Part shown: positions 1 to 64,000 of the stretch, one piece after another | How the letters are laid out: each line of letters starts with the position of its first letter | How positions within the stretch are numbered: the first letter of the stretch is position 1 | Source: an uncultured Streptococcus sp. | GTDB taxonomy: Bacteria > Bacillota > Bacilli > Lactobacillales > Streptococcaceae | Reading direction: 5' to 3' | Assembly: GCA_945864085.1 (NCBI GenBank) | Contig: CAMBAD010000001.1 | Coordinates: 25,472-89,471 of the forward strand | Length of the DNA stretch: 64,000 nt | The notes under the pieces: model-generated | Databases searched by the model: none | Told to the model about the DNA's origin: nothing | Seen by the model: only the letters and a program-made list of their open reading frames with translations | Made by a program: the position numbers and the translations under genes

Positions 1-194
1 CTACTTGATAGGTTTTACTTTTATCTGTTATTTTTTTACTTAAATTCCCAGCAGCGTCATTGGCCAAAAATACCAGCTTCACCCGCTGCTTGCGAATGGC
101 CTCAACAACAAATTCCTCACCTGAAACCAGGCGACCTGCTCGTTGAGCCAGTCCTACTAAATTTAAGATTTTTTGTTTCTTATTCGAGTCCAAG
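1..194 (-). CDS. ylxQ: Ribosomal L7Ae-family protein YlxQ, partial (C-terminus beyond window)
   Basis: Reverse-strand translation MDSNKKQKILNLVGLAQRAGRLVSGEEFVVEAIRKQRVKLVFLANDAAGNLSKKITDKSKTYQV from a TTG start with GGAGAG upstream; located directly after ylxR in the nusA operon. Confidence 0.8.
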
Positions 195-476
195 CTCTCT
201 CCTTTTGACCTTGTGGTCAACGTAGGCAATCAAGTCATCATAAAATTCATCCGCCACCTCCATGCTAAATGAACGGTCAAAAACACGACGTTTTTTAGCC
301 TGAGCAGCTTCAGCATTATCCAGTTTGATATAGGCTCCACGACCATTTGCCTTGCCTGTCGGATCAATAAAAACTTGGCCTTCTTTATTTTTTACAATGC
401 GGAGCAAATCCCGTTTGTCGATGATTTCACCGGACACCACAGACTTGCGCAAGGGTATTTTTCTAGCTTTTGCCAT
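180..476 (-). CDS. ylxR: YlxR (DUF448) family RNA-binding protein
   Basis: MAKARKIPLRKSVVSGEIIDKRDLLRIVKNKEG...GRGAYI; between nusA and ylxQ. Confidence 0.9.
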   Translation of the reverse strand: MAKARKIPLRKSVVSGEIIDKRDLLRIVKNKEGQVFIDPTGKANGRGAYIKLDNAEAAQAKKRRVFDRSFSMEVADEFYDDLIAYVDHKVKRRELGLE

Positions 477-492
477 GGTTGCTCCTTTTGCC

Positions 493-1635
493 TTATTCTT
501 GTTCTTCAGCGACTTCTTCGACCAAATCCTCAGCAGCATACTGTGCAGCTTCCATCGCTTCGTATTCTGACGCAGACTTGATGTCGATACGGAAACCAGT
601 CAAATGCGCCGCCAGACGCACGTTTTGACCGCGACGGCCAATCGCCAGGGACAATTTATCATCTGGTACAACAACTGTTGCGTGTTTGCCATCTTCTGTA
701 TCAAAGATAACTTGGTCCACCTCCGCAGGTGCCAAGGCATTGTAAATAAATTCTGCTTCGTCTGCTACCCACTCGATGACATCAATATTTTCCTCTGTTG
801 GAATCATGCGATCGCTCTTAGCATCGTAGCGAGCTGGGTGGAATTTGCTGGTGATCTTCTTGATGTTCGAACCACCGCGACCAACGATGGTACCGATGGC
901 ATCCACGTTTGGATTGTGGCTGCGAACCGCAACTTTTGTACGGTCTCCCGCCTCACGAGAAACGCTCATGATTTCAACTGTGCCATCATACACTTCAGGA
1001 ATTTCTTGCTCCATGAGGCGCTTGATCATTTCTGGGTGGCTGCGACTTACAAAAACATTGACCCCACGACCATTGTCTTCTACCTTGTAGACATAGACTT
1101 CGATACGGTCATGCGATTGGAAAATCTCTCCCGGAATTTGGTCTTGCTTTGATAGTTGAGCCTCGATAGTTCCGAGGTTAACATAGATGAAACGATTGTC
1201 AAACCGTTCTACCGTACCAGACATGATTTCATTTTCATGTTGCTTGTAAGTATTGAAGGTAATGGCCCGCTTTTGCTTGCGCATTTTTTCCATGATGGTC
1301 TGCTTTGCTGATTGGGCAGCGACACGGCCAAACTCCGCAGGATCTTCCGGGAATTTGATTTTATCGCCCATTTCATAAGCAGATGAGATGGCCAAGGCGT
1401 CTTTGAGACTGATTTCCAGGCGACTATCAAAGACTTCGTCCACTACTTCACGAACAGTAAACACATGGAAATCACCTTTTTTCTCGTCAAATTCAATCAC
1501 CGCTGACTCCGCCTGACCGTAGCGACGCTTGTAAGCTGAACGGAGTGATTCTGTCACTGCTTCAATAATATCTGCTTTGTTAATACCCATGTCTTCCTCT
1601 AAAATGCGGAAGGCTTCTAGCATTTCTTTACTCAT
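493..1635 (-). CDS. nusA: Transcription termination/antitermination factor NusA
   Basis: 380 aa, NusA N-terminal, S1 and KH motifs (GTIVGRGGSNIKKI, LAIGRRGQNVRLAA). Confidence 0.97.
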   Translation of the reverse strand: MSKEMLEAFRILEEDMGINKADIIEAVTESLRSAYKRRYGQAESAVIEFDEKKGDFHVFTVREVVDEVFDSRLEISLKDALAISSAYEMGDKIKFPEDPAEFGRVAAQSAKQTIMEKMRKQKRAITFNTYKQHENEIMSGTVERFDNRFIYVNLGTIEAQLSKQDQIPGEIFQSHDRIEVYVYKVEDNGRGVNVFVSRSHPEMIKRLMEQEIPEVYDGTVEIMSVSREAGDRTKVAVRSHNPNVDAIGTIVGRGGSNIKKITSKFHPARYDAKSDRMIPTEENIDVIEWVADEAEFIYNALAPAEVDQVIFDTEDGKHATVVVPDDKLSLAIGRRGQNVRLAAHLTGFRIDIKSASEYEAMEAAQYAAEDLVEEVAEEQE

Positions 1636-1678
1636 GTTGTTTTCCTTTTATCTCAAAAGGTCCTTTCTTAAAATCTAT

Positions 1679-2149
1679 TTATAACTTGACTGCCAAACGG
1701 GCCTTGGCCACAGTTTGGTAGGGAATGGTCACTTCTTTCTTGCGCGTCTTGTCCATGTATTCCATGACCAAGTCAGTCCCATCAAAAGATTGGAGGGTTC
1801 CTTCAAAAACCTTGACCTTATCAATGGCTTGATACAGTTTGACATGGATATATTTCCCAACTGCCTTCTCAACAGCCTCAGCTGTCTTCAAGGGGCGCTC
1901 CAAACCAGGGCTGGTCACCTCCAGCATATACTGCTCTGGAAATGGATCTGGCTGGATGGTATCCAAAAGCGGGCTAATGATTTCTGACAAATCTGCTGTG
2001 TCCTGAAGGGAAATCCCCCCTTCTTTGTCCACAAAGATAGACAACACATAGTCACCTCCCATCTTGCCATATTCCACATCCACCAACTCGTAAGGAGTTT
2101 GGATGGCTGGCGCGATTTTTGCTGTGACTAATTCAATAATGGAAGACAT
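1679..2149 (-). CDS. rimP: Ribosome maturation factor RimP
   Basis: [29 protein letters not shown]...[13 protein letters not shown]; upstream of nusA. Confidence 0.95.
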
Positions 2150-2413
2150 AGGCACCTCCTCTTTCTATAAATTAACTACTTCTGTGACCAGCAGGATAGA
2201 CCTGAGCCAAAGGGCGCAAGACTAGGCCCACGCCAGCCTCTTTATCTCCAACCTCAAACTGTCTCCAGACAGTTCGAACTCAACAGCTGGAAACAAAGAC
2301 TGGTTGACGAACATGGTCGCAACTTGCCCCCTTCTTTTCCGCCCAATCCTCCCCAGCTATAAGCCAGAAGGCCGCTCGCAAGGGTAGAAATAAGGAGCAC
2401 CGTTGACAGGGAA

Positions 2414-2519
2414 TATAATCGTTTAGTTTTTCTTTTATTACTTCGTTAACTCGCTTTGCCGTACTCCAGTACTGCCTGCAGCTCGTTGCCTAGTACTAAA
2501 AGTAAACTAAAAGACTATA
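2414..2519 (+). repeat. MITE-like dispersed repeat, family A, copy 1 (106 bp)
   Basis: Near-identical inverted copy at 33903..34008; ends tataatcgtttag.../...ctaaaagactata form terminal inverted repeats. Confidence 0.85.
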
Positions 2520-2770
2520 ACTGCGGTTCACAGAGTAATCATGTCCTCTTCAGTTACCTTTCTGACTTTGGCAATAGAGAGATAGCCCCCAAAACTGGTC
2601 GAGCCAATTTTCTCCCTCAGTCCTTGTCCCATAAAAGATAGACTGAATGACTGGATTTTCTCCATACACCATCATTGTATAGGGAAAGGGTTGACTTGCG
2701 CCAACCCCTTTTCTCTATTTTACTTCACTCATTGTAACACAAATTCCCTCTAGTGTAAAGGAAAACGACG

Positions 2771-2803
2771 CTGAAAGCCTGCTGAAAGCCTGCTGAAAGC
2801 CCT
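2771..2803. repeat. Tandem 11-bp repeat (ctgaaagcctg x3)
   Basis: ctgaaagcctg ctgaaagcctg ctgaaagccct read directly. Confidence 0.8.
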
Positions 2804-2891
2804 TTTTCAGATTTTTCCTATCAAATACAGACATTGCCCTTATCTTTTATTGCTGTGATGAATGGTACCAAAAACAAAGCAAAAGACTATA

Positions 2892-2920
2892 AAACAAGGC
2901 CTACAAAAGACCTTGTTTAA
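2892..2920 (-). terminator. Terminator after trmB
   Basis: Hairpin acaaggcctacaaaagaccttgt downstream of the trmB stop. Confidence 0.6.
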
Positions 2921-2925
2921 CAGGC

Positions 2926-3564
2926 TTATTGAAACTGGGCCTCAACCCGATAGATGACCTGACCCTTGTTTGAAAATTTCTCTTCATACTCGGTCATCAC
3001 ATTGCCTTCCAAGCCATCTGCATGCAGGTCCAGCCAGACCTGTTTCAGAATCATCCCATACTGGGAAAAACTGGCCAGACTGTATTCAAAGAGACCACGA
3101 TTGTCTGTCTTAAAGTGGATTTCTCCCTTTTCTGGCAAGATTTCCTGATAGGTAGCCAAGAATGTCTTGTAGGTCAATCTGCGTTTTTCATGACGTTTCT
3201 TGGGCCATGGATCAGAAAAATTCAGATAGAGCTGATCAATCTCCGCAGAGGCAAAATAATTGGTCAAACTAGAACCATCCACCTGTAAGAGTTTGATATT
3301 TGGTAAACCTGCTTCTAAAACTCGGTCCAAGGCATAACTCAAAACCGTCATCTGAATATCAATACCGATGTAGTTAATATCTGGATTTTGCGCAGCCATT
3401 CCTGTTACAAAACGCCCCTTACCAGATCCAACCTCGATATGAATGGGGTTATCATTTCCAAAAATTTCTGCCCATCTTCCCTTGCACTCCTCTGGATTGG
3501 AGATCACATATTGCGGATTATTGGCTAGAAGCTCACTGGCTCCCTTACGATTTCTAACTCTCAT
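2926..3564 (-). CDS. trmB: tRNA (guanine-N7)-methyltransferase
   Basis: [30 protein letters not shown] motifs. Confidence 0.96.
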
Positions 3565-4355
3565 ACTTCCTTGTAAAAACTCTGACGAAACTGACGCAGA
3601 GCATAAATCTCCTTATTGGCTGCTGAAATATTGTAACTTTCCACATGCTTAGCAATCTGATTGAGGTAGCCCAGCTGACCGTACCAGTAAATCTTATTTA
3701 GGACCGTCCGATTATAATTGTAGCCATAGGCTCTCAGCCATTCTTCCCAGCCATATCGTGGAATATAATGGGTCAACAGATAAGCCACATCCAGCATACG
3801 GTCTGTCAAACAAGCTGTCTCCCAGTCCGTCAAATAGACCAAGCCACTTGTTGTCTCTACCCAGTTCTTGTGGTGCAAATCCCCATGAACAAAGGTAGCA
3901 ACATCCTGACGGAAAGAAGGCAAATTGTTCAACAAATCCTTACAAACAGACTGCAAATAGGAATTTTGTCTCAAACGTGTCGGAGCTTCCCTCTGCCAAC
4001 GATGGACCAAATCCTTCGGCTCCATATAGGTATAATTCATTAGCAGGGCCTGATTGCGCAACTTCTGCGAGAAATGCATTTTCACCAAGATTTGACGCAC
4101 TTGCTTTTTGACCATATCTTGACGCTCCAAGGTCCGACCATTCAGCCATTCCTGTTCAACGCGATGTCCCATGCCAATCTCATGATTGGTCGCCAAAATA
4201 GGCGGCGTAATTTGCTCATGAGCCAGGGCAGAGACAATCGGAGGCATCTCATATTTTACAAAGACCGGCGTTCCGTCTGACCGCAGGCCTCTAAACGCTT
4301 TACCACTATTTCCTGAAATAGACTGTAATTGTAGTCCCTTGGTATCAAACTGCAT
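3561..4355 (-). CDS. ccrZ: CcrZ-like phosphotransferase (APH/choline kinase fold)
   Basis: [44 protein letters not shown]; adjacent to trmB as remembered for pneumococcal ccrZ. Confidence 0.85.
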
Positions 4356-4404
4356 GCCTTACCTCCTGTAGAAATTCCTTACCATTTTACTAATTTTCAA
4401 GTCT

Positions 4405-5451
4405 TTAGTCAATCAATTTCTTTATTTTTAGGGGCAAATAGATTTCCTGCAAGCCAAGACCGACTGCAAGAAGCAGGAAGAGCCAACTTTTCTCCTGGAT
4501 AAGCAAGAAGGCCAACAAGAGATTGAGCGTAAATACCAGATACAAAATCCCTTTGACCAATCTCCGAAAACCAGCCAGATTGACCCCATTTTCCAAAGGA
4601 TATAGCTGGACCAAATACTGGTAATCGTAATGATTGTAAAGACCCAATAATTGAAACAAAAGCAAGTAGTGAAACACAAGAACCAAGCCCACAGCCAACC
4701 AGTCTTCCTCAATGGTAAAGAGAACCAGGACAGCCAAACCAGTTAAGCGCATCGTCAATCCCAGATAATCTCCAGCGCGCAGGAATGCACGGAAATACAG
4801 ATAAAACCAAGTCCGCCCCTGACTATTTTCGACCGAGCCGAGCAACCAATCCAAATACGACCGCCGCTTGACCGCAGTTGTCACTCCCTTAACGCTGGTA
4901 AACAAGGCAAAGAAACGCAGAATCCCCTGCTTTCTCTTTTGCTCCAGCTGAATAGACCCAGACCAATCAAACACCCTTTGCTGATAAAAACTGGACAACT
5001 GCCGCTGGATAAGAAGGTATTTCCCCGCCAGCAACAAGCACAAGACAATCGCAAAACCCCAGACAGGCAGACCAAAAGCCAGATAAAGAGGAAGTAGAAT
5101 CAGTTGAACCACCGCCTGAACACTGCCCCAGACTGCGAACGTTCTCAGACCCGCAGCTCGGACAATAGTTGCCATGCTCCCCTCCTTGGCTAACAAGAAG
5201 GTCTGATCCGCCTCTTCCAGGTAAGTAGCCACCTGACCAGAAAAAAGCAAGAGAAGACTGATTGTCACTAGCAAAAAGAGAACTGGCCAAGAATTTTTCG
5301 GAAATTCAGATAGGAGCTGACGGTATTGCAGACTAACAAACCCCAGAAAGACCATCAAGACCAGAACAAAATGATCATTCAAAACATAGCGCAGGTACTT
5401 GGAACACCGTTGGAGAAAGGCCAAACGCCTTCTGGCAAATACTTCTTTCAT
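4405..5451 (-). CDS. ecsB: ABC transporter permease EcsB
   Basis: Polytopic membrane protein overlapping the EcsA-like ATPase. Confidence 0.85.
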   Translation of the reverse strand: MKEVFARRRLAFLQRCSKYLRYVLNDHFVLVLMVFLGFVSLQYRQLLSEFPKNSWPVLFLLVTISLLLLFSGQVATYLEEADQTFLLAKEGSMATIVRAAGLRTFAVWGSVQAVVQLILLPLYLAFGLPVWGFAIVLCLLLAGKYLLIQRQLSSFYQQRVFDWSGSIQLEQKRKQGILRFFALFTSVKGVTTAVKRRSYLDWLLGSVENSQGRTWFYLYFRAFLRAGDYLGLTMRLTGLAVLVLFTIEEDWLAVGLVLVFHYLLLFQLLGLYNHYDYQYLVQLYPLENGVNLAGFRRLVKGILYLVFTLNLLLAFLLIQEKSWLFLLLAVGLGLQEIYLPLKIKKLID

Positions 5452-6179
5452 CCCACAACTCCCTCTTGCGTCAGCGTCAAATAAATCTCATTAAGACTGG
5501 CACCCTCCATACCAAATGCTGCCTGCAATTCAGCCAAATTCCCAGCAGCACGTACTTGGCCTTGATGTAAAATAACAAAAGAATCACACAGTTTCTCAGC
5601 CGAATCCAAGACATGGGTGGACATAAGAATAGAAGTTCCCTTTGCCTTTTCTTCCTCCAATAGACCAATCAAATCCGCAATCGCAACGGGGTCAAGGCCC
5701 AAAAATGGCTCATCAACGATTAGAAGACTCGGTTCGACCAGAAAGGCGCAAATAATCATGACCTTCTGCTTCATGCCCTTTGAAAAATTGACTGGAAACC
5801 AATCAACCTTCTCATCTAAACGAAACAGCTTCAGCAACCTTTCAGCCCTTGCCCAAGCCATACTCCAGTCTAAATCATAAGCCATTGCCACCACTTCCAA
5901 ATGCTCCTTGAGTGTCAATTCTTCGTATAAACTAGGCGTCTCAGGAATAAAACCAATCTTTTTACGGTAACTTGCTGCCGCACTCAGCCCTTCTCCATCA
6001 ATCAAAACCTGACCCTGATAAGGAGTCAAAAGACCAATGATTTCCTTGATGGTGGTCGATTTTCCTGCACCATTGAGACCAATCAGCCCCACCAATTCTC
6101 CATTGCCCACGGTGAAAGAGACATCCTTCAAAACAGGAATATTGACATAGCCACCCGTCACATTTTTTACTTCTAACAT
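5448..6179 (-). CDS. ecsA: ABC transporter ATP-binding protein EcsA
   Basis: Walker A GLNGAGKSTT, signature FSKGMKQK, Walker B LLIVDEPFLGLDP. Confidence 0.9.
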   Translation of the reverse strand: MLEVKNVTGGYVNIPVLKDVSFTVGNGELVGLIGLNGAGKSTTIKEIIGLLTPYQGQVLIDGEGLSAAASYRKKIGFIPETPSLYEELTLKEHLEVVAMAYDLDWSMAWARAERLLKLFRLDEKVDWFPVNFSKGMKQKVMIICAFLVEPSLLIVDEPFLGLDPVAIADLIGLLEEEKAKGTSILMSTHVLDSAEKLCDSFVILHQGQVRAAGNLAELQAAFGMEGASLNEIYLTLTQEGVVG

Positions 6180-6241
6180 ACATTTCTTCCTATAATTTGA
6201 TATAATTATTATAACAAAATTCCTAGAAAGAGGTTGCTATT

Positions 6242-6670
6242 ATGTCAGATTGTATTTTTTGTAAGATTGTTGCGGGTGAAATTCCTGCTTCCAAGGTCTA
6301 CGAAGATGATCATGTTTTGGCCTTCTTAGATATTACCCAGGTTACCCAGGGCCATACTCTGGTGATTCCAAAGCAGCATTTTCGCAATGTCCTTGACTTG
6401 GAGCCGCAGGTCGCTGCTGACCTCTTTTCAGCTGTTCCAGCGATTGCGCGCCAGCTCAAGGAAAAACTAGGCGCCAGCGGCCTCAATATTGTCAACAATA
6501 ACGAGGAAGCGGCTGGGCAAACAGTCTTTCACACCCATATCCATCTCCTCCCTCGCTTTGATCACAATGATGGCCTCAGCATTCATTTCAAGACTAAGGA
6601 GCCAGACTTTGAAGCCTTGGCCCAATTAGCCCAAGACCTTTATCTAGGAGAATCAAATGAAACTTCGTAA
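6242..6670 (+). CDS. HIT family protein
   Basis: CIFCKIVAGEIPASKVYEDD; histidine triad HTHIHLLPR. Confidence 0.95.
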   Translation: MSDCIFCKIVAGEIPASKVYEDDHVLAFLDITQVTQGHTLVIPKQHFRNVLDLEPQVAADLFSAVPAIARQLKEKLGASGLNIVNNNEEAAGQTVFHTHIHLLPRFDHNDGLSIHFKTKEPDFEALAQLAQDLYLGESNETS

Positions 6671-6998
6671 CCTGTTTGCAGCAATCAGCGCTGCCAGTCT
6701 TGCCTATCTAGCTGTTAGCCGCAAGGAAGAAATTGCCAAAGAAGTCAAGGAAACTACCAAGATTCTGGCAGACATCCAGACTAGCAAGACAGAAATTCAC
6801 AACCAACTCACCATCATTCAGAGTTTCCAGCAACCCCTCCAAGAAATGACCCAGGATCTCCAATACAAACTCCGCGTCTATAAGCAGAGCATTGCAGGAA
6901 ACTTAGAAGAGATTCAAAAGATACAGGCCAAATATCAGGTAGAAGAGCAAATGGGCAATGCAAGTCCCGCCACTGAAAAAAGCGATCTGCAAAGTTAA
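6657..6998 (+). CDS. Hypothetical YtxH-like small membrane-anchored protein
   Basis: N-terminal hydrophobic segment and coiled-coil; overlaps the HIT gene. Confidence 0.6.
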   Translation: MKLRNLFAAISAASLAYLAVSRKEEIAKEVKETTKILADIQTSKTEIHNQLTIIQSFQQPLQEMTQDLQYKLRVYKQSIAGNLEEIQKIQAKYQVEEQMGNASPATEKSDLQS

Positions 6999-7028
6999 AT
7001 AAAGTGATACCCCTTCTACCAAAAGCAC

Positions 7029-7078
7029 AAAAAACGAATGATAGCGGTACGCCTCTACTACCGCTATCATTCGTTTTT
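7029..7078. terminator. Bidirectional terminator
   Basis: Perfect stem aaaaacgaatgatagcggta/taccgctatcattcgttttt between convergent genes. Confidence 0.9.
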
Positions 7079-7168
7079 GATTATTAGCATGCTGCACCAA
7101 ATCTGGTAACATAGTTGAAATAAGGCAGCAGGTCTGACAGATTCTTTCAGCCTGCCAGCTGTCCATCC

Positions 7169-8353
7169 CTATTCCGAACTCTCTCCTGGCACATACGTTT
7201 CCTCTGTCACAACTGGCTGCTCTACAGCACCTGTAGTAGCTTCCGAAGAAGTGGCCGTATCTACTGATAAGTCTGTTGCCCATGGACTGGCTTCTAAGAG
7301 CAGGTAGCCTGTATACACATCGTAGACATTGATTGGACTGAGAACCTGCATCTTTTCCTCGTAGGTTTTGACATTGGTTGTCAGCTCTGTTAAAGGTTCC
7401 TTACCAATAGATGTCTTCAAGATGTTTTGCATCTCCAAAAGATGGTTGCTGGCTGGCAACTGATAGGACACCTCATCTACCATAGCATCCAAACCTTCCA
7501 GTTGGTAGGACTTGAGATTATTCAAGGCATCTTTATAACCTAGGAGAGTTGGTAAGGTTGCTGTAGAAATTTCAAAATCTGTCCGCATATTATTGGCAAT
7601 AGCGGTCAAGATTTTTTTGTATTGAGTAAAGCCATCTAGCTGCAATAATTTTTGAACAAGTGCGGTGATCACTTCACGCTGACGGCGTTGACGGCCAATG
7701 TCACCTTCTGGGTCATCATAACGCATACGCGCATATACCAAGGCCTGCGCACCATTGACCAGCTGTTTCCCTTCTGGCACAACGGAGGTATAGACAGGCT
7801 CGTACTCTGAGATAGTTATTGGGAAACCTAGGGTATTATTGACCTCAATCCCACCGACAGCATCAACCAACTCCACCAGACCATCCATATTGATTTCGAC
7901 ATAGCGATCGATGGTAATATCCATCATCTTCTCAATGGTTGCAACCGCCATCGGAGCCTGTCCATAACTATAGGAATGGTTTAGCTTTTCTACAGTTCCT
8001 GTAGACTCTCCTGTTGCGTCAGCAATTTCTACCATGATGTCACGCGTTAAACTCATCATGCTTGTCTCTTGGGTCACAGGATTGACCGTCACCAAAATCA
8101 TGGAGTCACTGCGGCCGCCTTCCCAGTCGCCACCCCGTGTTGCCTGGTCCATATCAACCCCCATGAGGAGAATGGTCAGGGGCTCTGTCGCGCGAATCGG
8201 CTCAGCCTCCTCCTTGCCTTCCAGCGTTTTATAGGTTTTGGAAATGGTCGTATCCGAAAAATTCAGAAGACTCATACCATAAACCAAACCAGCACCGACC
8301 GTTAAGCCAATGATGGCCAAGCACATAAAGAATATTTTTTTTCCGATTGTCAT
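7169..8353 (-). CDS. LytR-CpsA-Psr (LCP) family cell-wall polymer ligase (BrpA-like)
   Basis: LTILLMGVDMD, RSDSMILVTVNP, LTRDIMVEI, ARMRYDDPEGDIGRQRRQREV motifs. Confidence 0.92.
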   Translation of the reverse strand: MTIGKKIFFMCLAIIGLTVGAGLVYGMSLLNFSDTTISKTYKTLEGKEEAEPIRATEPLTILLMGVDMDQATRGGDWEGGRSDSMILVTVNPVTQETSMMSLTRDIMVEIADATGESTGTVEKLNHSYSYGQAPMAVATIEKMMDITIDRYVEINMDGLVELVDAVGGIEVNNTLGFPITISEYEPVYTSVVPEGKQLVNGAQALVYARMRYDDPEGDIGRQRRQREVITALVQKLLQLDGFTQYKKILTAIANNMRTDFEISTATLPTLLGYKDALNNLKSYQLEGLDAMVDEVSYQLPASNHLLEMQNILKTSIGKEPLTELTTNVKTYEEKMQVLSPINVYDVYTGYLLLEASPWATDLSVDTATSSEATTGAVEQPVVTEETYVPGESSE

Positions 8354-8877
8354 ATCTCACCAATCAGCCGCCCCATATAATAGAGGTTCAGCCATTCTCC
8401 TTTATCCGTTCTAGCACCTCTCACCTGAGTGCCTTCAATCTTGAATCCTACTTTTTCATACAAATGAACCGCCGCCTGATTTCGCACCTGGACTGTCAAT
8501 TCCAAACGCTTGAGCCTGTCCATCTCCTCAGCCCAGTGGATCACCTCATCGAGTAAAATCGTTCCCAGACCATGACCCCAGTAAGCTCTCTTTACAGCAA
8601 TAAATACATTGCCGATATGGCTAATCCGAAACTGGCTCGATGATTTAACAGAAACCGCGCCAACCACTTCCGAACCGAATTTGGCCAGGAGACATAATTC
8701 CCCAGGATTCTCCATTCCTTTTGCAAAAATGCTTTCCATTTCTGCTTGACTAAACTGAAAACCCGTTTCATCCATCACTAGATAATCTGTTTCCCTTGCC
8801 ACTTGATTCATAAAATCAATAAAGGCTGACGCGTCGCTTGGCTCTGCTTCGCTAAAATAAATTTCCTTTTCAGACAT
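8350..8877 (-). CDS. GNAT family N-acetyltransferase
   Basis: VKRAYWGHGLGTILLDEVIHWA...LTVQVRNQAAVHLYEKVGFKIEG. Confidence 0.93.
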   Translation of the reverse strand: MSEKEIYFSEAEPSDASAFIDFMNQVARETDYLVMDETGFQFSQAEMESIFAKGMENPGELCLLAKFGSEVVGAVSVKSSSQFRISHIGNVFIAVKRAYWGHGLGTILLDEVIHWAEEMDRLKRLELTVQVRNQAAVHLYEKVGFKIEGTQVRGARTDKGEWLNLYYMGRLIGEI

Positions 8878-9310
8878 CCTGTATCTCCTCAGCCAGAGCC
8901 TCACTCTTGGTCCCATGCGCTTCAAAAGTCAGACAACGACCATCCCCTACCTTGTCTATCCGAATCAGGAGATAATCATCCAAGAGGTCCGCATCCAGCA
9001 ATTCGCCCCACTCGATGACAGTCAGACCATTCCCATAGAGAAAATCGTCCAGGTCAATCGAGTCAGGATCATCGCCAATCCGATAAACATCCAGATGATA
9101 AAGAGGCATGCGCCCCTCATACTCTCGGACAATAGTATAGGTTGGACTCTTGATCATCTGCTCAATCTCCAAGCCCTTGGCCAAACCCTTGGTCAAGGTT
9201 GTCTTTCCTGCACCCAAATCGCCCGACAGCACCAGGACTTGATTTGGCTTGCAAAGCTTGCCAATCCTCTCGCCGATGGCTATCAATTCATTTTCATTCT
9301 GACTATACAT
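8870..9310 (-). CDS. tsaE: tRNA threonylcarbamoyladenosine biosynthesis protein TsaE
   Basis: LSGDLGAGKTTLTKGLAKGL, YHLDVYRI, VIEWGE. Confidence 0.94.
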   Translation of the reverse strand: MYSQNENELIAIGERIGKLCKPNQVLVLSGDLGAGKTTLTKGLAKGLEIEQMIKSPTYTIVREYEGRMPLYHLDVYRIGDDPDSIDLDDFLYGNGLTVIEWGELLDADLLDDYLLIRIDKVGDGRCLTFEAHGTKSEALAEEIQDV

Positions 9311-9490
9311 GCCTTTAATTATACCATAGCCCCGTGGGTTTGTCATAGGTCTACTGAAAATCTCTTCAAAAATCAACAGCTGATGGCATCTCCGTGCAGC
9401 ATTCGTTCACTCTTTCTGCCCAGGCTCAGCCTGCGGAAAGGAAGTCTTTTTTCAGACAGCCTGAACTCCACCAGCATTCAGACTATACAT

Positions 9491-9521
9491 CAAAATCGCA
9501 AGCATAAGGCCTGCGATTTTG
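9491..9521. terminator. Terminator downstream of fakA-like gene
   Basis: Hairpin aaaatcgca..tgcgatttt. Confidence 0.7.
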
Positions 9522-9524
9522 TGT

Positions 9525-11189
9525 TTATTCTACACTGAAGAAGTATGGGTAGACTGGTTGATTTCCTTGGTGGATTTCAACTTCGATGTCTTCAAATTGT
9601 TCCTCCAACTGGTCTGCGAGGGTCTGGGCAAGTTCTTCATCGCCTTCTTCACCGACATAAATGGTCACAATTTCACTATCTTCATCAAGCATTTTCTCAA
9701 AAGTGGCTGCCAACGTTTCCATCATATCGGGATTAGAGACCACAATCTTGCCATCCACCATACCGAGGTTATCATTTTCATGAATTTCAAGACCATCAAT
9801 AGTGGTATCACGAACTGCAGTTGTCACGCTACCACTTTTCACCTCAGCTAAGGAAGCTGTCATAGCTTCGAAGTTGCTTTCCAAATCGCGACTTGGGTCA
9901 AAGGCAAGCAAGCTGGTAAAGCCTTGTGGAAGGGTCTTGGTTTCGACAACCTTGACTGCTACTTCTGCAACTTCTGCCGCAGATTGTGCTGCCATGAGAA
10001 TATTTTTGTTGTTTGGCAACAAGATAACATTGCGGGCATTGACCAAATCAATGGCATTGACAAAGTCTTCTGTTGATGGGTTCATGGTCTGACCGCCTGA
10101 GATGACATAGTCCACGCCTTGTGATTTGAAGATTTCAGTCAATCCTTCTCCAGCAGCAACAGCGATAATGCCGTATTCTTTTTGTTCAGCTGGTTTTTGG
10201 TAACTTTCTTCCTTTTCAACCTGTGCTTCGTGTTGCTCACGCATGTTGTCCACTTTGACTTTAACCAGACTACCGTACTGAAGACCTGCTTGCATAACCA
10301 AACCTGGATCTTCTGTATGGACATGAACTTTAACGATTTCATCGTCATTAACCACTAGCAATGAATCCCCTAGGTCATTGAGGTAGTTACGGAATTCTTC
10401 ATAATCGAAGTCCTTGACGTAAGTAGGTCCTTGGCGAAGGGCTACCATGATTTCAGTACAATAGCCAAAGGTAATGTCCTCAGTCGCCACATGACCGGCA
10501 ACAGACTTGTGGTGCTCTGCATTGATCATCTCAGACATAACAGCTGGTGTCGCTTCAAAGTCTTCTGAAGCGATGTACTCACCAGTTAGGGCTGACAAGA
10601 AACCTTCATAGATGTAAACAAGACCTTGGCCACCTGAATCGACAACGCCGACTTCCTTCAAGACTGGAAGCAGGTCTGGAGTTTTCTTGAGGGCCCGATT
10701 TGCCCCTTCCAAAGTGGCACGCATAACCTCTACTGCGTCATCCGTCTCTTCAGCCTTTTTAAGCGCTGCAGTCGCTGCACCGCGCGATACCGTCAAAATA
10801 GTTCCCTCGACAGGCTTCATAACCGCCTTGTAGGCTACTTCAACACCATGCTGGAAGGCGTGGGCCAAATCTTTACCATCCAATTCAACCTTGCCTTTGA
10901 CAGATTGACCAAAGCCACGGAATAATTGTGAAGTGATAACGCCAGAGTTTCCACGCGCGCCCATGAGCAAGCCCTTAGATAAAATTTGAGCAACTTCGCC
11001 GACTGTGTTAGCTGGCTTATCCGCCACCTCTTTGGCACCATTGGTAATGGTCATCCCCATGTTTGTCCCTGTGTCTCCATCCGGAACTGGGAAAACATTG
11101 AGCGAGTTCACATATTCGGCTTGTTTATTCAGACGAGTGGACGCTGCCTGCACCATTTCTTGAAATAAACTGGTTGTAATTTTAGACAC
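9525..11189 (-). CDS. fakA: DAK2-domain fatty acid kinase subunit FakA-like (YloV)
   Basis: NVFPVPDGDTGTNMGMT; GARGNSGVITSQLFRGF; 554 aa; adjacent to an Asp23 protein. Confidence 0.9.
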   Translation of the reverse strand: MSKITTSLFQEMVQAASTRLNKQAEYVNSLNVFPVPDGDTGTNMGMTITNGAKEVADKPANTVGEVAQILSKGLLMGARGNSGVITSQLFRGFGQSVKGKVELDGKDLAHAFQHGVEVAYKAVMKPVEGTILTVSRGAATAALKKAEETDDAVEVMRATLEGANRALKKTPDLLPVLKEVGVVDSGGQGLVYIYEGFLSALTGEYIASEDFEATPAVMSEMINAEHHKSVAGHVATEDITFGYCTEIMVALRQGPTYVKDFDYEEFRNYLNDLGDSLLVVNDDEIVKVHVHTEDPGLVMQAGLQYGSLVKVKVDNMREQHEAQVEKEESYQKPAEQKEYGIIAVAAGEGLTEIFKSQGVDYVISGGQTMNPSTEDFVNAIDLVNARNVILLPNNKNILMAAQSAAEVAEVAVKVVETKTLPQGFTSLLAFDPSRDLESNFEAMTASLAEVKSGSVTTAVRDTTIDGLEIHENDNLGMVDGKIVVSNPDMMETLAATFEKMLDEDSEIVTIYVGEEGDEELAQTLADQLEEQFEDIEVEIHQGNQPVYPYFFSVE

Positions 11190-11191
11190 AA

Positions 11192-11557
11192 TTATTCTCC
11201 TACGACTTTAATATTTTGGATAAAAACATTAACGGCATCTGCTGCGATACCCAACTGGCTCTCCAAGTTAAACTTAACACGCTCTTGGATATTGCGAGAT
11301 ACTTCGCTGATTTTTACACCGTAACTCATGACAGTGTAAACATCGACTGCAATACGACCATCTTCCAAGGTCTTGATGACTACGCCCTTAGCATAATTTT
11401 CTTTTCTCAACAGCGCCTGGAAATTATCCTTAATCGCAGACTTACTAGCCATGCCAACCACACCAAAAATTTCTGTGGTAGCCCCACCGACAACGGTAGC
11501 AATGACATCATCTGTCAGTTCAATTTGGCCGTCTTTTGTATTGATTTTAACAGTCAT
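11192..11557 (-). CDS. Asp23/Gls24 family envelope stress protein (YloU-like)
   Basis: FGVVGMASKSAIKDNF...VIKTLEDGRIAVDVYTVMSYGVKISEVSRNIQERVKFNLE. Confidence 0.93.
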   Translation of the reverse strand: MTVKINTKDGQIELTDDVIATVVGGATTEIFGVVGMASKSAIKDNFQALLRKENYAKGVVIKTLEDGRIAVDVYTVMSYGVKISEVSRNIQERVKFNLESQLGIAADAVNVFIQNIKVVGE

Positions 11558-11711
11558 ATTTCGTTACCTCAAATAGTTTTATCACTCCATTTTATCATAT
11601 TTTCTGTTTTCTGTAAAAAACAAGCTTGTCATGGATTTATTTTTGAAAGATGGATTGCCATCAAATGAAAAGAAGACTGGAAATCTTGTCCCAATCTTCT
11701 TATGGTTTTTA

Positions 11712-12614
11712 TTAACCTAAACGTTGTTTTGCATCGGCTGCACGTTGGAAAGCTTGACCGATGTAGTTGATACAGAGCATCATCACAAGGATAAAAATAG
11801 CTGCTGGCAACCAAATCCAAGTCTTATTTTCCAAGATGTCCGCATTACGAGCATTGGAAATCAGGGTTCCCAAACTTGGTACGGTAGATGGAAGACCAAA
11901 ACCGAGATAGGTCAAGGAAGTCTCAATACCAATGTTACCCGCAAAGTTCAGAGTCAAGTTAACAATAATCAATGAACTCAAGTTTGGCAAGATTTCGCGG
12001 AACATAATCATGAAGTCACTGGTTCCCAGAGTTTTAGAAGCGCTGACATAATCCAGACGCGACTCCGACAGGGTCCGCGTACGGAAGAGACGGGCCTTGG
12101 CTGTCCAGTAGAAGCCACTCATGATGAAGATGAAATGATAGATGGTGTAGTCCTTGATCACCGTTACAAAAACGATAATCAGCATGGTGGTCGGCAGGAT
12201 CATCATGAAGTCAACGACACGCATAAGAGCGCCATCTAAGCGACCGCCATAGTAACCTGAAACGACACCGAGAGAAACACCGACAATACTTGTAATAATG
12301 GTAATGGTGAAGCCGATAATAATGGAATTGCGGGCACCAATAATCAGCTGACCAAAGATGTCCTTACCACCCTCATCCGTTCCCAAGATGTAGCCATCTA
12401 CACCTGGTTCCAAATAGCGTCCCAACAAATTGACCTTCATAACCTGCTCTTGGTCCAAAATCAAGGCACCGATGAAAACGGTCAAGAGAACTGTTACCAA
12501 GATAATGAACGAAGCTAGAGCTAGTCGGTCCTTCATGAACTCCCGTACAATCACACGGAAACCACCTGGAGGAGTTGAAGCAGATTGAACTTGTTTTTTA
12601 TTTTCTTTACTCAC
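11712..12614 (-). CDS. oppC: Oligopeptide ABC transporter permease OppC
   Basis: BPD transporter permease motif; operon with oppB/F/D. Confidence 0.92.
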   Translation of the reverse strand: MSKENKKQVQSASTPPGGFRVIVREFMKDRLALASFIILVTVLLTVFIGALILDQEQVMKVNLLGRYLEPGVDGYILGTDEGGKDIFGQLIIGARNSIIIGFTITIITSIVGVSLGVVSGYYGGRLDGALMRVVDFMMILPTTMLIIVFVTVIKDYTIYHFIFIMSGFYWTAKARLFRTRTLSESRLDYVSASKTLGTSDFMIMFREILPNLSSLIIVNLTLNFAGNIGIETSLTYLGFGLPSTVPSLGTLISNARNADILENKTWIWLPAAIFILVMMLCINYIGQAFQRAADAKQRLG

Positions 12615-12628
12615 TATACCCCTCCTTT

Positions 12629-13585
12629 CTATTTCACACGGATACGAGGGTCAACAATGCTCATGATAATATCTGAGAGCAGGGTTCCTAACAGTGTAGC
12701 CATCCCAAAAATCAATAAGAGAGCTAAGATAACACTGTAGTCCCGACTAGAAATCGAGTTGAAGAACAACTGACCGATACCAGGATAAGTGAAAATATTT
12801 TCAATAAAAATCGAACCACCAATCAAACCTGTCAATTCATAGCCCAAGAAAGAGGCAATCGGCAGGATTGAATTACGGAAGATGTGGCGGTTATACACCA
12901 CCTTTTCAGGAACACCTTTGGCACGTGCTGTACGTACATAGTCCTGACCCTTGGCATCAATAATTCCTGTCCGCAGGTATTGAATTGTGACGGTTGTCGA
13001 CAGAATGGCCATGGTAATAGCCGGCAAAATCATGTGATGAATACGACTAAAGATAGCCGCGATACCTTCCACACCTGAGCCAATCGAACCGCGAGTTGGG
13101 AACCAACCCAAAGTAAAACCAAACAGCCAGAGCATTAAAATAGCAAAGACAAAGATTGGGGTTGAGAAGGTCAGGAAGTTGTAAACGGTGATAACCTTAT
13201 CCGCCAGGGAATTTTGGTAACGACCTGCAATCATCCCCAAAGGAAGGGCGATAGCATAGGTCAAAATCATGGTCAACAGAGACAGCCAAATCGTGTTGTT
13301 CAGACGCTGCATGATAACATCCAAGACAGGCTGTTTAAAGAGAATACTTTGTCCAAAATCACCCTGCAAGATATTGCCCACCCAACGGAGGTACTGTTCT
13401 GGAATCGGATCATAATAACCTGCTTCAATTCGCAGTTTCTCAATGACTGCTGGATCAATCGACGGGTCAATCATACCTGTGAATGGATCCCCTGGCATCA
13501 TTTTAGCGACGAAGAAAGCAATGATACTAAGGATAATAATTTGAGGAATCATCATCAAAAGACGACGCAATATTGTTTTCCACAT
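12629..13585 (-). CDS. oppB: Oligopeptide ABC transporter permease OppB
   Basis: MWKTILRRLLMMIPQIIILSIIAFFVAKMMPGDPF...YVRTARAKGVPEKVV. Confidence 0.93.
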   Translation of the reverse strand: MWKTILRRLLMMIPQIIILSIIAFFVAKMMPGDPFTGMIDPSIDPAVIEKLRIEAGYYDPIPEQYLRWVGNILQGDFGQSILFKQPVLDVIMQRLNNTIWLSLLTMILTYAIALPLGMIAGRYQNSLADKVITVYNFLTFSTPIFVFAILMLWLFGFTLGWFPTRGSIGSGVEGIAAIFSRIHHMILPAITMAILSTTVTIQYLRTGIIDAKGQDYVRTARAKGVPEKVVYNRHIFRNSILPIASFLGYELTGLIGGSIFIENIFTYPGIGQLFFNSISSRDYSVILALLLIFGMATLLGTLLSDIIMSIVDPRIRVK

Positions 13586-13586
13586 C

Positions 13587-14528
13587 TTAGTTCGTACCTC
13601 CTTCTGGAAGGGCTACCTGATGAGTTTCCGAGAAGGCTTTCAAGTCGTAGACACGACCATTTTCATCATAGTAAAGACCTTGCTTTTCCTGATATTCTTT
13701 TTCAGCAGCTAAGCGTTTTTCCTTATTTTGCAAACGGTTGACAGGATCAATCGTTGGAATGGCAGAAAGCAAGCGCTTAGTGTAGATATGTTGTGGATTG
13801 TTGTAAATATCGTGTTTATTTCCAGTTTCTACAAAGCGGCCGCGATACATGATAAAAAGTTCATCACACATGTGCTGGACCACTCCAAGGTCATGGGAAA
13901 TAAAGAGATAGCTAAGTTTGAACTCATCTTGAATACGCTTCATGTAGTTCAACACCTGAGCCTGAACAGACAAGTCCAAGGCTGAAACAGGCTCATCGGC
14001 AATAATCAAACGCGGTTTACTTGCCAAAGCACGCGCCACACCAATACGCTGACGCTGTCCACCTGAAAATTCATGCGGGTACTTGATAAGGGCCTCTTCG
14101 TTCAGACCGATAATATCCAACAATTCCAGCACTCTAGCCTTCTCTTCCGCAGGAGACAGGCGGTCAAAGTTACGGATTGGCTCTGCGATGACATCAAGAA
14201 TCCGTTTCTTAGGGTTGAAACTAGACAAGGAATCCTGGAAAATCATTTGGACATCGCGATTAAAATTCCCTTTTTTCCGACGAGATTTGTTGGTTACATT
14301 TTGACCTTCGTAGATGACTTGACCAGAAGTTGCGCGCTCCAAGCCAATGATAGCCTTACCAATCGTGGACTTACCTGAGCCCGATTCTCCTACTAAGCCG
14401 TAGGTTTTTCCTTCTTCAAAGGCAATGTTTACACCATCCACAGCATAGACATGGTCTGTCACACGGTTAAAGAAGCCACTACGGATTGGATAATGGACTT
14501 TTAAATCTTTTACTTCAATAAATCCCAC
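13587..14528 (-). CDS. oppF: Oligopeptide ABC transporter ATP-binding protein OppF
   Basis: GESGSGKSTIGKAI, FSGGQRQRIGVARALA, LIIADEPVSALD. Confidence 0.94.
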   Translation of the reverse strand: MGFIEVKDLKVHYPIRSGFFNRVTDHVYAVDGVNIAFEEGKTYGLVGESGSGKSTIGKAIIGLERATSGQVIYEGQNVTNKSRRKKGNFNRDVQMIFQDSLSSFNPKKRILDVIAEPIRNFDRLSPAEEKARVLELLDIIGLNEEALIKYPHEFSGGQRQRIGVARALASKPRLIIADEPVSALDLSVQAQVLNYMKRIQDEFKLSYLFISHDLGVVQHMCDELFIMYRGRFVETGNKHDIYNNPQHIYTKRLLSAIPTIDPVNRLQNKEKRLAAEKEYQEKQGLYYDENGRVYDLKAFSETHQVALPEGGTN

Positions 14529-14530
14529 TA

Positions 14531-15526
14531 TTAGGCCTCCCCTTCAAAATAGAATGTTTCGTGACAAGAGCAGCGAACAAAGTGTCCTGGTCTTACTTCA
14601 TGCATGGTTGGATTTTCCTCGTGCGCTGCCGCTTCAATCCACGGAATACGTGGTGCAAAACGACAACCCTGACGAAGCATTTTGGTAATTGGCGGTACAA
14701 TTCCTTCGATAACATGCAAATCGCCTTCACTTCCAGCCTGTGGATTCGACTTGAGGAGTGAACGAGTATATGGGTGTTTTGGATTGGTAAAGAGTTCCTC
14801 TACAGGAGCCACTTCAACAAATTGGCCACCGTACATAACTGCCACGCGGTCAGCTGTTTCTGCCACAACGCCCAAGTCGTGGGTAATCAGAATAATACCA
14901 GAACCTGTTTCTGCCTGGATGTCATTCAGTAGGTCCAAAATTTGTGCCTGAATCGTAACATCTAGGGCAGTTGTTGGCTCGTCAGCAATAATAACTGGCG
15001 GCTTACATGAAAGAGCAATCGCGATAATAATCCGCTGACGCATACCACCTGACAATTCATGCGGGTATTGTTTGAAAGTCCGCTGAGGGTTAGGAATCCC
15101 TACCTGCTCCAACAACTCTAACACACGCGCCTTACGAGCCGCAGCATCCAAGTCTGTATGGTAGAACAAGGCCTCGTCAATCTGCGCACCAATGGTCATC
15201 AAGGGATTGAGGGAAGCCAAGGGATCCTGGAAAATCATTCCAATATCATTTCCACGTACAGAATTGTACTTGGATTCACTCATTCCAACCAATTCCATAT
15301 CATTGTACTGAATGCTCCCTGAAATCTTTGTGTTCAAGGGATTGTGCAGACCCATAATCGTCGTTGCCAGGGTCGATTTACCACAGCCTGATTCCCCAAC
15401 AATAGCCAAAATTTCATTTTTGTGCAGAGTGATGTCAACACCATCCACAGCATCAAAAAATTCATCGCCAATGCGGAAACCGACGTGTAAATCTTTTATG
15501 TCTAAAAGCGGCTTTTCAGTAACCAC
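14531..15526 (-). CDS. oppD: Oligopeptide ABC transporter ATP-binding protein OppD
   Basis: GESGCGKSTLATTIMGL, LSGGMRQRIIIAIALS, VIIADEPTTALDVT. Confidence 0.94.
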   Translation of the reverse strand: MVTEKPLLDIKDLHVGFRIGDEFFDAVDGVDITLHKNEILAIVGESGCGKSTLATTIMGLHNPLNTKISGSIQYNDMELVGMSESKYNSVRGNDIGMIFQDPLASLNPLMTIGAQIDEALFYHTDLDAAARKARVLELLEQVGIPNPQRTFKQYPHELSGGMRQRIIIAIALSCKPPVIIADEPTTALDVTIQAQILDLLNDIQAETGSGIILITHDLGVVAETADRVAVMYGGQFVEVAPVEELFTNPKHPYTRSLLKSNPQAGSEGDLHVIEGIVPPITKMLRQGCRFAPRIPWIEAAAHEENPTMHEVRPGHFVRCSCHETFYFEGEA

Positions 15527-15860
15527 GCTCTTTCCTCCTTTATGTCTCAGCTAATCAAGCTCAATCAATTCAACCATTTTATAATATCAAGTTCATCTAG
15601 TGTTTGAATAACTGATTTTTTTATTCTACTCGTTCTAAACATCAGATTGCTTTACCAACTGCTGTTGTCTTGTCTTTCCGTTTGCTTTTCTTACAGGGCA
15701 ATGGGGTAGAGATGACGTTGATGTGAGCCCTCTTTTTCATAGGCCACACCAGGATTGCAGCAATCCTTCTGTCCCACTCTCGCGTATAAGACCAAACTGA
15801 ATGAACATAGCAGACAAGTACCAACTACGCCCAGCGCATTTTTTTGTATACTGAGTCTAC

Positions 15861-15889
15861 TATACCATAATTATCTGAAAATTCCAATA
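15861..15889 (-). promoter_or_regulatory. Predicted promoter of oppDFBC
   Basis: Reverse strand TTGGAA-17 nt-TATAGT with extended -10 TGG. Confidence 0.6.
15871..15885. promoter_or_regulatory. CodY-box-like site at oppD promoter
   Basis: aattatctgaaaatt, 1 mismatch to AATTTTCWGAAAATT, inside the predicted promoter. Confidence 0.6.
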
Positions 15890-15897
15890 GCCATCTG

Positions 15898-15923
15898 AAA
15901 AAAGCCAAACGAGTTGGCTTTTC
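15898..15923 (-). terminator. Terminator after oppA
   Basis: Hairpin aaaagccaactcgtttggcttttt (reverse strand) right after the oppA stop. Confidence 0.75.
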
Positions 15924-15947
15924 CAGATTCTATTGCTGTAACTCAGA

Positions 15948-17735
15948 TTATTCTGCGGCTACACCCTTGTCAGCAGTCAATTCGATGTTTTCAAGAGCGA
16001 TACCATTGCCTGAAGCTGAACCAAAGTTTGTGTCATAGTTCTTCACGCGCTTGTTGATAGCTGTCAATGTTTCTGACTCAAATGTTGGGATAGCGAATGC
16101 TTGTTCAGCAGCATATTGTTGCCATGCCTTGTAGTTTTTAAGGTTTGTTGCGTCATCAAATGATGCTACAGAGCTGATTGCTTCCAACAATTTAGTGTTT
16201 TCATCAGCTACGAAACGTGACATGTTGAATGGAGCTGTTTCTCCCCAAAGTCCGCTTGGGTTTGGATCGTAACCAGTTGACCATCCACCTGCGTACATAT
16301 CGATTGATGGATCATTTGCTTGAACTGCGTCGTAGAATGAGTTGATTTCAACTGTACGGCCTGTGTAAAGCTCTACATTCAAACCAACCTCTTTCCACCA
16401 AGAAATGTACTGTTGTACAAGTGCTTCGTTAGCTTCTGTACGTTTACGAGCTGCAAATGTAATCTTGAATTCCTTACCGTCTTTGCCTTCACGGATACCG
16501 TCGCCATCTACATCCTTGTAGCCAGCTTCGTCCAAGAGTTTCTTAGCTTTTTCAGGATCGTATGAGTAGCCTTCCAGCTCTGAATCGTGGAGGTCACCGA
16601 AGAATGAGATGATGAGTGAGTTAGCTGGGTGGTAAAGACCATTGTAGAGTTTCTCACCAGCAGTCTTGGTATCGATAGCGTAAGCGATGGCTTGACGAAG
16701 ATTTACATCGTTCATCTTAGCATCTTCGTTCATGACGTTCTTTTCAGCAGCTTCGTCATACTTACCAAGGTTGAATGAGATGTACTCATAAGAAGAAGCA
16801 AGACGACCTACAATGCTCAAGTTAGACAAATCTTTGTATGAATCCAACTGGTCTACTGGCATTTCAGCGATGTCGTAGTTACCTGCTTTCATTTCTGAAA
16901 CGATAGTATCTGGTGATACGATGTCGATCTTCAATGAACTTGTCTTAGGCGCACCTTTGAAGTAGTGCTCGTTTGGTACGTAAGTGATTGACTCACCGTT
17001 TACGATTTCTTTAATCTTCCAAGGACCCATACCAACAATTTTAGCTGAGCGTGAGTATTCGCTTGAAGACCAGTCTTTAACAGGGATGTCTTTGTAGATG
17101 TGTTCTGGCTGAACATAGGCAGGAACATCACCACCAGCGTACATCATTGATGGAGACATTTCTTTCACAGTCAACTCAACTGTGTAGTCATCCACTTTCT
17201 TGAGACCTGAAATATCAGAAGCTGTACCTGCAACAAACTCTTCCATACCAACGATGTTCAAGAATTTATCATCAAAACGAACACCTGTATATTCCTTGTT
17301 TGCCAATGACTTGATTGTAAAGATATAGTCATCGATGGTAAATGCTTCGCCATCTGACCACTTGTAGTCTTTACCTGTCAAGCTAACAGTGATTTTCTTA
17401 CCGTCTACATCAAACTCAGCCTTTGCAAGACCTGAATCATCCAACTTACGGTTTCCATCGTAACCAAACATTGAGATGTCTACCATACCACCGAATGTTG
17501 AGTCAGTTGTATTTTCAGTCAGCTCGTCAATCAAGAGACCTGAAGAAGTTGTAGGAGATACCCAAGCGTAGTTCAACTGAGCACTTGCAACCGCAGTCCC
17601 TTCTCCAGTAACCTCAGATGGGAATGACAGGTTTTGTTCTGTTGAACTTGATGACTTAGAACCACAAGCTGCAAGAATAGATGCAGATAGGAGCGTCACA
17701 CCTGCAAGAGCGTAGAGTTTTGTTGTCTTTTTCAT
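15948..17735 (-). CDS. oppA: Oligopeptide ABC transporter substrate-binding lipoprotein OppA
   Basis: Lipobox LLSASILAACGSKSS; SBP family 5 motifs; upstream of oppDFBC. Confidence 0.94.
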   Translation of the reverse strand: MKKTTKLYALAGVTLLSASILAACGSKSSSSTEQNLSFPSEVTGEGTAVASAQLNYAWVSPTTSSGLLIDELTENTTDSTFGGMVDISMFGYDGNRKLDDSGLAKAEFDVDGKKITVSLTGKDYKWSDGEAFTIDDYIFTIKSLANKEYTGVRFDDKFLNIVGMEEFVAGTASDISGLKKVDDYTVELTVKEMSPSMMYAGGDVPAYVQPEHIYKDIPVKDWSSSEYSRSAKIVGMGPWKIKEIVNGESITYVPNEHYFKGAPKTSSLKIDIVSPDTIVSEMKAGNYDIAEMPVDQLDSYKDLSNLSIVGRLASSYEYISFNLGKYDEAAEKNVMNEDAKMNDVNLRQAIAYAIDTKTAGEKLYNGLYHPANSLIISFFGDLHDSELEGYSYDPEKAKKLLDEAGYKDVDGDGIREGKDGKEFKITFAARKRTEANEALVQQYISWWKEVGLNVELYTGRTVEINSFYDAVQANDPSIDMYAGGWSTGYDPNPSGLWGETAPFNMSRFVADENTKLLEAISSVASFDDATNLKNYKAWQQYAAEQAFAIPTFESETLTAINKRVKNYDTNFGSASGNGIALENIELTADKGVAAE

Positions 17736-17933
17736 AAAACACCTCTGTTATTATTTTCTTTGACACACTGTATTGATGTCTGTAGATATCATTATATCAT
17801 AAAATTATCTTAAATAAAGTCTTTTTGTCAGAAAATTTTGTCAAAAAGTTATTTTTTCTAACTATTCTCATTTTTTCATTATTTTTTCATTATTTTCATC
17901 ATTTTATTTGTGATATAATAGGATGACATCGAT

Positions 17934-19190
17934 TTGAAGGAGTTATTTATGAGAAAAATTCTATTGGTTTTCGTATCATTCTGCCTTTCTTTGGGCTGGG
18001 GAATGGTTGCCGCAGCTGAGGATTTCACAGTTGCTGCCAAGCACGCGGTGGCTGTTGAAGTATCTACTGGAAAGATTCTCTATGAAAAAGACTCCCAAAC
18101 ACCAGCCAGTATCGCCTCTGTCAGCAAGCTTCTCAGTGTCTATCTTGTCTACGAATCCCTCAGCAAGGGGGAAATTCAGCTGGAAACCATGGTTGATATC
18201 TCTGATTACCCTTATAGTCTGACAGCCAATACCGCCCTTAGCAATGTGATTTTGGATGACCGTTCTTATTCTGTCCGCGACTTGCTCAACGCTTCGTTGA
18301 TTACTTCGTCCAACAGCGCCATCATTGCTTTGGCTGAAAAAATCGCTGGCAGCGAAGCTGCATTTGTCGATCGCATGAGGGCTAAATTATTGGAATGGGG
18401 CATTCAAGACGCACAGGTTTACAATGTCTCTGGACTTGATAATAGCGATTTGGGTGAGTATATCTATCCTGGTTCCAAACCAGAGGATGCCAATATGCTG
18501 TCCGCCTTGGATGTAGCTATTGTTGCACGACGCTTAATCTTGGATTTTCCGCAGGTTTTGGAAATCACATCCCTCAACACCTATGATTTCGGTGGCTACA
18601 CCTACTATAGCACCAACCAAATGCTGAGCGAAGGCACCCATGCCAGAGGAGGAGTAGATGGCTTGAAGACGGGCACCTCTGAGTCCGCGGGTTCCAACTT
18701 TGTCGCCACCACTAACCAGGCAAATATGCGTATCATCACTGTCGTTTTGAATGCTGACGATGGGCTTACCTATCCTGAAAATCGCTTCGTCGTCACCAAC
18801 AGCCTAATGAACTATGTTTACGAAACCTATGAACCTGTCACCTTGGTGAGCAAGGGACAAGCCTTTAATAACAGCAGTATCAAGCTGTTCAACGGTGCCG
18901 AGAAAACCAGCCCTGCTGTCGCAAACGCTGACCTCATTGCCATACAAAAGATCCAATCAGAAAATCCAATTAGTGCCAAATTTACCCCTTCGCAGGCAGA
19001 ATTTGACGCCCCACTAGCAGCTGGAACCTTAGTTGGCAAGCTGGACCTTGTCGATAATGATCTAGTAGGAGTTGGCTACATTGATGACCTCGCCAGCATT
19101 GACATGGTTCTACCTGCGGAAGCCAAAGTTGCCCCCTGGCCAGTCTCCTGGTGGAACCAATTTGTCCGCTATGTGAATGAAAAATTATAA
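17934..19190 (+). CDS. dacA: D-alanyl-D-alanine carboxypeptidase (low-MW PBP, DacA/PBP3-like)
   Basis: SxxK (SVSKLLS), SxN (SSNSAI), KTG (VDGLKTGTSESAG) and signal peptide. Track start; MRKILLVFVSF at 17949 is the likely start. Confidence 0.92.
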   Translation: MKELFMRKILLVFVSFCLSLGWGMVAAAEDFTVAAKHAVAVEVSTGKILYEKDSQTPASIASVSKLLSVYLVYESLSKGEIQLETMVDISDYPYSLTANTALSNVILDDRSYSVRDLLNASLITSSNSAIIALAEKIAGSEAAFVDRMRAKLLEWGIQDAQVYNVSGLDNSDLGEYIYPGSKPEDANMLSALDVAIVARRLILDFPQVLEITSLNTYDFGGYTYYSTNQMLSEGTHARGGVDGLKTGTSESAGSNFVATTNQANMRIITVVLNADDGLTYPENRFVVTNSLMNYVYETYEPVTLVSKGQAFNNSSIKLFNGAEKTSPAVANADLIAIQKIQSENPISAKFTPSQAEFDAPLAAGTLVGKLDLVDNDLVGVGYIDDLASIDMVLPAEAKVAPWPVSWWNQFVRYVNEKL

Positions 19191-19203
19191 GGTCCTAATA
19201 AAG

Positions 19204-19243
19204 AAAAAACTTGAAATCGTCTCACCTGATTTCAAGTTTTTTT
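19204..19243 (+). terminator. Terminator after dacA
   Basis: aaaaaacttgaaatc...gatttcaagttttttt. Confidence 0.9.
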
Positions 19244-19288
19244 ATGGACTGAGACTGGGCAAAGCCACGAGAAGACAAGACTTTCATA

Positions 19289-19635
19289 GAGCGACTGCCG
19301 TCGCTCCTCATCTCCTACTTCAGCGGGGAGTTTGACGGGCTTGAACAGCTTTAAAGCTGTTTGAGTCACAAGGTTATCTGAATTACAAAGAAGAGCAACT
19401 GCCGTCGCTCCCTATTTCCCACCTCGGTTGGAGAGTAAGTTGGTGAGAGTTCCTACGGAACTCCTTACTACATATCATTTTCTTGCAGAAAATGACGAGC
19501 GTGGAAGGTACAGAATAGTTATAAGGTTATAAAGAAGAGCGACTGCCGTCGCTCCCTATCTCCAACGAGCGTTGGCATTTGTGTGCTCCAAATAGCTTCT
19601 TAGCTATGTGGAGCTACACAAATTAGCCAACGCTC
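19289..19635. repeat. Hairpin-rich modular repeat cluster
   Basis: gagcgactgccgtcgctc (or 1-nt variant) at 19289, 19393 and 19537, interspersed with other short palindromes and a ~69-nt inverted repeat at 19567..19635. Confidence 0.85.
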
Positions 19636-21038
19636 CCCTCCATTTCATAGGCAATCAGTCTGTTGAGTTCGACTGCGTATTCCATTGGGAGTTCTTTGGT
19701 GAATGGTTCGACAAAGCCCATGACAATCATCTCTGTGGCTTCGGATTCGGATAGGCCACGGCTCATGAGGTAATAGAGCTGCTCTTCTGAGATTTTTGAT
19801 ACTTTTGCTTCGTGTTCGAGGGCCACTTGTGAGTTGTGGATTTCATTGAATGGAATGGTATCTGACTTAGAAATATCATCCATAATAATGGTGTCACACT
19901 CGATGTGACTGATTGACTTGGCTGAGTTTTTAGCAAAAGTGACTTGACCGCGGTAGTTGACTTCTCCACCGCCACGGGCAATGGATTTGGATACGATAGA
20001 CGATGAGGTCCGCGGTGCATTGTGAATCATCTTGGCACCGGTATCCTGTACCTGACCCTTGTTGGCAAAGGCAATGGACAACATGGTACCACGAGCTCCT
20101 TCGCCTTCCAAGTAAACCGCAGGGTATTTCATGGTCGTCTTAGCACCAAGGTTTCCGTCAATCCACTCAACTGTAGCATTTTTCTCAGCACGAGCACGCT
20201 TGGTTACTAGGTTATAAACGTTATCTGACCAGTTTTGAATAGTGGTGTAACGCATATAGGCACCTTCGTGGGCAATAATTTCCACAATAGCTGCGTGGAG
20301 ACTAGCCGTTGAGTACGTCGGAGCGGTACAGCCTTCTACATAGTGAACGCTTGCTCCTTCATCCACGATAATGAGGGTGCGTTCAAACTGACCTGTTCCC
20401 TCGTTGTTGATACGGAAATAGGTTTGGAGTGGAATATCCAATTTAACGCCTTTTGGTACGTAGATGAAGGTCCCACCTGACCAAACCGCTGAGTTGAGGG
20501 CAGCTAGTTTATTATCTGACGGCGGAACGAGTTTTCCAAAATATTTTTTGAAGATTTCTGGGTGTTCCTTGAGGGCTGTGTCGGTATCTGTAAAGATAAT
20601 GCCGTGCTTGTCGTACTCTTCCTTCATGTTGTGGTAGACCACTTCTGATTCGTACTGGGCAGAAGCTCCTGCCAGGTAAGCACGCTCAGCTTCTGGAATA
20701 CCAATGCGTTCAAAGGTTTCTTTGATTTTGTCTGGTACATCGTCCCAGCTGCGCGCTGGCTTATCTGACGGTTTTTGATAGTAAACAATGTCATCAAAAT
20801 CCAGTTCAGACAAGTCGGCTCCCCAAGTCTGCATAGGCATTTTCTTGAAGGTTTCGTAGGATTTCAAACGGAATTCCAACATCCATTCAGGCTCGCCTTT
20901 GATACGGGACATTTCGCGAATGACATCTTCACTCAAGCCCTTACCAGTCGAAGCCACCAGTTCCACGTTCTCATCATGGAAACCGAATTTGTATTCCCCA
21001 AGGTCAATCGGGGTAGGTTCAATTCTTTCTTCTGACAT
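19623..21038 (-). CDS. sufB: Fe-S cluster assembly protein SufB
   Basis: [54 protein letters not shown]. Confidence 0.96.
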
Positions 21039-21175
21039 AATATAAGATTTTAAGCCCAAAAAGTATGAAAATAGTAGTTACACCCTCTTCAATGCTTGCT
21101 GAGCCTGTTCAATTCCAATCAGAAACTGAACAATCCTTTCTGTATGATTTTCGTTTTTTGTTTATTCGTTGGTGC

Positions 21176-23404
<2,229 letters not shown>

Positions 23405-23417
23405 CTACTCTATCCGC

Positions 23418-24680
23418 TTATCTCTTTGTCAATGTGTCTTCAATCACTGCAATCATTTCATCGCGGACTTCCTTGACTGGGATTTCAGTGATGACCGCGC
23501 CTAGGAAGCCGCGAATAACGAGGCGTTCCGCTGTTGCTCGGTCCAAGCCGCGGCTCATGAGATAGTACATATCCTCTGGATCCACCTGACCAATAGAGGC
23601 TGCGTGTCCAGCTGTAACTTCGTTCTCGTCAATGAGAAGGATTGGGTTGGCGTCGGAACGTGCCTTGTCAGACAGCATGAGGACACGGCTTTCCTGCTGG
23701 GCATCCGCACCTTTGGCACCACGAACAATGTGGCCGATACCGTTGAAGGTCAGGGTCCCATGTTCAAGGATAACCCCATGTTGCAGGATGTGACCGACGG
23801 AGTTGTTACCGTAGTTGGTCACACGAGTATCAACGCCCTGGACCTGACGACCTGATGAAAGACCAACAACCTTAAGGTTGGCATGACTGCCATTTCCTTT
23901 CAAATCCGTATCCAAATCCGCCACAACATTGCCCTTATTGAGCAAACCAATGGCCCAGTCAATGCTAGCATCATTCCCGAGATAGCCACGGCGGTTGAGG
24001 TAGGTATCCAAATGCTTACCAAGGCGGTCAATAGCCGCAAACTTGATTTGGCTACCAGCAAGGGCAATCACTTCTACCAGAATGTTGGCTGAAGTTGCCA
24101 CTGCTCCGTCACCCAGACTTTCAAAGCGTTCTAGGTAATTGAGCTTGGTATTTTTTCCAGCGATGATGAGAACACGCTTGTTAAAGGCAACTGGACTGGT
24201 GCTGTCTTGGTAGAAGATACCTTCAACTGGCTGGTCGATTTCAACATTATCTGGCACGTAGAGGACAGCTGTTGCGTTAAAATAAGCGGTGTTGTAAGCT
24301 GCCAATTTGTGCTCGTCATAGGCTACAGCAGAGCCGAGATATTTTTCAAGCACATCTGGAATGACGTCCATGGCTGAGGCAAAGTCTGTGAAGACCACGC
24401 CTTTTTCTACAAGGTCGGCTGGTAATTGTTCTAGGACAGTTTGACTGCCAACCTGTACCAGCATGGGATTGTCACCGATAACGGTAAAATCTGGAACTGC
24501 TCCGATTTCATCATTTGTGGCTAGGCTTCCGTCGCCCAGATTCCAACGGTGAAACTTGACCCGCTCGATAACCGGCAAGTCCAGCTCTGCTATTTTGTCA
24601 AAAGCCTTAAGACGCAGGTCTGTCAACCAAGTTGGTTCTGCCTGCAAGGCTGAAAATTCTTGAATTTTTTCTTTGGTCAT
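23418..24680 (-). CDS. sufD: Fe-S cluster assembly protein SufD
   Basis: SufBD family, [25 protein letters not shown]; start MTKEKIQEF 17 bp after sufC. Confidence 0.95.
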   Translation of the reverse strand: MTKEKIQEFSALQAEPTWLTDLRLKAFDKIAELDLPVIERVKFHRWNLGDGSLATNDEIGAVPDFTVIGDNPMLVQVGSQTVLEQLPADLVEKGVVFTDFASAMDVIPDVLEKYLGSAVAYDEHKLAAYNTAYFNATAVLYVPDNVEIDQPVEGIFYQDSTSPVAFNKRVLIIAGKNTKLNYLERFESLGDGAVATSANILVEVIALAGSQIKFAAIDRLGKHLDTYLNRRGYLGNDASIDWAIGLLNKGNVVADLDTDLKGNGSHANLKVVGLSSGRQVQGVDTRVTNYGNNSVGHILQHGVILEHGTLTFNGIGHIVRGAKGADAQQESRVLMLSDKARSDANPILLIDENEVTAGHAASIGQVDPEDMYYLMSRGLDRATAERLVIRGFLGAVITEIPVKEVRDEMIAVIEDTLTKR

Positions 24681-24696
24681 AGCTTCCTCCAAAGAC

Positions 24697-25470
24697 TTAA
24701 ATGTCATCTTCTTTGTAGTCAATGCCAAGCTCAGCTGCGACTTGGACATAACCTTCTTTTTCCAAGCGTTGTGCCAATTCTGGTCCGCCTGAAAGCACGA
24801 CACGGCCCTCCATCATGACATGGACAACGTCAGGGGTGATGTAGTTGAGTAAGCGTTGGTAGTGGGTGATAATCATGGCACCGAAACCTTGGCCACGCAT
24901 AGCATTAATACCTTTTGACACGACTTTAAGGGCATCGATGTCCAAGCCTGAATCAATCTCGTCAAGAAGAGCAAAAGTAGGTTCCAACATGAGTAATTGC
25001 AGGATTTCATTGCGTTTTTTCTCACCACCTGAGAAACCTTCGTTGAGGTAACGCTCTGCCATTTCCTCTTTCATGTTGAGGAGTTCCATTTTTTCATCCA
25101 ACTTGGTGATGAAGTCACGGACAGAAATCTTGTCCTCATCTTCCTTGCCAGCGTTCATAGCTGCACGAAGGAATTCTGCGTTGGTAATCCCTGGGATTTC
25201 TGATGGGTATTGCATGGCCAAGAAAAGTCCCATGCGGGCACGCTCGTCCACTTCCAATTCTAAGATGTTGACACCGTCAAACAAGACTTCCCCTTGGGTC
25301 ACTTCGTAGCTAGGATTACCCATGATGGCTGCTGAAAGGGTTGATTTCCCTGTTCCGTTCGGTCCCATGATAGCGGCGATTTCCCCTGTTTTGAGGGTCA
25401 AGTTGACACCTTTCAGGATTTCCTTGCCTTCGATTTCCACATGAAGGTCTTTGATTTCTAATACTGACAT
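24697..25470 (-). CDS. sufC: Fe-S cluster assembly ATPase SufC
   Basis: GPNGTGKSTLSAAIMG, FSGGEKKRNEILQLL, LLDEIDSGLDIDALK. Confidence 0.97.
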   Translation of the reverse strand: MSVLEIKDLHVEIEGKEILKGVNLTLKTGEIAAIMGPNGTGKSTLSAAIMGNPSYEVTQGEVLFDGVNILELEVDERARMGLFLAMQYPSEIPGITNAEFLRAAMNAGKEDEDKISVRDFITKLDEKMELLNMKEEMAERYLNEGFSGGEKKRNEILQLLMLEPTFALLDEIDSGLDIDALKVVSKGINAMRGQGFGAMIITHYQRLLNYITPDVVHVMMEGRVVLSGGPELAQRLEKEGYVQVAAELGIDYKEDDI

Positions 25471-25508
25471 GCTGGTCTCCTTTGTTTATTATCTTTCTAA
25501 TTATACCA

Positions 25509-25532
25509 AAAAAGAGCCTTGAAGGCTCCTTC
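25509..25532 (-). terminator. Terminator between rgpG-like gene and sufC
   Basis: aaaaaagagccttgaaggctcc, reads ggagccttcaaggctctttttt on minus strand. Confidence 0.8.
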
Positions 25533-25546
25533 TGCGTCCGATAGAT

Positions 25547-26731
25547 TTACTTCTGTTTTTTTGAGTGCTGCTTTATAGCCCTTTTTTCCTTCCAGCCAGC
25601 GATGATTTCCTGACGGTAACCGCTATTGCCAATGAAGCGAAGAGCATTGAGAAGCGGGGTACGATTTTCACCAAAAATCCCTATCAGCTCACTCATGAGC
25701 AGCACTCCCAACAAGAGCCCAATCACCAAGAGGGTTCCCCCAATGCGACTAGATACATTGAGCAAGAGAGATGTCAATGAAAAAATGAAGGAAATGGCGT
25801 AAATCACCAGCACCGTCCCACGATGGGTCAAGCCCATGGACAACAAGCGATGGTGGAGGTGCATGCGGTCTGCTTCATATATCTTCTGACCAGATAATTT
25901 CCGGCGAATAATGGCTACGACCGTATCGGTAATCGGCACTCCCAAGATAATCATCGGCGTCACGACTGCGACCGCGGTGGAATTTTTTAAGCCCTGAAGA
26001 GACAGGACACCAATCATAAAGCCAATAAAGAGGGCGCCTGTATCTCCTAGATAGATGATGGCCGGGTGATAATTATAGGGAAGAAAACCCGCTATCGCTG
26101 CCACCAACACAAAAATCGTTACACTCAGAAAGACATTGCTGTCGCGGAGGAAAAAGTAGGAGACAATCCCCATGGTTGTCAAGGAAATAATGGAAACACC
26201 TGAAACCAAGCCATCCAGGCCATCAATCAGATTGACCGCATTCGTAATGGACACAATCCACAAAACAGTCAGGAAAAAGGAAATCCATTCTGGAAAAGGG
26301 ACAAATGGCCCACCAAAAGGAAACTTGAAGCCGTGGAAATGAAAATCTGTAAAGAACCAAATGACCGAAGCCGCTGCCACGATTCCCAGCATCTTCGGCA
26401 AAGGCTTCAATTCCTTAACATCATCAATAAGACCTGTCAACACGACAAGACCACCAGCCAAAACCAGGGGCCAGACATAATCAAAATAGGTTCCTTGATA
26501 ATCCACACGGGTGACAATCATCGGCAAAAAACCAAGAGTCGCCACTGCAAAGGCAAAAAAGACCGCTAGACCTCCCGCAGAAGGCATGGGTACCTTATTG
26601 ATCCGTCGTGCATTAGGATTATCGACTGCGCCAATACGAAAGGCCAGAAACCGAACCAAGGGAGTTGCGATAGCGGCCAAAATCACAGTCGAAATAACAA
26701 CAATAATATACTTCAGAGCAAATGGAATCAT
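25547..26731 (-). CDS. Polyprenyl-phosphate GlcNAc-1-phosphate transferase (WecA/TagO/RgpG-like)
   Basis: NARRINKVPMPSAGGLAVFFAF, VNLIDGLDGLVSG, IYLGDTGALFIGF; next to mecA and suf. Confidence 0.92.
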   Translation of the reverse strand: MIPFALKYIIVVISTVILAAIATPLVRFLAFRIGAVDNPNARRINKVPMPSAGGLAVFFAFAVATLGFLPMIVTRVDYQGTYFDYVWPLVLAGGLVVLTGLIDDVKELKPLPKMLGIVAAASVIWFFTDFHFHGFKFPFGGPFVPFPEWISFFLTVLWIVSITNAVNLIDGLDGLVSGVSIISLTTMGIVSYFFLRDSNVFLSVTIFVLVAAIAGFLPYNYHPAIIYLGDTGALFIGFMIGVLSLQGLKNSTAVAVVTPMIILGVPITDTVVAIIRRKLSGQKIYEADRMHLHHRLLSMGLTHRGTVLVIYAISFIFSLTSLLLNVSSRIGGTLLVIGLLLGVLLMSELIGIFGENRTPLLNALRFIGNSGYRQEIIAGWKEKRAIKQHSKKQK

Positions 26732-27447
26732 GCCAGCTGAACCTTCCTCAGCTCTTCAATCGCATCCTGCAAGAGCAGGGCAATTCCATGTTCTTGCAAG
26801 ACCGGTCTCGTTAGCTTGGAATCTTTGGTAAATTCTATCATCCGTGACAAAATATAGTCTGGATATTGCCTAGAACGCTCTGCAATGCTGACTAGCACCG
26901 TCAGATAATAATGGCCATCCATCTTATACAGTTCCGATTCCTCAACAGGGTAGTCGATGGTGTCCACAAAAGCAATCACCTCCGTCAGGTCGGAAAACTC
27001 CAAAATATAGTAGATATACGGATCGTACCGTTCTTCACTTGCCTCAGCTTGCTCTACCTCTTCCAAATGCCGCACAGCCTTGTCATCACCTGCAGTCCGC
27101 TCGCGAATCGTCTGCTCCAAGGTTTTCAAGATCTCATCAGGTGTCATATTGGCAACATCTTCAAAGTTTGGCAAATCTGCCAACTCATCAAAATCTAAAT
27201 TCTTATCAATGTCCGATTTGGTGACAAAAATATCCACCTTATCCGGCTTTGGTGTCACACGAAAACTCAGCATGCCACTCTCACGGAAGGTCATAGGCAA
27301 TTCCAACTCATCCAAAACAGAGTAGAAAAAATCTTCCGTTTTTTCCTGCGGAATCAAAAAATCAGCGATTTCCATCCCACGCTCTTCTAAATCTTCCAAT
27401 AGTATCGTGATTTTCAAGGTTGAATCACTAATTTGTTTCATTTTCAT
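26728..27447 (-). CDS. mecA: Adaptor protein MecA
   Basis: MKMKQISDSTLKITILLEDLEERGMEIADFLIPQEKTEDFFYSVLDEL. Confidence 0.95.
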   Translation of the reverse strand: MKMKQISDSTLKITILLEDLEERGMEIADFLIPQEKTEDFFYSVLDELELPMTFRESGMLSFRVTPKPDKVDIFVTKSDIDKNLDFDELADLPNFEDVANMTPDEILKTLEQTIRERTAGDDKAVRHLEEVEQAEASEERYDPYIYYILEFSDLTEVIAFVDTIDYPVEESELYKMDGHYYLTVLVSIAERSRQYPDYILSRMIEFTKDSKLTRPVLQEHGIALLLQDAIEELRKVQLA

Positions 27448-27704
27448 AGGCGACCTCACTCTAACATCAGTATTACTGGTAACAAACTCTCAAAATCTCC
27501 TCCATGCACATATCCTAGACTTTCGCTAGTGCATGCTTGCAGCAGATTTTACCAAGTACGGTACCTGTCAATCGTATCCTTTTCCAGTTTTTAGTATGGC
27601 TCAGGTGAAATTTCTCCATCGTCTACTAAAAATAAACTGGATGATGAATCATTCTCATACAAATCTCCTACCATTATACTAAAACAGTTCCTGAAAGACA
27701 AAAG

Positions 27705-27726
27705 AAAAGCAGGAAAGCCTGCTTTA
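27705..27726 (-). terminator. Terminator at the end of uppP
   Basis: aaagcaggaaagcctgcttt. Confidence 0.7.
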
Positions 27727-28560
27727 GAAAATAAATGTCAAAAACGAATAAATCAGCAAAATAGCCCCAAGAATGATGCGGTAGTAGCCAAATACTGTAA
27801 AATCATTCTTCTTAACGTAGTCTGTTAAGAAGCGAATTGCGACGAGGGAAACAAGGTAGGCCGTCAGACTGGCCGCCAGCAGAATAAATACCTGCTCCAT
27901 AGTGAGGCTATTTCCATCAAGAAAATACTTAACAGCCTTCAAACCACTGTAGCCAAACATGGTTGGAATGGCTAAAAAGAAGGTAAAATCAGCTGCCACC
28001 GTCCGACTGGTTCCCAGAATAATGGCCCCTAAAATGGTCGCACCTGAACGACTGGTTCCTGGGACAATGCTGAGCACCTGAAAGCAACCAATCAGCAGAG
28101 CTGTCTTATACGGCAACTTAGCAAGAGTGGTCACACGAGGCTCCACATTTTTATTGCGCTGCTCAATCCAGATAAAGGCCACCCCATAAATCACCAAGGC
28201 AAGGGCGATGGGAACCATGTAGTTAAAATGCTTTTCAAACCAACTATCAAAGGGCAGGGCAATCAAAATAGATGGCACACAAGCAATCACCACCTTGGCC
28301 CAGAGTTGCCAGGTCAAGCGTACCTCCCTAGGACTTTTACCAGGCTGAAAAGGATTGAGACGCTTGAAATAAATGGTCATCACCGCCAATATAGCTCCCA
28401 GCTGGATGACAATATTAAACATTTCAATAAATTGACTGTCCTGCTTCAGCTGAATAAATTCCTGCACCAGAATAAGGTGCCCTGTAGAAGAGATTGGCAA
28501 CCATTCTGTAATTCCTTCAACGATACCAAAAAAGATAGCCTTTAAAATTTCTATTAGCAT
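27724..28560 (-). CDS. uppP: Undecaprenyl-diphosphatase UppP/BacA
   Basis: [38 protein letters not shown]. Confidence 0.96.
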
Positions 28561-28648
28561 AATCTACTCCTTTTGACTCTTGTTACCATTATAACACAAA
28601 TTAGGTAGTGAATAAAAAAATAATTTTATGAATAAAAACGCAGGAACA

Positions 28649-28677
28649 TTGAAATTTGTCAGAATTTTTTATACAAT
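28649..28677 (+). promoter_or_regulatory. Predicted promoter of amino-acid ABC operon
   Basis: TTGAAA-17 nt-TACAAT upstream of 28706. Confidence 0.5.
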
Positions 28678-28705
28678 AGTACAATACATTTTGTAAGGAG
28701 ACATT

Positions 28706-30268
28706 ATGAAACAGAAACTCAGCATCTTCCTGCTGGCGCTTCTTGCTGTTTTTAGCACGGTGACAGGCGTCAAAGCAGATGAATACCTCCGAGTTGGAAT
28801 GGAGGCTGCCTACGCTCCCTTCAACTGGACCCAGGAAGACGACAGCAACGGAGCAGTTCCCATTGAGGGAACCAATCAGTTTGCCAACGGATACGATGTC
28901 CAAGTTGCCAAAAAAATTGCCGCGGCCTTGGACAAGGAACTCCTAGTGGTGAAAACCAAGTGGGAAGGTCTTGTCCCTGCCCTAACCTCTGGTAAAATCG
29001 ATATGATTATCGCCGGAATGAGTCCGACAGAGGAACGAAAAAAGGAAATCGCCTTTTCAGACAGCTACTACACCAGCGAGCCTGTCATGGTCGTAGCTCG
29101 AGAAGGGCAATTTGCAAATGCCACAAGTATCTCGGATTTTGCTGGTGCTAACATCACTGCCCAGCAGGGAGTTTGGCATGTGGATCTCCTGCCCCAGTTG
29201 GAAGGAGCAGTTATCCAAACACCGATGGGTGACTTTTCACAAATGCGCCAAGCCCTTGCTTCAGGCATTATTGACGCCTACATCTCCGAACGCCCAGAAG
29301 CACTGACCGCTGAAGCAGCCAACAAGGCCTTTAAAATGCTGACCCTCGACCCTGGATTTGAGGTTTCACCATCCGATGCTGAAATTGCTGTCGGCATGCG
29401 CAAGGATGACGAGCGAATTGAGCAAGTCAACCAAGCCTTGGCAGCCTTTTCTGAAGAAGAACAAGTGGCTCTCATGGACCAAATGATTGAGAACCAGCCT
29501 GTAGAAGAAGCAACAGAGGAAGAACCTTCCTTCATTACTCAGGTATGGAATATTGTTGTCAATAACTGGCAGCAGCTCCTACGCGGGACTGGCATGACCT
29601 TGCTGATTTCTATTTTAGGAACTGTCATTGGGACAGGTATCGGTCTTCTAATCGGTGTCTTCCGTACTGCACCAACGGCCAGCAGCAAAGCTATGGCCAT
29701 TGTCCAAAAAGTCCTAGGCTGGCTCATCAACATTTACATTGAAGTCTTCCGTGGCACACCGATGATTGTACAATCTATGGTTATCTACTACGGGACTGCC
29801 CAAGCCTTTGGCCTCAACCTTGACCGCACCTTGGCAGCGATTTTTATCGTCTCTATTAACACAGGTGCTTATATGAGCGAAATTGTCCGCGGTGGTATCT
29901 TCGCTGTTGATAAGGGACAATTTGAAGCCGCAACTGCTCTCGGTTTTACCCATAACCAGACCATGCGCAAGATTGTACTGCCACAGGTGATCCGCAATAT
30001 CCTGCCAGCTACTGGTAATGAATTTGTCATCAATATCAAGGACACATCTGTATTGAATGTCATTTCCGTTGTGGAACTCTACTTCTCTGGAAACACCGTC
30101 GCAACACAGACCTATCAATACTTCCAGACCTTTACTGTCATTGCCATCATCTACTTTATCCTGACCTTCACTGTCACCCGTATCCTACGCGCGATTGAAA
30201 AAGGCTTCGATATGGATAACTACACAACAGGTGCCAACCAAATGCAAACGGAGGTGCTTCATGACTAA
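28706..30268 (+). CDS. Amino-acid ABC transporter substrate-binding/permease fusion protein
   Basis: Signal peptide, SBP family 3 domain, then His/Glu/Gln/Arg-type permease domain ([33 protein letters not shown]). Confidence 0.94.
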
Positions 30269-31004
30269 GAATATCGTCCTCGAAATCAAGAATTTAAAAA
30301 AATCTTTCGGACAAAACCAAGTCCTAAAGGACATCTCAGTTACCGTTGAAAAAGGAGAGGTCATTTCCATCATCGGCTCATCAGGCTCTGGAAAATCAAC
30401 CTTCCTACGCTCTATCAACCTCTTAGAAACTCCTACAGAGGGACAAATCCTTTACCACGGCCAAGATGTCTTAGCCAAAGGCTACAATCTCACTGCCTAT
30501 CGCGAAAAGCTGGGCATGGTCTTCCAGTCCTTCAACCTCTTTAACAATCTCAATGTCTTGGAAAATGCGATTGTGGCACAAACTACCGTCCTCAAACGCG
30601 ACCGAGCAGAAGCTGAGAAAATTGCCAAAGAAAACCTCAACCGCGTTGGTATGACGGAACAGTATTGGACTGCTAAGCCGAGCCAACTTTCCGGAGGACA
30701 AAAGCAACGGGTCGCCATTGCTCGCGCCCTATCTGTCAATCCAGAAGTCATCCTCTTTGATGAACCAACTTCTGCCCTAGATCCTGAAATGGTTGGCGAA
30801 GTGTTAAAAACAATGAAAGACTTGGCAAAATCTGGCCTAACCATGCTCATTGTCACACATGAGATGGAATTTGCCCGCGATGTCTCTGACCGTGTTATCT
30901 TCATGGACAAAGGCCTTATCGCCGAAGAAGGAAGTCCTCAACAAATTTTCGAGGATCCCCAAGAAGAACGCACACGCACCTTCCTCCAACGTTTCCTCGG
31001 ATAA
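30261..31004 (+). CDS. Amino-acid ABC transporter ATP-binding protein (GlnQ-like)
   Basis: [46 protein letters not shown]. Confidence 0.95.
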
Positions 31005-31217
31005 TTCCCTGCTCAATGCAAATCCTTCCTAGGCAGCAAGCTGTCAGACCCTACTGAAGTTTGATACCGCCCATACAGCAACTATTGATTGTCCTTCTCT
31101 CCCTACCAATAAAGAGAATGTCACACAAATATAATAAGCCTAGCAATCTGTTCCAAAGACCTGACTGCTGGGCTTTTTTTATACTGTAGCGCTAAGAAAA
31201 AGACCTTGTGGCAAAAC

Positions 31218-31245
31218 AAAAAAGAGTTCACAACGAACTCTTTTT
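31218..31245. terminator. Bidirectional terminator
   Basis: aaaaagagttcacaacgaactcttttt. Confidence 0.85.
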
Positions 31246-31268
31246 GCTAATTCAACAAGAAGTTGCGA

Positions 31269-31478
31269 TTAGTTTTCAAATTTCTTATGATTTTTGTCGT
31301 AAAAATCAATCAAACCCAATGCAGTCGCAAATGAGATGTTATCGATTTTAGCGCGGCCTTGCGCAAGAGCAATAACTGACATTTCACGAGCATTTGTCTC
31401 TTTACTGATACGGTAACCAGTGATTTTCTTTTCACGGACCCAATTTACCACTGCGGCAACTTTTTCGTAACTGGTCAT
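31269..31478 (-). CDS. Small HTH-like protein (69 aa)
   Basis: ITGYRISKETNAREMSVIALAQGRAKIDNISFATALGLIDFY resembles a stand-alone Cro/CI-type helix-turn-helix. Confidence 0.65.
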   Translation of the reverse strand: MTSYEKVAAVVNWVREKKITGYRISKETNAREMSVIALAQGRAKIDNISFATALGLIDFYDKNHKKFEN

Positions 31479-31566
31479 GAGAAGCCCCTTTCTATTTTAT
31501 TCGTGCAACTAAGTATAATATGGAATAGCACATTTTGTCAAGTAAATTGTTCGGTTTTTGCTAAAT

Positions 31567-32469
31567 TTACTTAACTTTCAATGCTGACAATATTTGAGTA
31601 CGGATATCCTCGACTCCCTCCGGGTTGCCCGGTAGGAAAATTGTATTATTACCTCCTTGCGCAAAATTATTTAAAGTGTCCAGATATTGGTTAGTCAGTA
31701 AGATAGACATAATCTGCTCTTCTGAGAGGCTGACATTGGATTCTTTCAGCTCGCGGATCGAATCTGCCAATCCATCCACAATGGCCTTCCGCTGTTGCGC
31801 AATACCGACCCCGTGCAGGCGGTCTTTCTCGGCTTCTGCTTCGGCCGCTGTTACAATCTTAATCTTGTCAGCTTCTGCCAATTCCTGGGCTGCTACCCGT
31901 TTCCGTTGGGCAGCGTTGATTTCGTTCATTGATTGCTTGACCTCGGCATCTGGTTCTACCTTGGTAATCAAGGTTTTAACAATGACATAACCGTAGGTCG
32001 ACATTTCTTCTGCCACCTGCTTTTGCACCTCAAGGGCAATTTCATCCTTTTTCTCAAACAATTCATCCAAGGTCAATTTGGGAACTGATGAACGCAGGGC
32101 GTCTTCGATATAGGATTTTATCTGAGCTTCTGGGTGCATGAGTTTGTAGTAGGCATCAGTGACATTTTGCTCATTTACCCGATACTGGGTGGCAACATTC
32201 ATGGTAACAAAGACGTTATCCTGCGTTTTTGTTTCCACGATAATTTCGCTTTGGAGCATACGGAGTTGAATCCGCGCAGCGATGACATCAACTCCAAAAG
32301 GAATTTTAAAATTGATACCTGAAGCAGATGTCTTCTGATAACGACCAAAGCGCTCGATAATAGCTACTGTCTGCTGCTTGACCACATAGAGGCCTGAGAC
32401 AATCAAAATCAAAGCGATAAATACAAAGAACAAGAAACCGCCGATAAAAATAAATGGACCAAGTACCAT
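31567..32469 (-). CDS. SPFH/band 7 (stomatin/prohibitin) family protein
   Basis: VVKQQTVAIIERFGRYQKTSASGINFKIPFGVDVIAARIQLR...AEKDRLHGVGIAQQRKAIVDGL. Confidence 0.94.
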   Translation of the reverse strand: MVLGPFIFIGGFLFFVFIALILIVSGLYVVKQQTVAIIERFGRYQKTSASGINFKIPFGVDVIAARIQLRMLQSEIIVETKTQDNVFVTMNVATQYRVNEQNVTDAYYKLMHPEAQIKSYIEDALRSSVPKLTLDELFEKKDEIALEVQKQVAEEMSTYGYVIVKTLITKVEPDAEVKQSMNEINAAQRKRVAAQELAEADKIKIVTAAEAEAEKDRLHGVGIAQQRKAIVDGLADSIRELKESNVSLSEEQIMSILLTNQYLDTLNNFAQGGNNTIFLPGNPEGVEDIRTQILSALKVK

Positions 32470-32478
32470 AATTTCCTC

Positions 32479-33729
32479 CTAAACGAGCATTTTATAAAGA
32501 GAATCATTCTCATGCAAATTGATATATTGCGGATCAAAGCCTTCTAAGCGGCTGATAAAATCAGCGTAGTCATGCTTATCACCAAGGGCAATCCCGATCA
32601 ATACCGGACCAGTCCCCTTATTGGCACGTTTGATATACTCAAATCGAGTAATATCATCGTTTGGCCCCAAAATATGGTTTACAAACTCGCGTAAGGCACC
32701 CGGTCTTTGAGGGAAATTGACAACGAAATAATGCTTGACCCCTTCATAAATAAGGGCACGTTCTTCCATTTCAGGCATGCGGTTAATATCATTATTGCCT
32801 CCTGAAATGATACAGCAGATGGTCTGCCCCTTGATTTGGTCTTTCAAGACTTCGAGGGCTGCTATGGCTGCTGCTCCAGCTGGTTCTGCAACGACTCCTA
32901 ATTTAGAATATAGGTCCAAGATTGTCTCTGAAATCCAGCCTTCATCCACCCCGATCAGTTGATCAACATATTTTCGGGCAACTTCATAGGTGGATTTGCC
33001 GACTTTTTGGACCGCTATCCCATCTGCAAACTTATCAATTTCAGGTAATTTCACAGGACGGCCTTTGTCAAAAGCAGCCTTCATAGAGCGGGCTCCGCTG
33101 GCCTCCACTCCAACGATTTTCACTTCTGGTGCCTGGTCTTTAAAATAAGCAGACACTCCTGCAATGAGACCGCCACCACCGACTGGAACCAACAACTGAT
33201 CAAAACTGATGGATTGTTCCTGGGCCTCATCTAAAATTTCATAGGCGACTGTTCCCTGGCCAGCTTGAACATTGGCGTCATCAAAGGGGTCAATAAATAC
33301 TTTTCCTGTTTCCTGAGTGAAGGCTTGGGCAGCACTTGCGGATTCATCAAAGGTATCTCCAACCAAGCGTATCGTCACATAGTCACCGCCAAAAAATTTG
33401 ACCTGACTAATCTTTTGTTGCGGTGTTGTGATGGGCATAAAGATGGTGGCAGGAATCTGCATTTCTTGACAGGTATAGGCTACACCTTGGGCATGGTTGC
33501 CCGCCGAGGCGCAGACTACTCCGCGTTCTTTTGCCTCTTCTGGTAGCTGGGAGATAGCATAATAAGCCCCCCGTATTTTAAAGGAACGCACCCGCTGTTC
33601 ATTTTCCCTTTTTAGATAGATGTTCGCCCCATAACGCTCAGATAGATAGCGATTATAGTCTAGGGGGGTGCGAACAACAACATCTTTCAGAACAGAATAT
33701 GCCTGCTCTACATTTCTTGCTGAAATCAT
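32479..33729 (-). CDS. ilvA: Threonine deaminase IlvA
   Basis: LKRENEQRVRSFKIRGAYYAI, SAGNHAQGVA, VPVGGGGLIAGVS; C-terminal ACT-like domain. Confidence 0.95.
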   Translation of the reverse strand: MISARNVEQAYSVLKDVVVRTPLDYNRYLSERYGANIYLKRENEQRVRSFKIRGAYYAISQLPEEAKERGVVCASAGNHAQGVAYTCQEMQIPATIFMPITTPQQKISQVKFFGGDYVTIRLVGDTFDESASAAQAFTQETGKVFIDPFDDANVQAGQGTVAYEILDEAQEQSISFDQLLVPVGGGGLIAGVSAYFKDQAPEVKIVGVEASGARSMKAAFDKGRPVKLPEIDKFADGIAVQKVGKSTYEVARKYVDQLIGVDEGWISETILDLYSKLGVVAEPAGAAAIAALEVLKDQIKGQTICCIISGGNNDINRMPEMEERALIYEGVKHYFVVNFPQRPGALREFVNHILGPNDDITRFEYIKRANKGTGPVLIGIALGDKHDYADFISRLEGFDPQYINLHENDSLYKMLV

Positions 33730-33902
33730 ATTGCACTTTTTTCTTTCTATTTATATCTATTGTATCAATTTTACAGCGATTAACATAGTATTTATACTTA
33801 AAATCCCTAATTTTCTTCTATTCTCTGCAGATGGCACAAAAGAGGACTGCCAGATTAAAGGCATTCTTGAACTCTCATCCACGTCATTCAAGCGATACCT
33901 GA

Positions 33903-34008
33903 TATAGTCTTTTAGTTTACTTTTAGTACTAGGCAACGAGCTGCAGGCAGTACTGGAGTACGGCAAAGCGAGTTAACGAAGTAATAAAAGAAAAACTAAA
34001 CGACTATA
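33903..34008 (-). repeat. MITE-like dispersed repeat, family A, copy 2 (106 bp)
   Basis: Inverted copy of 2414..2519; tatagtcttttag.../...ctaaacgactata terminal inverted repeats. Confidence 0.85.
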
Positions 34009-34024
34009 TAGGGTCCAATAAGAG

Positions 34025-34056
34025 AGCCTAGACGTTATGCCCAGGCTCGAATCCTT
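34025..34056 (-). terminator. Terminator after ilvC
   Basis: Reverse strand gagcctgggcataacgtctaggctc hairpin. Confidence 0.6.
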
Positions 34057-34087
34057 CTTCTGTCTGTAAAACTGCAAGGTGGAAAAT

Positions 34088-35137
<1,050 letters not shown>

Positions 35138-35151
35138 CTATCAATGAGAGA

Positions 35152-35628
35152 CTAATCTCTGCTGAAACCAGTTGCCCCTGTCCGTGCGATATTTTTAATC
35201 CCGTAGGGTTGAATCACGCGTAGAAGGGCATCAATTTTGTCTCCATCACCAGTCATTTGAATCGTGATGGAGTGCGGCGCAACATCAACGACGCTGGCAC
35301 GGAAGGGTTGGATAATGGCTAAAATTTCCGCTCGCTTGGTTGGCGGGGCCACTATTTTAACCAGAAGCACCTCACGCTCAAGGTGGGGAATGTCTGTAAT
35401 ATCGCGAACGCGAACCACATCAATCAAGCGGTTGAGTTGCTTGATGATTTGCTCAACTTCATCCATCGTTGTCACATCGACAATGACGGTTACCCGTGAA
35501 ATTCCTTCCAATTCAGTCGGGCCTACGGAGATAGACTCGATATTGATTTGGCGACGGGACATGACACCTGTAAAGCGGTTGAGGACGCCTGAAGAATTTC
35601 GTAATTTTGCTGTTAACATTCTACGCAT
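35152..35628 (-). CDS. ilvN: Acetolactate synthase small subunit
   Basis: ACT domain NSSGVLNRFTGVMSRRQINIESISVGPTE. Confidence 0.96.
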   Translation of the reverse strand: MRRMLTAKLRNSSGVLNRFTGVMSRRQINIESISVGPTELEGISRVTVIVDVTTMDEVEQIIKQLNRLIDVVRVRDITDIPHLEREVLLVKIVAPPTKRAEILAIIQPFRASVVDVAPHSITIQMTGDGDKIDALLRVIQPYGIKNIARTGATGFSRD

Positions 35629-37324
35629 TGAACTTCACCCCCAACATTTCTGCATTGCTCTTGCCAGCTGGCACCATTGGTTGAACGTGTTCTGCTTTTG
35701 AAATATGAACCTCAATCAGCATCGGTTTGTCCTCCAAGATGACCTTCATATCCTCTGCTAGGGTTGCTGGATTGTCAAAGCTATAATGGGCAATTCCATA
35801 GGCTTCTGCTAGAAGCTGGAAGTTTGGCTCCGCATCAAAGACTGACTGACTGCGGCGTTTTTCATAAAAGGATTCCTGCCATTGGCGTACCATTCCTAGG
35901 GAATGATTGTTAATCAAGACAACCTTGATTGGTACTCCGTAACCATTCAGAATAGCCAATTCTTGGTTGGTCATCTGGAAACCGCCATCGCCAACAAAGA
36001 CAATGACTTCCTTATCTGGATTCGCCAATTTCGCCCCAATCGCTGCTGGAATACCAAAGCCCATGGTTCCCATACCGCCAGAGGTGACAAGCTGACGAGC
36101 ATGTTTGTAGGGGTAAAATTGAGCTGTCCACATCTGGTGCTGACCAACATCTGTCACAACGATGGCATCTCCATCTGTCAGTTTTCCAATCAATTCTATG
36201 GCTGCCTGAGGTTTGATAAAGTTTGGATCCTCTTCATACCAGAAGGGTGCACGGCGTTTATTTTCCAAAACCTGTGCTGTCCAATCCGCATAATGGGTGT
36301 CAACCTTGTCCAACTTCAGCAGGGCTTCCAAGCTGGCCTTGGCATCACCGACAACAGGAATAGCTGTCTTAACCACCTTTCCAATTTCTGCCGGATCAAT
36401 GTCAACATGGGCAACAGTGGCATGCGGTGCATAGGTTGTTGGATTTCCTGTCAACCGATCGTCGAAACGGGCACCGATATTGATGATATAATCAGCCTGA
36501 TCCATAGCCATGTTGGCTGCGTAAGAACCGTGCATACCGCCCATACCCAGCGCTAATTCATGCTCAATAGGCATGGCTCCCAACCCCAGAAGGGTCGATA
36601 CAACAGGAAGGCGATACCGTTCTGCAAAGGCAATCAATTCTTGATTGGCATCTGCATAGTTTACTCCTCCTCCTGCTAAAAGGACAGGTTGTTTGGCCTG
36701 AGACAGCTGTTGGAGGATTTTCTTTACCTGAAGTCCATTTGGTTCAACTGTCGGCTGATAACTCGGCAGATGAACGGATGGGTCATAGTAGAAGTCAACT
36801 TGCTGCTCCTGAATATCCTTAGGAACATCGATAACTACGGGACCTGGTCGACCTGTTGTCGCAATATGGATTGCTTCCGTAATCACCCGAGGAATGTCGG
36901 CAGTGTCTCGAATCTGATAATTATATTTAGTAATCGGCATGGTCATGCCCAGAACATCCGCCTCTTGAAAGGCGTCCTTACCGATACCGCGTGTCGCCAC
37001 CTGACCTGTAAAGACTAGGAGTGGCACACTATCTCCCATCGCATCCGCAATCCCTGTGATGGCATTGGTGGCCCCAGGACCTGATGTAACCAAGGCGACA
37101 CCAATCTTACCAGACGATTTTGCATATCCTTCTGCTTCATGGACAGCCCCTTGCTCATGACGAGCCAAAATATGATGAATCCCTTCAAATTGGTAAATAG
37201 CATCATATAACGGCAATACTGCCCCACCAGGATAGCCAAAAATAGTATCGATACCTAATTGATACAAGGTATCTAAAATGAGAAATGAACCTGAACGCGG
37301 TTGTTCTAGTGAAATTTCTTGCAC
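35621..37324 (-). CDS. ilvB: Acetolactate synthase large subunit
   Basis: FGYPGGAVLPLYDAIYQ, HEQGAVHEAEGYAKSSGKIGVALVTSGPGATNAITGIADA, ThDP motif GDGGFQMTNQELAILNGYGVPIKVVLINN. Confidence 0.97.
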   Translation of the reverse strand: MQEISLEQPRSGSFLILDTLYQLGIDTIFGYPGGAVLPLYDAIYQFEGIHHILARHEQGAVHEAEGYAKSSGKIGVALVTSGPGATNAITGIADAMGDSVPLLVFTGQVATRGIGKDAFQEADVLGMTMPITKYNYQIRDTADIPRVITEAIHIATTGRPGPVVIDVPKDIQEQQVDFYYDPSVHLPSYQPTVEPNGLQVKKILQQLSQAKQPVLLAGGGVNYADANQELIAFAERYRLPVVSTLLGLGAMPIEHELALGMGGMHGSYAANMAMDQADYIINIGARFDDRLTGNPTTYAPHATVAHVDIDPAEIGKVVKTAIPVVGDAKASLEALLKLDKVDTHYADWTAQVLENKRRAPFWYEEDPNFIKPQAAIELIGKLTDGDAIVVTDVGQHQMWTAQFYPYKHARQLVTSGGMGTMGFGIPAAIGAKLANPDKEVIVFVGDGGFQMTNQELAILNGYGVPIKVVLINNHSLGMVRQWQESFYEKRRSQSVFDAEPNFQLLAEAYGIAHYSFDNPATLAEDMKVILEDKPMLIEVHISKAEHVQPMVPAGKSNAEMLGVKFNA

Positions 37325-37494
37325 GAACCTTCCCCCTCTCGTTTCTATCTTTTTACTATTGATTATAACATGATAGACTACTGTCTTTCAACTTGATTTC
37401 TTCTAAGCCTCTCTATTTCCAAACATTACCCTGGATAGCCAGCAGAAAATCCGTTAAAAGCCTTTAAACCGACTAGCTCGCTAGTGTATCTTCT

Positions 37495-37522
37495 ATCATA
37501 CCACATCACAAAATAAAGTCAA
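37495..37522 (-). promoter_or_regulatory. Predicted ilvB promoter
   Basis: Reverse strand TTGACT-16 nt-TATGAT. Confidence 0.65.
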
Positions 37523-37524
37523 TA

Positions 37525-37539
37525 AATTTTCTGAAAATT
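37525..37539. promoter_or_regulatory. CodY box upstream of ilvB promoter
   Basis: aattttctgaaaatt, exact match to AATTTTCWGAAAATT, 2 bp from the predicted -35. Confidence 0.8.
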
Positions 37540-37685
37540 CCTACTTTTCTCCTATTTCCTGCCTTTCCCCCGAACATTCCTTAACTCAAACTTAAGCAAA
37601 AATGAGGAAACTCCTTGTTTTAGCTTGGTTTTAGGAAACTTGCTTATAGTGTGTTTATCAAGAAAATTGAATGCGAGGTAATCCT

Positions 37686-38738
37686 ATGTACTATGTTGTC
37701 ATACCAGCCTATCAACCAGATGAAAAACTAATCCAACTCTTGATTGTGATGAAAAACCGATTGAATTGTCAGATTATTGTCGTTGATGATGGGAGTACGG
37801 GGCCATCCAAGGACATTATCCAAGACGCAAAAGCCTATGCAACAGTCCTCCACCATGAACAAAACAAGGGGAAGGGCCAGGCTCTCCGAACAGCCTTTCG
37901 TTATATAGAAGAACTGAACAACAGTGCCGTTGTCGTGACCACTGATGCCGATGGGCAACATGCCGTTATTGACATTGACCGGGTTGCACGCGCAGCCATG
38001 AATTTGCCCAACCAGCTTATTCTCGGTGTCCGCCAATTTACTACGGACATTCCCTTCCGTAGCCGCTTTGGCAACAAGCTGACTCGTCTTCTTTTCAAAG
38101 TGCAAACAGGAGTGGCTGTCAGCGATACACAGACAGGTCTCCGCGGCTTCCAGACTGACATGATTCCGTTTATGCTGAGTATCGAGGGTGATCGTTACGA
38201 ATATGAGATGAACATGCTGACCATGGCCAGCAAGCGCTACAAGATTGCGGAGGTACCCATCCAGACCATCTATATCGATGACAATGCAAGTTCCCACTTT
38301 CGCCCCATCCAAGATGGCCTGATGATTTACAAAAACCTCTTCAAATTTGCCCTGGCATCCTTCGGAGGCTTTCTGGTAGATTACGGTGTTTATGCCATCA
38401 TGTTGGCCATACTCTCACCCGTCCCTACTGCTGTCCGCTTGATTCTGGCCAATACCATCGCACGGATTTCCAGTGCTATCTGTAACTTCTCCCTCAATAA
38501 AAAGTTGGTCTTCCGAAACCAGGATAGCCTTCAAACTACAGGGGCTGCTTACTTCACCTTGGCCTTGGCACTCTTTGGCTGTGATACAGCCCTACTCTAT
38601 ATTTTCCATCAACTACTCGGCATGAACCTGTATCTGGTTAAAATTGTCGTTGGTATCCTACTTTTCTTCGCTTCATGGATTGTTCAGAAGAAAGTCATCT
38701 TTAAAGAAAGGAGCTCATTTTCCCATGAAATGGCTTAA
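37686..38738 (+). CDS. Family 2 glycosyltransferase fused to GtrA-like membrane domain
   Basis: MYYVVIPAYQPDEKLIQLL, IIVVDDGSTG, TTDADGQHA; C-terminal SFGGFLVDYGVYAIM...SFSLNKK-type GtrA domain. Confidence 0.92.
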   Translation: MYYVVIPAYQPDEKLIQLLIVMKNRLNCQIIVVDDGSTGPSKDIIQDAKAYATVLHHEQNKGKGQALRTAFRYIEELNNSAVVVTTDADGQHAVIDIDRVARAAMNLPNQLILGVRQFTTDIPFRSRFGNKLTRLLFKVQTGVAVSDTQTGLRGFQTDMIPFMLSIEGDRYEYEMNMLTMASKRYKIAEVPIQTIYIDDNASSHFRPIQDGLMIYKNLFKFALASFGGFLVDYGVYAIMLAILSPVPTAVRLILANTIARISSAICNFSLNKKLVFRNQDSLQTTGAAYFTLALALFGCDTALLYIFHQLLGMNLYLVKIVVGILLFFASWIVQKKVIFKERSSFSHEMA

Positions 38739-39660
38739 AAAACCCTTTGCTTACGCTTCCCTATTCGGCATGCTTCTAACAAGCGGCTTCACTTATTCCC
38801 TCCTCAAAACCTTCGTCATCTCCGAGGCTATCACAACGGTTGAATCCGCTACGGCGGCGACTACGACGACCAGCTCAAGCACGGAATCCAGCAGTACCGT
38901 TGCCACTACCGCGACCAATGTGACGACCACAGATACATCCTATTCAGATGACAATATCCAGATTACCCTGGAAACCATTACAACCAATAACACCACGGTC
39001 TATATTGCCGATGTGCAGGTCAGCTCAGCAGAATACCTGAAAACAGCTCTGGCCCAAAATACCTACGGTACCAATGTCACCGCTAAAACATCTGAAACCG
39101 CAGCGGCCAACAATGCCATCCTGGCGGTCAACGGAGACTACTACGGGGCAAACTCAACAGGTTATGTCATTAAAAACGGAGTTCTCTACCGCGATACTGT
39201 CCGTGACAATGCTTCCTACGGCGACTTGGCCATCTATGCAGATGGATCCTTTGAAGTCATTTATGAAAATGAAATAAGTGCCCAGGAATTGATTGACAAT
39301 GGCGTTGTCAACCTGCTTGCCTTCGGTCCGACCTTGGTGGAAAATGGCGAAATCGTTGTTGATACCAGCACAGAAGTGGGCCGTGCCATGTCTTCAAATC
39401 CACGAACAGCCATCGGTATTATTGACGAAAACCACTACATCATCGTTGTATCAGACGGACGGACAGATGAAAGTGAAGGTTTGACCCTCTATCAACTGGC
39501 CGAGGTCATGAAACAATACGGAGCAACAACAGCCTACAACCTTGATGGCGGTGGTTCTTCAACCCTCTACTTCAACGGTCAAGTCATCAACAATCCTACT
39601 ACAAACGGAAACACTATCTCAGAAAGGGCGGTGAGCGATATTGTCTACATCGGTTACTAA
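38725..39660 (+). CDS. Secreted phosphodiester glycosidase (NAGPA) domain protein
   Basis: N-terminal TM, Ser/Thr-rich linker, then NGDYYGANSTGYVIKNG...PRTAIGIIDENHYIIVVSDGR...AYNLDGGGSSTLYFNG. Confidence 0.9.
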   Translation: MKWLKKPFAYASLFGMLLTSGFTYSLLKTFVISEAITTVESATAATTTTSSSTESSSTVATTATNVTTTDTSYSDDNIQITLETITTNNTTVYIADVQVSSAEYLKTALAQNTYGTNVTAKTSETAAANNAILAVNGDYYGANSTGYVIKNGVLYRDTVRDNASYGDLAIYADGSFEVIYENEISAQELIDNGVVNLLAFGPTLVENGEIVVDTSTEVGRAMSSNPRTAIGIIDENHYIIVVSDGRTDESEGLTLYQLAEVMKQYGATTAYNLDGGGSSTLYFNGQVINNPTTNGNTISERAVSDIVYIGY

Positions 39661-40069
39661 TTCAACTACACGGCTTCCAAGAACCTTTATCAGTTACTTG
39701 GCCATCACAGCTTTTCTCTTCATCTTCAGTCGTATCTATGAAAGCTTTAGCTACGGTGAGGTCTCTGCCTTTATGCACTACATGTTTTCTGTGCCTTTGA
39801 TTGGAGGAATTTTGTTATTGGGATTCCTACAATTCAAACCAAACCTTTCTCGCCTGACCTATAATTTGTGGAATTCAGGGATAGCTATCGTAACTGCTGG
39901 CTTTCTGCTCCGCGGCATTATCAACCTGTCGGGACGTTCTACCACGCTGGACCAACCATACTGGTACCTAGGGGCATTCTTCCTCGCTCTTGCCCTCATC
40001 AGCCTGCCACTGACAGAGATGAAAAGCGCAAGAGTGACGAGACGAGAGGCAGTTGCAAGACAAGGTTAG
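39641..40069 (+). CDS. Small polytopic membrane protein
   Basis: 142 aa hydrophobic ORF overlapping the preceding CDS; start codon uncertain. Confidence 0.6.
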   Translation: MSTSVTNSTTRLPRTFISYLAITAFLFIFSRIYESFSYGEVSAFMHYMFSVPLIGGILLLGFLQFKPNLSRLTYNLWNSGIAIVTAGFLLRGIINLSGRSTTLDQPYWYLGAFFLALALISLPLTEMKSARVTRREAVARQG

Positions 40070-40193
40070 GTTAGCTGTTTCCTCTATCCTTCTAAAACAG
40101 CTGAAAATCAACATGCACCTAGAAAACAGAGGCGGTAATAGCACTAAGGTTCATCTCAGTGAGCGGAACAAGAAATGATTTTCACAAAGTATT

Positions 40194-40312
40194 AGAACCC
40201 GTATTCACCGTTCGTTTTCCAAAATACAATCAGCATTCCCTCAAAAAACTGCCTTGATTAGCGAAAAACCACCTCTTATTATAAAAATACTTTACTTGTG
40301 AATATAGGTTCT
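40194..40312 (-). repeat. MITE-like dispersed repeat, family B, copy 1 (~119 bp)
   Basis: TIRs agaacccgtattcac/gtgaatataggttct; shares tttttcgctaatcaaggcagttttttgagggaat (inverted) with 58379..58540. Confidence 0.8.
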
Positions 40313-40328
40313 TACATCATAGATTCGA

Positions 40329-40359
40329 GGCTGGACTCCTGTCCAGCCTGATTTTTTTG
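40329..40359 (+). terminator. Rho-independent terminator
   Basis: aggctggactcctgtccagcctgattttttt. Confidence 0.9.
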
Positions 40360-40454
40360 ACTGAAAATTCAGAAACTTCACATTATTTAATTCCAAGTCA
40401 ACAAATTCGAAGCAACTATGGTATAATAAAAAAAATAAACTAGGAGAGTTTCCC

Positions 40455-42170
40455 ATGACTGATAAACATACATTAAAAGACCTCCGTCACCGTAGCGCAG
40501 TCTATGATTCAATGGTCAAATCCCCCAACCGCGCCATGTTGCGCGCAACAGGTATGACTGACGACAGCTTTGAAAAGCCGATTGTCGGGGTTATCTCAAC
40601 TTGGGCAGAAAATACCCCTTGTAATATCCATCTCCACGATTTTGGTAAACTAGCCAAAGAAGGCGTCACGGACGCTGGTGGCTGGCCAGTCCAATACGGA
40701 ACCATTACTGTGGCCGACGGTATTGCCATGGGAACCCCCGGCATGCGCTTCTCGCTGACATCGCGCGACATCATCGCAGACTCTATCGAAGCGGCTATGG
40801 GTGGCCACAATGTGGATGCCTTTGTGGCTATCGGAGGCTGTGACAAGAACATGCCAGGTTCCATGATTGCCATTGCCAACATGGACATTCCTGCTATCTT
40901 TGCCTACGGCGGTACGATTGCTCCGGGAAATCTTGACGGGAAAGACATCGACCTAGTTTCGGTCTTTGAAGGCATCGGTAAGTGGAACAACGGTGACATG
41001 ACCGAAGAAGATGTCCGTCGCCTTGAGTGCAATGCCTGCCCTGGACCTGGTGGCTGCGGCGGTATGTATACTGCCAATACCATGGCTTCTGCCATCGAAG
41101 CCCTAGGCATGAGTCTGCCAGGCTCCTCCTCTCACCCAGCTGAGTCTGCTGAAAAGAAAGCCGATATTGAAGAAGCAGGTCGTGCAGTTGTCCGCATGTT
41201 GGAGCTCGGTTTGAAACCATCTGACATCATGACCCGCAAGGCTTTTGAAAATGCCATTACCGTTGTCATGGCCCTGGGCGGCTCAACCAACGCCACCCTG
41301 CATTTACTTGCCATGGCTCATGCTGCCAATGTTGAATTGACCCTTGATGACTTTAATACCTTCCAAGAAAAAGTGCCGCACTTGGCTGACTTAAAGCCAT
41401 CTGGACGCTATGTCTTCCAAGATCTCTACAATGTCGGCGGCGTGCAGGCAGTTATGAAATACCTCTACCAAAACGGCTATCTCCACGGCGACTGCATGAC
41501 CTGTACCGGCAAAACCGTCGCAGAAAACCTAGCGGATGCCCCTGACCTCACTCCGGGACAAGATGTCATCATGCCACTAGAAAATCCTAAGCGAGCAGAT
41601 GGACCTTTGATTGTCCTCCACGGTAATTTGGCACCAGAAGGAGCTGTTGCCAAGGTTTCCGGCGTGAAAGTCCGCCGTCATGTTGGCCCTGCCAAGGTCT
41701 ACGACTCGGAAGAAGCTGCCGTAGAAGCCGTTCTGGCAGATGAAGTCGTGGACGGCGACGTTGTTGTTGTCCGCTACGTTGGACCAAAAGGCGGGCCTGG
41801 TATGCCAGAAATGCTTTCCCTTTCTTCCATCCTAGTTGGTAAGGGGCAGGGCGAGTCTGTCGCTCTCTTGACCGACGGCCGCTTCTCAGGCGGTACCTAC
41901 GGTTTGGTAGTCGGCCACATCGCCCCTGAAGCTCAGGACGGCGGCCCAATCGCTTACTTGCGCAACGGCGATACTGTGATTGTTGATCAGGATACCAAAG
42001 AATTGACCATGCAAGTATCTGATGAGGAAATTGAGCGCCGCAAGGCAGAAACGGTCATTCCACCACTCTACTCTCGTGGTGTCCTTGGCAAATACGCTCA
42101 CACCGTATCCTCCGCCTCAAAAGGAGCTGTCACAGACTTCTGGCGTCCAGAACGTACTGGTAAAAAATAA
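40455..42170 (+). CDS. ilvD: Dihydroxy-acid dehydratase
   Basis: [52 protein letters not shown]. Confidence 0.97.
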
Positions 42171-42225
42171 GCTTATCTCACTAACCCTGTCTTTGCGGCA
42201 GGGTTTTCCCATAGGAGAAAATCAA

Positions 42226-42612
42226 ATGAAATTACATGTCGAACTCTCCCGCTTTCGGGTCAAAGAAGGCAAATCATCCGTCGTTGACCAGTGGATGAAT
42301 TTCCTAAACGAGCATATGGAAGATACTCTTTTGACCCTCCAAGGGGAGAAGATGTATGTCGAAACCATCTTTCGCGAAGTCCTCGATGGGCAAGAATACC
42401 TCTACTGGTACTCCGTCCAAGCTGAGGGCGGTATCGAGGTCGAAAACTCTGAATCCTACATTGACAAGAAACACTTGGAATACTGGGAAGAATGTATCGA
42501 TCCTAGCTTTGGCATGGTCGACTTGAACCCTCAAGTCGTCATGATTCCAAAACCAATTTATGAAGCCATGGAAGAATTGGACAGACAATACGATGAAACC
42601 TACAAAAAATGA
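42226..42612 (+). CDS. DUF6176-like small conserved protein
   Basis: MKLHVELSRFRVKEGKSSVVDQWMNFLNEHMEDTLLTLQGEKMYVETIFRE; RBS ggagaaa. Confidence 0.7.
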   Translation: MKLHVELSRFRVKEGKSSVVDQWMNFLNEHMEDTLLTLQGEKMYVETIFREVLDGQEYLYWYSVQAEGGIEVENSESYIDKKHLEYWEECIDPSFGMVDLNPQVVMIPKPIYEAMEELDRQYDETYKK

Positions 42613-42638
42613 GTTGCATTTCACAACTCATTTTTTAT
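42608..42638. terminator. Terminator between convergent genes
   Basis: aaatgagttgcatttcacaactcatttttt. Confidence 0.85.
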
Positions 42639-42976
42639 TTTGGACTAATTCCCAGAGTGATGCGACCCAATCGGCTAATTCGGGTCATTTTCCAGGCGGG
42701 AGACCAGACAATCTCAACACCAACATCTCTAATCCCATCAATCTCTTTGAGGGCTGTGATGAGTTCCTCAGGCATGGTATCTGCACAAGAACAACCTGCG
42801 TCTGTAAAAGTCATGACAATTTTACAAAAACCCGATTCATCTAGGTTGATTTCATACACTAGGCCCAGATTGTAAATATCTAGTTCAATCTCGGGGTCGT
42901 AGACACTTTCTAATACTTCAATTAGCTTGTCAGATAGTTCTGCTGCTCTATGGTTGATTTTAATATCGTCTCTCAT
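42635..42976 (-). CDS. MIP18/DUF59 family Fe-S metabolism protein (SufT/PaaD-like)
   Basis: VLESVYDPEIELDIYNLGLVYEINLDESG...MTFTDAGCSCADTMPEEL. Confidence 0.92.
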   Translation of the reverse strand: MRDDIKINHRAAELSDKLIEVLESVYDPEIELDIYNLGLVYEINLDESGFCKIVMTFTDAGCSCADTMPEELITALKEIDGIRDVGVEIVWSPAWKMTRISRLGRITLGISPK

Positions 42977-43074
42977 CTTTCAATCCCTCCTTAGTTTCTA
43001 TATACGCTATAGGGATTATTGTACCACAATTTTTGACAATCTGGTTATCAACTACACTATTTATCAAATTGCTT

Positions 43075-43524
43075 TTAAATCGTACGAGCGCTTCCTGATT
43101 GCCCCTCACCTACAGGAAAGACATATTTATGTCCCTGAGTTAGGCTATGGTAGAAGCCTCGGCCTTCATAGATTTGAAAAACTTGCATGGCATCACTGGA
43201 TTCATCTTTGTAAATGTGTTGGTAGTAGGGATTATCCGCAAAGATGGTTTTTAGGTAGTCATTTTCCACTGGTCGTGCACGGCCTTCAATGCGAATGACC
43301 TGAATGAGATAGCTTTCTTCCGACAGGGCTGTCATCGCTAGGCGCTCATCTTCCATCAGCTGCTTATAAAAATGTGTTTCAGGACTGGTCATAAAGAAGA
43401 TTCCCTCTTCATTAGCTGCAGTAATGTGGGCATGTCTAGCATGAGGATTCCCGTCACTATCTACAGTCGCAAATACTCCTACCTTCATCTCTTCCAAGAT
43501 GTTCATAATCTCTTTAATTTCCAT
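43075..43524 (-). CDS. Pyridoxamine 5'-phosphate oxidase-fold protein
   Basis: MKVGVFATVDSDGNPHARHAHI...FFMTSPETHFYKQLMED. Confidence 0.88.
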   Translation of the reverse strand: MEIKEIMNILEEMKVGVFATVDSDGNPHARHAHITAANEEGIFFMTSPETHFYKQLMEDERLAMTALSEESYLIQVIRIEGRARPVENDYLKTIFADNPYYQHIYKDESSDAMQVFQIYEGRGFYHSLTQGHKYVFPVGEGQSGSARTI

Positions 43525-43652
43525 ACTTCACCTCTTGTAACCGTTTTCTTTAGTCTAGTATAACAGAAAAAATAGGAAAGGGGAAGAGAGTGGGCCGGAT
43601 TTCTGGGGGAGAAACAGCTTTTCACGAGCGCATCTGGTGACATTCGTGCGGT

Positions 43653-43691
43653 ATTTGAAAAAACTTGCCAAAAATGACAAGTTTTTCAAAT
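43653..43691 (-). terminator. Terminator after helicase gene
   Basis: atttgaaaaaacttgccaaaaatgacaagtttttcaaat. Confidence 0.8.
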
Positions 43692-43693
43692 CA

Positions 43694-46600
43694 TTATCCA
43701 AAAGATTTATCTATCAACTCCTGCATCTTGCCTTCCTTAGCATAAGGAACAGTATCCACTTGCAGGAAATTCTTCCGACTAATAGTGTCTGGTAGGGTGC
43801 CAAAGATAAACTCTAAAGCAATCTTATGGATAATAGCAGTTGGTGCAAATCCATAGACCTGCTTTTCCAAGATATGTTTCAGACGTTCATTTCCATCAGG
43901 ATAGGCTACTTGTAAACCTTGGCTATTATAGAGTCGTTTAACCAACTCAGTGATATACAAGCCTGACTTCATATAGAGGTCGATAAAGGTTTTTGTGGGG
44001 TCATCAAAGATGCCAGGATTTTCTTTTTCCAACTCATCCACCATCTTCCGAACCACCTTCTTCGGAGTGTAGATCTGATTGGTTTTCTGAGGGGGAATAT
44101 AGTCAAAGATGTCCTCAGCCAAATCTTCAAAATAATTTGCCAGCTCTGCTTTTTTTCTTAAAAATTCTTGGACTGCCTGATCAAAGGTCGGCTGGTCAAA
44201 GAGATGACCAGCAAATTCAGGACCACCATCACGCAAGTAACGAAATTGGTCGAGATGAATACCAGTCACTTCATGAAAGACTTCATCCGGCACATAGGTA
44301 TCAAAGTTGCTCAAGGTCAGCTTCTCATCACCATAAGCCATGATGAAACTTGGAATAGTACGAGCAAAGCCACGCAAATGCCCACGAATCTCATCCTCAG
44401 CCTGGGCCTTAGTACGCTCCAACTGCTTAACTTCCTGTTGTTTGACCAGATCATGAGGCAAGTCCTGCACCTTTTCAGCCAAACGCTGGCGCAATTCTGC
44501 CTGATGGGCTTCATGAGCTTCTACCTTCTTAACTTGATAAGCTTGCTCCAGAACTGCTTTTTGTAAGTCGTCTGTTGATTCCTTCAAGGCTTCTTGGAAC
44601 TCCTGATCCAAGTGAGCTTGTTGGATATCAAACTCTTTTTCACTCCACTGGATCACTTCTTCAATTTCTGAATGAATCTGTTTCTCCAATTGTTTGCTCT
44701 CACGGTTACTTAAGCCATACCCAGCAGTTAATTCTTCCACCAAGGTAGAAGATACTTCTCTCTGTACCGTTCTAACAAAGGTCTTATCAACTGATTCAAG
44801 CTGATCAACCATCTCTTCCACAGTATCTAACAAGTCATAGACTTTTGTCCCAAATAGGACTTCCTGACGGTTGATAACCAGCTCTTCGGCAACCTGTACC
44901 TGTCCTTCTTCATCCACTTCAATATCTGGTAATTTAAGTTTATCTGGAGTTTGGCTGATTTTCCCTTGTTGCTCAACAGGTAAGTCATCCAAAATTTTCA
45001 AGATCTGCTGACTTGCTCGGAAAATGCCAGCTATATTGTCAAAAAGGAAATTAGACATAAAGCCTCGTTTGATAACTTCTGCTGCTCGAATTTGGCTCGG
45101 AATTGTCATGACCGCCTGAGCATCAATTTCCACCATTTTTCCTTCGCAATCTTCTGCAATAACTGGGAAGAAATTGAGCAGATTGCGGATATTTTCCTCT
45201 CTGGTTTGGCTGGTTCCGGCACCACCCACTGTTGCCAGACTAAGGTTATTGGCAAAGTCGCTAAAGAGTGAGAGCGTGCGTTCAGGAGCAAAATCAAAGA
45301 CATAGGCACGTTCTTTGCGGTAGACCTTGTCCCCTTCTACCCAACTATATGGGTTCTGAGCACGAAAGGCGGCCTGCATGTAGAGGGCTGGCGATTGGAG
45401 ATTGCTCAACATCAGCACTGCTGTCCACTCTGGAATGGTCACACCAGTCGTTAACTGACCAACTGACAAGGTGATAGTATAATCGTTTTCTGCGATGGCC
45501 TTCCTAACCATATCCAATGACCTACCAACAGCCTCCTGATCCTCACTATCGCGTTGGCTGATTGAGCCTGCTGCTAGCACAATTTTATATCGGTCAAAGG
45601 TCGGGTGGTCTTCCAACAGGTTTTTCAGGGCCTTAGCAGAGGCAACACGGTCCAAGAGCCAAAAGCTGTGCTTGATTTCTCGGCGCAATTCTCTTGTTGA
45701 GAACGGGTATTTTTCATTGGAAGTCAGGGTATTCAACCACTCTTTTACTTCCTTTTCATGGATAAACTTACCCGATTCATTGGTGGCGAAAAATTCATTC
45801 AAATCAAAGGCGAAATCAACCGTTTCACTGCCAAAATCCGCCCCAGCACTGACCCTGTCCGTAACCATCTTGGACATCTGATAGGTAAACATGTTGAGCT
45901 GGGGAAGATTTTCATAGGGATTTTCTTCTTCAGAATTTATCGGCCAATTCTGCTTAGCAGCTTGTTCATCCGCATAGGACCAGTTATAAATCTGTTCCTC
46001 TGAAAACTTGCCTTTAGCTAAGGCTTTAAAAGGTGTTCCTGAAAGATGAAGGGTGAAGTTTCGCTTGATTTGGTTAAAAGCAATATCGGTTTTTAAAGTA
46101 TCAATTCCCTCATGAGCCTCGTCAATGACCAGCAAGTCCCACTGGGTCTGTCCTACCCACTGAAGTTTATCATAGGCACCACCAAAGTACTTGGATCCTT
46201 TGAGATCTTGCAGACTTAAAAAGGCAATTTCCTTAGCCTCTTCCTCAGTAAAGAGGAGCTTTTTGAAATCTTCCCGAGATAGAGTTGATCTGCCTCGAAG
46301 GGAATCTGACTCGGAAACAAACTTATAGGAGGTCACCCCTGCTATAAACTTATGGAAATCATCAAACCAAGAATTGGCGATAGCTGGACGATTGGTCACA
46401 ATCAGGACACGGTCACAATTGAGGCGTTTGACCAGGTCATAGGTTGCCAGGGTCTTTCCAAAGCGTGGCTTGGCATTCCAAAGAAACTCCCTCTTGCGAG
46501 CATCATGGTTAGAGGCTATATAGACCAAGGTCTGCTGGACAGCCTCTTCTTGTTCCTGTCTGAGCTGGTAGTCCGCCTGCTCCCCAGGCTGGTATCCTGA

Positions 46601-46954
46601 AACATCATGACGGACAAACCGGTCAAACAAATGGCTGGCCTTTTCAGGATGACCATTGAAATAGAACCATTCCGTCTTTGGACGGCGTTCAATGGCATGA
46701 AAGTTCAAAAACTGGTGAAAATCGTGGTCTTTAAAAGGCTTGCCCTTGTCTGGTTCTTCAATATACTTGGCCTCTTCTTGCCACAAAATAGACGGCTCAA
46801 TCCCCGCCGTATGGGTCTGCTCCTTAATCCTCTGCTCCACCTGACGCTCCGTATAGCCAATCTTGACCCAGCCCTCATTGGTGGTCACATGGGGCGTGGA
46901 ATAGGCGTAGATTTTCGGAGAAATCTCTTCTGAAGTTTTAATCAAAACGGACAT
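43694..46954 (-). CDS. GIY-YIG (T5orf172-like) nuclease - SF2 DEAH helicase - partial DNA methylase-like domain protein (R-M type)
   Basis: N-term KIYAYSTPH...GWVKIGYTERQVEQRIKEQT; WNAKPRFGKTLATYDL (Walker A), LLVIDEAHEG (DEAH), LHLSGTPFKAL; C-term YTPKKVVRKMVDEL...FIDLYMKSGLYITELVKRLY...KQVYGFAPTAIIHKIALEFIFG. Confidence 0.85.
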   Translation of the reverse strand: MSVLIKTSEEISPKIYAYSTPHVTTNEGWVKIGYTERQVEQRIKEQTHTAGIEPSILWQEEAKYIEEPDKGKPFKDHDFHQFLNFHAIERRPKTEWFYFNGHPEKASHLFDRFVRHDVSGYQPGEQADYQLRQEQEEAVQQTLVYIASNHDARKREFLWNAKPRFGKTLATYDLVKRLNCDRVLIVTNRPAIANSWFDDFHKFIAGVTSYKFVSESDSLRGRSTLSREDFKKLLFTEEEAKEIAFLSLQDLKGSKYFGGAYDKLQWVGQTQWDLLVIDEAHEGIDTLKTDIAFNQIKRNFTLHLSGTPFKALAKGKFSEEQIYNWSYADEQAAKQNWPINSEEENPYENLPQLNMFTYQMSKMVTDRVSAGADFGSETVDFAFDLNEFFATNESGKFIHEKEVKEWLNTLTSNEKYPFSTRELRREIKHSFWLLDRVASAKALKNLLEDHPTFDRYKIVLAAGSISQRDSEDQEAVGRSLDMVRKAIAENDYTITLSVGQLTTGVTIPEWTAVLMLSNLQSPALYMQAAFRAQNPYSWVEGDKVYRKERAYVFDFAPERTLSLFSDFANNLSLATVGGAGTSQTREENIRNLLNFFPVIAEDCEGKMVEIDAQAVMTIPSQIRAAEVIKRGFMSNFLFDNIAGIFRASQQILKILDDLPVEQQGKISQTPDKLKLPDIEVDEEGQVQVAEELVINRQEVLFGTKVYDLLDTVEEMVDQLESVDKTFVRTVQREVSSTLVEELTAGYGLSNRESKQLEKQIHSEIEEVIQWSEKEFDIQQAHLDQEFQEALKESTDDLQKAVLEQAYQVKKVEAHEAHQAELRQRLAEKVQDLPHDLVKQQEVKQLERTKAQAEDEIRGHLRGFARTIPSFIMAYGDEKLTLSNFDTYVPDEVFHEVTGIHLDQFRYLRDGGPEFAGHLFDQPTFDQAVQEFLRKKAELANYFEDLAEDIFDYIPPQKTNQIYTPKKVVRKMVDELEKENPGIFDDPTKTFIDLYMKSGLYITELVKRLYNSQGLQVAYPDGNERLKHILEKQVYGFAPTAIIHKIALEFIFGTLPDTISRKNFLQVDTVPYAKEGKMQELIDKSFG

Positions 46955-47022
46955 CGATTACCTGCTTCCCTTTTTATGTATTTTCCAACTTCTCTTCACT
47001 ATTTTGCACCTTGTCAAAATGT

Positions 47023-48915
47023 TTAGTCCATTGGTCTAATGTTGGTTTCAAAGAAATCAATAACTTCTTGCGGAAAGTTAAATAAAGCATAGAGCTGTGC
47101 GTCAATCTCCGCCACCGACTGGGACCAGTCGATGACTGAGCTTGACGCAAAATCAAACAATGGTACATATTGCCAAGTTGAGGGAGGATTGTGTTGGGTG
47201 ATTTTTTTTATTCCCAAAAAACCTCTAGCAAAGTGAGTTTTAATATATTTCAGACAGGCCTCGGCCTCTTCTTTAGTTTGGAACTGACCAATAGATACAA
47301 ACGTTTGGGAATACCCGATTAGGGGTTCCCCGATTAGGGGTGTACTTAACACTTCTCCTAAAGCACCGCTACCATTTGATTCTGGTACAAGTATTTTATA
47401 GAACCTAAGATTTGGATGTTCTTTTAAGTAGGTGCTTTTTATATATTTTACTGTTCGATTGTTTTTGATTCTTCCGTATATTTGACAATACTCTTCATTT
47501 GAATCTGGTCTTTCATCAAAAAATACTTCTGGATACCGTTCAAAAATCATAGACGATACAGCTTTCCTATGTGATTCATCAGTTCTTGAGAGTAACTCAG
47601 GATGCTCTTCAAACATGACATCTGTTAGCTTATGACTATCTGCACCGTACATAATTTGATCCAAGGTTTGATTCAAATAACCAGATTTTTTTACAATTCG
47701 ATAGGCTAAATCTAGAAGTGGAGATGAGATGAAGGTATCAATCGGTTCAAAAAAACTAGTATTATCATGGTAGGTAATTACAACACCACCTTTAATATCC
47801 GTTCCTGGAAATACATTTCCACTTTTCAACTCATAAAAACAAATTTTCAAATGCTCATCTTCAAGCATTTTCTTATTCCATTTTTTAGGAGTTGCTCCTG
47901 TATTTGCTAAAAATCGAGCTGGTGTGATAAGAACAGCTTTATCTCCAATTTTGTACGATTCTTCCATGAATAAATTATAAATTGGTCTGGCTTGGGTATT
48001 TGCTCCTTCAATTTCCTCCTGATACGGTGGGTTTCCAATAACAACATCAAATTTCATAGGGGTTTCTCCTTTTGATAGACGCTCAAAATCTATCAATTCA
48101 TTTGTTTTCCAATCTTTGATTTGTGCTTTTTGTGACTGGCTTGGCTGTTCTGCTATTTCCTCAAAAAGACTAAGTTGAACAGTATCCCCGGCTTGCTGGG
48201 AGTAGGGGCTGGTGTAGGTCAGACCGTCCATCTGCAGGACATTGTAGGAAATAATCCGAGCGATGGTCATTTTCTGGCTCGAACTTGGTTCCTGGGTAAA
48301 TTTGGCTTGATAACAGTCAATAAAGCTAGCAAAGAGATTTTCACGCGCCAAGAGGAGGGAATCTCCCTGAAACTCGTAGCCATAAGAGTTCTGGTAGGCA
48401 GTCACTGCGCCTTGGAACCAGGCTTTTTCTTCATGGACTTCCTGGGAAAGGCGTTGGAGCTTGCGGTCCAAAAAGCCGACCCGCTCTTCTAGGGCTAAGG
48501 CTTGTCCCGTCACGGTATCGTAGCGTGAGACCATGTAGGGCGCTTCTCCACAGGTGATTTCCAACCATTTGAGCTGGAGGTAGGCTTCTAAGTCAAGGTC
48601 TTGATACTCTTGGTCAACAGTATCCACCTGCTTTTTGACTAACCAAGTTGGAGTGAAAACTTCAGCTCGCACTTTAGTCCTATCTTTTTGTTCATACTTG
48701 GACTTTTCAGAGCGTGGTTGTATCAGATTGGCATAGTCTCCTGTTACTCGACTAGGCGTGATTCTGTCATGAGCCCCGAACCCTTTTCCCAGTAACTCAT
48801 AAGAATGGGTCGCCCAAACGATGGACTTGTTGGTCGTTCTATCTTTTAAGAGTGTCCTAAGAAGACCAGAGGACTCTCTCGCTAATGTTTCTTCGCTAAT
48901 ATCTATGGTCGTCAT
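47023..48915 (-). CDS. Eco57I-like adenine-N6 DNA methylase / specificity protein
   Basis: RAEVFTPTWLVKKQVD, WLEITCGEAPYMVSRYD, catalytic motif FDVVIGNPPYQEE, KAVLITPARFLANTG; C-terminal putative target recognition region. Confidence 0.88.
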   Translation of the reverse strand: MTTIDISEETLARESSGLLRTLLKDRTTNKSIVWATHSYELLGKGFGAHDRITPSRVTGDYANLIQPRSEKSKYEQKDRTKVRAEVFTPTWLVKKQVDTVDQEYQDLDLEAYLQLKWLEITCGEAPYMVSRYDTVTGQALALEERVGFLDRKLQRLSQEVHEEKAWFQGAVTAYQNSYGYEFQGDSLLLARENLFASFIDCYQAKFTQEPSSSQKMTIARIISYNVLQMDGLTYTSPYSQQAGDTVQLSLFEEIAEQPSQSQKAQIKDWKTNELIDFERLSKGETPMKFDVVIGNPPYQEEIEGANTQARPIYNLFMEESYKIGDKAVLITPARFLANTGATPKKWNKKMLEDEHLKICFYELKSGNVFPGTDIKGGVVITYHDNTSFFEPIDTFISSPLLDLAYRIVKKSGYLNQTLDQIMYGADSHKLTDVMFEEHPELLSRTDESHRKAVSSMIFERYPEVFFDERPDSNEEYCQIYGRIKNNRTVKYIKSTYLKEHPNLRFYKILVPESNGSGALGEVLSTPLIGEPLIGYSQTFVSIGQFQTKEEAEACLKYIKTHFARGFLGIKKITQHNPPSTWQYVPLFDFASSSVIDWSQSVAEIDAQLYALFNFPQEVIDFFETNIRPMD

Positions 48916-49143
48916 AGTTCACCTTTTCACATTATTTACTTATTATTATATCATTTCTTTACTGGGTAGAAAATTGTTTCTAGATAAAATATGATGAAAT
49001 ACGAAAGTATCCATTTTTTCAATGAATTCCTTTTTTGATACTATATATTGTGTTTTGTTTGTTTTTTTATGCTATAAAACACAAAATACAGTGTTTAGAT
49101 ATTGACTTATTTAATTATGTAGGCTATACTAAAAACATGGAAA

Positions 49144-49171
49144 AAGATTGTAGACGGCCATCTACAATCTT
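49144..49171. promoter_or_regulatory. Perfect stem-loop in leader of 49314 gene
   Basis: aaagattgtaga-cggcca-tctacaatcttt, 12-bp perfect arms. Confidence 0.75.
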
Positions 49172-49313
49172 TCACGCAATGAACGAATCAGAGTCTTTCG
49201 AACTGACACTATTCTCAAATTTCTATTAAAACTATAACAGTTTCTATTTAGATTGTAAAGTAAGACTCCTTCATTCATTGTTTCCAAATAATTATAATAA
49301 AGGAGCTTTGCCA

Positions 49314-50246
49314 TTGAGTAATGGAAAATTGACAGAAAAAAAACACAACGAACTTGACTTTGTGAATATATCTTGCAATCGAGATTATAAACTATTTTTG
49401 GACCCGACAAAGTTATATTCACAGCATCTACATCCTATTTTTAAGGATGGCGTCCAGAAACTTCATTCATTTTTGTTAGAAGTTTATCGAGTATATACGG
49501 AAGAAGGAGAAAGTGAAGTTCGGAAATTACTACGTTACTCTTCCGAATGCAATCTAATACACCTAGGTTACTCTTCAAAAGATTCAAAGGGAACTGGGGC
49601 TTCTGAGGAAATGTTGTTTGATTTTTTTAAAAAAATCATTGAGTTTGGAACCAAAGAACGCGAAATTTTGCTACATCCTGCCTCAATCGCAATTTTTGTA
49701 CCAAAATTCGCAGAAGATAGGACATCAGACCTTCTTGTAAGTATTTTGAAAAAAGAGATTGTAGAATACACCTTAGAGCAAGCCACTATTCACAATTTCG
49801 ATATTGAAGAAACAGAGTACAACTTCGGCTACTATTGGGATTTTGAGTCACTTAGTTGGAAGAGAAGCAAAAACTATTATGTAGCTTCTGAACAAGGAAA
49901 GCCCATCTTATTAGTACCAAAGTGTCTTGTCTCACAAAAATATAAATTCTCCACTGCAGATTTTGTCAAAAAGATAATATTCCCCATCAAAAAGGAGTCA
50001 GAGCGATACCAAGGTATAAATGGATTTTACAAAAATGGCGCCCCAAAACCTGCTACCCAGAAACAACTTATTGATGGTGAAATACGCTCTCCATATAGCA
50101 ATCGCTCCAATAAATGGAAGACCTATGCCATGGACCAACTAATGAAAAATCATAATTGGTATTCTGAGTATTTCCAAAATATGAACGAGTTCGCCGACAA
50201 TCATATCATTCCAGATGAGGTACTGGATAGGATTACAAATAGCTAA
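49314..50246 (+). CDS. Uncharacterised protein (defence-island associated candidate)
   Basis: Open frame with RBS aaggag 8 nt before TTG; LDFVNISCNRDYKLFLDP..., FVPKFAEDRTSDLLV, YYWDFESLSW, PILLVPKCLVSQKY. Confidence 0.8.
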   Translation: MSNGKLTEKKHNELDFVNISCNRDYKLFLDPTKLYSQHLHPIFKDGVQKLHSFLLEVYRVYTEEGESEVRKLLRYSSECNLIHLGYSSKDSKGTGASEEMLFDFFKKIIEFGTKEREILLHPASIAIFVPKFAEDRTSDLLVSILKKEIVEYTLEQATIHNFDIEETEYNFGYYWDFESLSWKRSKNYYVASEQGKPILLVPKCLVSQKYKFSTADFVKKIIFPIKKESERYQGINGFYKNGAPKPATQKQLIDGEIRSPYSNRSNKWKTYAMDQLMKNHNWYSEYFQNMNEFADNHIIPDEVLDRITNS

Positions 50247-50270
50247 ATCTCACCAACAAAAGAATAGTGT

Positions 50271-50299
50271 CTACCTCTCATTGTGGGAGGTTTTTGTTT
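50271..50299 (+). terminator. Terminator after 49314 gene
   Basis: acctctcattgtgggaggtttttgtttt. Confidence 0.6.
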
Positions 50300-50738
50300 T
50301 CTCCAGAATTCAAGAGCAACTTCTTATGCATACTATCTCTTTTTCAAAAATCTTGGTCGATTTTCATGCAAAAGAAACAATCGAGATTTATTTCTAATCA
50401 GTTGGAACCTTAAACAATTCATCAATCCAGAAATATACCAGTTACTATCATTATATTCTTCTTTTCTATTTTAGCTTCAGAAGTATTGACCCGTAGCGAC
50501 ACCCTGACAACTCAAATTTATGTCAATACTTTAAATATCATTTCGACAGAAGTGGAGAATTTTCTTAAAGTCTATAAAACAATAGATAAATTTTCAATCA
50601 AAATCAGCAAAATCGAACCAGAAGATACCAAAGTTTACCTTATTCTCGATTCTAGAAAATGGGGTAAATTAATGTATTCACTTTTAATTTTTGTATATAT
50701 CATGTATAATGTATTTACAAATACAGGAGGTATATCCA

Positions 50739-50960
50739 ATGAATGTTTTATTACGCAAAACAGGTAATAGCACTGTTATCACTATCCCAAACGCTATTAA
50801 AGAAGCGCTTGGTGCAGAAATTGGTGAAGAAATCGAATTCGTCATTTCTGGAAGTAATGTCATCATCCGTAAAGCTGAGCCAACATTTGACTTTGACAAA
50901 GAGTTAGAAAAAGCTATGAACCAATACGATGAATTATTGAAAGAGTTGGTAGATAAATGA
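50739..50960 (+). CDS. AbrB/MazE/SpoVT-type antitoxin
   Basis: MNVLLRKTGNSTVITIPNAIKEALGAEIGEEIEFVISGSNVIIRKAE; RBS aggaggt; overlaps the Fic/Doc gene by 4 bp. Confidence 0.9.
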   Translation: MNVLLRKTGNSTVITIPNAIKEALGAEIGEEIEFVISGSNVIIRKAEPTFDFDKELEKAMNQYDELLKELVDK

Positions 50961-51364
50961 AATACCTATCCGCTGAAGCCATTATCAAAATCAATGTCAT
51001 GGTTATTGGAAAATATTCCCCAAAGGAGCCCGTTGGGATAGCTGATCCAAACAGCCTGCAGAGGATTGTTGAGCAGCCAAAACAAGAGATTTTTGGAAAG
51101 ATACTCTATCCCGACATTTATAGCAAAACAGCCATTATCTGGATCAATCTAATTAAGAAACACCCATTCAAGAACGCCAACAAGCGAACTGCAGTGCTTG
51201 CTTTACATATGTTTCTAGCAATGAATGGTCTTCAGTCAAATCTCTCATTAAGCGATGGACTGGAAAAGACAATCGAGATTGCTACGTTTCAAGGTGACTT
51301 CGAGGAATTAAAAGATAGGATTATCCAGTTTTTGAAAGAAGAAAATCGAGTATACAAAAAATAG
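50957..51364 (+). CDS. Fic/Doc family toxin
   Basis: FIC-type motif HPFKNANKRTA; Doc-sized (135 aa); antitoxin-coupled. Confidence 0.9.
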   Translation: MKYLSAEAIIKINVMVIGKYSPKEPVGIADPNSLQRIVEQPKQEIFGKILYPDIYSKTAIIWINLIKKHPFKNANKRTAVLALHMFLAMNGLQSNLSLSDGLEKTIEIATFQGDFEELKDRIIQFLKEENRVYKK

Positions 51365-51401
51365 AAAAGTGGTTATCGACCGAAGTTGATAGCCACTTTT
51401 T
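51365..51401 (+). terminator. Terminator after Doc
   Basis: aaaagtggttatcgaccgaagttgatagccacttttt. Confidence 0.85.
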
Positions 51402-51498
51402 ACTTTCTACTGTATTCTTATTACCAATAGTAACCTGACTGCAATTACTTATCAACATTGATTGCGGTCATTTTTTACTTAGACTCAGCCAAACTCAA

Positions 51499-51684
51499 TC
51501 AGAGCTCAGGCAATCCGAGGATTTCTCGAAAAGCGCTCGTACTTATTTTTTTATTCTTAGCTTTCAGGTCATCCAATTTACAACTGCTCAAAAATTGCTC
51601 TTCAAATGCATAAAAATCTTCAAGCTTGTAAAAAAATATTCCATCATTATTTAGAGGTGAGTTTGTTTGAATGATAGTTATAAA
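51499..51684 (-). pseudogene. C-terminal gene relic lacking a start codon
   Basis: Open frame reads FITIIQTNSPLNNDGIFFYKLEDFYAFEEQFLSSCKLDDLKAKNKKISTSAFREILGLPEL*; no ATG, absent from the ORF track. Confidence 0.5.
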
Positions 51685-51753
51685 TTATAAGGTGAACTTT
51701 TCAAAAAAACACGAAAAAGCACCCATGAGGTAAACTCTTGAGTGCTTTGAAAC

Positions 51754-51842
51754 GTTGATATAATCGCTGATAATTAACGTTTTGAGAATTTCACTATTGA
51801 AAACGAAGAATTCTCACCCCTTACAAATCCCGCTATATCAAC
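51754..51842. repeat. Nested inverted repeats
   Basis: Outer gttgatata...tatatcaac, inner gagaatt...aattctc. Confidence 0.65.
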
Positions 51843-52067
51843 ATTTACGAAAATGAAACTTCCATGAAAATGGACTAAAATCCACTGATTGGGATAAAAT
51901 TGACACCAATTAACACCATAAAATAGACTAGTCATCAGTAGGTCAAACTAATTTGACCTACTTTTTCTTATAGATGGATAATTTATTAATCAAATTCAAA
52001 ATGATAGGTCAAGCATTTTATAAATTTATCGGTATAAGAAGACAAAAAAGTCCCTAATCAATACGAG

Positions 52068-52688
52068 TTATTCTTCAAGAAAAAATCTTTTCAAAATTAT
52101 TTCTCTTTTAGGAAGTTTGACTTGTTGCTGATTATCTCCATATAAAGTATTATATAACTCGATACAAGCTGTATATATGGACTGAATTTCTATCACTTCA
52201 AAATAATAGTATAGAATACCAATGTCTAATCTTTCTGTTGAAAAGACCATCTCTTTATCTAAGTGAGCCAAGAGTTTATCGCGAAGCAATTTGATTTCAT
52301 CGATATTTTTTTGTTCTTTATCAATACCCTCTTGAATGGTACTCAAAATTGATAAAAGAGATCTATCTTTGGTACTATGTCTCAATTTGGATAGAATCTT
52401 AAAAATACCATTTTTTTCTCTGCTATCAAAAATTTTAGTTATACCGAAGACAACTCTATAAAATAAAGATTCATATGTTACATTTCGTACTATATCATAT
52501 CTAATAGATGATTGCACTACTCTATCATGCCACTCATCGTTTACAATTTTTACTATTTCAAGTGCAGCAATTATTGATCCAAGTTCAAGTATCATAGTAT
52601 GAAAATGAATCATTATTTTAGAGTCATCATCTGGTAATTCATCAGCGAAATTCTTTCCTACAAAATCTTTTAAATCATAATCATTCAT
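52068..52688 (-). CDS. Small protein with HEPN/AbiU2-like motif
   Basis: 206 aa; EIKLLRDKLLAHLDKE matches the HEPN Rx4-6H pattern; downstream of the NACHT gene on the same strand. Confidence 0.65.
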   Translation of the reverse strand: MNDYDLKDFVGKNFADELPDDDSKIMIHFHTMILELGSIIAALEIVKIVNDEWHDRVVQSSIRYDIVRNVTYESLFYRVVFGITKIFDSREKNGIFKILSKLRHSTKDRSLLSILSTIQEGIDKEQKNIDEIKLLRDKLLAHLDKEMVFSTERLDIGILYYYFEVIEIQSIYTACIELYNTLYGDNQQQVKLPKREIILKRFFLEE

Positions 52689-52827
52689 AAGCTAACACCT
52701 ATTTAATAAATCTTCTTACTTTTACTCAAATTGATAGTTCATTCTGCTTCAAAAATATTTTAGAGATTACAATTTCTTTAGTCACCATGATCACTCAAAT
52801 TAGACTCACTTTATAAACACTAATCTA

Positions 52828-55692
52828 CTAAAATTTTCCGAAAATCTCCTCTAAACTGTTCTTTATCTCTTTATGGACATAATCACTTAATGGAGTATTT
52901 TTACTAATATTTCTTGAGAATAAAAGATTTGAGAAAGCACTCTCATGAGTAGAAATATTTTTAGGAACTCTATTTAACAAATTGTAACTTTGTATTATTT
53001 CATCATATGCTCCTTCATAATTCCTAAACGAATCACTATGAGATACTTCAACTAAATTTTTATCTCCTGAATATGCTACGTGATAATATCCTATCCACGG
53101 ATTACTTTCATCATCTTTGTAAGTGATAAGTAATTTGTACGGCATATCTTGAAACTTTGAAAAATATCTATAAATTTTAGGAAAGTTATATTTCACCATT
53201 TCCAGATAACTCACTTCAGCGAAATTAAAAAATGTTTCAACTATTTCTATTTTTCTTTTCGTAGAATATAAGCTCATTGTTAAGCCATTTGATTCTGAAT
53301 ATTCTCTATCACGACCAGGTATGATCGAACTCCTATAATCCACACCAGAGTGTAGTAAAATAGATAACAATTTATTTAAACTAAACAACTCTACTCCTTC
53401 CGATGTTGTATAGCTTAAAACTTCCGGACAATCTTCAAGGGCTTCATCTATCCTTTTTCTAACCTCTTTACTCATCAAAGAGATTTCATCAATATCTTTA
53501 AGCCAAGATAACCTATCTATGGTTTCTTTTAAAAGTTCACATAAAATATAGTTACTTGCTGGTAATGATTGTTTTTCTAATATATCTTTCAAATTGCTTT
53601 TAATAAGCTCTACTGCAATTTTTCGCCCACTATCCCCTATAAATCCTGATAACTCCAAGTTTGTAATATGCTGAACCATTCGAGTGGTTTTTGAAAAAAT
53701 AGTGGTCTGATACTCTTGACTCGCTTGACTCAGCAGGTTGGAGCTGACAATTTTCACATCTGGTACTTCTTTATCCACTATATCAAACCAATAATAGAGA
53801 CTATTTTCTACAATACTTCCAGTAAGCCCGATTTTCGATTCCATTTGATTTTCTGTTATAAATGGTTCAAATTGTTCTGTGATAGGATGAAAGTAATTGC
53901 CAACAATAAATGTGTAAGTTTTATGGATTTCCGATAAAATTCGTCCTATATTATCCTCCATGGAAAGATCTGTTATTCCATTATTTCTCAACAAATCATT
54001 TTTAGAGTTAATACATTCAATATAAAGAGGTAAGTTATGTTGTAGAACATAATCTAAAAATTTATCCTGCTCATCAATAGTTGAAAATAATCCTGAGATA
54101 AAAATAACTACCTCTCGCCATTCTTCATTATGGATTAATTTTTCAAGAAGTTCTGTATCTGATGAAACTGTTAGGTTATTCGTAATATAGTATGCCGCAC
54201 AAAACTCCTTAAATAGCTTATGAGAAAAACTAATTCTATCTGAAGTACTAAAAATTCCAAAATTTATAAAATAATCAATTATATTTCTTTTATTTGGTGT
54301 AGAAACTGGATAAGCACTTATTATTTTATCTACTTCACTGTATGTAAAACTAGACCGTTCAAAATGCTCGTAAGAAAATTTGCCAAAAAGATTTAATGTT
54401 TCATGTAGGGATAATTCTGAATAACTATTTTTGTAGCGATAATTATTTTCAAAATACTCTGTAAAAATTTGGGTTCTATTGAACAACTCCTTATTTTGTC
54501 TATTAGCCAGAACAGTTTTACCAATCTTATAAAACAAAGGGTTTCTAAACAATTCAAGATATGCTTTAGGAAGATTACTATACCATCCAAGTCTAATTAA
54601 ATCACTTTGAATCATACCATCAGTAAGATTCGTTAGAAAGAAATTCTTTTCTTCCCCAAGCTCATTCTTATAACGATTATTTCGTGTGGTAAAAAAGAAA
54701 AAATTTTGTTTATATTGTGTCATTAATTGATTGACTTCAGAAAAAAATTTCAATCTCTTTCTCTCATCAATAATATCATCAATACCATCGAAGAACAGTG
54801 CTAATTGATTATTAGCGAATAGCTGATTAATAGCCTCTTTAGAATTTCCTTCACAAAAAGGCTCCATTTTCGATTGAATAATCTCGAATAATGTTCCTAA
54901 ACCGTCCACGTACTCCACTAACGGAACATATACAGGAATTAATTGATAATTAGAATATTTTGCACATAACTGATTTATCAGTTTAAAGATTTCAAATGTT
55001 TTTCCAAATCCAGCTTCTCCTTTCAATACAACTTTACGGTATTGTAAAAGGGTATCTAACGAATCTTTTTCCTTACTAACTTCGGTATCTTGAAATAAAC
55101 TACGTTCAAAATAGTTGGACTGATCAAATGAATCACCTAATGTTGTTAACAAGGTTTCAATATAAGAACGTATTCTAAAATTACCATCTACAACCTGTTT
55201 TAACATCACATTATTATCATCTACAATAGACGTTATGTGCTGCAACTGCCTGTCTATTCCATCGATAATCTCTCTAATAGTCCGACACAGTGCCTGCGAT
55301 TCAGGAGTCCCTATTTTATTGAGTTGTCTAAATATAATTTCAAAATATTTTTGAAGAATTTGTTTTATTTTACTATTATATAATTTATATTTAGGATATT
55401 TTTCAATAAACAAATTAATATAAAAATCTACTGATTGATTTATTGTTTTTGATTGTAGAATATCCTGATTAAGAAAATTTTTAATAATTTTGTTTAGCAC
55501 ATCCTGTTCAATCAAAAATTGATCAAAATCAAGATAATATATTTCATTTCCATATTGTTGTAATACTGAATATTCAATTTCATTCTTTAGCCTTTTTGTA
55601 AACCACTTTAGTCGCATTTTTCCAAAGATACCTCTAAAGTAATTTCCAAGCTCCTCTATCAATAAATTTTCAATTAATGAAATAGTAAGCAT
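52828..55692 (-). CDS. NACHT-type STAND NTPase
   Basis: 954 aa; Walker A VVLKGEAGFGKTFEIFKL, Walker B LALFFDGIDDI, sensor FFFFTTRNNRY, FSHKLFKEFCAAYYI motif typical of NACHT winged-helix region. Confidence 0.85.
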   Translation of the reverse strand: MLTISLIENLLIEELGNYFRGIFGKMRLKWFTKRLKNEIEYSVLQQYGNEIYYLDFDQFLIEQDVLNKIIKNFLNQDILQSKTINQSVDFYINLFIEKYPKYKLYNSKIKQILQKYFEIIFRQLNKIGTPESQALCRTIREIIDGIDRQLQHITSIVDDNNVMLKQVVDGNFRIRSYIETLLTTLGDSFDQSNYFERSLFQDTEVSKEKDSLDTLLQYRKVVLKGEAGFGKTFEIFKLINQLCAKYSNYQLIPVYVPLVEYVDGLGTLFEIIQSKMEPFCEGNSKEAINQLFANNQLALFFDGIDDIIDERKRLKFFSEVNQLMTQYKQNFFFFTTRNNRYKNELGEEKNFFLTNLTDGMIQSDLIRLGWYSNLPKAYLELFRNPLFYKIGKTVLANRQNKELFNRTQIFTEYFENNYRYKNSYSELSLHETLNLFGKFSYEHFERSSFTYSEVDKIISAYPVSTPNKRNIIDYFINFGIFSTSDRISFSHKLFKEFCAAYYITNNLTVSSDTELLEKLIHNEEWREVVIFISGLFSTIDEQDKFLDYVLQHNLPLYIECINSKNDLLRNNGITDLSMEDNIGRILSEIHKTYTFIVGNYFHPITEQFEPFITENQMESKIGLTGSIVENSLYYWFDIVDKEVPDVKIVSSNLLSQASQEYQTTIFSKTTRMVQHITNLELSGFIGDSGRKIAVELIKSNLKDILEKQSLPASNYILCELLKETIDRLSWLKDIDEISLMSKEVRKRIDEALEDCPEVLSYTTSEGVELFSLNKLLSILLHSGVDYRSSIIPGRDREYSESNGLTMSLYSTKRKIEIVETFFNFAEVSYLEMVKYNFPKIYRYFSKFQDMPYKLLITYKDDESNPWIGYYHVAYSGDKNLVEVSHSDSFRNYEGAYDEIIQSYNLLNRVPKNISTHESAFSNLLFSRNISKNTPLSDYVHKEIKNSLEEIFGKF

Positions 55693-55861
55693 ATGTAATG
55701 TCCTCTCTCACTAAGTATATCATACCCCATAGGAATACATCTACTACGATTTTTGTATCGCTTTATCATCTTGTAATTAATTCATTGATAAAGATTTCTC
55801 AAAATACAGCTGAACCCCTTCAACACTTAATTTAATTTTTCATAATATTAAATTAAGCAAT

Positions 55862-55897
55862 AAACCCCACTGACTTATTCAGCCAGTGGGGTTTTTG
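55862..55897. terminator. Terminator at end of lac operon/accessory boundary
   Basis: aaaccccactgacttattcagccagtggggttttt. Confidence 0.85.
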
Positions 55898-55938
55898 AGT
55901 GTTTTCCGTAGAATATTTAAATTACTTAACTATGGTAT

Positions 55939-56832
55939 TTACTCAATAATAATATCAAAATGTTTTGTATCAACTTCTTTTGGAGCGACGTAACTAATAT
56001 TTCGTTTGGCATTGAATATATCAGATTCTTCCAGTGAAGTAGAGAGTCCGCTCCAAGGTTCTAATGCGATAAAGGGACTCTGATTTGTAGTTGACCAAAT
56101 CACTAAATATGGAAAATCATCAAATGCAATCGAAAGTTTCTTCTGATGATTTTTTGATTTCAAGGTTACCTTTCGTGATGCTAATTGATCCAATGTGATG
56201 GCATCATGCTCAAACAGTTTATAGGACAAGTCCAAGGTCTTTTGATTTTCCAAGAATGGCCGGCGATCTCGCAGATCAAGTAAACCAGTTTCTGGAAAAC
56301 TTCTAGGTACTGTACAAGATTCTACTTTTTCAAATTCTAAATAATAGTCTTCATAACTCTCACCATCCAACAAAGGACAATTAAAACCTGGGTGACCCCC
56401 AATAAAGTAAGGTAGCTTTCTATGTCCTTCAAGATTTTTCACCCGATATTCAGTTCGGATTGTATTGCCAAGTAGTGAGTAGTTAATGGAAAGTTCAAAT
56501 TCAAATGGGTAATTTTTTACGGTTTCCTCATTTGATGAAATAGAAAATTCCAAAGAATTTTCAGTTCTTCTTACATTTTTGAACATCATTTTTCGCACAA
56601 GTCCATGCCTTGGAATTGTGCCTGTAAATGTCGGTCTTTCTGCAGGTTCATAGATAGCCCAATCATTTCGTAAACTTCCGCAAATCGGAAATAGAACTGG
56701 TGCTTGACCGCTCCAATAGGTCGGATCTCCTTGCCAAAGATACTCGATACCATCATTGTCTTTTATCGAAGTAATTTGCCCACCTAATTCAGAAAATTGT
56801 ACTGTTAAGTTTTCATTTTTTAATTCGAACAT
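55939..56832 (-). CDS. lacX: Aldose 1-epimerase family protein LacX
   Basis: LTVQFSELGGQITSIKDNDGIEYLWQGDPTYWSGQAPVLFPICGSLRND; 3' end of lac operon. Confidence 0.9.
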   Translation of the reverse strand: MFELKNENLTVQFSELGGQITSIKDNDGIEYLWQGDPTYWSGQAPVLFPICGSLRNDWAIYEPAERPTFTGTIPRHGLVRKMMFKNVRRTENSLEFSISSNEETVKNYPFEFELSINYSLLGNTIRTEYRVKNLEGHRKLPYFIGGHPGFNCPLLDGESYEDYYLEFEKVESCTVPRSFPETGLLDLRDRRPFLENQKTLDLSYKLFEHDAITLDQLASRKVTLKSKNHQKKLSIAFDDFPYLVIWSTTNQSPFIALEPWSGLSTSLEESDIFNAKRNISYVAPKEVDTKHFDIIIE

Positions 56833-56856
56833 AAAAACTGCCTCCCTTATATGAAA

Positions 56857-56889
56857 ACAAGGATGCTAACTTGAGCTAGGCATCCTTGT
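56857..56889 (-). terminator. Intra-operon stem-loop between lacG and lacX
   Basis: acaaggatgc...gcatccttgt perfect 10-bp stem. Confidence 0.7.
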
Positions 56890-56896
56890 ATTATTT

Positions 56897-58375
<1,479 letters not shown>

Positions 58376-58378
58376 TTA

Positions 58379-58540
58379 AGAACCTGTATTCACAAGTGAA
58401 GTGCTTGTATATAAGAGATAGTTTTTCGCTAATCAAGGCAGTTTTTTGAGGGAATACTGACTGTATTTTGAAAAAAACTAACGATGAGTAGCTGAAAAAC
58501 TAGCCTTAGATGGAAGTGCTGAACTGTGAATACAGGTTCT
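58379..58540 (+). repeat. MITE-like dispersed repeat, family B, copy 2 (~162 bp)
   Basis: TIRs agaacctgtattcac/gtgaatacaggttct; inverted relative to 40194..40312. Confidence 0.85.
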
Positions 58541-60218
58541 AGAACTGTTGTTTAACAAAGTCAAGAGCACCTTGACCATCACGTGTGAGTTTAATGTATT
58601 GGGCTCCTTCAGTTTTGGCAAGTTTAATGCCCAATGCATCAGTTTCTTGTTTCATGTCCTCGTAGTTTGATGCCACCTGAGGCGCAAGGATAACTAATTG
58701 ATATTCTGGTAAAATCTCACGGTGAGCACCATAGCTACCTGCTGTCGCTGTGACTGGAACACCGTATTCCTTTGCAGCTTTAGTTAAAGCATTAGCAAGC
58801 AATCCACTTGTACCGCCTCCTGCACAAAGTACCAGAACGTTGGTTTGTTCAGAAATTTCGGTATCGACTGCAGCTTTTTCAAGAATAGCATCCGCTTTGG
58901 CAGTATTAAAGTTAGCTGCCACTTTCTCTTTCAAGCTATTTTCAACTTTCCCTGATTGTTCCTCAGCAAGAATTTGCTCATCGTAAACTTTCAAGAATGG
59001 ATAATAGATAAGTACATCGACAACGACCAACAAGACAGCTAGTACAAAGGCAAGTGGAGCAAAGTTTGTTCCCATTACAATCCCCAATGGTCCTGGAGTT
59101 GTCCATGGTAAGTTGACGCTGAAACTGTTCATTTTTAGCGTATCAACAAAGAATTTGAAAATCCATACGTTAGCAATTGGAGCTAAAATAAATGGAACAA
59201 AGAATACTGGGTTGAGTACAAGTGGTGCACCGAACAAGATTGGTTCGTTTACACCAAAGAAAGTTGGAACAACTGAAGCACGTCCAATTGCTTTATTTCG
59301 TTTAGACTTAGTCAACCACATAAACATGAATGGCACAACCAAGGTAGCACCTGTACCACCCATTGTCACGATAAACATTTGAGTACCTGAAGTCAGGATT
59401 TTGTCCGCATGTTGACCCGCCTGTAGAAGCTGGAAGTTGGTTTCAATATTGGCATAGGTAATGGCTGCAATTGCTGGCTCAACAATTGATGGACCATGAA
59501 TCCCTACAAACCAGAACAAGGCATAGGCACCAAAGATAATGGTAATACCAACATAACCATCTGCTGCTGTAAATAATGGCTCAAATAATTTCAGAATAGC
59601 CTCAGCAACGTTTGTTCCAACCAATTGACGTGTCGCAAGATCAATTCCATACAAGACAAAGATAGACAATGCATATGGAATCACATCTTTAAATGCCTGG
59701 GATACGTTCGGTGGAACTTCGTCTGGCATACGAATGGTGACATTGTTTTTCACACAGACCTTATAGATATTAACCGTAATGAAGGCTGCTAGAAAGGCTG
59801 TCAAAAGCCCCTTAGTTCCCATGTAACCATTGGCAAATCCACCTTCAATACCATCAGAAGCCAGTAATAAGAAACCTGAAATTGAGGCAATCATGGTTGA
59901 AATGAAGTTGATTTGATTGGTTTTTGGCAATTGGCGGTTAAAAGCATCTGTCAAAGATTTTGCAGTCGTTCCTGCAACTAGGACAGCTACAATCCCCATT
60001 GTGTAACCGTAAGGTTTCATGATGGCAGCAACCGCTTCATCAGACCAAGTAAATCCAAAGATATTCGGCACGAAAGCTACCAATAGGAAGATACTTGAGA
60101 ACAAAATAACTGGCATGGCTGCGATAAAACCATCACGGATAGCCCTTAAATAAGGGTTTCTCGAAATCTTTTCAAAGAAAGGCTTCCCTTTCTCAATGAA
60201 TTCAATCAATTTATTCAT
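58539..60218 (-). CDS. lacE: PTS lactose-specific EIICB
   Basis: [37 protein letters not shown] cysteine motif [19 protein letters not shown]. Confidence 0.96.
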
Positions 60219-60535
60219 TACTTATCACCTCGTTTGTACAGTTCAATCATATGACTCATCATATCTTTCAATAATAATGTTGTCATGAGATGGTCTTGAC
60301 CATGCATGAGCGTCACACTAAAGGCTAAATCCTCACCAGCCGCTTCTTTTTGCAACAAGCTAGTCTGAGCATGATGGGCTTCAACAATACAAGCATTGGC
60401 AGCTTCAACTAGTTCCTCTGCTTTTGCATAATCACCTTTTTGAGCAGCAGCCAGTGCCTCCATCAAACGAGAACGAGCATCACCAGCGAATGCAACAATC
60501 TCAAAACCTAATAACGTAATTTCTTCTCTGTTCAT
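60218..60535 (-). CDS. lacF: PTS lactose-specific EIIA
   Basis: [21 protein letters not shown]...[17 protein letters not shown]. Confidence 0.96.
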
Positions 60536-60566
60536 AATATGAACCTCCTTTTAAAATTGAATTGAT

Positions 60567-61400
60567 TTACAATAACCGTTGAATATGTAACACAATATAG
60601 AACCTTTCACTGTCATTTACAGGTTCATCAACCAATGATGTAATCATCTCAAAAATCTGACTACCTATTTGGTAAGCTCTTGGATTCTGGAGCTTGATAT
60701 ACTGTTCCAAACTAGCAATCGATTCATTTGACTGATGGGATCTATCTAAGTAATTCAGAAAATAGGACAAATGGATCATAAAACGATCATAAAAATTGCT
60801 ATTTTCTTTTGTGCGTTTAATCCCGTTCTCCGTCAAGATTTGTTCAACCTCTGCTATAATTTTTTTGCTGATATCATGTTCTTCACTTGTGGGATGAATG
60901 GTTTCACCCTTTGCATTAATTAAGTGAAGTGCAATTCTACCAATCTCATCATTCGGAAAATCTTTTAGCAACTTTTCACGAAATATAGCTAAGGCTTCAC
61001 GCGCCATTTTATATTCCAATGGATATTCGGCTGATATATTGGGTAACTTACTTTCTTGATAAGTATTCTTTAAAACCGCCTGATAGGCACAATAGATATG
61101 ATCTGTCAGTGTTACATATAGATATTCTTGTACAGGGTAATGATAGGTTGCTACGAGATGGTTGATAACCGTGTAGGTTGCAGAAATAAAATCTAAGGGA
61201 ATATCTTTTAATAAGGTTAGAAAATTTTCTTTGGCTTCATCATTTTTTAGCGAAAAGATATTTTCTATCTTATCCTGAACAATTAGATCTCCCTTTTTCT
61301 TTTGAAAGGTTATACCTAATCCCATCACGACTGCCTGTTCCCCATGTTCATTTTTCACCAGAGCAGCGTTATTATTTAGTGACTGTATAATCCTAAACAT
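60567..61400 (-). CDS. lacT: BglG-family transcriptional antiterminator LacT
   Basis: MFRIIQSLNNNAALVKNEHGEQAVVMGLGITFQKKKGD; two PRD domains. Confidence 0.96.
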   Translation of the reverse strand: MFRIIQSLNNNAALVKNEHGEQAVVMGLGITFQKKKGDLIVQDKIENIFSLKNDEAKENFLTLLKDIPLDFISATYTVINHLVATYHYPVQEYLYVTLTDHIYCAYQAVLKNTYQESKLPNISAEYPLEYKMAREALAIFREKLLKDFPNDEIGRIALHLINAKGETIHPTSEEHDISKKIIAEVEQILTENGIKRTKENSNFYDRFMIHLSYFLNYLDRSHQSNESIASLEQYIKLQNPRAYQIGSQIFEMITSLVDEPVNDSERFYIVLHIQRLL

Positions 61401-61424
61401 AAATCCCTCCTATATTTTTAAGCA

Positions 61425-61480
61425 AAAAAAGACTACAAACAAACCGAGAATATCCTACTCTCAAATCCATTTGTAGTCTT
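61425..61480 (-). terminator. LacT-controlled terminator in lac operon leader
   Basis: Reverse strand aagactacaaatgga...tttgtttgtagtctttttttg. Confidence 0.8.
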
Positions 61481-61504
61481 GCCTAATCGAATTAGTTACA
61501 ATCC
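61473..61504 (-). promoter_or_regulatory. Putative ribonucleic antiterminator (RAT) for LacT
   Basis: Reverse strand ggattgtaactaattcgattaggcaagactac, overlapping the terminator. Confidence 0.75.
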
Positions 61505-61588
61505 ACTCTATTCTTGCTGATGAGATTATTATAGCATATTCTCAGAAAATGTAAACCCTTTCTTTTAAGAAAATGGTTATTTTTTAAA

Positions 61589-62566
61589 TTATTTTTCTAG
61601 CCAAGAAGTTGCTGTTTGAGACAAGACTGCATCAAGTCCCTCAATATTTTCACGACCAACAGTTCGTAACCATTCACGTGCTGCTTCTTCACCTTGTTCG
61701 ATGTAAACTGGCACAACACCCGCCCATGTTGCACGACCACAGAGAACACCGTTAAATTTAGCACCTGCTTCATGTGCAAACACTAGAGTATCTTGGAAGA
61801 GTTTAGCTGAAACACCTGCACTTAGATAAATGTATGGCAAATGAGTTGATGCTTCTTGTTGACGGAAATATTCGGCTGCTTCTTCTTTTGTATAAACGAC
61901 TTCCCCTGTTCCAAAGCCTTCTACAAAATTCATGTTCACAGGTACTTCTACCTTGAGAACATCTACTCCAAAGCGTTCGTCAGAAAATACTTTCATGGCT
62001 TCATTTACTTTTCTAGGTTTAACTTTGGCAAACTCAACGCTAGCATTGTCCTCAATCGTCTCATCATAGCTCAAAATTTCCAAGAAGAATGGCAAACCTT
62101 CTGCCTGACATTCTGAACCTAGGCGTTCGATATAAGCCTGTTTTTGAAGATTAACGTATGGATCACCATCAACGTCATAGTAGAGTAGAAACTTAATGGC
62201 ATCCGCGCCCTCTTCTTTTAGTCGTTTTACAGACCACTCTACTAGGCAATCTGGCAAACGACTGGTAGAGCTGGTGTCATAGCCAGTTTTCTCATAAGCC
62301 AAAAGTAAACCACATTGTTCATTGCGGGCGCGTGAAGCTGGTAAGCCAAATTCAGGATCTAAAAGAATAGAAGAAGAAAACTGTGTCAGTTCTTCAGAAA
62401 CTAGCGTTTTTAGCTCTTCCATCTGCTCCACAGTAGGTTCTTCTGCCTGATGTTTTGCCATCATTTTTTTCAAGGCTCCACGTTGGTCGAAGGCAAGAGC
62501 TGAAATAACTCCTGCTTCATTGCTTACTTTTTCCATATACTTTCTTTTTTCTGCTGTTACTACCAT
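61589..62566 (-). CDS. lacD: Tagatose 1,6-diphosphate aldolase
   Basis: [20 protein letters not shown]; operon context. Confidence 0.96.
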
Positions 62567-62567
62567 C

Positions 62568-63500
62568 TTAAACCTCCTCGACTTCAATTTGAGAATACAA
62601 TACTTCTGAATGTTCTAAGTTGACATAACCTGTCTGTTCTTCCTGAGCATTTAACATACCCAAAACATTTGCATTTTTTAGTAGTTCTTCATCAGGTAAT
62701 GCATGTGCCAAACTAGCAGCAATACCTGCAACGGTTGAATCACCCGAACCTACTGGATTGACGACATTGATTTTTGGAATTGTTACACGATAGAACTTGT
62801 CATTGTGCTTGGCAAAAGCCCCCTTCTCACCCAAGGATACGACTATCCATTCAATTCCTTGGAATAATTGACCAGATAGAACTGCTTTCAATTCTTGAAT
62901 ATCATCTGTGACATTTTTGCCAATTAACTGTGATAACTCTTCTGTATTCGGCTTAATAACTGTCGGCTTCTGCTGGCTTTCTAAAACGTTTTTCAGCGCC
63001 TCACCAGAACAATCCAAAACAACAGCTACACCGTATTTTTTACAAAGTTCTACAATCTCAACATAATAATTGCTAGCAAGTCCCTTAGGCAAACTTCCTG
63101 AAATGACAACTACATCTACATTGTTCAGAATAATTTCAAGGTGTTCAATAAAATTCAAGGCTTCATGTTCTTGAATAGTTGGTCCTTGTTCTAAAATCTC
63201 CGTCTGTTTGCCATCATGAAGAACCGCAATGCAATTACGTGTTTCGCTCCCAATTTCCACAAAGGAGTTTTTGATATCATTTCGAGTGAGTTGTTTCTTT
63301 ACATAGCTTCCAATCTCACCGCCAATAAAGCCTGTTGCTACAACATCTTCACCGATTTGTTTCAAAACTCGTGTGACATTGAGCCCCTTGCCTCCAGCTG
63401 TTTTTTGAACTTTTTCTACTCGATTGACCGTATCCAAATGAAAGGTATCCAATTGATAGGCAATATCAACTGACGGATTTAAAGTGATTGTCAAAATCAT
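62568..63500 (-). CDS. lacC: Tagatose-6-phosphate kinase
   Basis: [49 protein letters not shown]. Confidence 0.96.
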
Positions 63501-63509
63501 GTGAGCCTC

Positions 63510-64000
<491 letters not shown>

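Follow-up and report, generated by a model that had tools for sequence, protein, structure and literature searches.

The NACHT-type STAND NTPase gene and the HEPN_AbiU2 family gene that lie side by side in the window (the whole stretch of 64,000 nucleotides that was analysed) probably represent two linked defence genes and not a single, fixed machine of two parts. With moderate confidence, we favour a reading in which the NTPase is a self-contained STAND immune switch and the HEPN protein acts in abortive infection independently or as an accessory, not as an obligatory effector. This reading of the NTPase is suggested by relatives that live without the HEPN gene, by constraint on the N-terminal domain, by swapped effectors within the family, and by defence-gene neighbourhoods. 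Both open reading frames were confirmed at the exact coordinates of the initial annotation, co-directional and 139 bp apart (Table 1). On the minus strand, the NTPase gene (55692 to 52828), whose upstream neighbour is lacX, is followed after the gap by the HEPN gene (52688 to 52068). No terminator-like site was found in the gap, and no Rfam family in the NACHT-HEPN region.

Table 1. Features of the NACHT-HEPN region, in window coordinates.
Feature	Position	Strand	Basis
NACHT-type STAND NTPase gene, 954 aa	52828..55692	(-)	Family profile against NLRC4; relatives pass the Pfam NACHT cut-off
NTPase residues 1-205, N-terminal domain, predicted all-helical, effector position	55078..55692	(-)	Position equals that of the trypsin/HSDR_N domains of relatives; low-confidence model
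Walker A GEAGFGKT, NTPase residues 225-232	54997..55020	(-)	G228, G230, K231 invariant in 8 relatives
Walker B LALFFDGIDDI, NTPase residues 297-307	54772..54804	(-)	D302, G303, D305 invariant in 8 relatives
Sensor-like FFFFTTRNNR, NTPase residues 331-340	54673..54702	(-)	T335, R337 invariant in 8 relatives
Winged-helix-type FSHKLFKEFCAAYYI, NTPase residues 489-503	54184..54228	(-)	Inside the NLRC4-matched span
NTPase residues ~540-954, C-terminal region, likely sensor	52831..54075	(-)	Common to relatives with different N-termini
Intergenic stretch NTPase/HEPN, 139 bp	52689..52827	(-)	E. cecorum and G223 retain a similar stretch
HEPN_AbiU2 family gene, 206 aa	52068..52688	(-)	Pfam match; alignment of ten family members
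RDKLLAH, candidate HEPN catalytic motif (R136, H142)	52263..52283	(-)	Invariant in alignment
att-like element, ~160 nt, contains AATTCTCAAAACGTTAA (rpsI gene end)	51771..51934	(-)	Marks the distal end of the cargo module
Segment absent from HEPN-only alleles G852, G907, G021 (same lac locus)	52772..55687	(-)	Locus comparison

The four motifs that the initial annotation had read in the NTPase (GEAGFGKT, LALFFDGIDDI, FFFFTTRNNR, and FSHKLFKEFCAAYYI) are all present, and the motif residues are invariant across eight relatives in the alignment. Against Pfam NACHT the window NTPase alone reaches 19.5 bits, below the cut-off of 26.7, although relatives with swapped N-termini (L005, L020, L021, and L065) pass it with 32-42 bits. 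A profile built from the eight relatives matches NLRC4 (E 2.2e-10) at profile positions 196-538 (343 positions), a span that covers the NACHT, helical, and winged-helix regions. The Walker A and Walker B motifs, the sensor arginine, and the winged-helix motif lie in one NACHT-HD-WHD unit, the arrangement that marks the NACHT clade. The 954-aa protein is accordingly classified as a NACHT clade member of the STAND NTPases, as had been proposed. The AlphaFold model from four sequences (pLDDT 37) is too poor for a fold search. Pfam searches returned no match in the C-terminal region and no DNA-binding domain at either end, and the protein has no match in PADLOC-DB of 2023, which is not in itself proof of novelty. 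Weak family matches to CENPU, Duo1, and IES5 were dropped as chance helical similarity, and four weak profile matches in other genomes (L056, L057, L060, and L064) were set aside because inspection of the sequences identified them as McrB-type or other P-loop proteins. Phage and viral collections held no relatives of the NTPase or the HEPN protein apart from one weak partial NACHT match, and a plasmid search gave one distant NACHT relative and zero HEPN relatives.

Distant relatives of the NTPase share its NACHT core and the whole C-terminal region, and differ in the N-terminus. L005, from a Lysinibacillus plasmid, and L020 have an N-terminal trypsin-like domain, and the MBL gene upstream of each matches PADLOC Avs1a (E 1e-90 and 3e-89). 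An HSDR_N_2-like nuclease domain occupies the N-terminus of L021 (E 2e-4, below the threshold) and of L065 (E 1e-6, above it). No HEPN gene adjoins these distant relatives. Since relatives swap the N-terminus for a trypsin-like protease or an HSDR_N-like nuclease, residues 1-205 most likely represent, by their position, an effector slot of no recognised family. Furthermore, since an N-terminal effector is built into such relatives, an effector in trans appears to be unnecessary for the NTPase family. Residues 1-205 are all helices in the low-confidence model, gave no Pfam family at E up to 10 beyond chance-looking matches, and had no PADLOC match. This domain is confined to a streptococcal, lactococcal, and enterococcal branch; a search with it alone, covering plasmids and 255 genomes of the phylum, found it in the window genome only. 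The C-terminal region of ~415 aa is likely the sensor, since it stays constant while the N-termini are swapped, which fits well with the sensor role suggested earlier for the ~400-aa C-terminus. L023, a shorter NACHT protein with weaker family membership and likewise without a HEPN gene close by, lies directly after an alpha/beta-hydrolase gene and is possibly another effector swap, split over two genes; the hydrolase gene, which has a PADLOC LmuA match, overlaps the NACHT gene (L023:4860-7891).

The 206-aa protein had been described as an AbiU2-like HEPN protein with an Rx4-6H motif, and this description held. It matches Pfam HEPN_AbiU2 with 40.9 bits (cut-off 26.8, E 2.1e-10), the spacing in RDKLLAH is Rx5H, and R136, K138, A141, H142, and D144 are invariant in ten family sequences with identity down to 17-26%. 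It is classified as a HEPN_AbiU2 member and a predicted ribonuclease. The AlphaFold model, from two aligned sequences, is a low-confidence all-helical bundle (pLDDT 61, pTM 0.60), with which a PDB fold search returned mostly designed or other helical bundles and nothing at E <0.15. A dN/dS of about 0.19 against relatives of 71% identity points to purifying selection. No match to the protein was found in PADLOC-DB of 2023, and three other AbiU2-family members in the class (L025-L027) have no NACHT neighbour within the short flanks examined.

Relatives of the NTPase were collected by genome scan and tblastn, and 290 Streptococcus genomes, one per species, were searched at the DNA level and their loci compared. 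The NTPase gene was found in 5/290 genomes, the HEPN gene in 8/290, and both in 2/290, where chance alone would give about 0.14 genomes with both. The pair is present in the window and in G847, 97% identical and directly behind lacX of the same lac locus in both, and a third copy is present in Enterococcus cecorum (NTPase 96%, HEPN 94% identical). The gap between the genes is unchanged in the three genomes, and the DNA identity of 96-97% over the common block places all copies in one lineage. Thus the pair does recur outside the window, as the initial annotation had asked, but within one lineage only, where an obligate two-gene NACHT-HEPN system would be expected to co-occur across lineages, and each gene is also found on its own. 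Overall, the association is real but reflects one linked lineage.

At least three diverged lineages have the NTPase gene without HEPN, and at least three have the HEPN gene without the NTPase. NTPases without HEPN are those of S. mitis bv. 2 SK95 (81%), G927 (81%), Lactococcus raffinolactis (80%), and G828 (62-65%), and among the 290 Streptococcus genomes the NTPase-only ones are G871, G927, and G828. These unpaired NTPases are intact or uninterrupted as far as the contigs reach. SK95 and G927 have zero HEPN matches genome-wide in the DNA search, and absence in Lactococcus and G828 was judged on short contig ends; the G828 relative is split over two contigs, and the 650 bp that follow its stop codon hold no HEPN gene. 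Comparison of paired with unpaired NTPases gives a dN/dS of 0.16-0.23, and residues 61-120 show 87% identity with a dN/dS of 0.10-0.13. Therefore, constraint acts on the N-terminal domain with or without HEPN.

The HEPN gene without the NTPase lies behind lacX in G852, where it is intact, and in G907 and G021, where it has one frameshift each; elsewhere it is found in G223 and, at 71% identity, beside another gene in G032 and G975. The frame is intact in G223, G032, and G975 as well. In G852, G907, and G021 the lac side leads into the ribosome-binding site and initial codons (ATGCTT) of the NTPase, which are joined to the NTPase-HEPN intergenic stretch at the same deletion junction. This allele is best read as an ancestral pair from which the NTPase was deleted. 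G223 (L019:9462-9725) has a different, in-frame NTPase deletion that joins residues 1-50 to 917-953 in an 87-codon frame and leaves HEPN intact. The frameshifts in 2/3 lac-locus copies may point to a lower value of HEPN once the NTPase is gone, although the copies are few and sequencing error is possible. In G032 and G975, a gene of 449-493 aa in which no family was found lies ~320 bp upstream of the 71% HEPN relative (L048:10772-12121, L049:10161-11642), and it is possible that this gene is an alternative HEPN partner.

In the initial annotation the HEPN protein was proposed as the effector of the NTPase. In such a two-gene abortive-infection system, the NTPase would sense infection and switch on the HEPN ribonuclease, so that RNA is degraded and the cell halted, and NTPase-only relatives would have lost HEPN or would use another effector. 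The co-directional genes with a short, terminator-free gap kept unchanged in window, G847, and E. cecorum, and the frameshifted HEPN of 2/3 alleles without the NTPase, as expected if HEPN brings little benefit on its own, favour this scheme and count against a self-contained NTPase. Purifying selection acts on both genes, and bacterial STAND NTPases with N-terminally fused HEPN domains have been described (PMC3710099). However, NTPases of 80-81% identity lack HEPN and retain the same N-terminus, HEPN is intact without the NTPase in four genomes, two of which have it beside the unrelated 449-493-aa gene, relatives have built-in effectors, and all pair copies represent one lineage. The effector role is thus unsupported as stated, and the two-gene system, although possible, seems rather unlikely. 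It also counts against the self-contained NTPase that residues 1-205 have no recognised fold or family and are labelled as effector by position only. A doubtful extension is that these residues form a novel class of effector or recruiting domain coupled to NACHT, and that the window lineage additionally gained HEPN in trans; if so, a single sensor would drive two killing mechanisms.

The region of the E. cecorum copy contains conjugation-type genes. A pair of 162-nt direct repeats, 80% identical to each other, flanks the copy, and the right-hand repeat matches the att-like element just behind HEPN in the window. In G927, whose NTPase has no HEPN beside it, the same att-like sequence follows the NTPase after ~180 bp and AATTCTCAAAACGTTAA is the 3' end of rpsI, and a 74-nt repeat in G223 connects the end of rpsI with the far side of HEPN. 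Therefore, with or without HEPN, the NTPase is cargo that adjoins the end of rpsI-integrated elements, and the right-hand flank stays the same whether or not HEPN lies between it and the NTPase. The module is read as cargo at the end of an rpsI-type mobile element; it was later moved beside the lac operon and carried the scar along. Instances of the ~160-nt non-coding element, with its rpsI-end sequence, lie at 51771-51934 of the window, L004:7756-7917, L004:11757-11918, and L068:3001-3163. The defence cargo units that end in it are a methylase-like gene and NACHT-HEPN in E. cecorum, NACHT in G927, and, on an E. faecium plasmid, a methyltransferase/helicase pair. It has the look of an att scar at which cargo can accumulate.

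Other defence-type genes cluster beside the pair at 43694-51364 of the window. These are restriction-modification genes of ResIII-type helicase/endonuclease and Eco57I-type methylase (43694-48915), the PADLOC candidate PDC-M36A (49278-50246), and a MazE-like/Doc toxin-antitoxin module (50691-51364). The L. raffinolactis NTPase (L003:298-3388) is adjoined by DolA/DolB (Dodola-type) and AbiJ-like genes, and restriction genes lie beside the G828 NTPase.

That the NTPase serves as a STAND regulator (of transcription or of its mobile element, for instance) and not in defence is improbable. STAND proteins such as MalT, as mentioned in PMC10427625, control transcription, the NTPase gene resides in mobile elements, and its defence role is deduced here from sequence. 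However, neither NTPase end has a DNA-binding domain, the effector position of relatives is taken by a trypsin domain, accompanied by an Avs1a-type MBL gene, or by an HSDR_N-like nuclease, and known defence genes repeatedly adjoin the NTPase. A toxin-antitoxin-like pair, in which the NTPase would restrain a toxic HEPN and free it upon infection, is very improbable: HEPN toxins with regulatory partners are known in general (HEPN-MNT, PMC4621449), but HEPN frames outlast two different NTPase deletions, which argues against the NTPase as antitoxin, one deletion leaves HEPN directly after what was the ribosome-binding site of the NTPase, and lactococcal AbiU2 expressed in E. coli gave no growth inhibition (PMC3985639).

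With the self-contained NTPase preferred, its mode of action can be potentially described as follows. The conserved C-terminal ~415 aa would detect a phage product or a phage-caused disturbance, upon which the NACHT core would exchange nucleotide and presumably oligomerise. The N-terminal 205-aa helical domain, once clustered, may be activated or may recruit a host factor, and the activated domain would stop the infected cell. The HEPN_AbiU2 protein, a putative RNase, would have joined the NTPase gene once, as neighbouring mobile-element cargo. The sequence data show the identities of the genes, their conserved motifs, the swapped N-termini, that the two genes can be separated, and the mobile-element setting. 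Phage sensing, oligomerisation, the effector role of residues 1-205, and RNase activity are inferred here from the families, namely the bNACHT layout (PMC12169576) and the HEPN RNases (PMC3710099).

The PADLOC copy of 2023 has no entry for this NACHT branch, in which no effector is recognisable. In its relatives, the same NACHT and C-terminus occur with at least two further kinds of effector (a protease with MBL, and a nuclease), a natural swap experiment for C-terminal sensing. Loci with the pair, with a single gene, and with an exact one-gene deletion at the same site make the question of partner or neighbour directly testable.

Like the anti-phage bNACHT proteins (PMC12169576), the window NTPase has an N-terminal effector position, a central NACHT, and a C-terminal sensor region, a three-part architecture in which the effector and sensor roles are putative. 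Among these proteins, bNACHT25 of clade 6 has an N-terminal PD-(D/E)XK nuclease, and clade 14 has a SNaCT C-terminus and no discernible effector (PMC12169576). The window NTPase resembles clade 14 in being without a recognisable effector; it differs from bNACHT proteins in a C-terminus without a Pfam match and a predicted helical N-terminus that matches no family.

In AVAST type 1, Avs1a is an MBL nuclease and Avs1b a trypsin-STAND protein (PMC12799240), and in L005 and L020 a trypsin-NACHT protein likewise comes after an Avs1a-like MBL gene. For AVAST and Hachiman, proteolytic activation was demonstrated as the mode of action of the MBL nuclease-protease pair (PMC12799240). However, the relatives match the 1924-aa Avs1b profile over the trypsin part only, and the window NTPase is without a trypsin match, an upstream MBL gene, or a PADLOC Avs match. 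As in AbiU2 of the lactococcal AbiU system, the window HEPN has the R/H motif, and it exceeds the Pfam HEPN_AbiU2 cut-off; unlike that system, its partner is a NACHT NTPase, and neither protein matches PADLOC. The HEPN-STAND fusions (PMC3710099) bring the same two kinds of domain together, whereas in the window these are encoded by two separate, separable genes, with HEPN after, not before, the NTPase.
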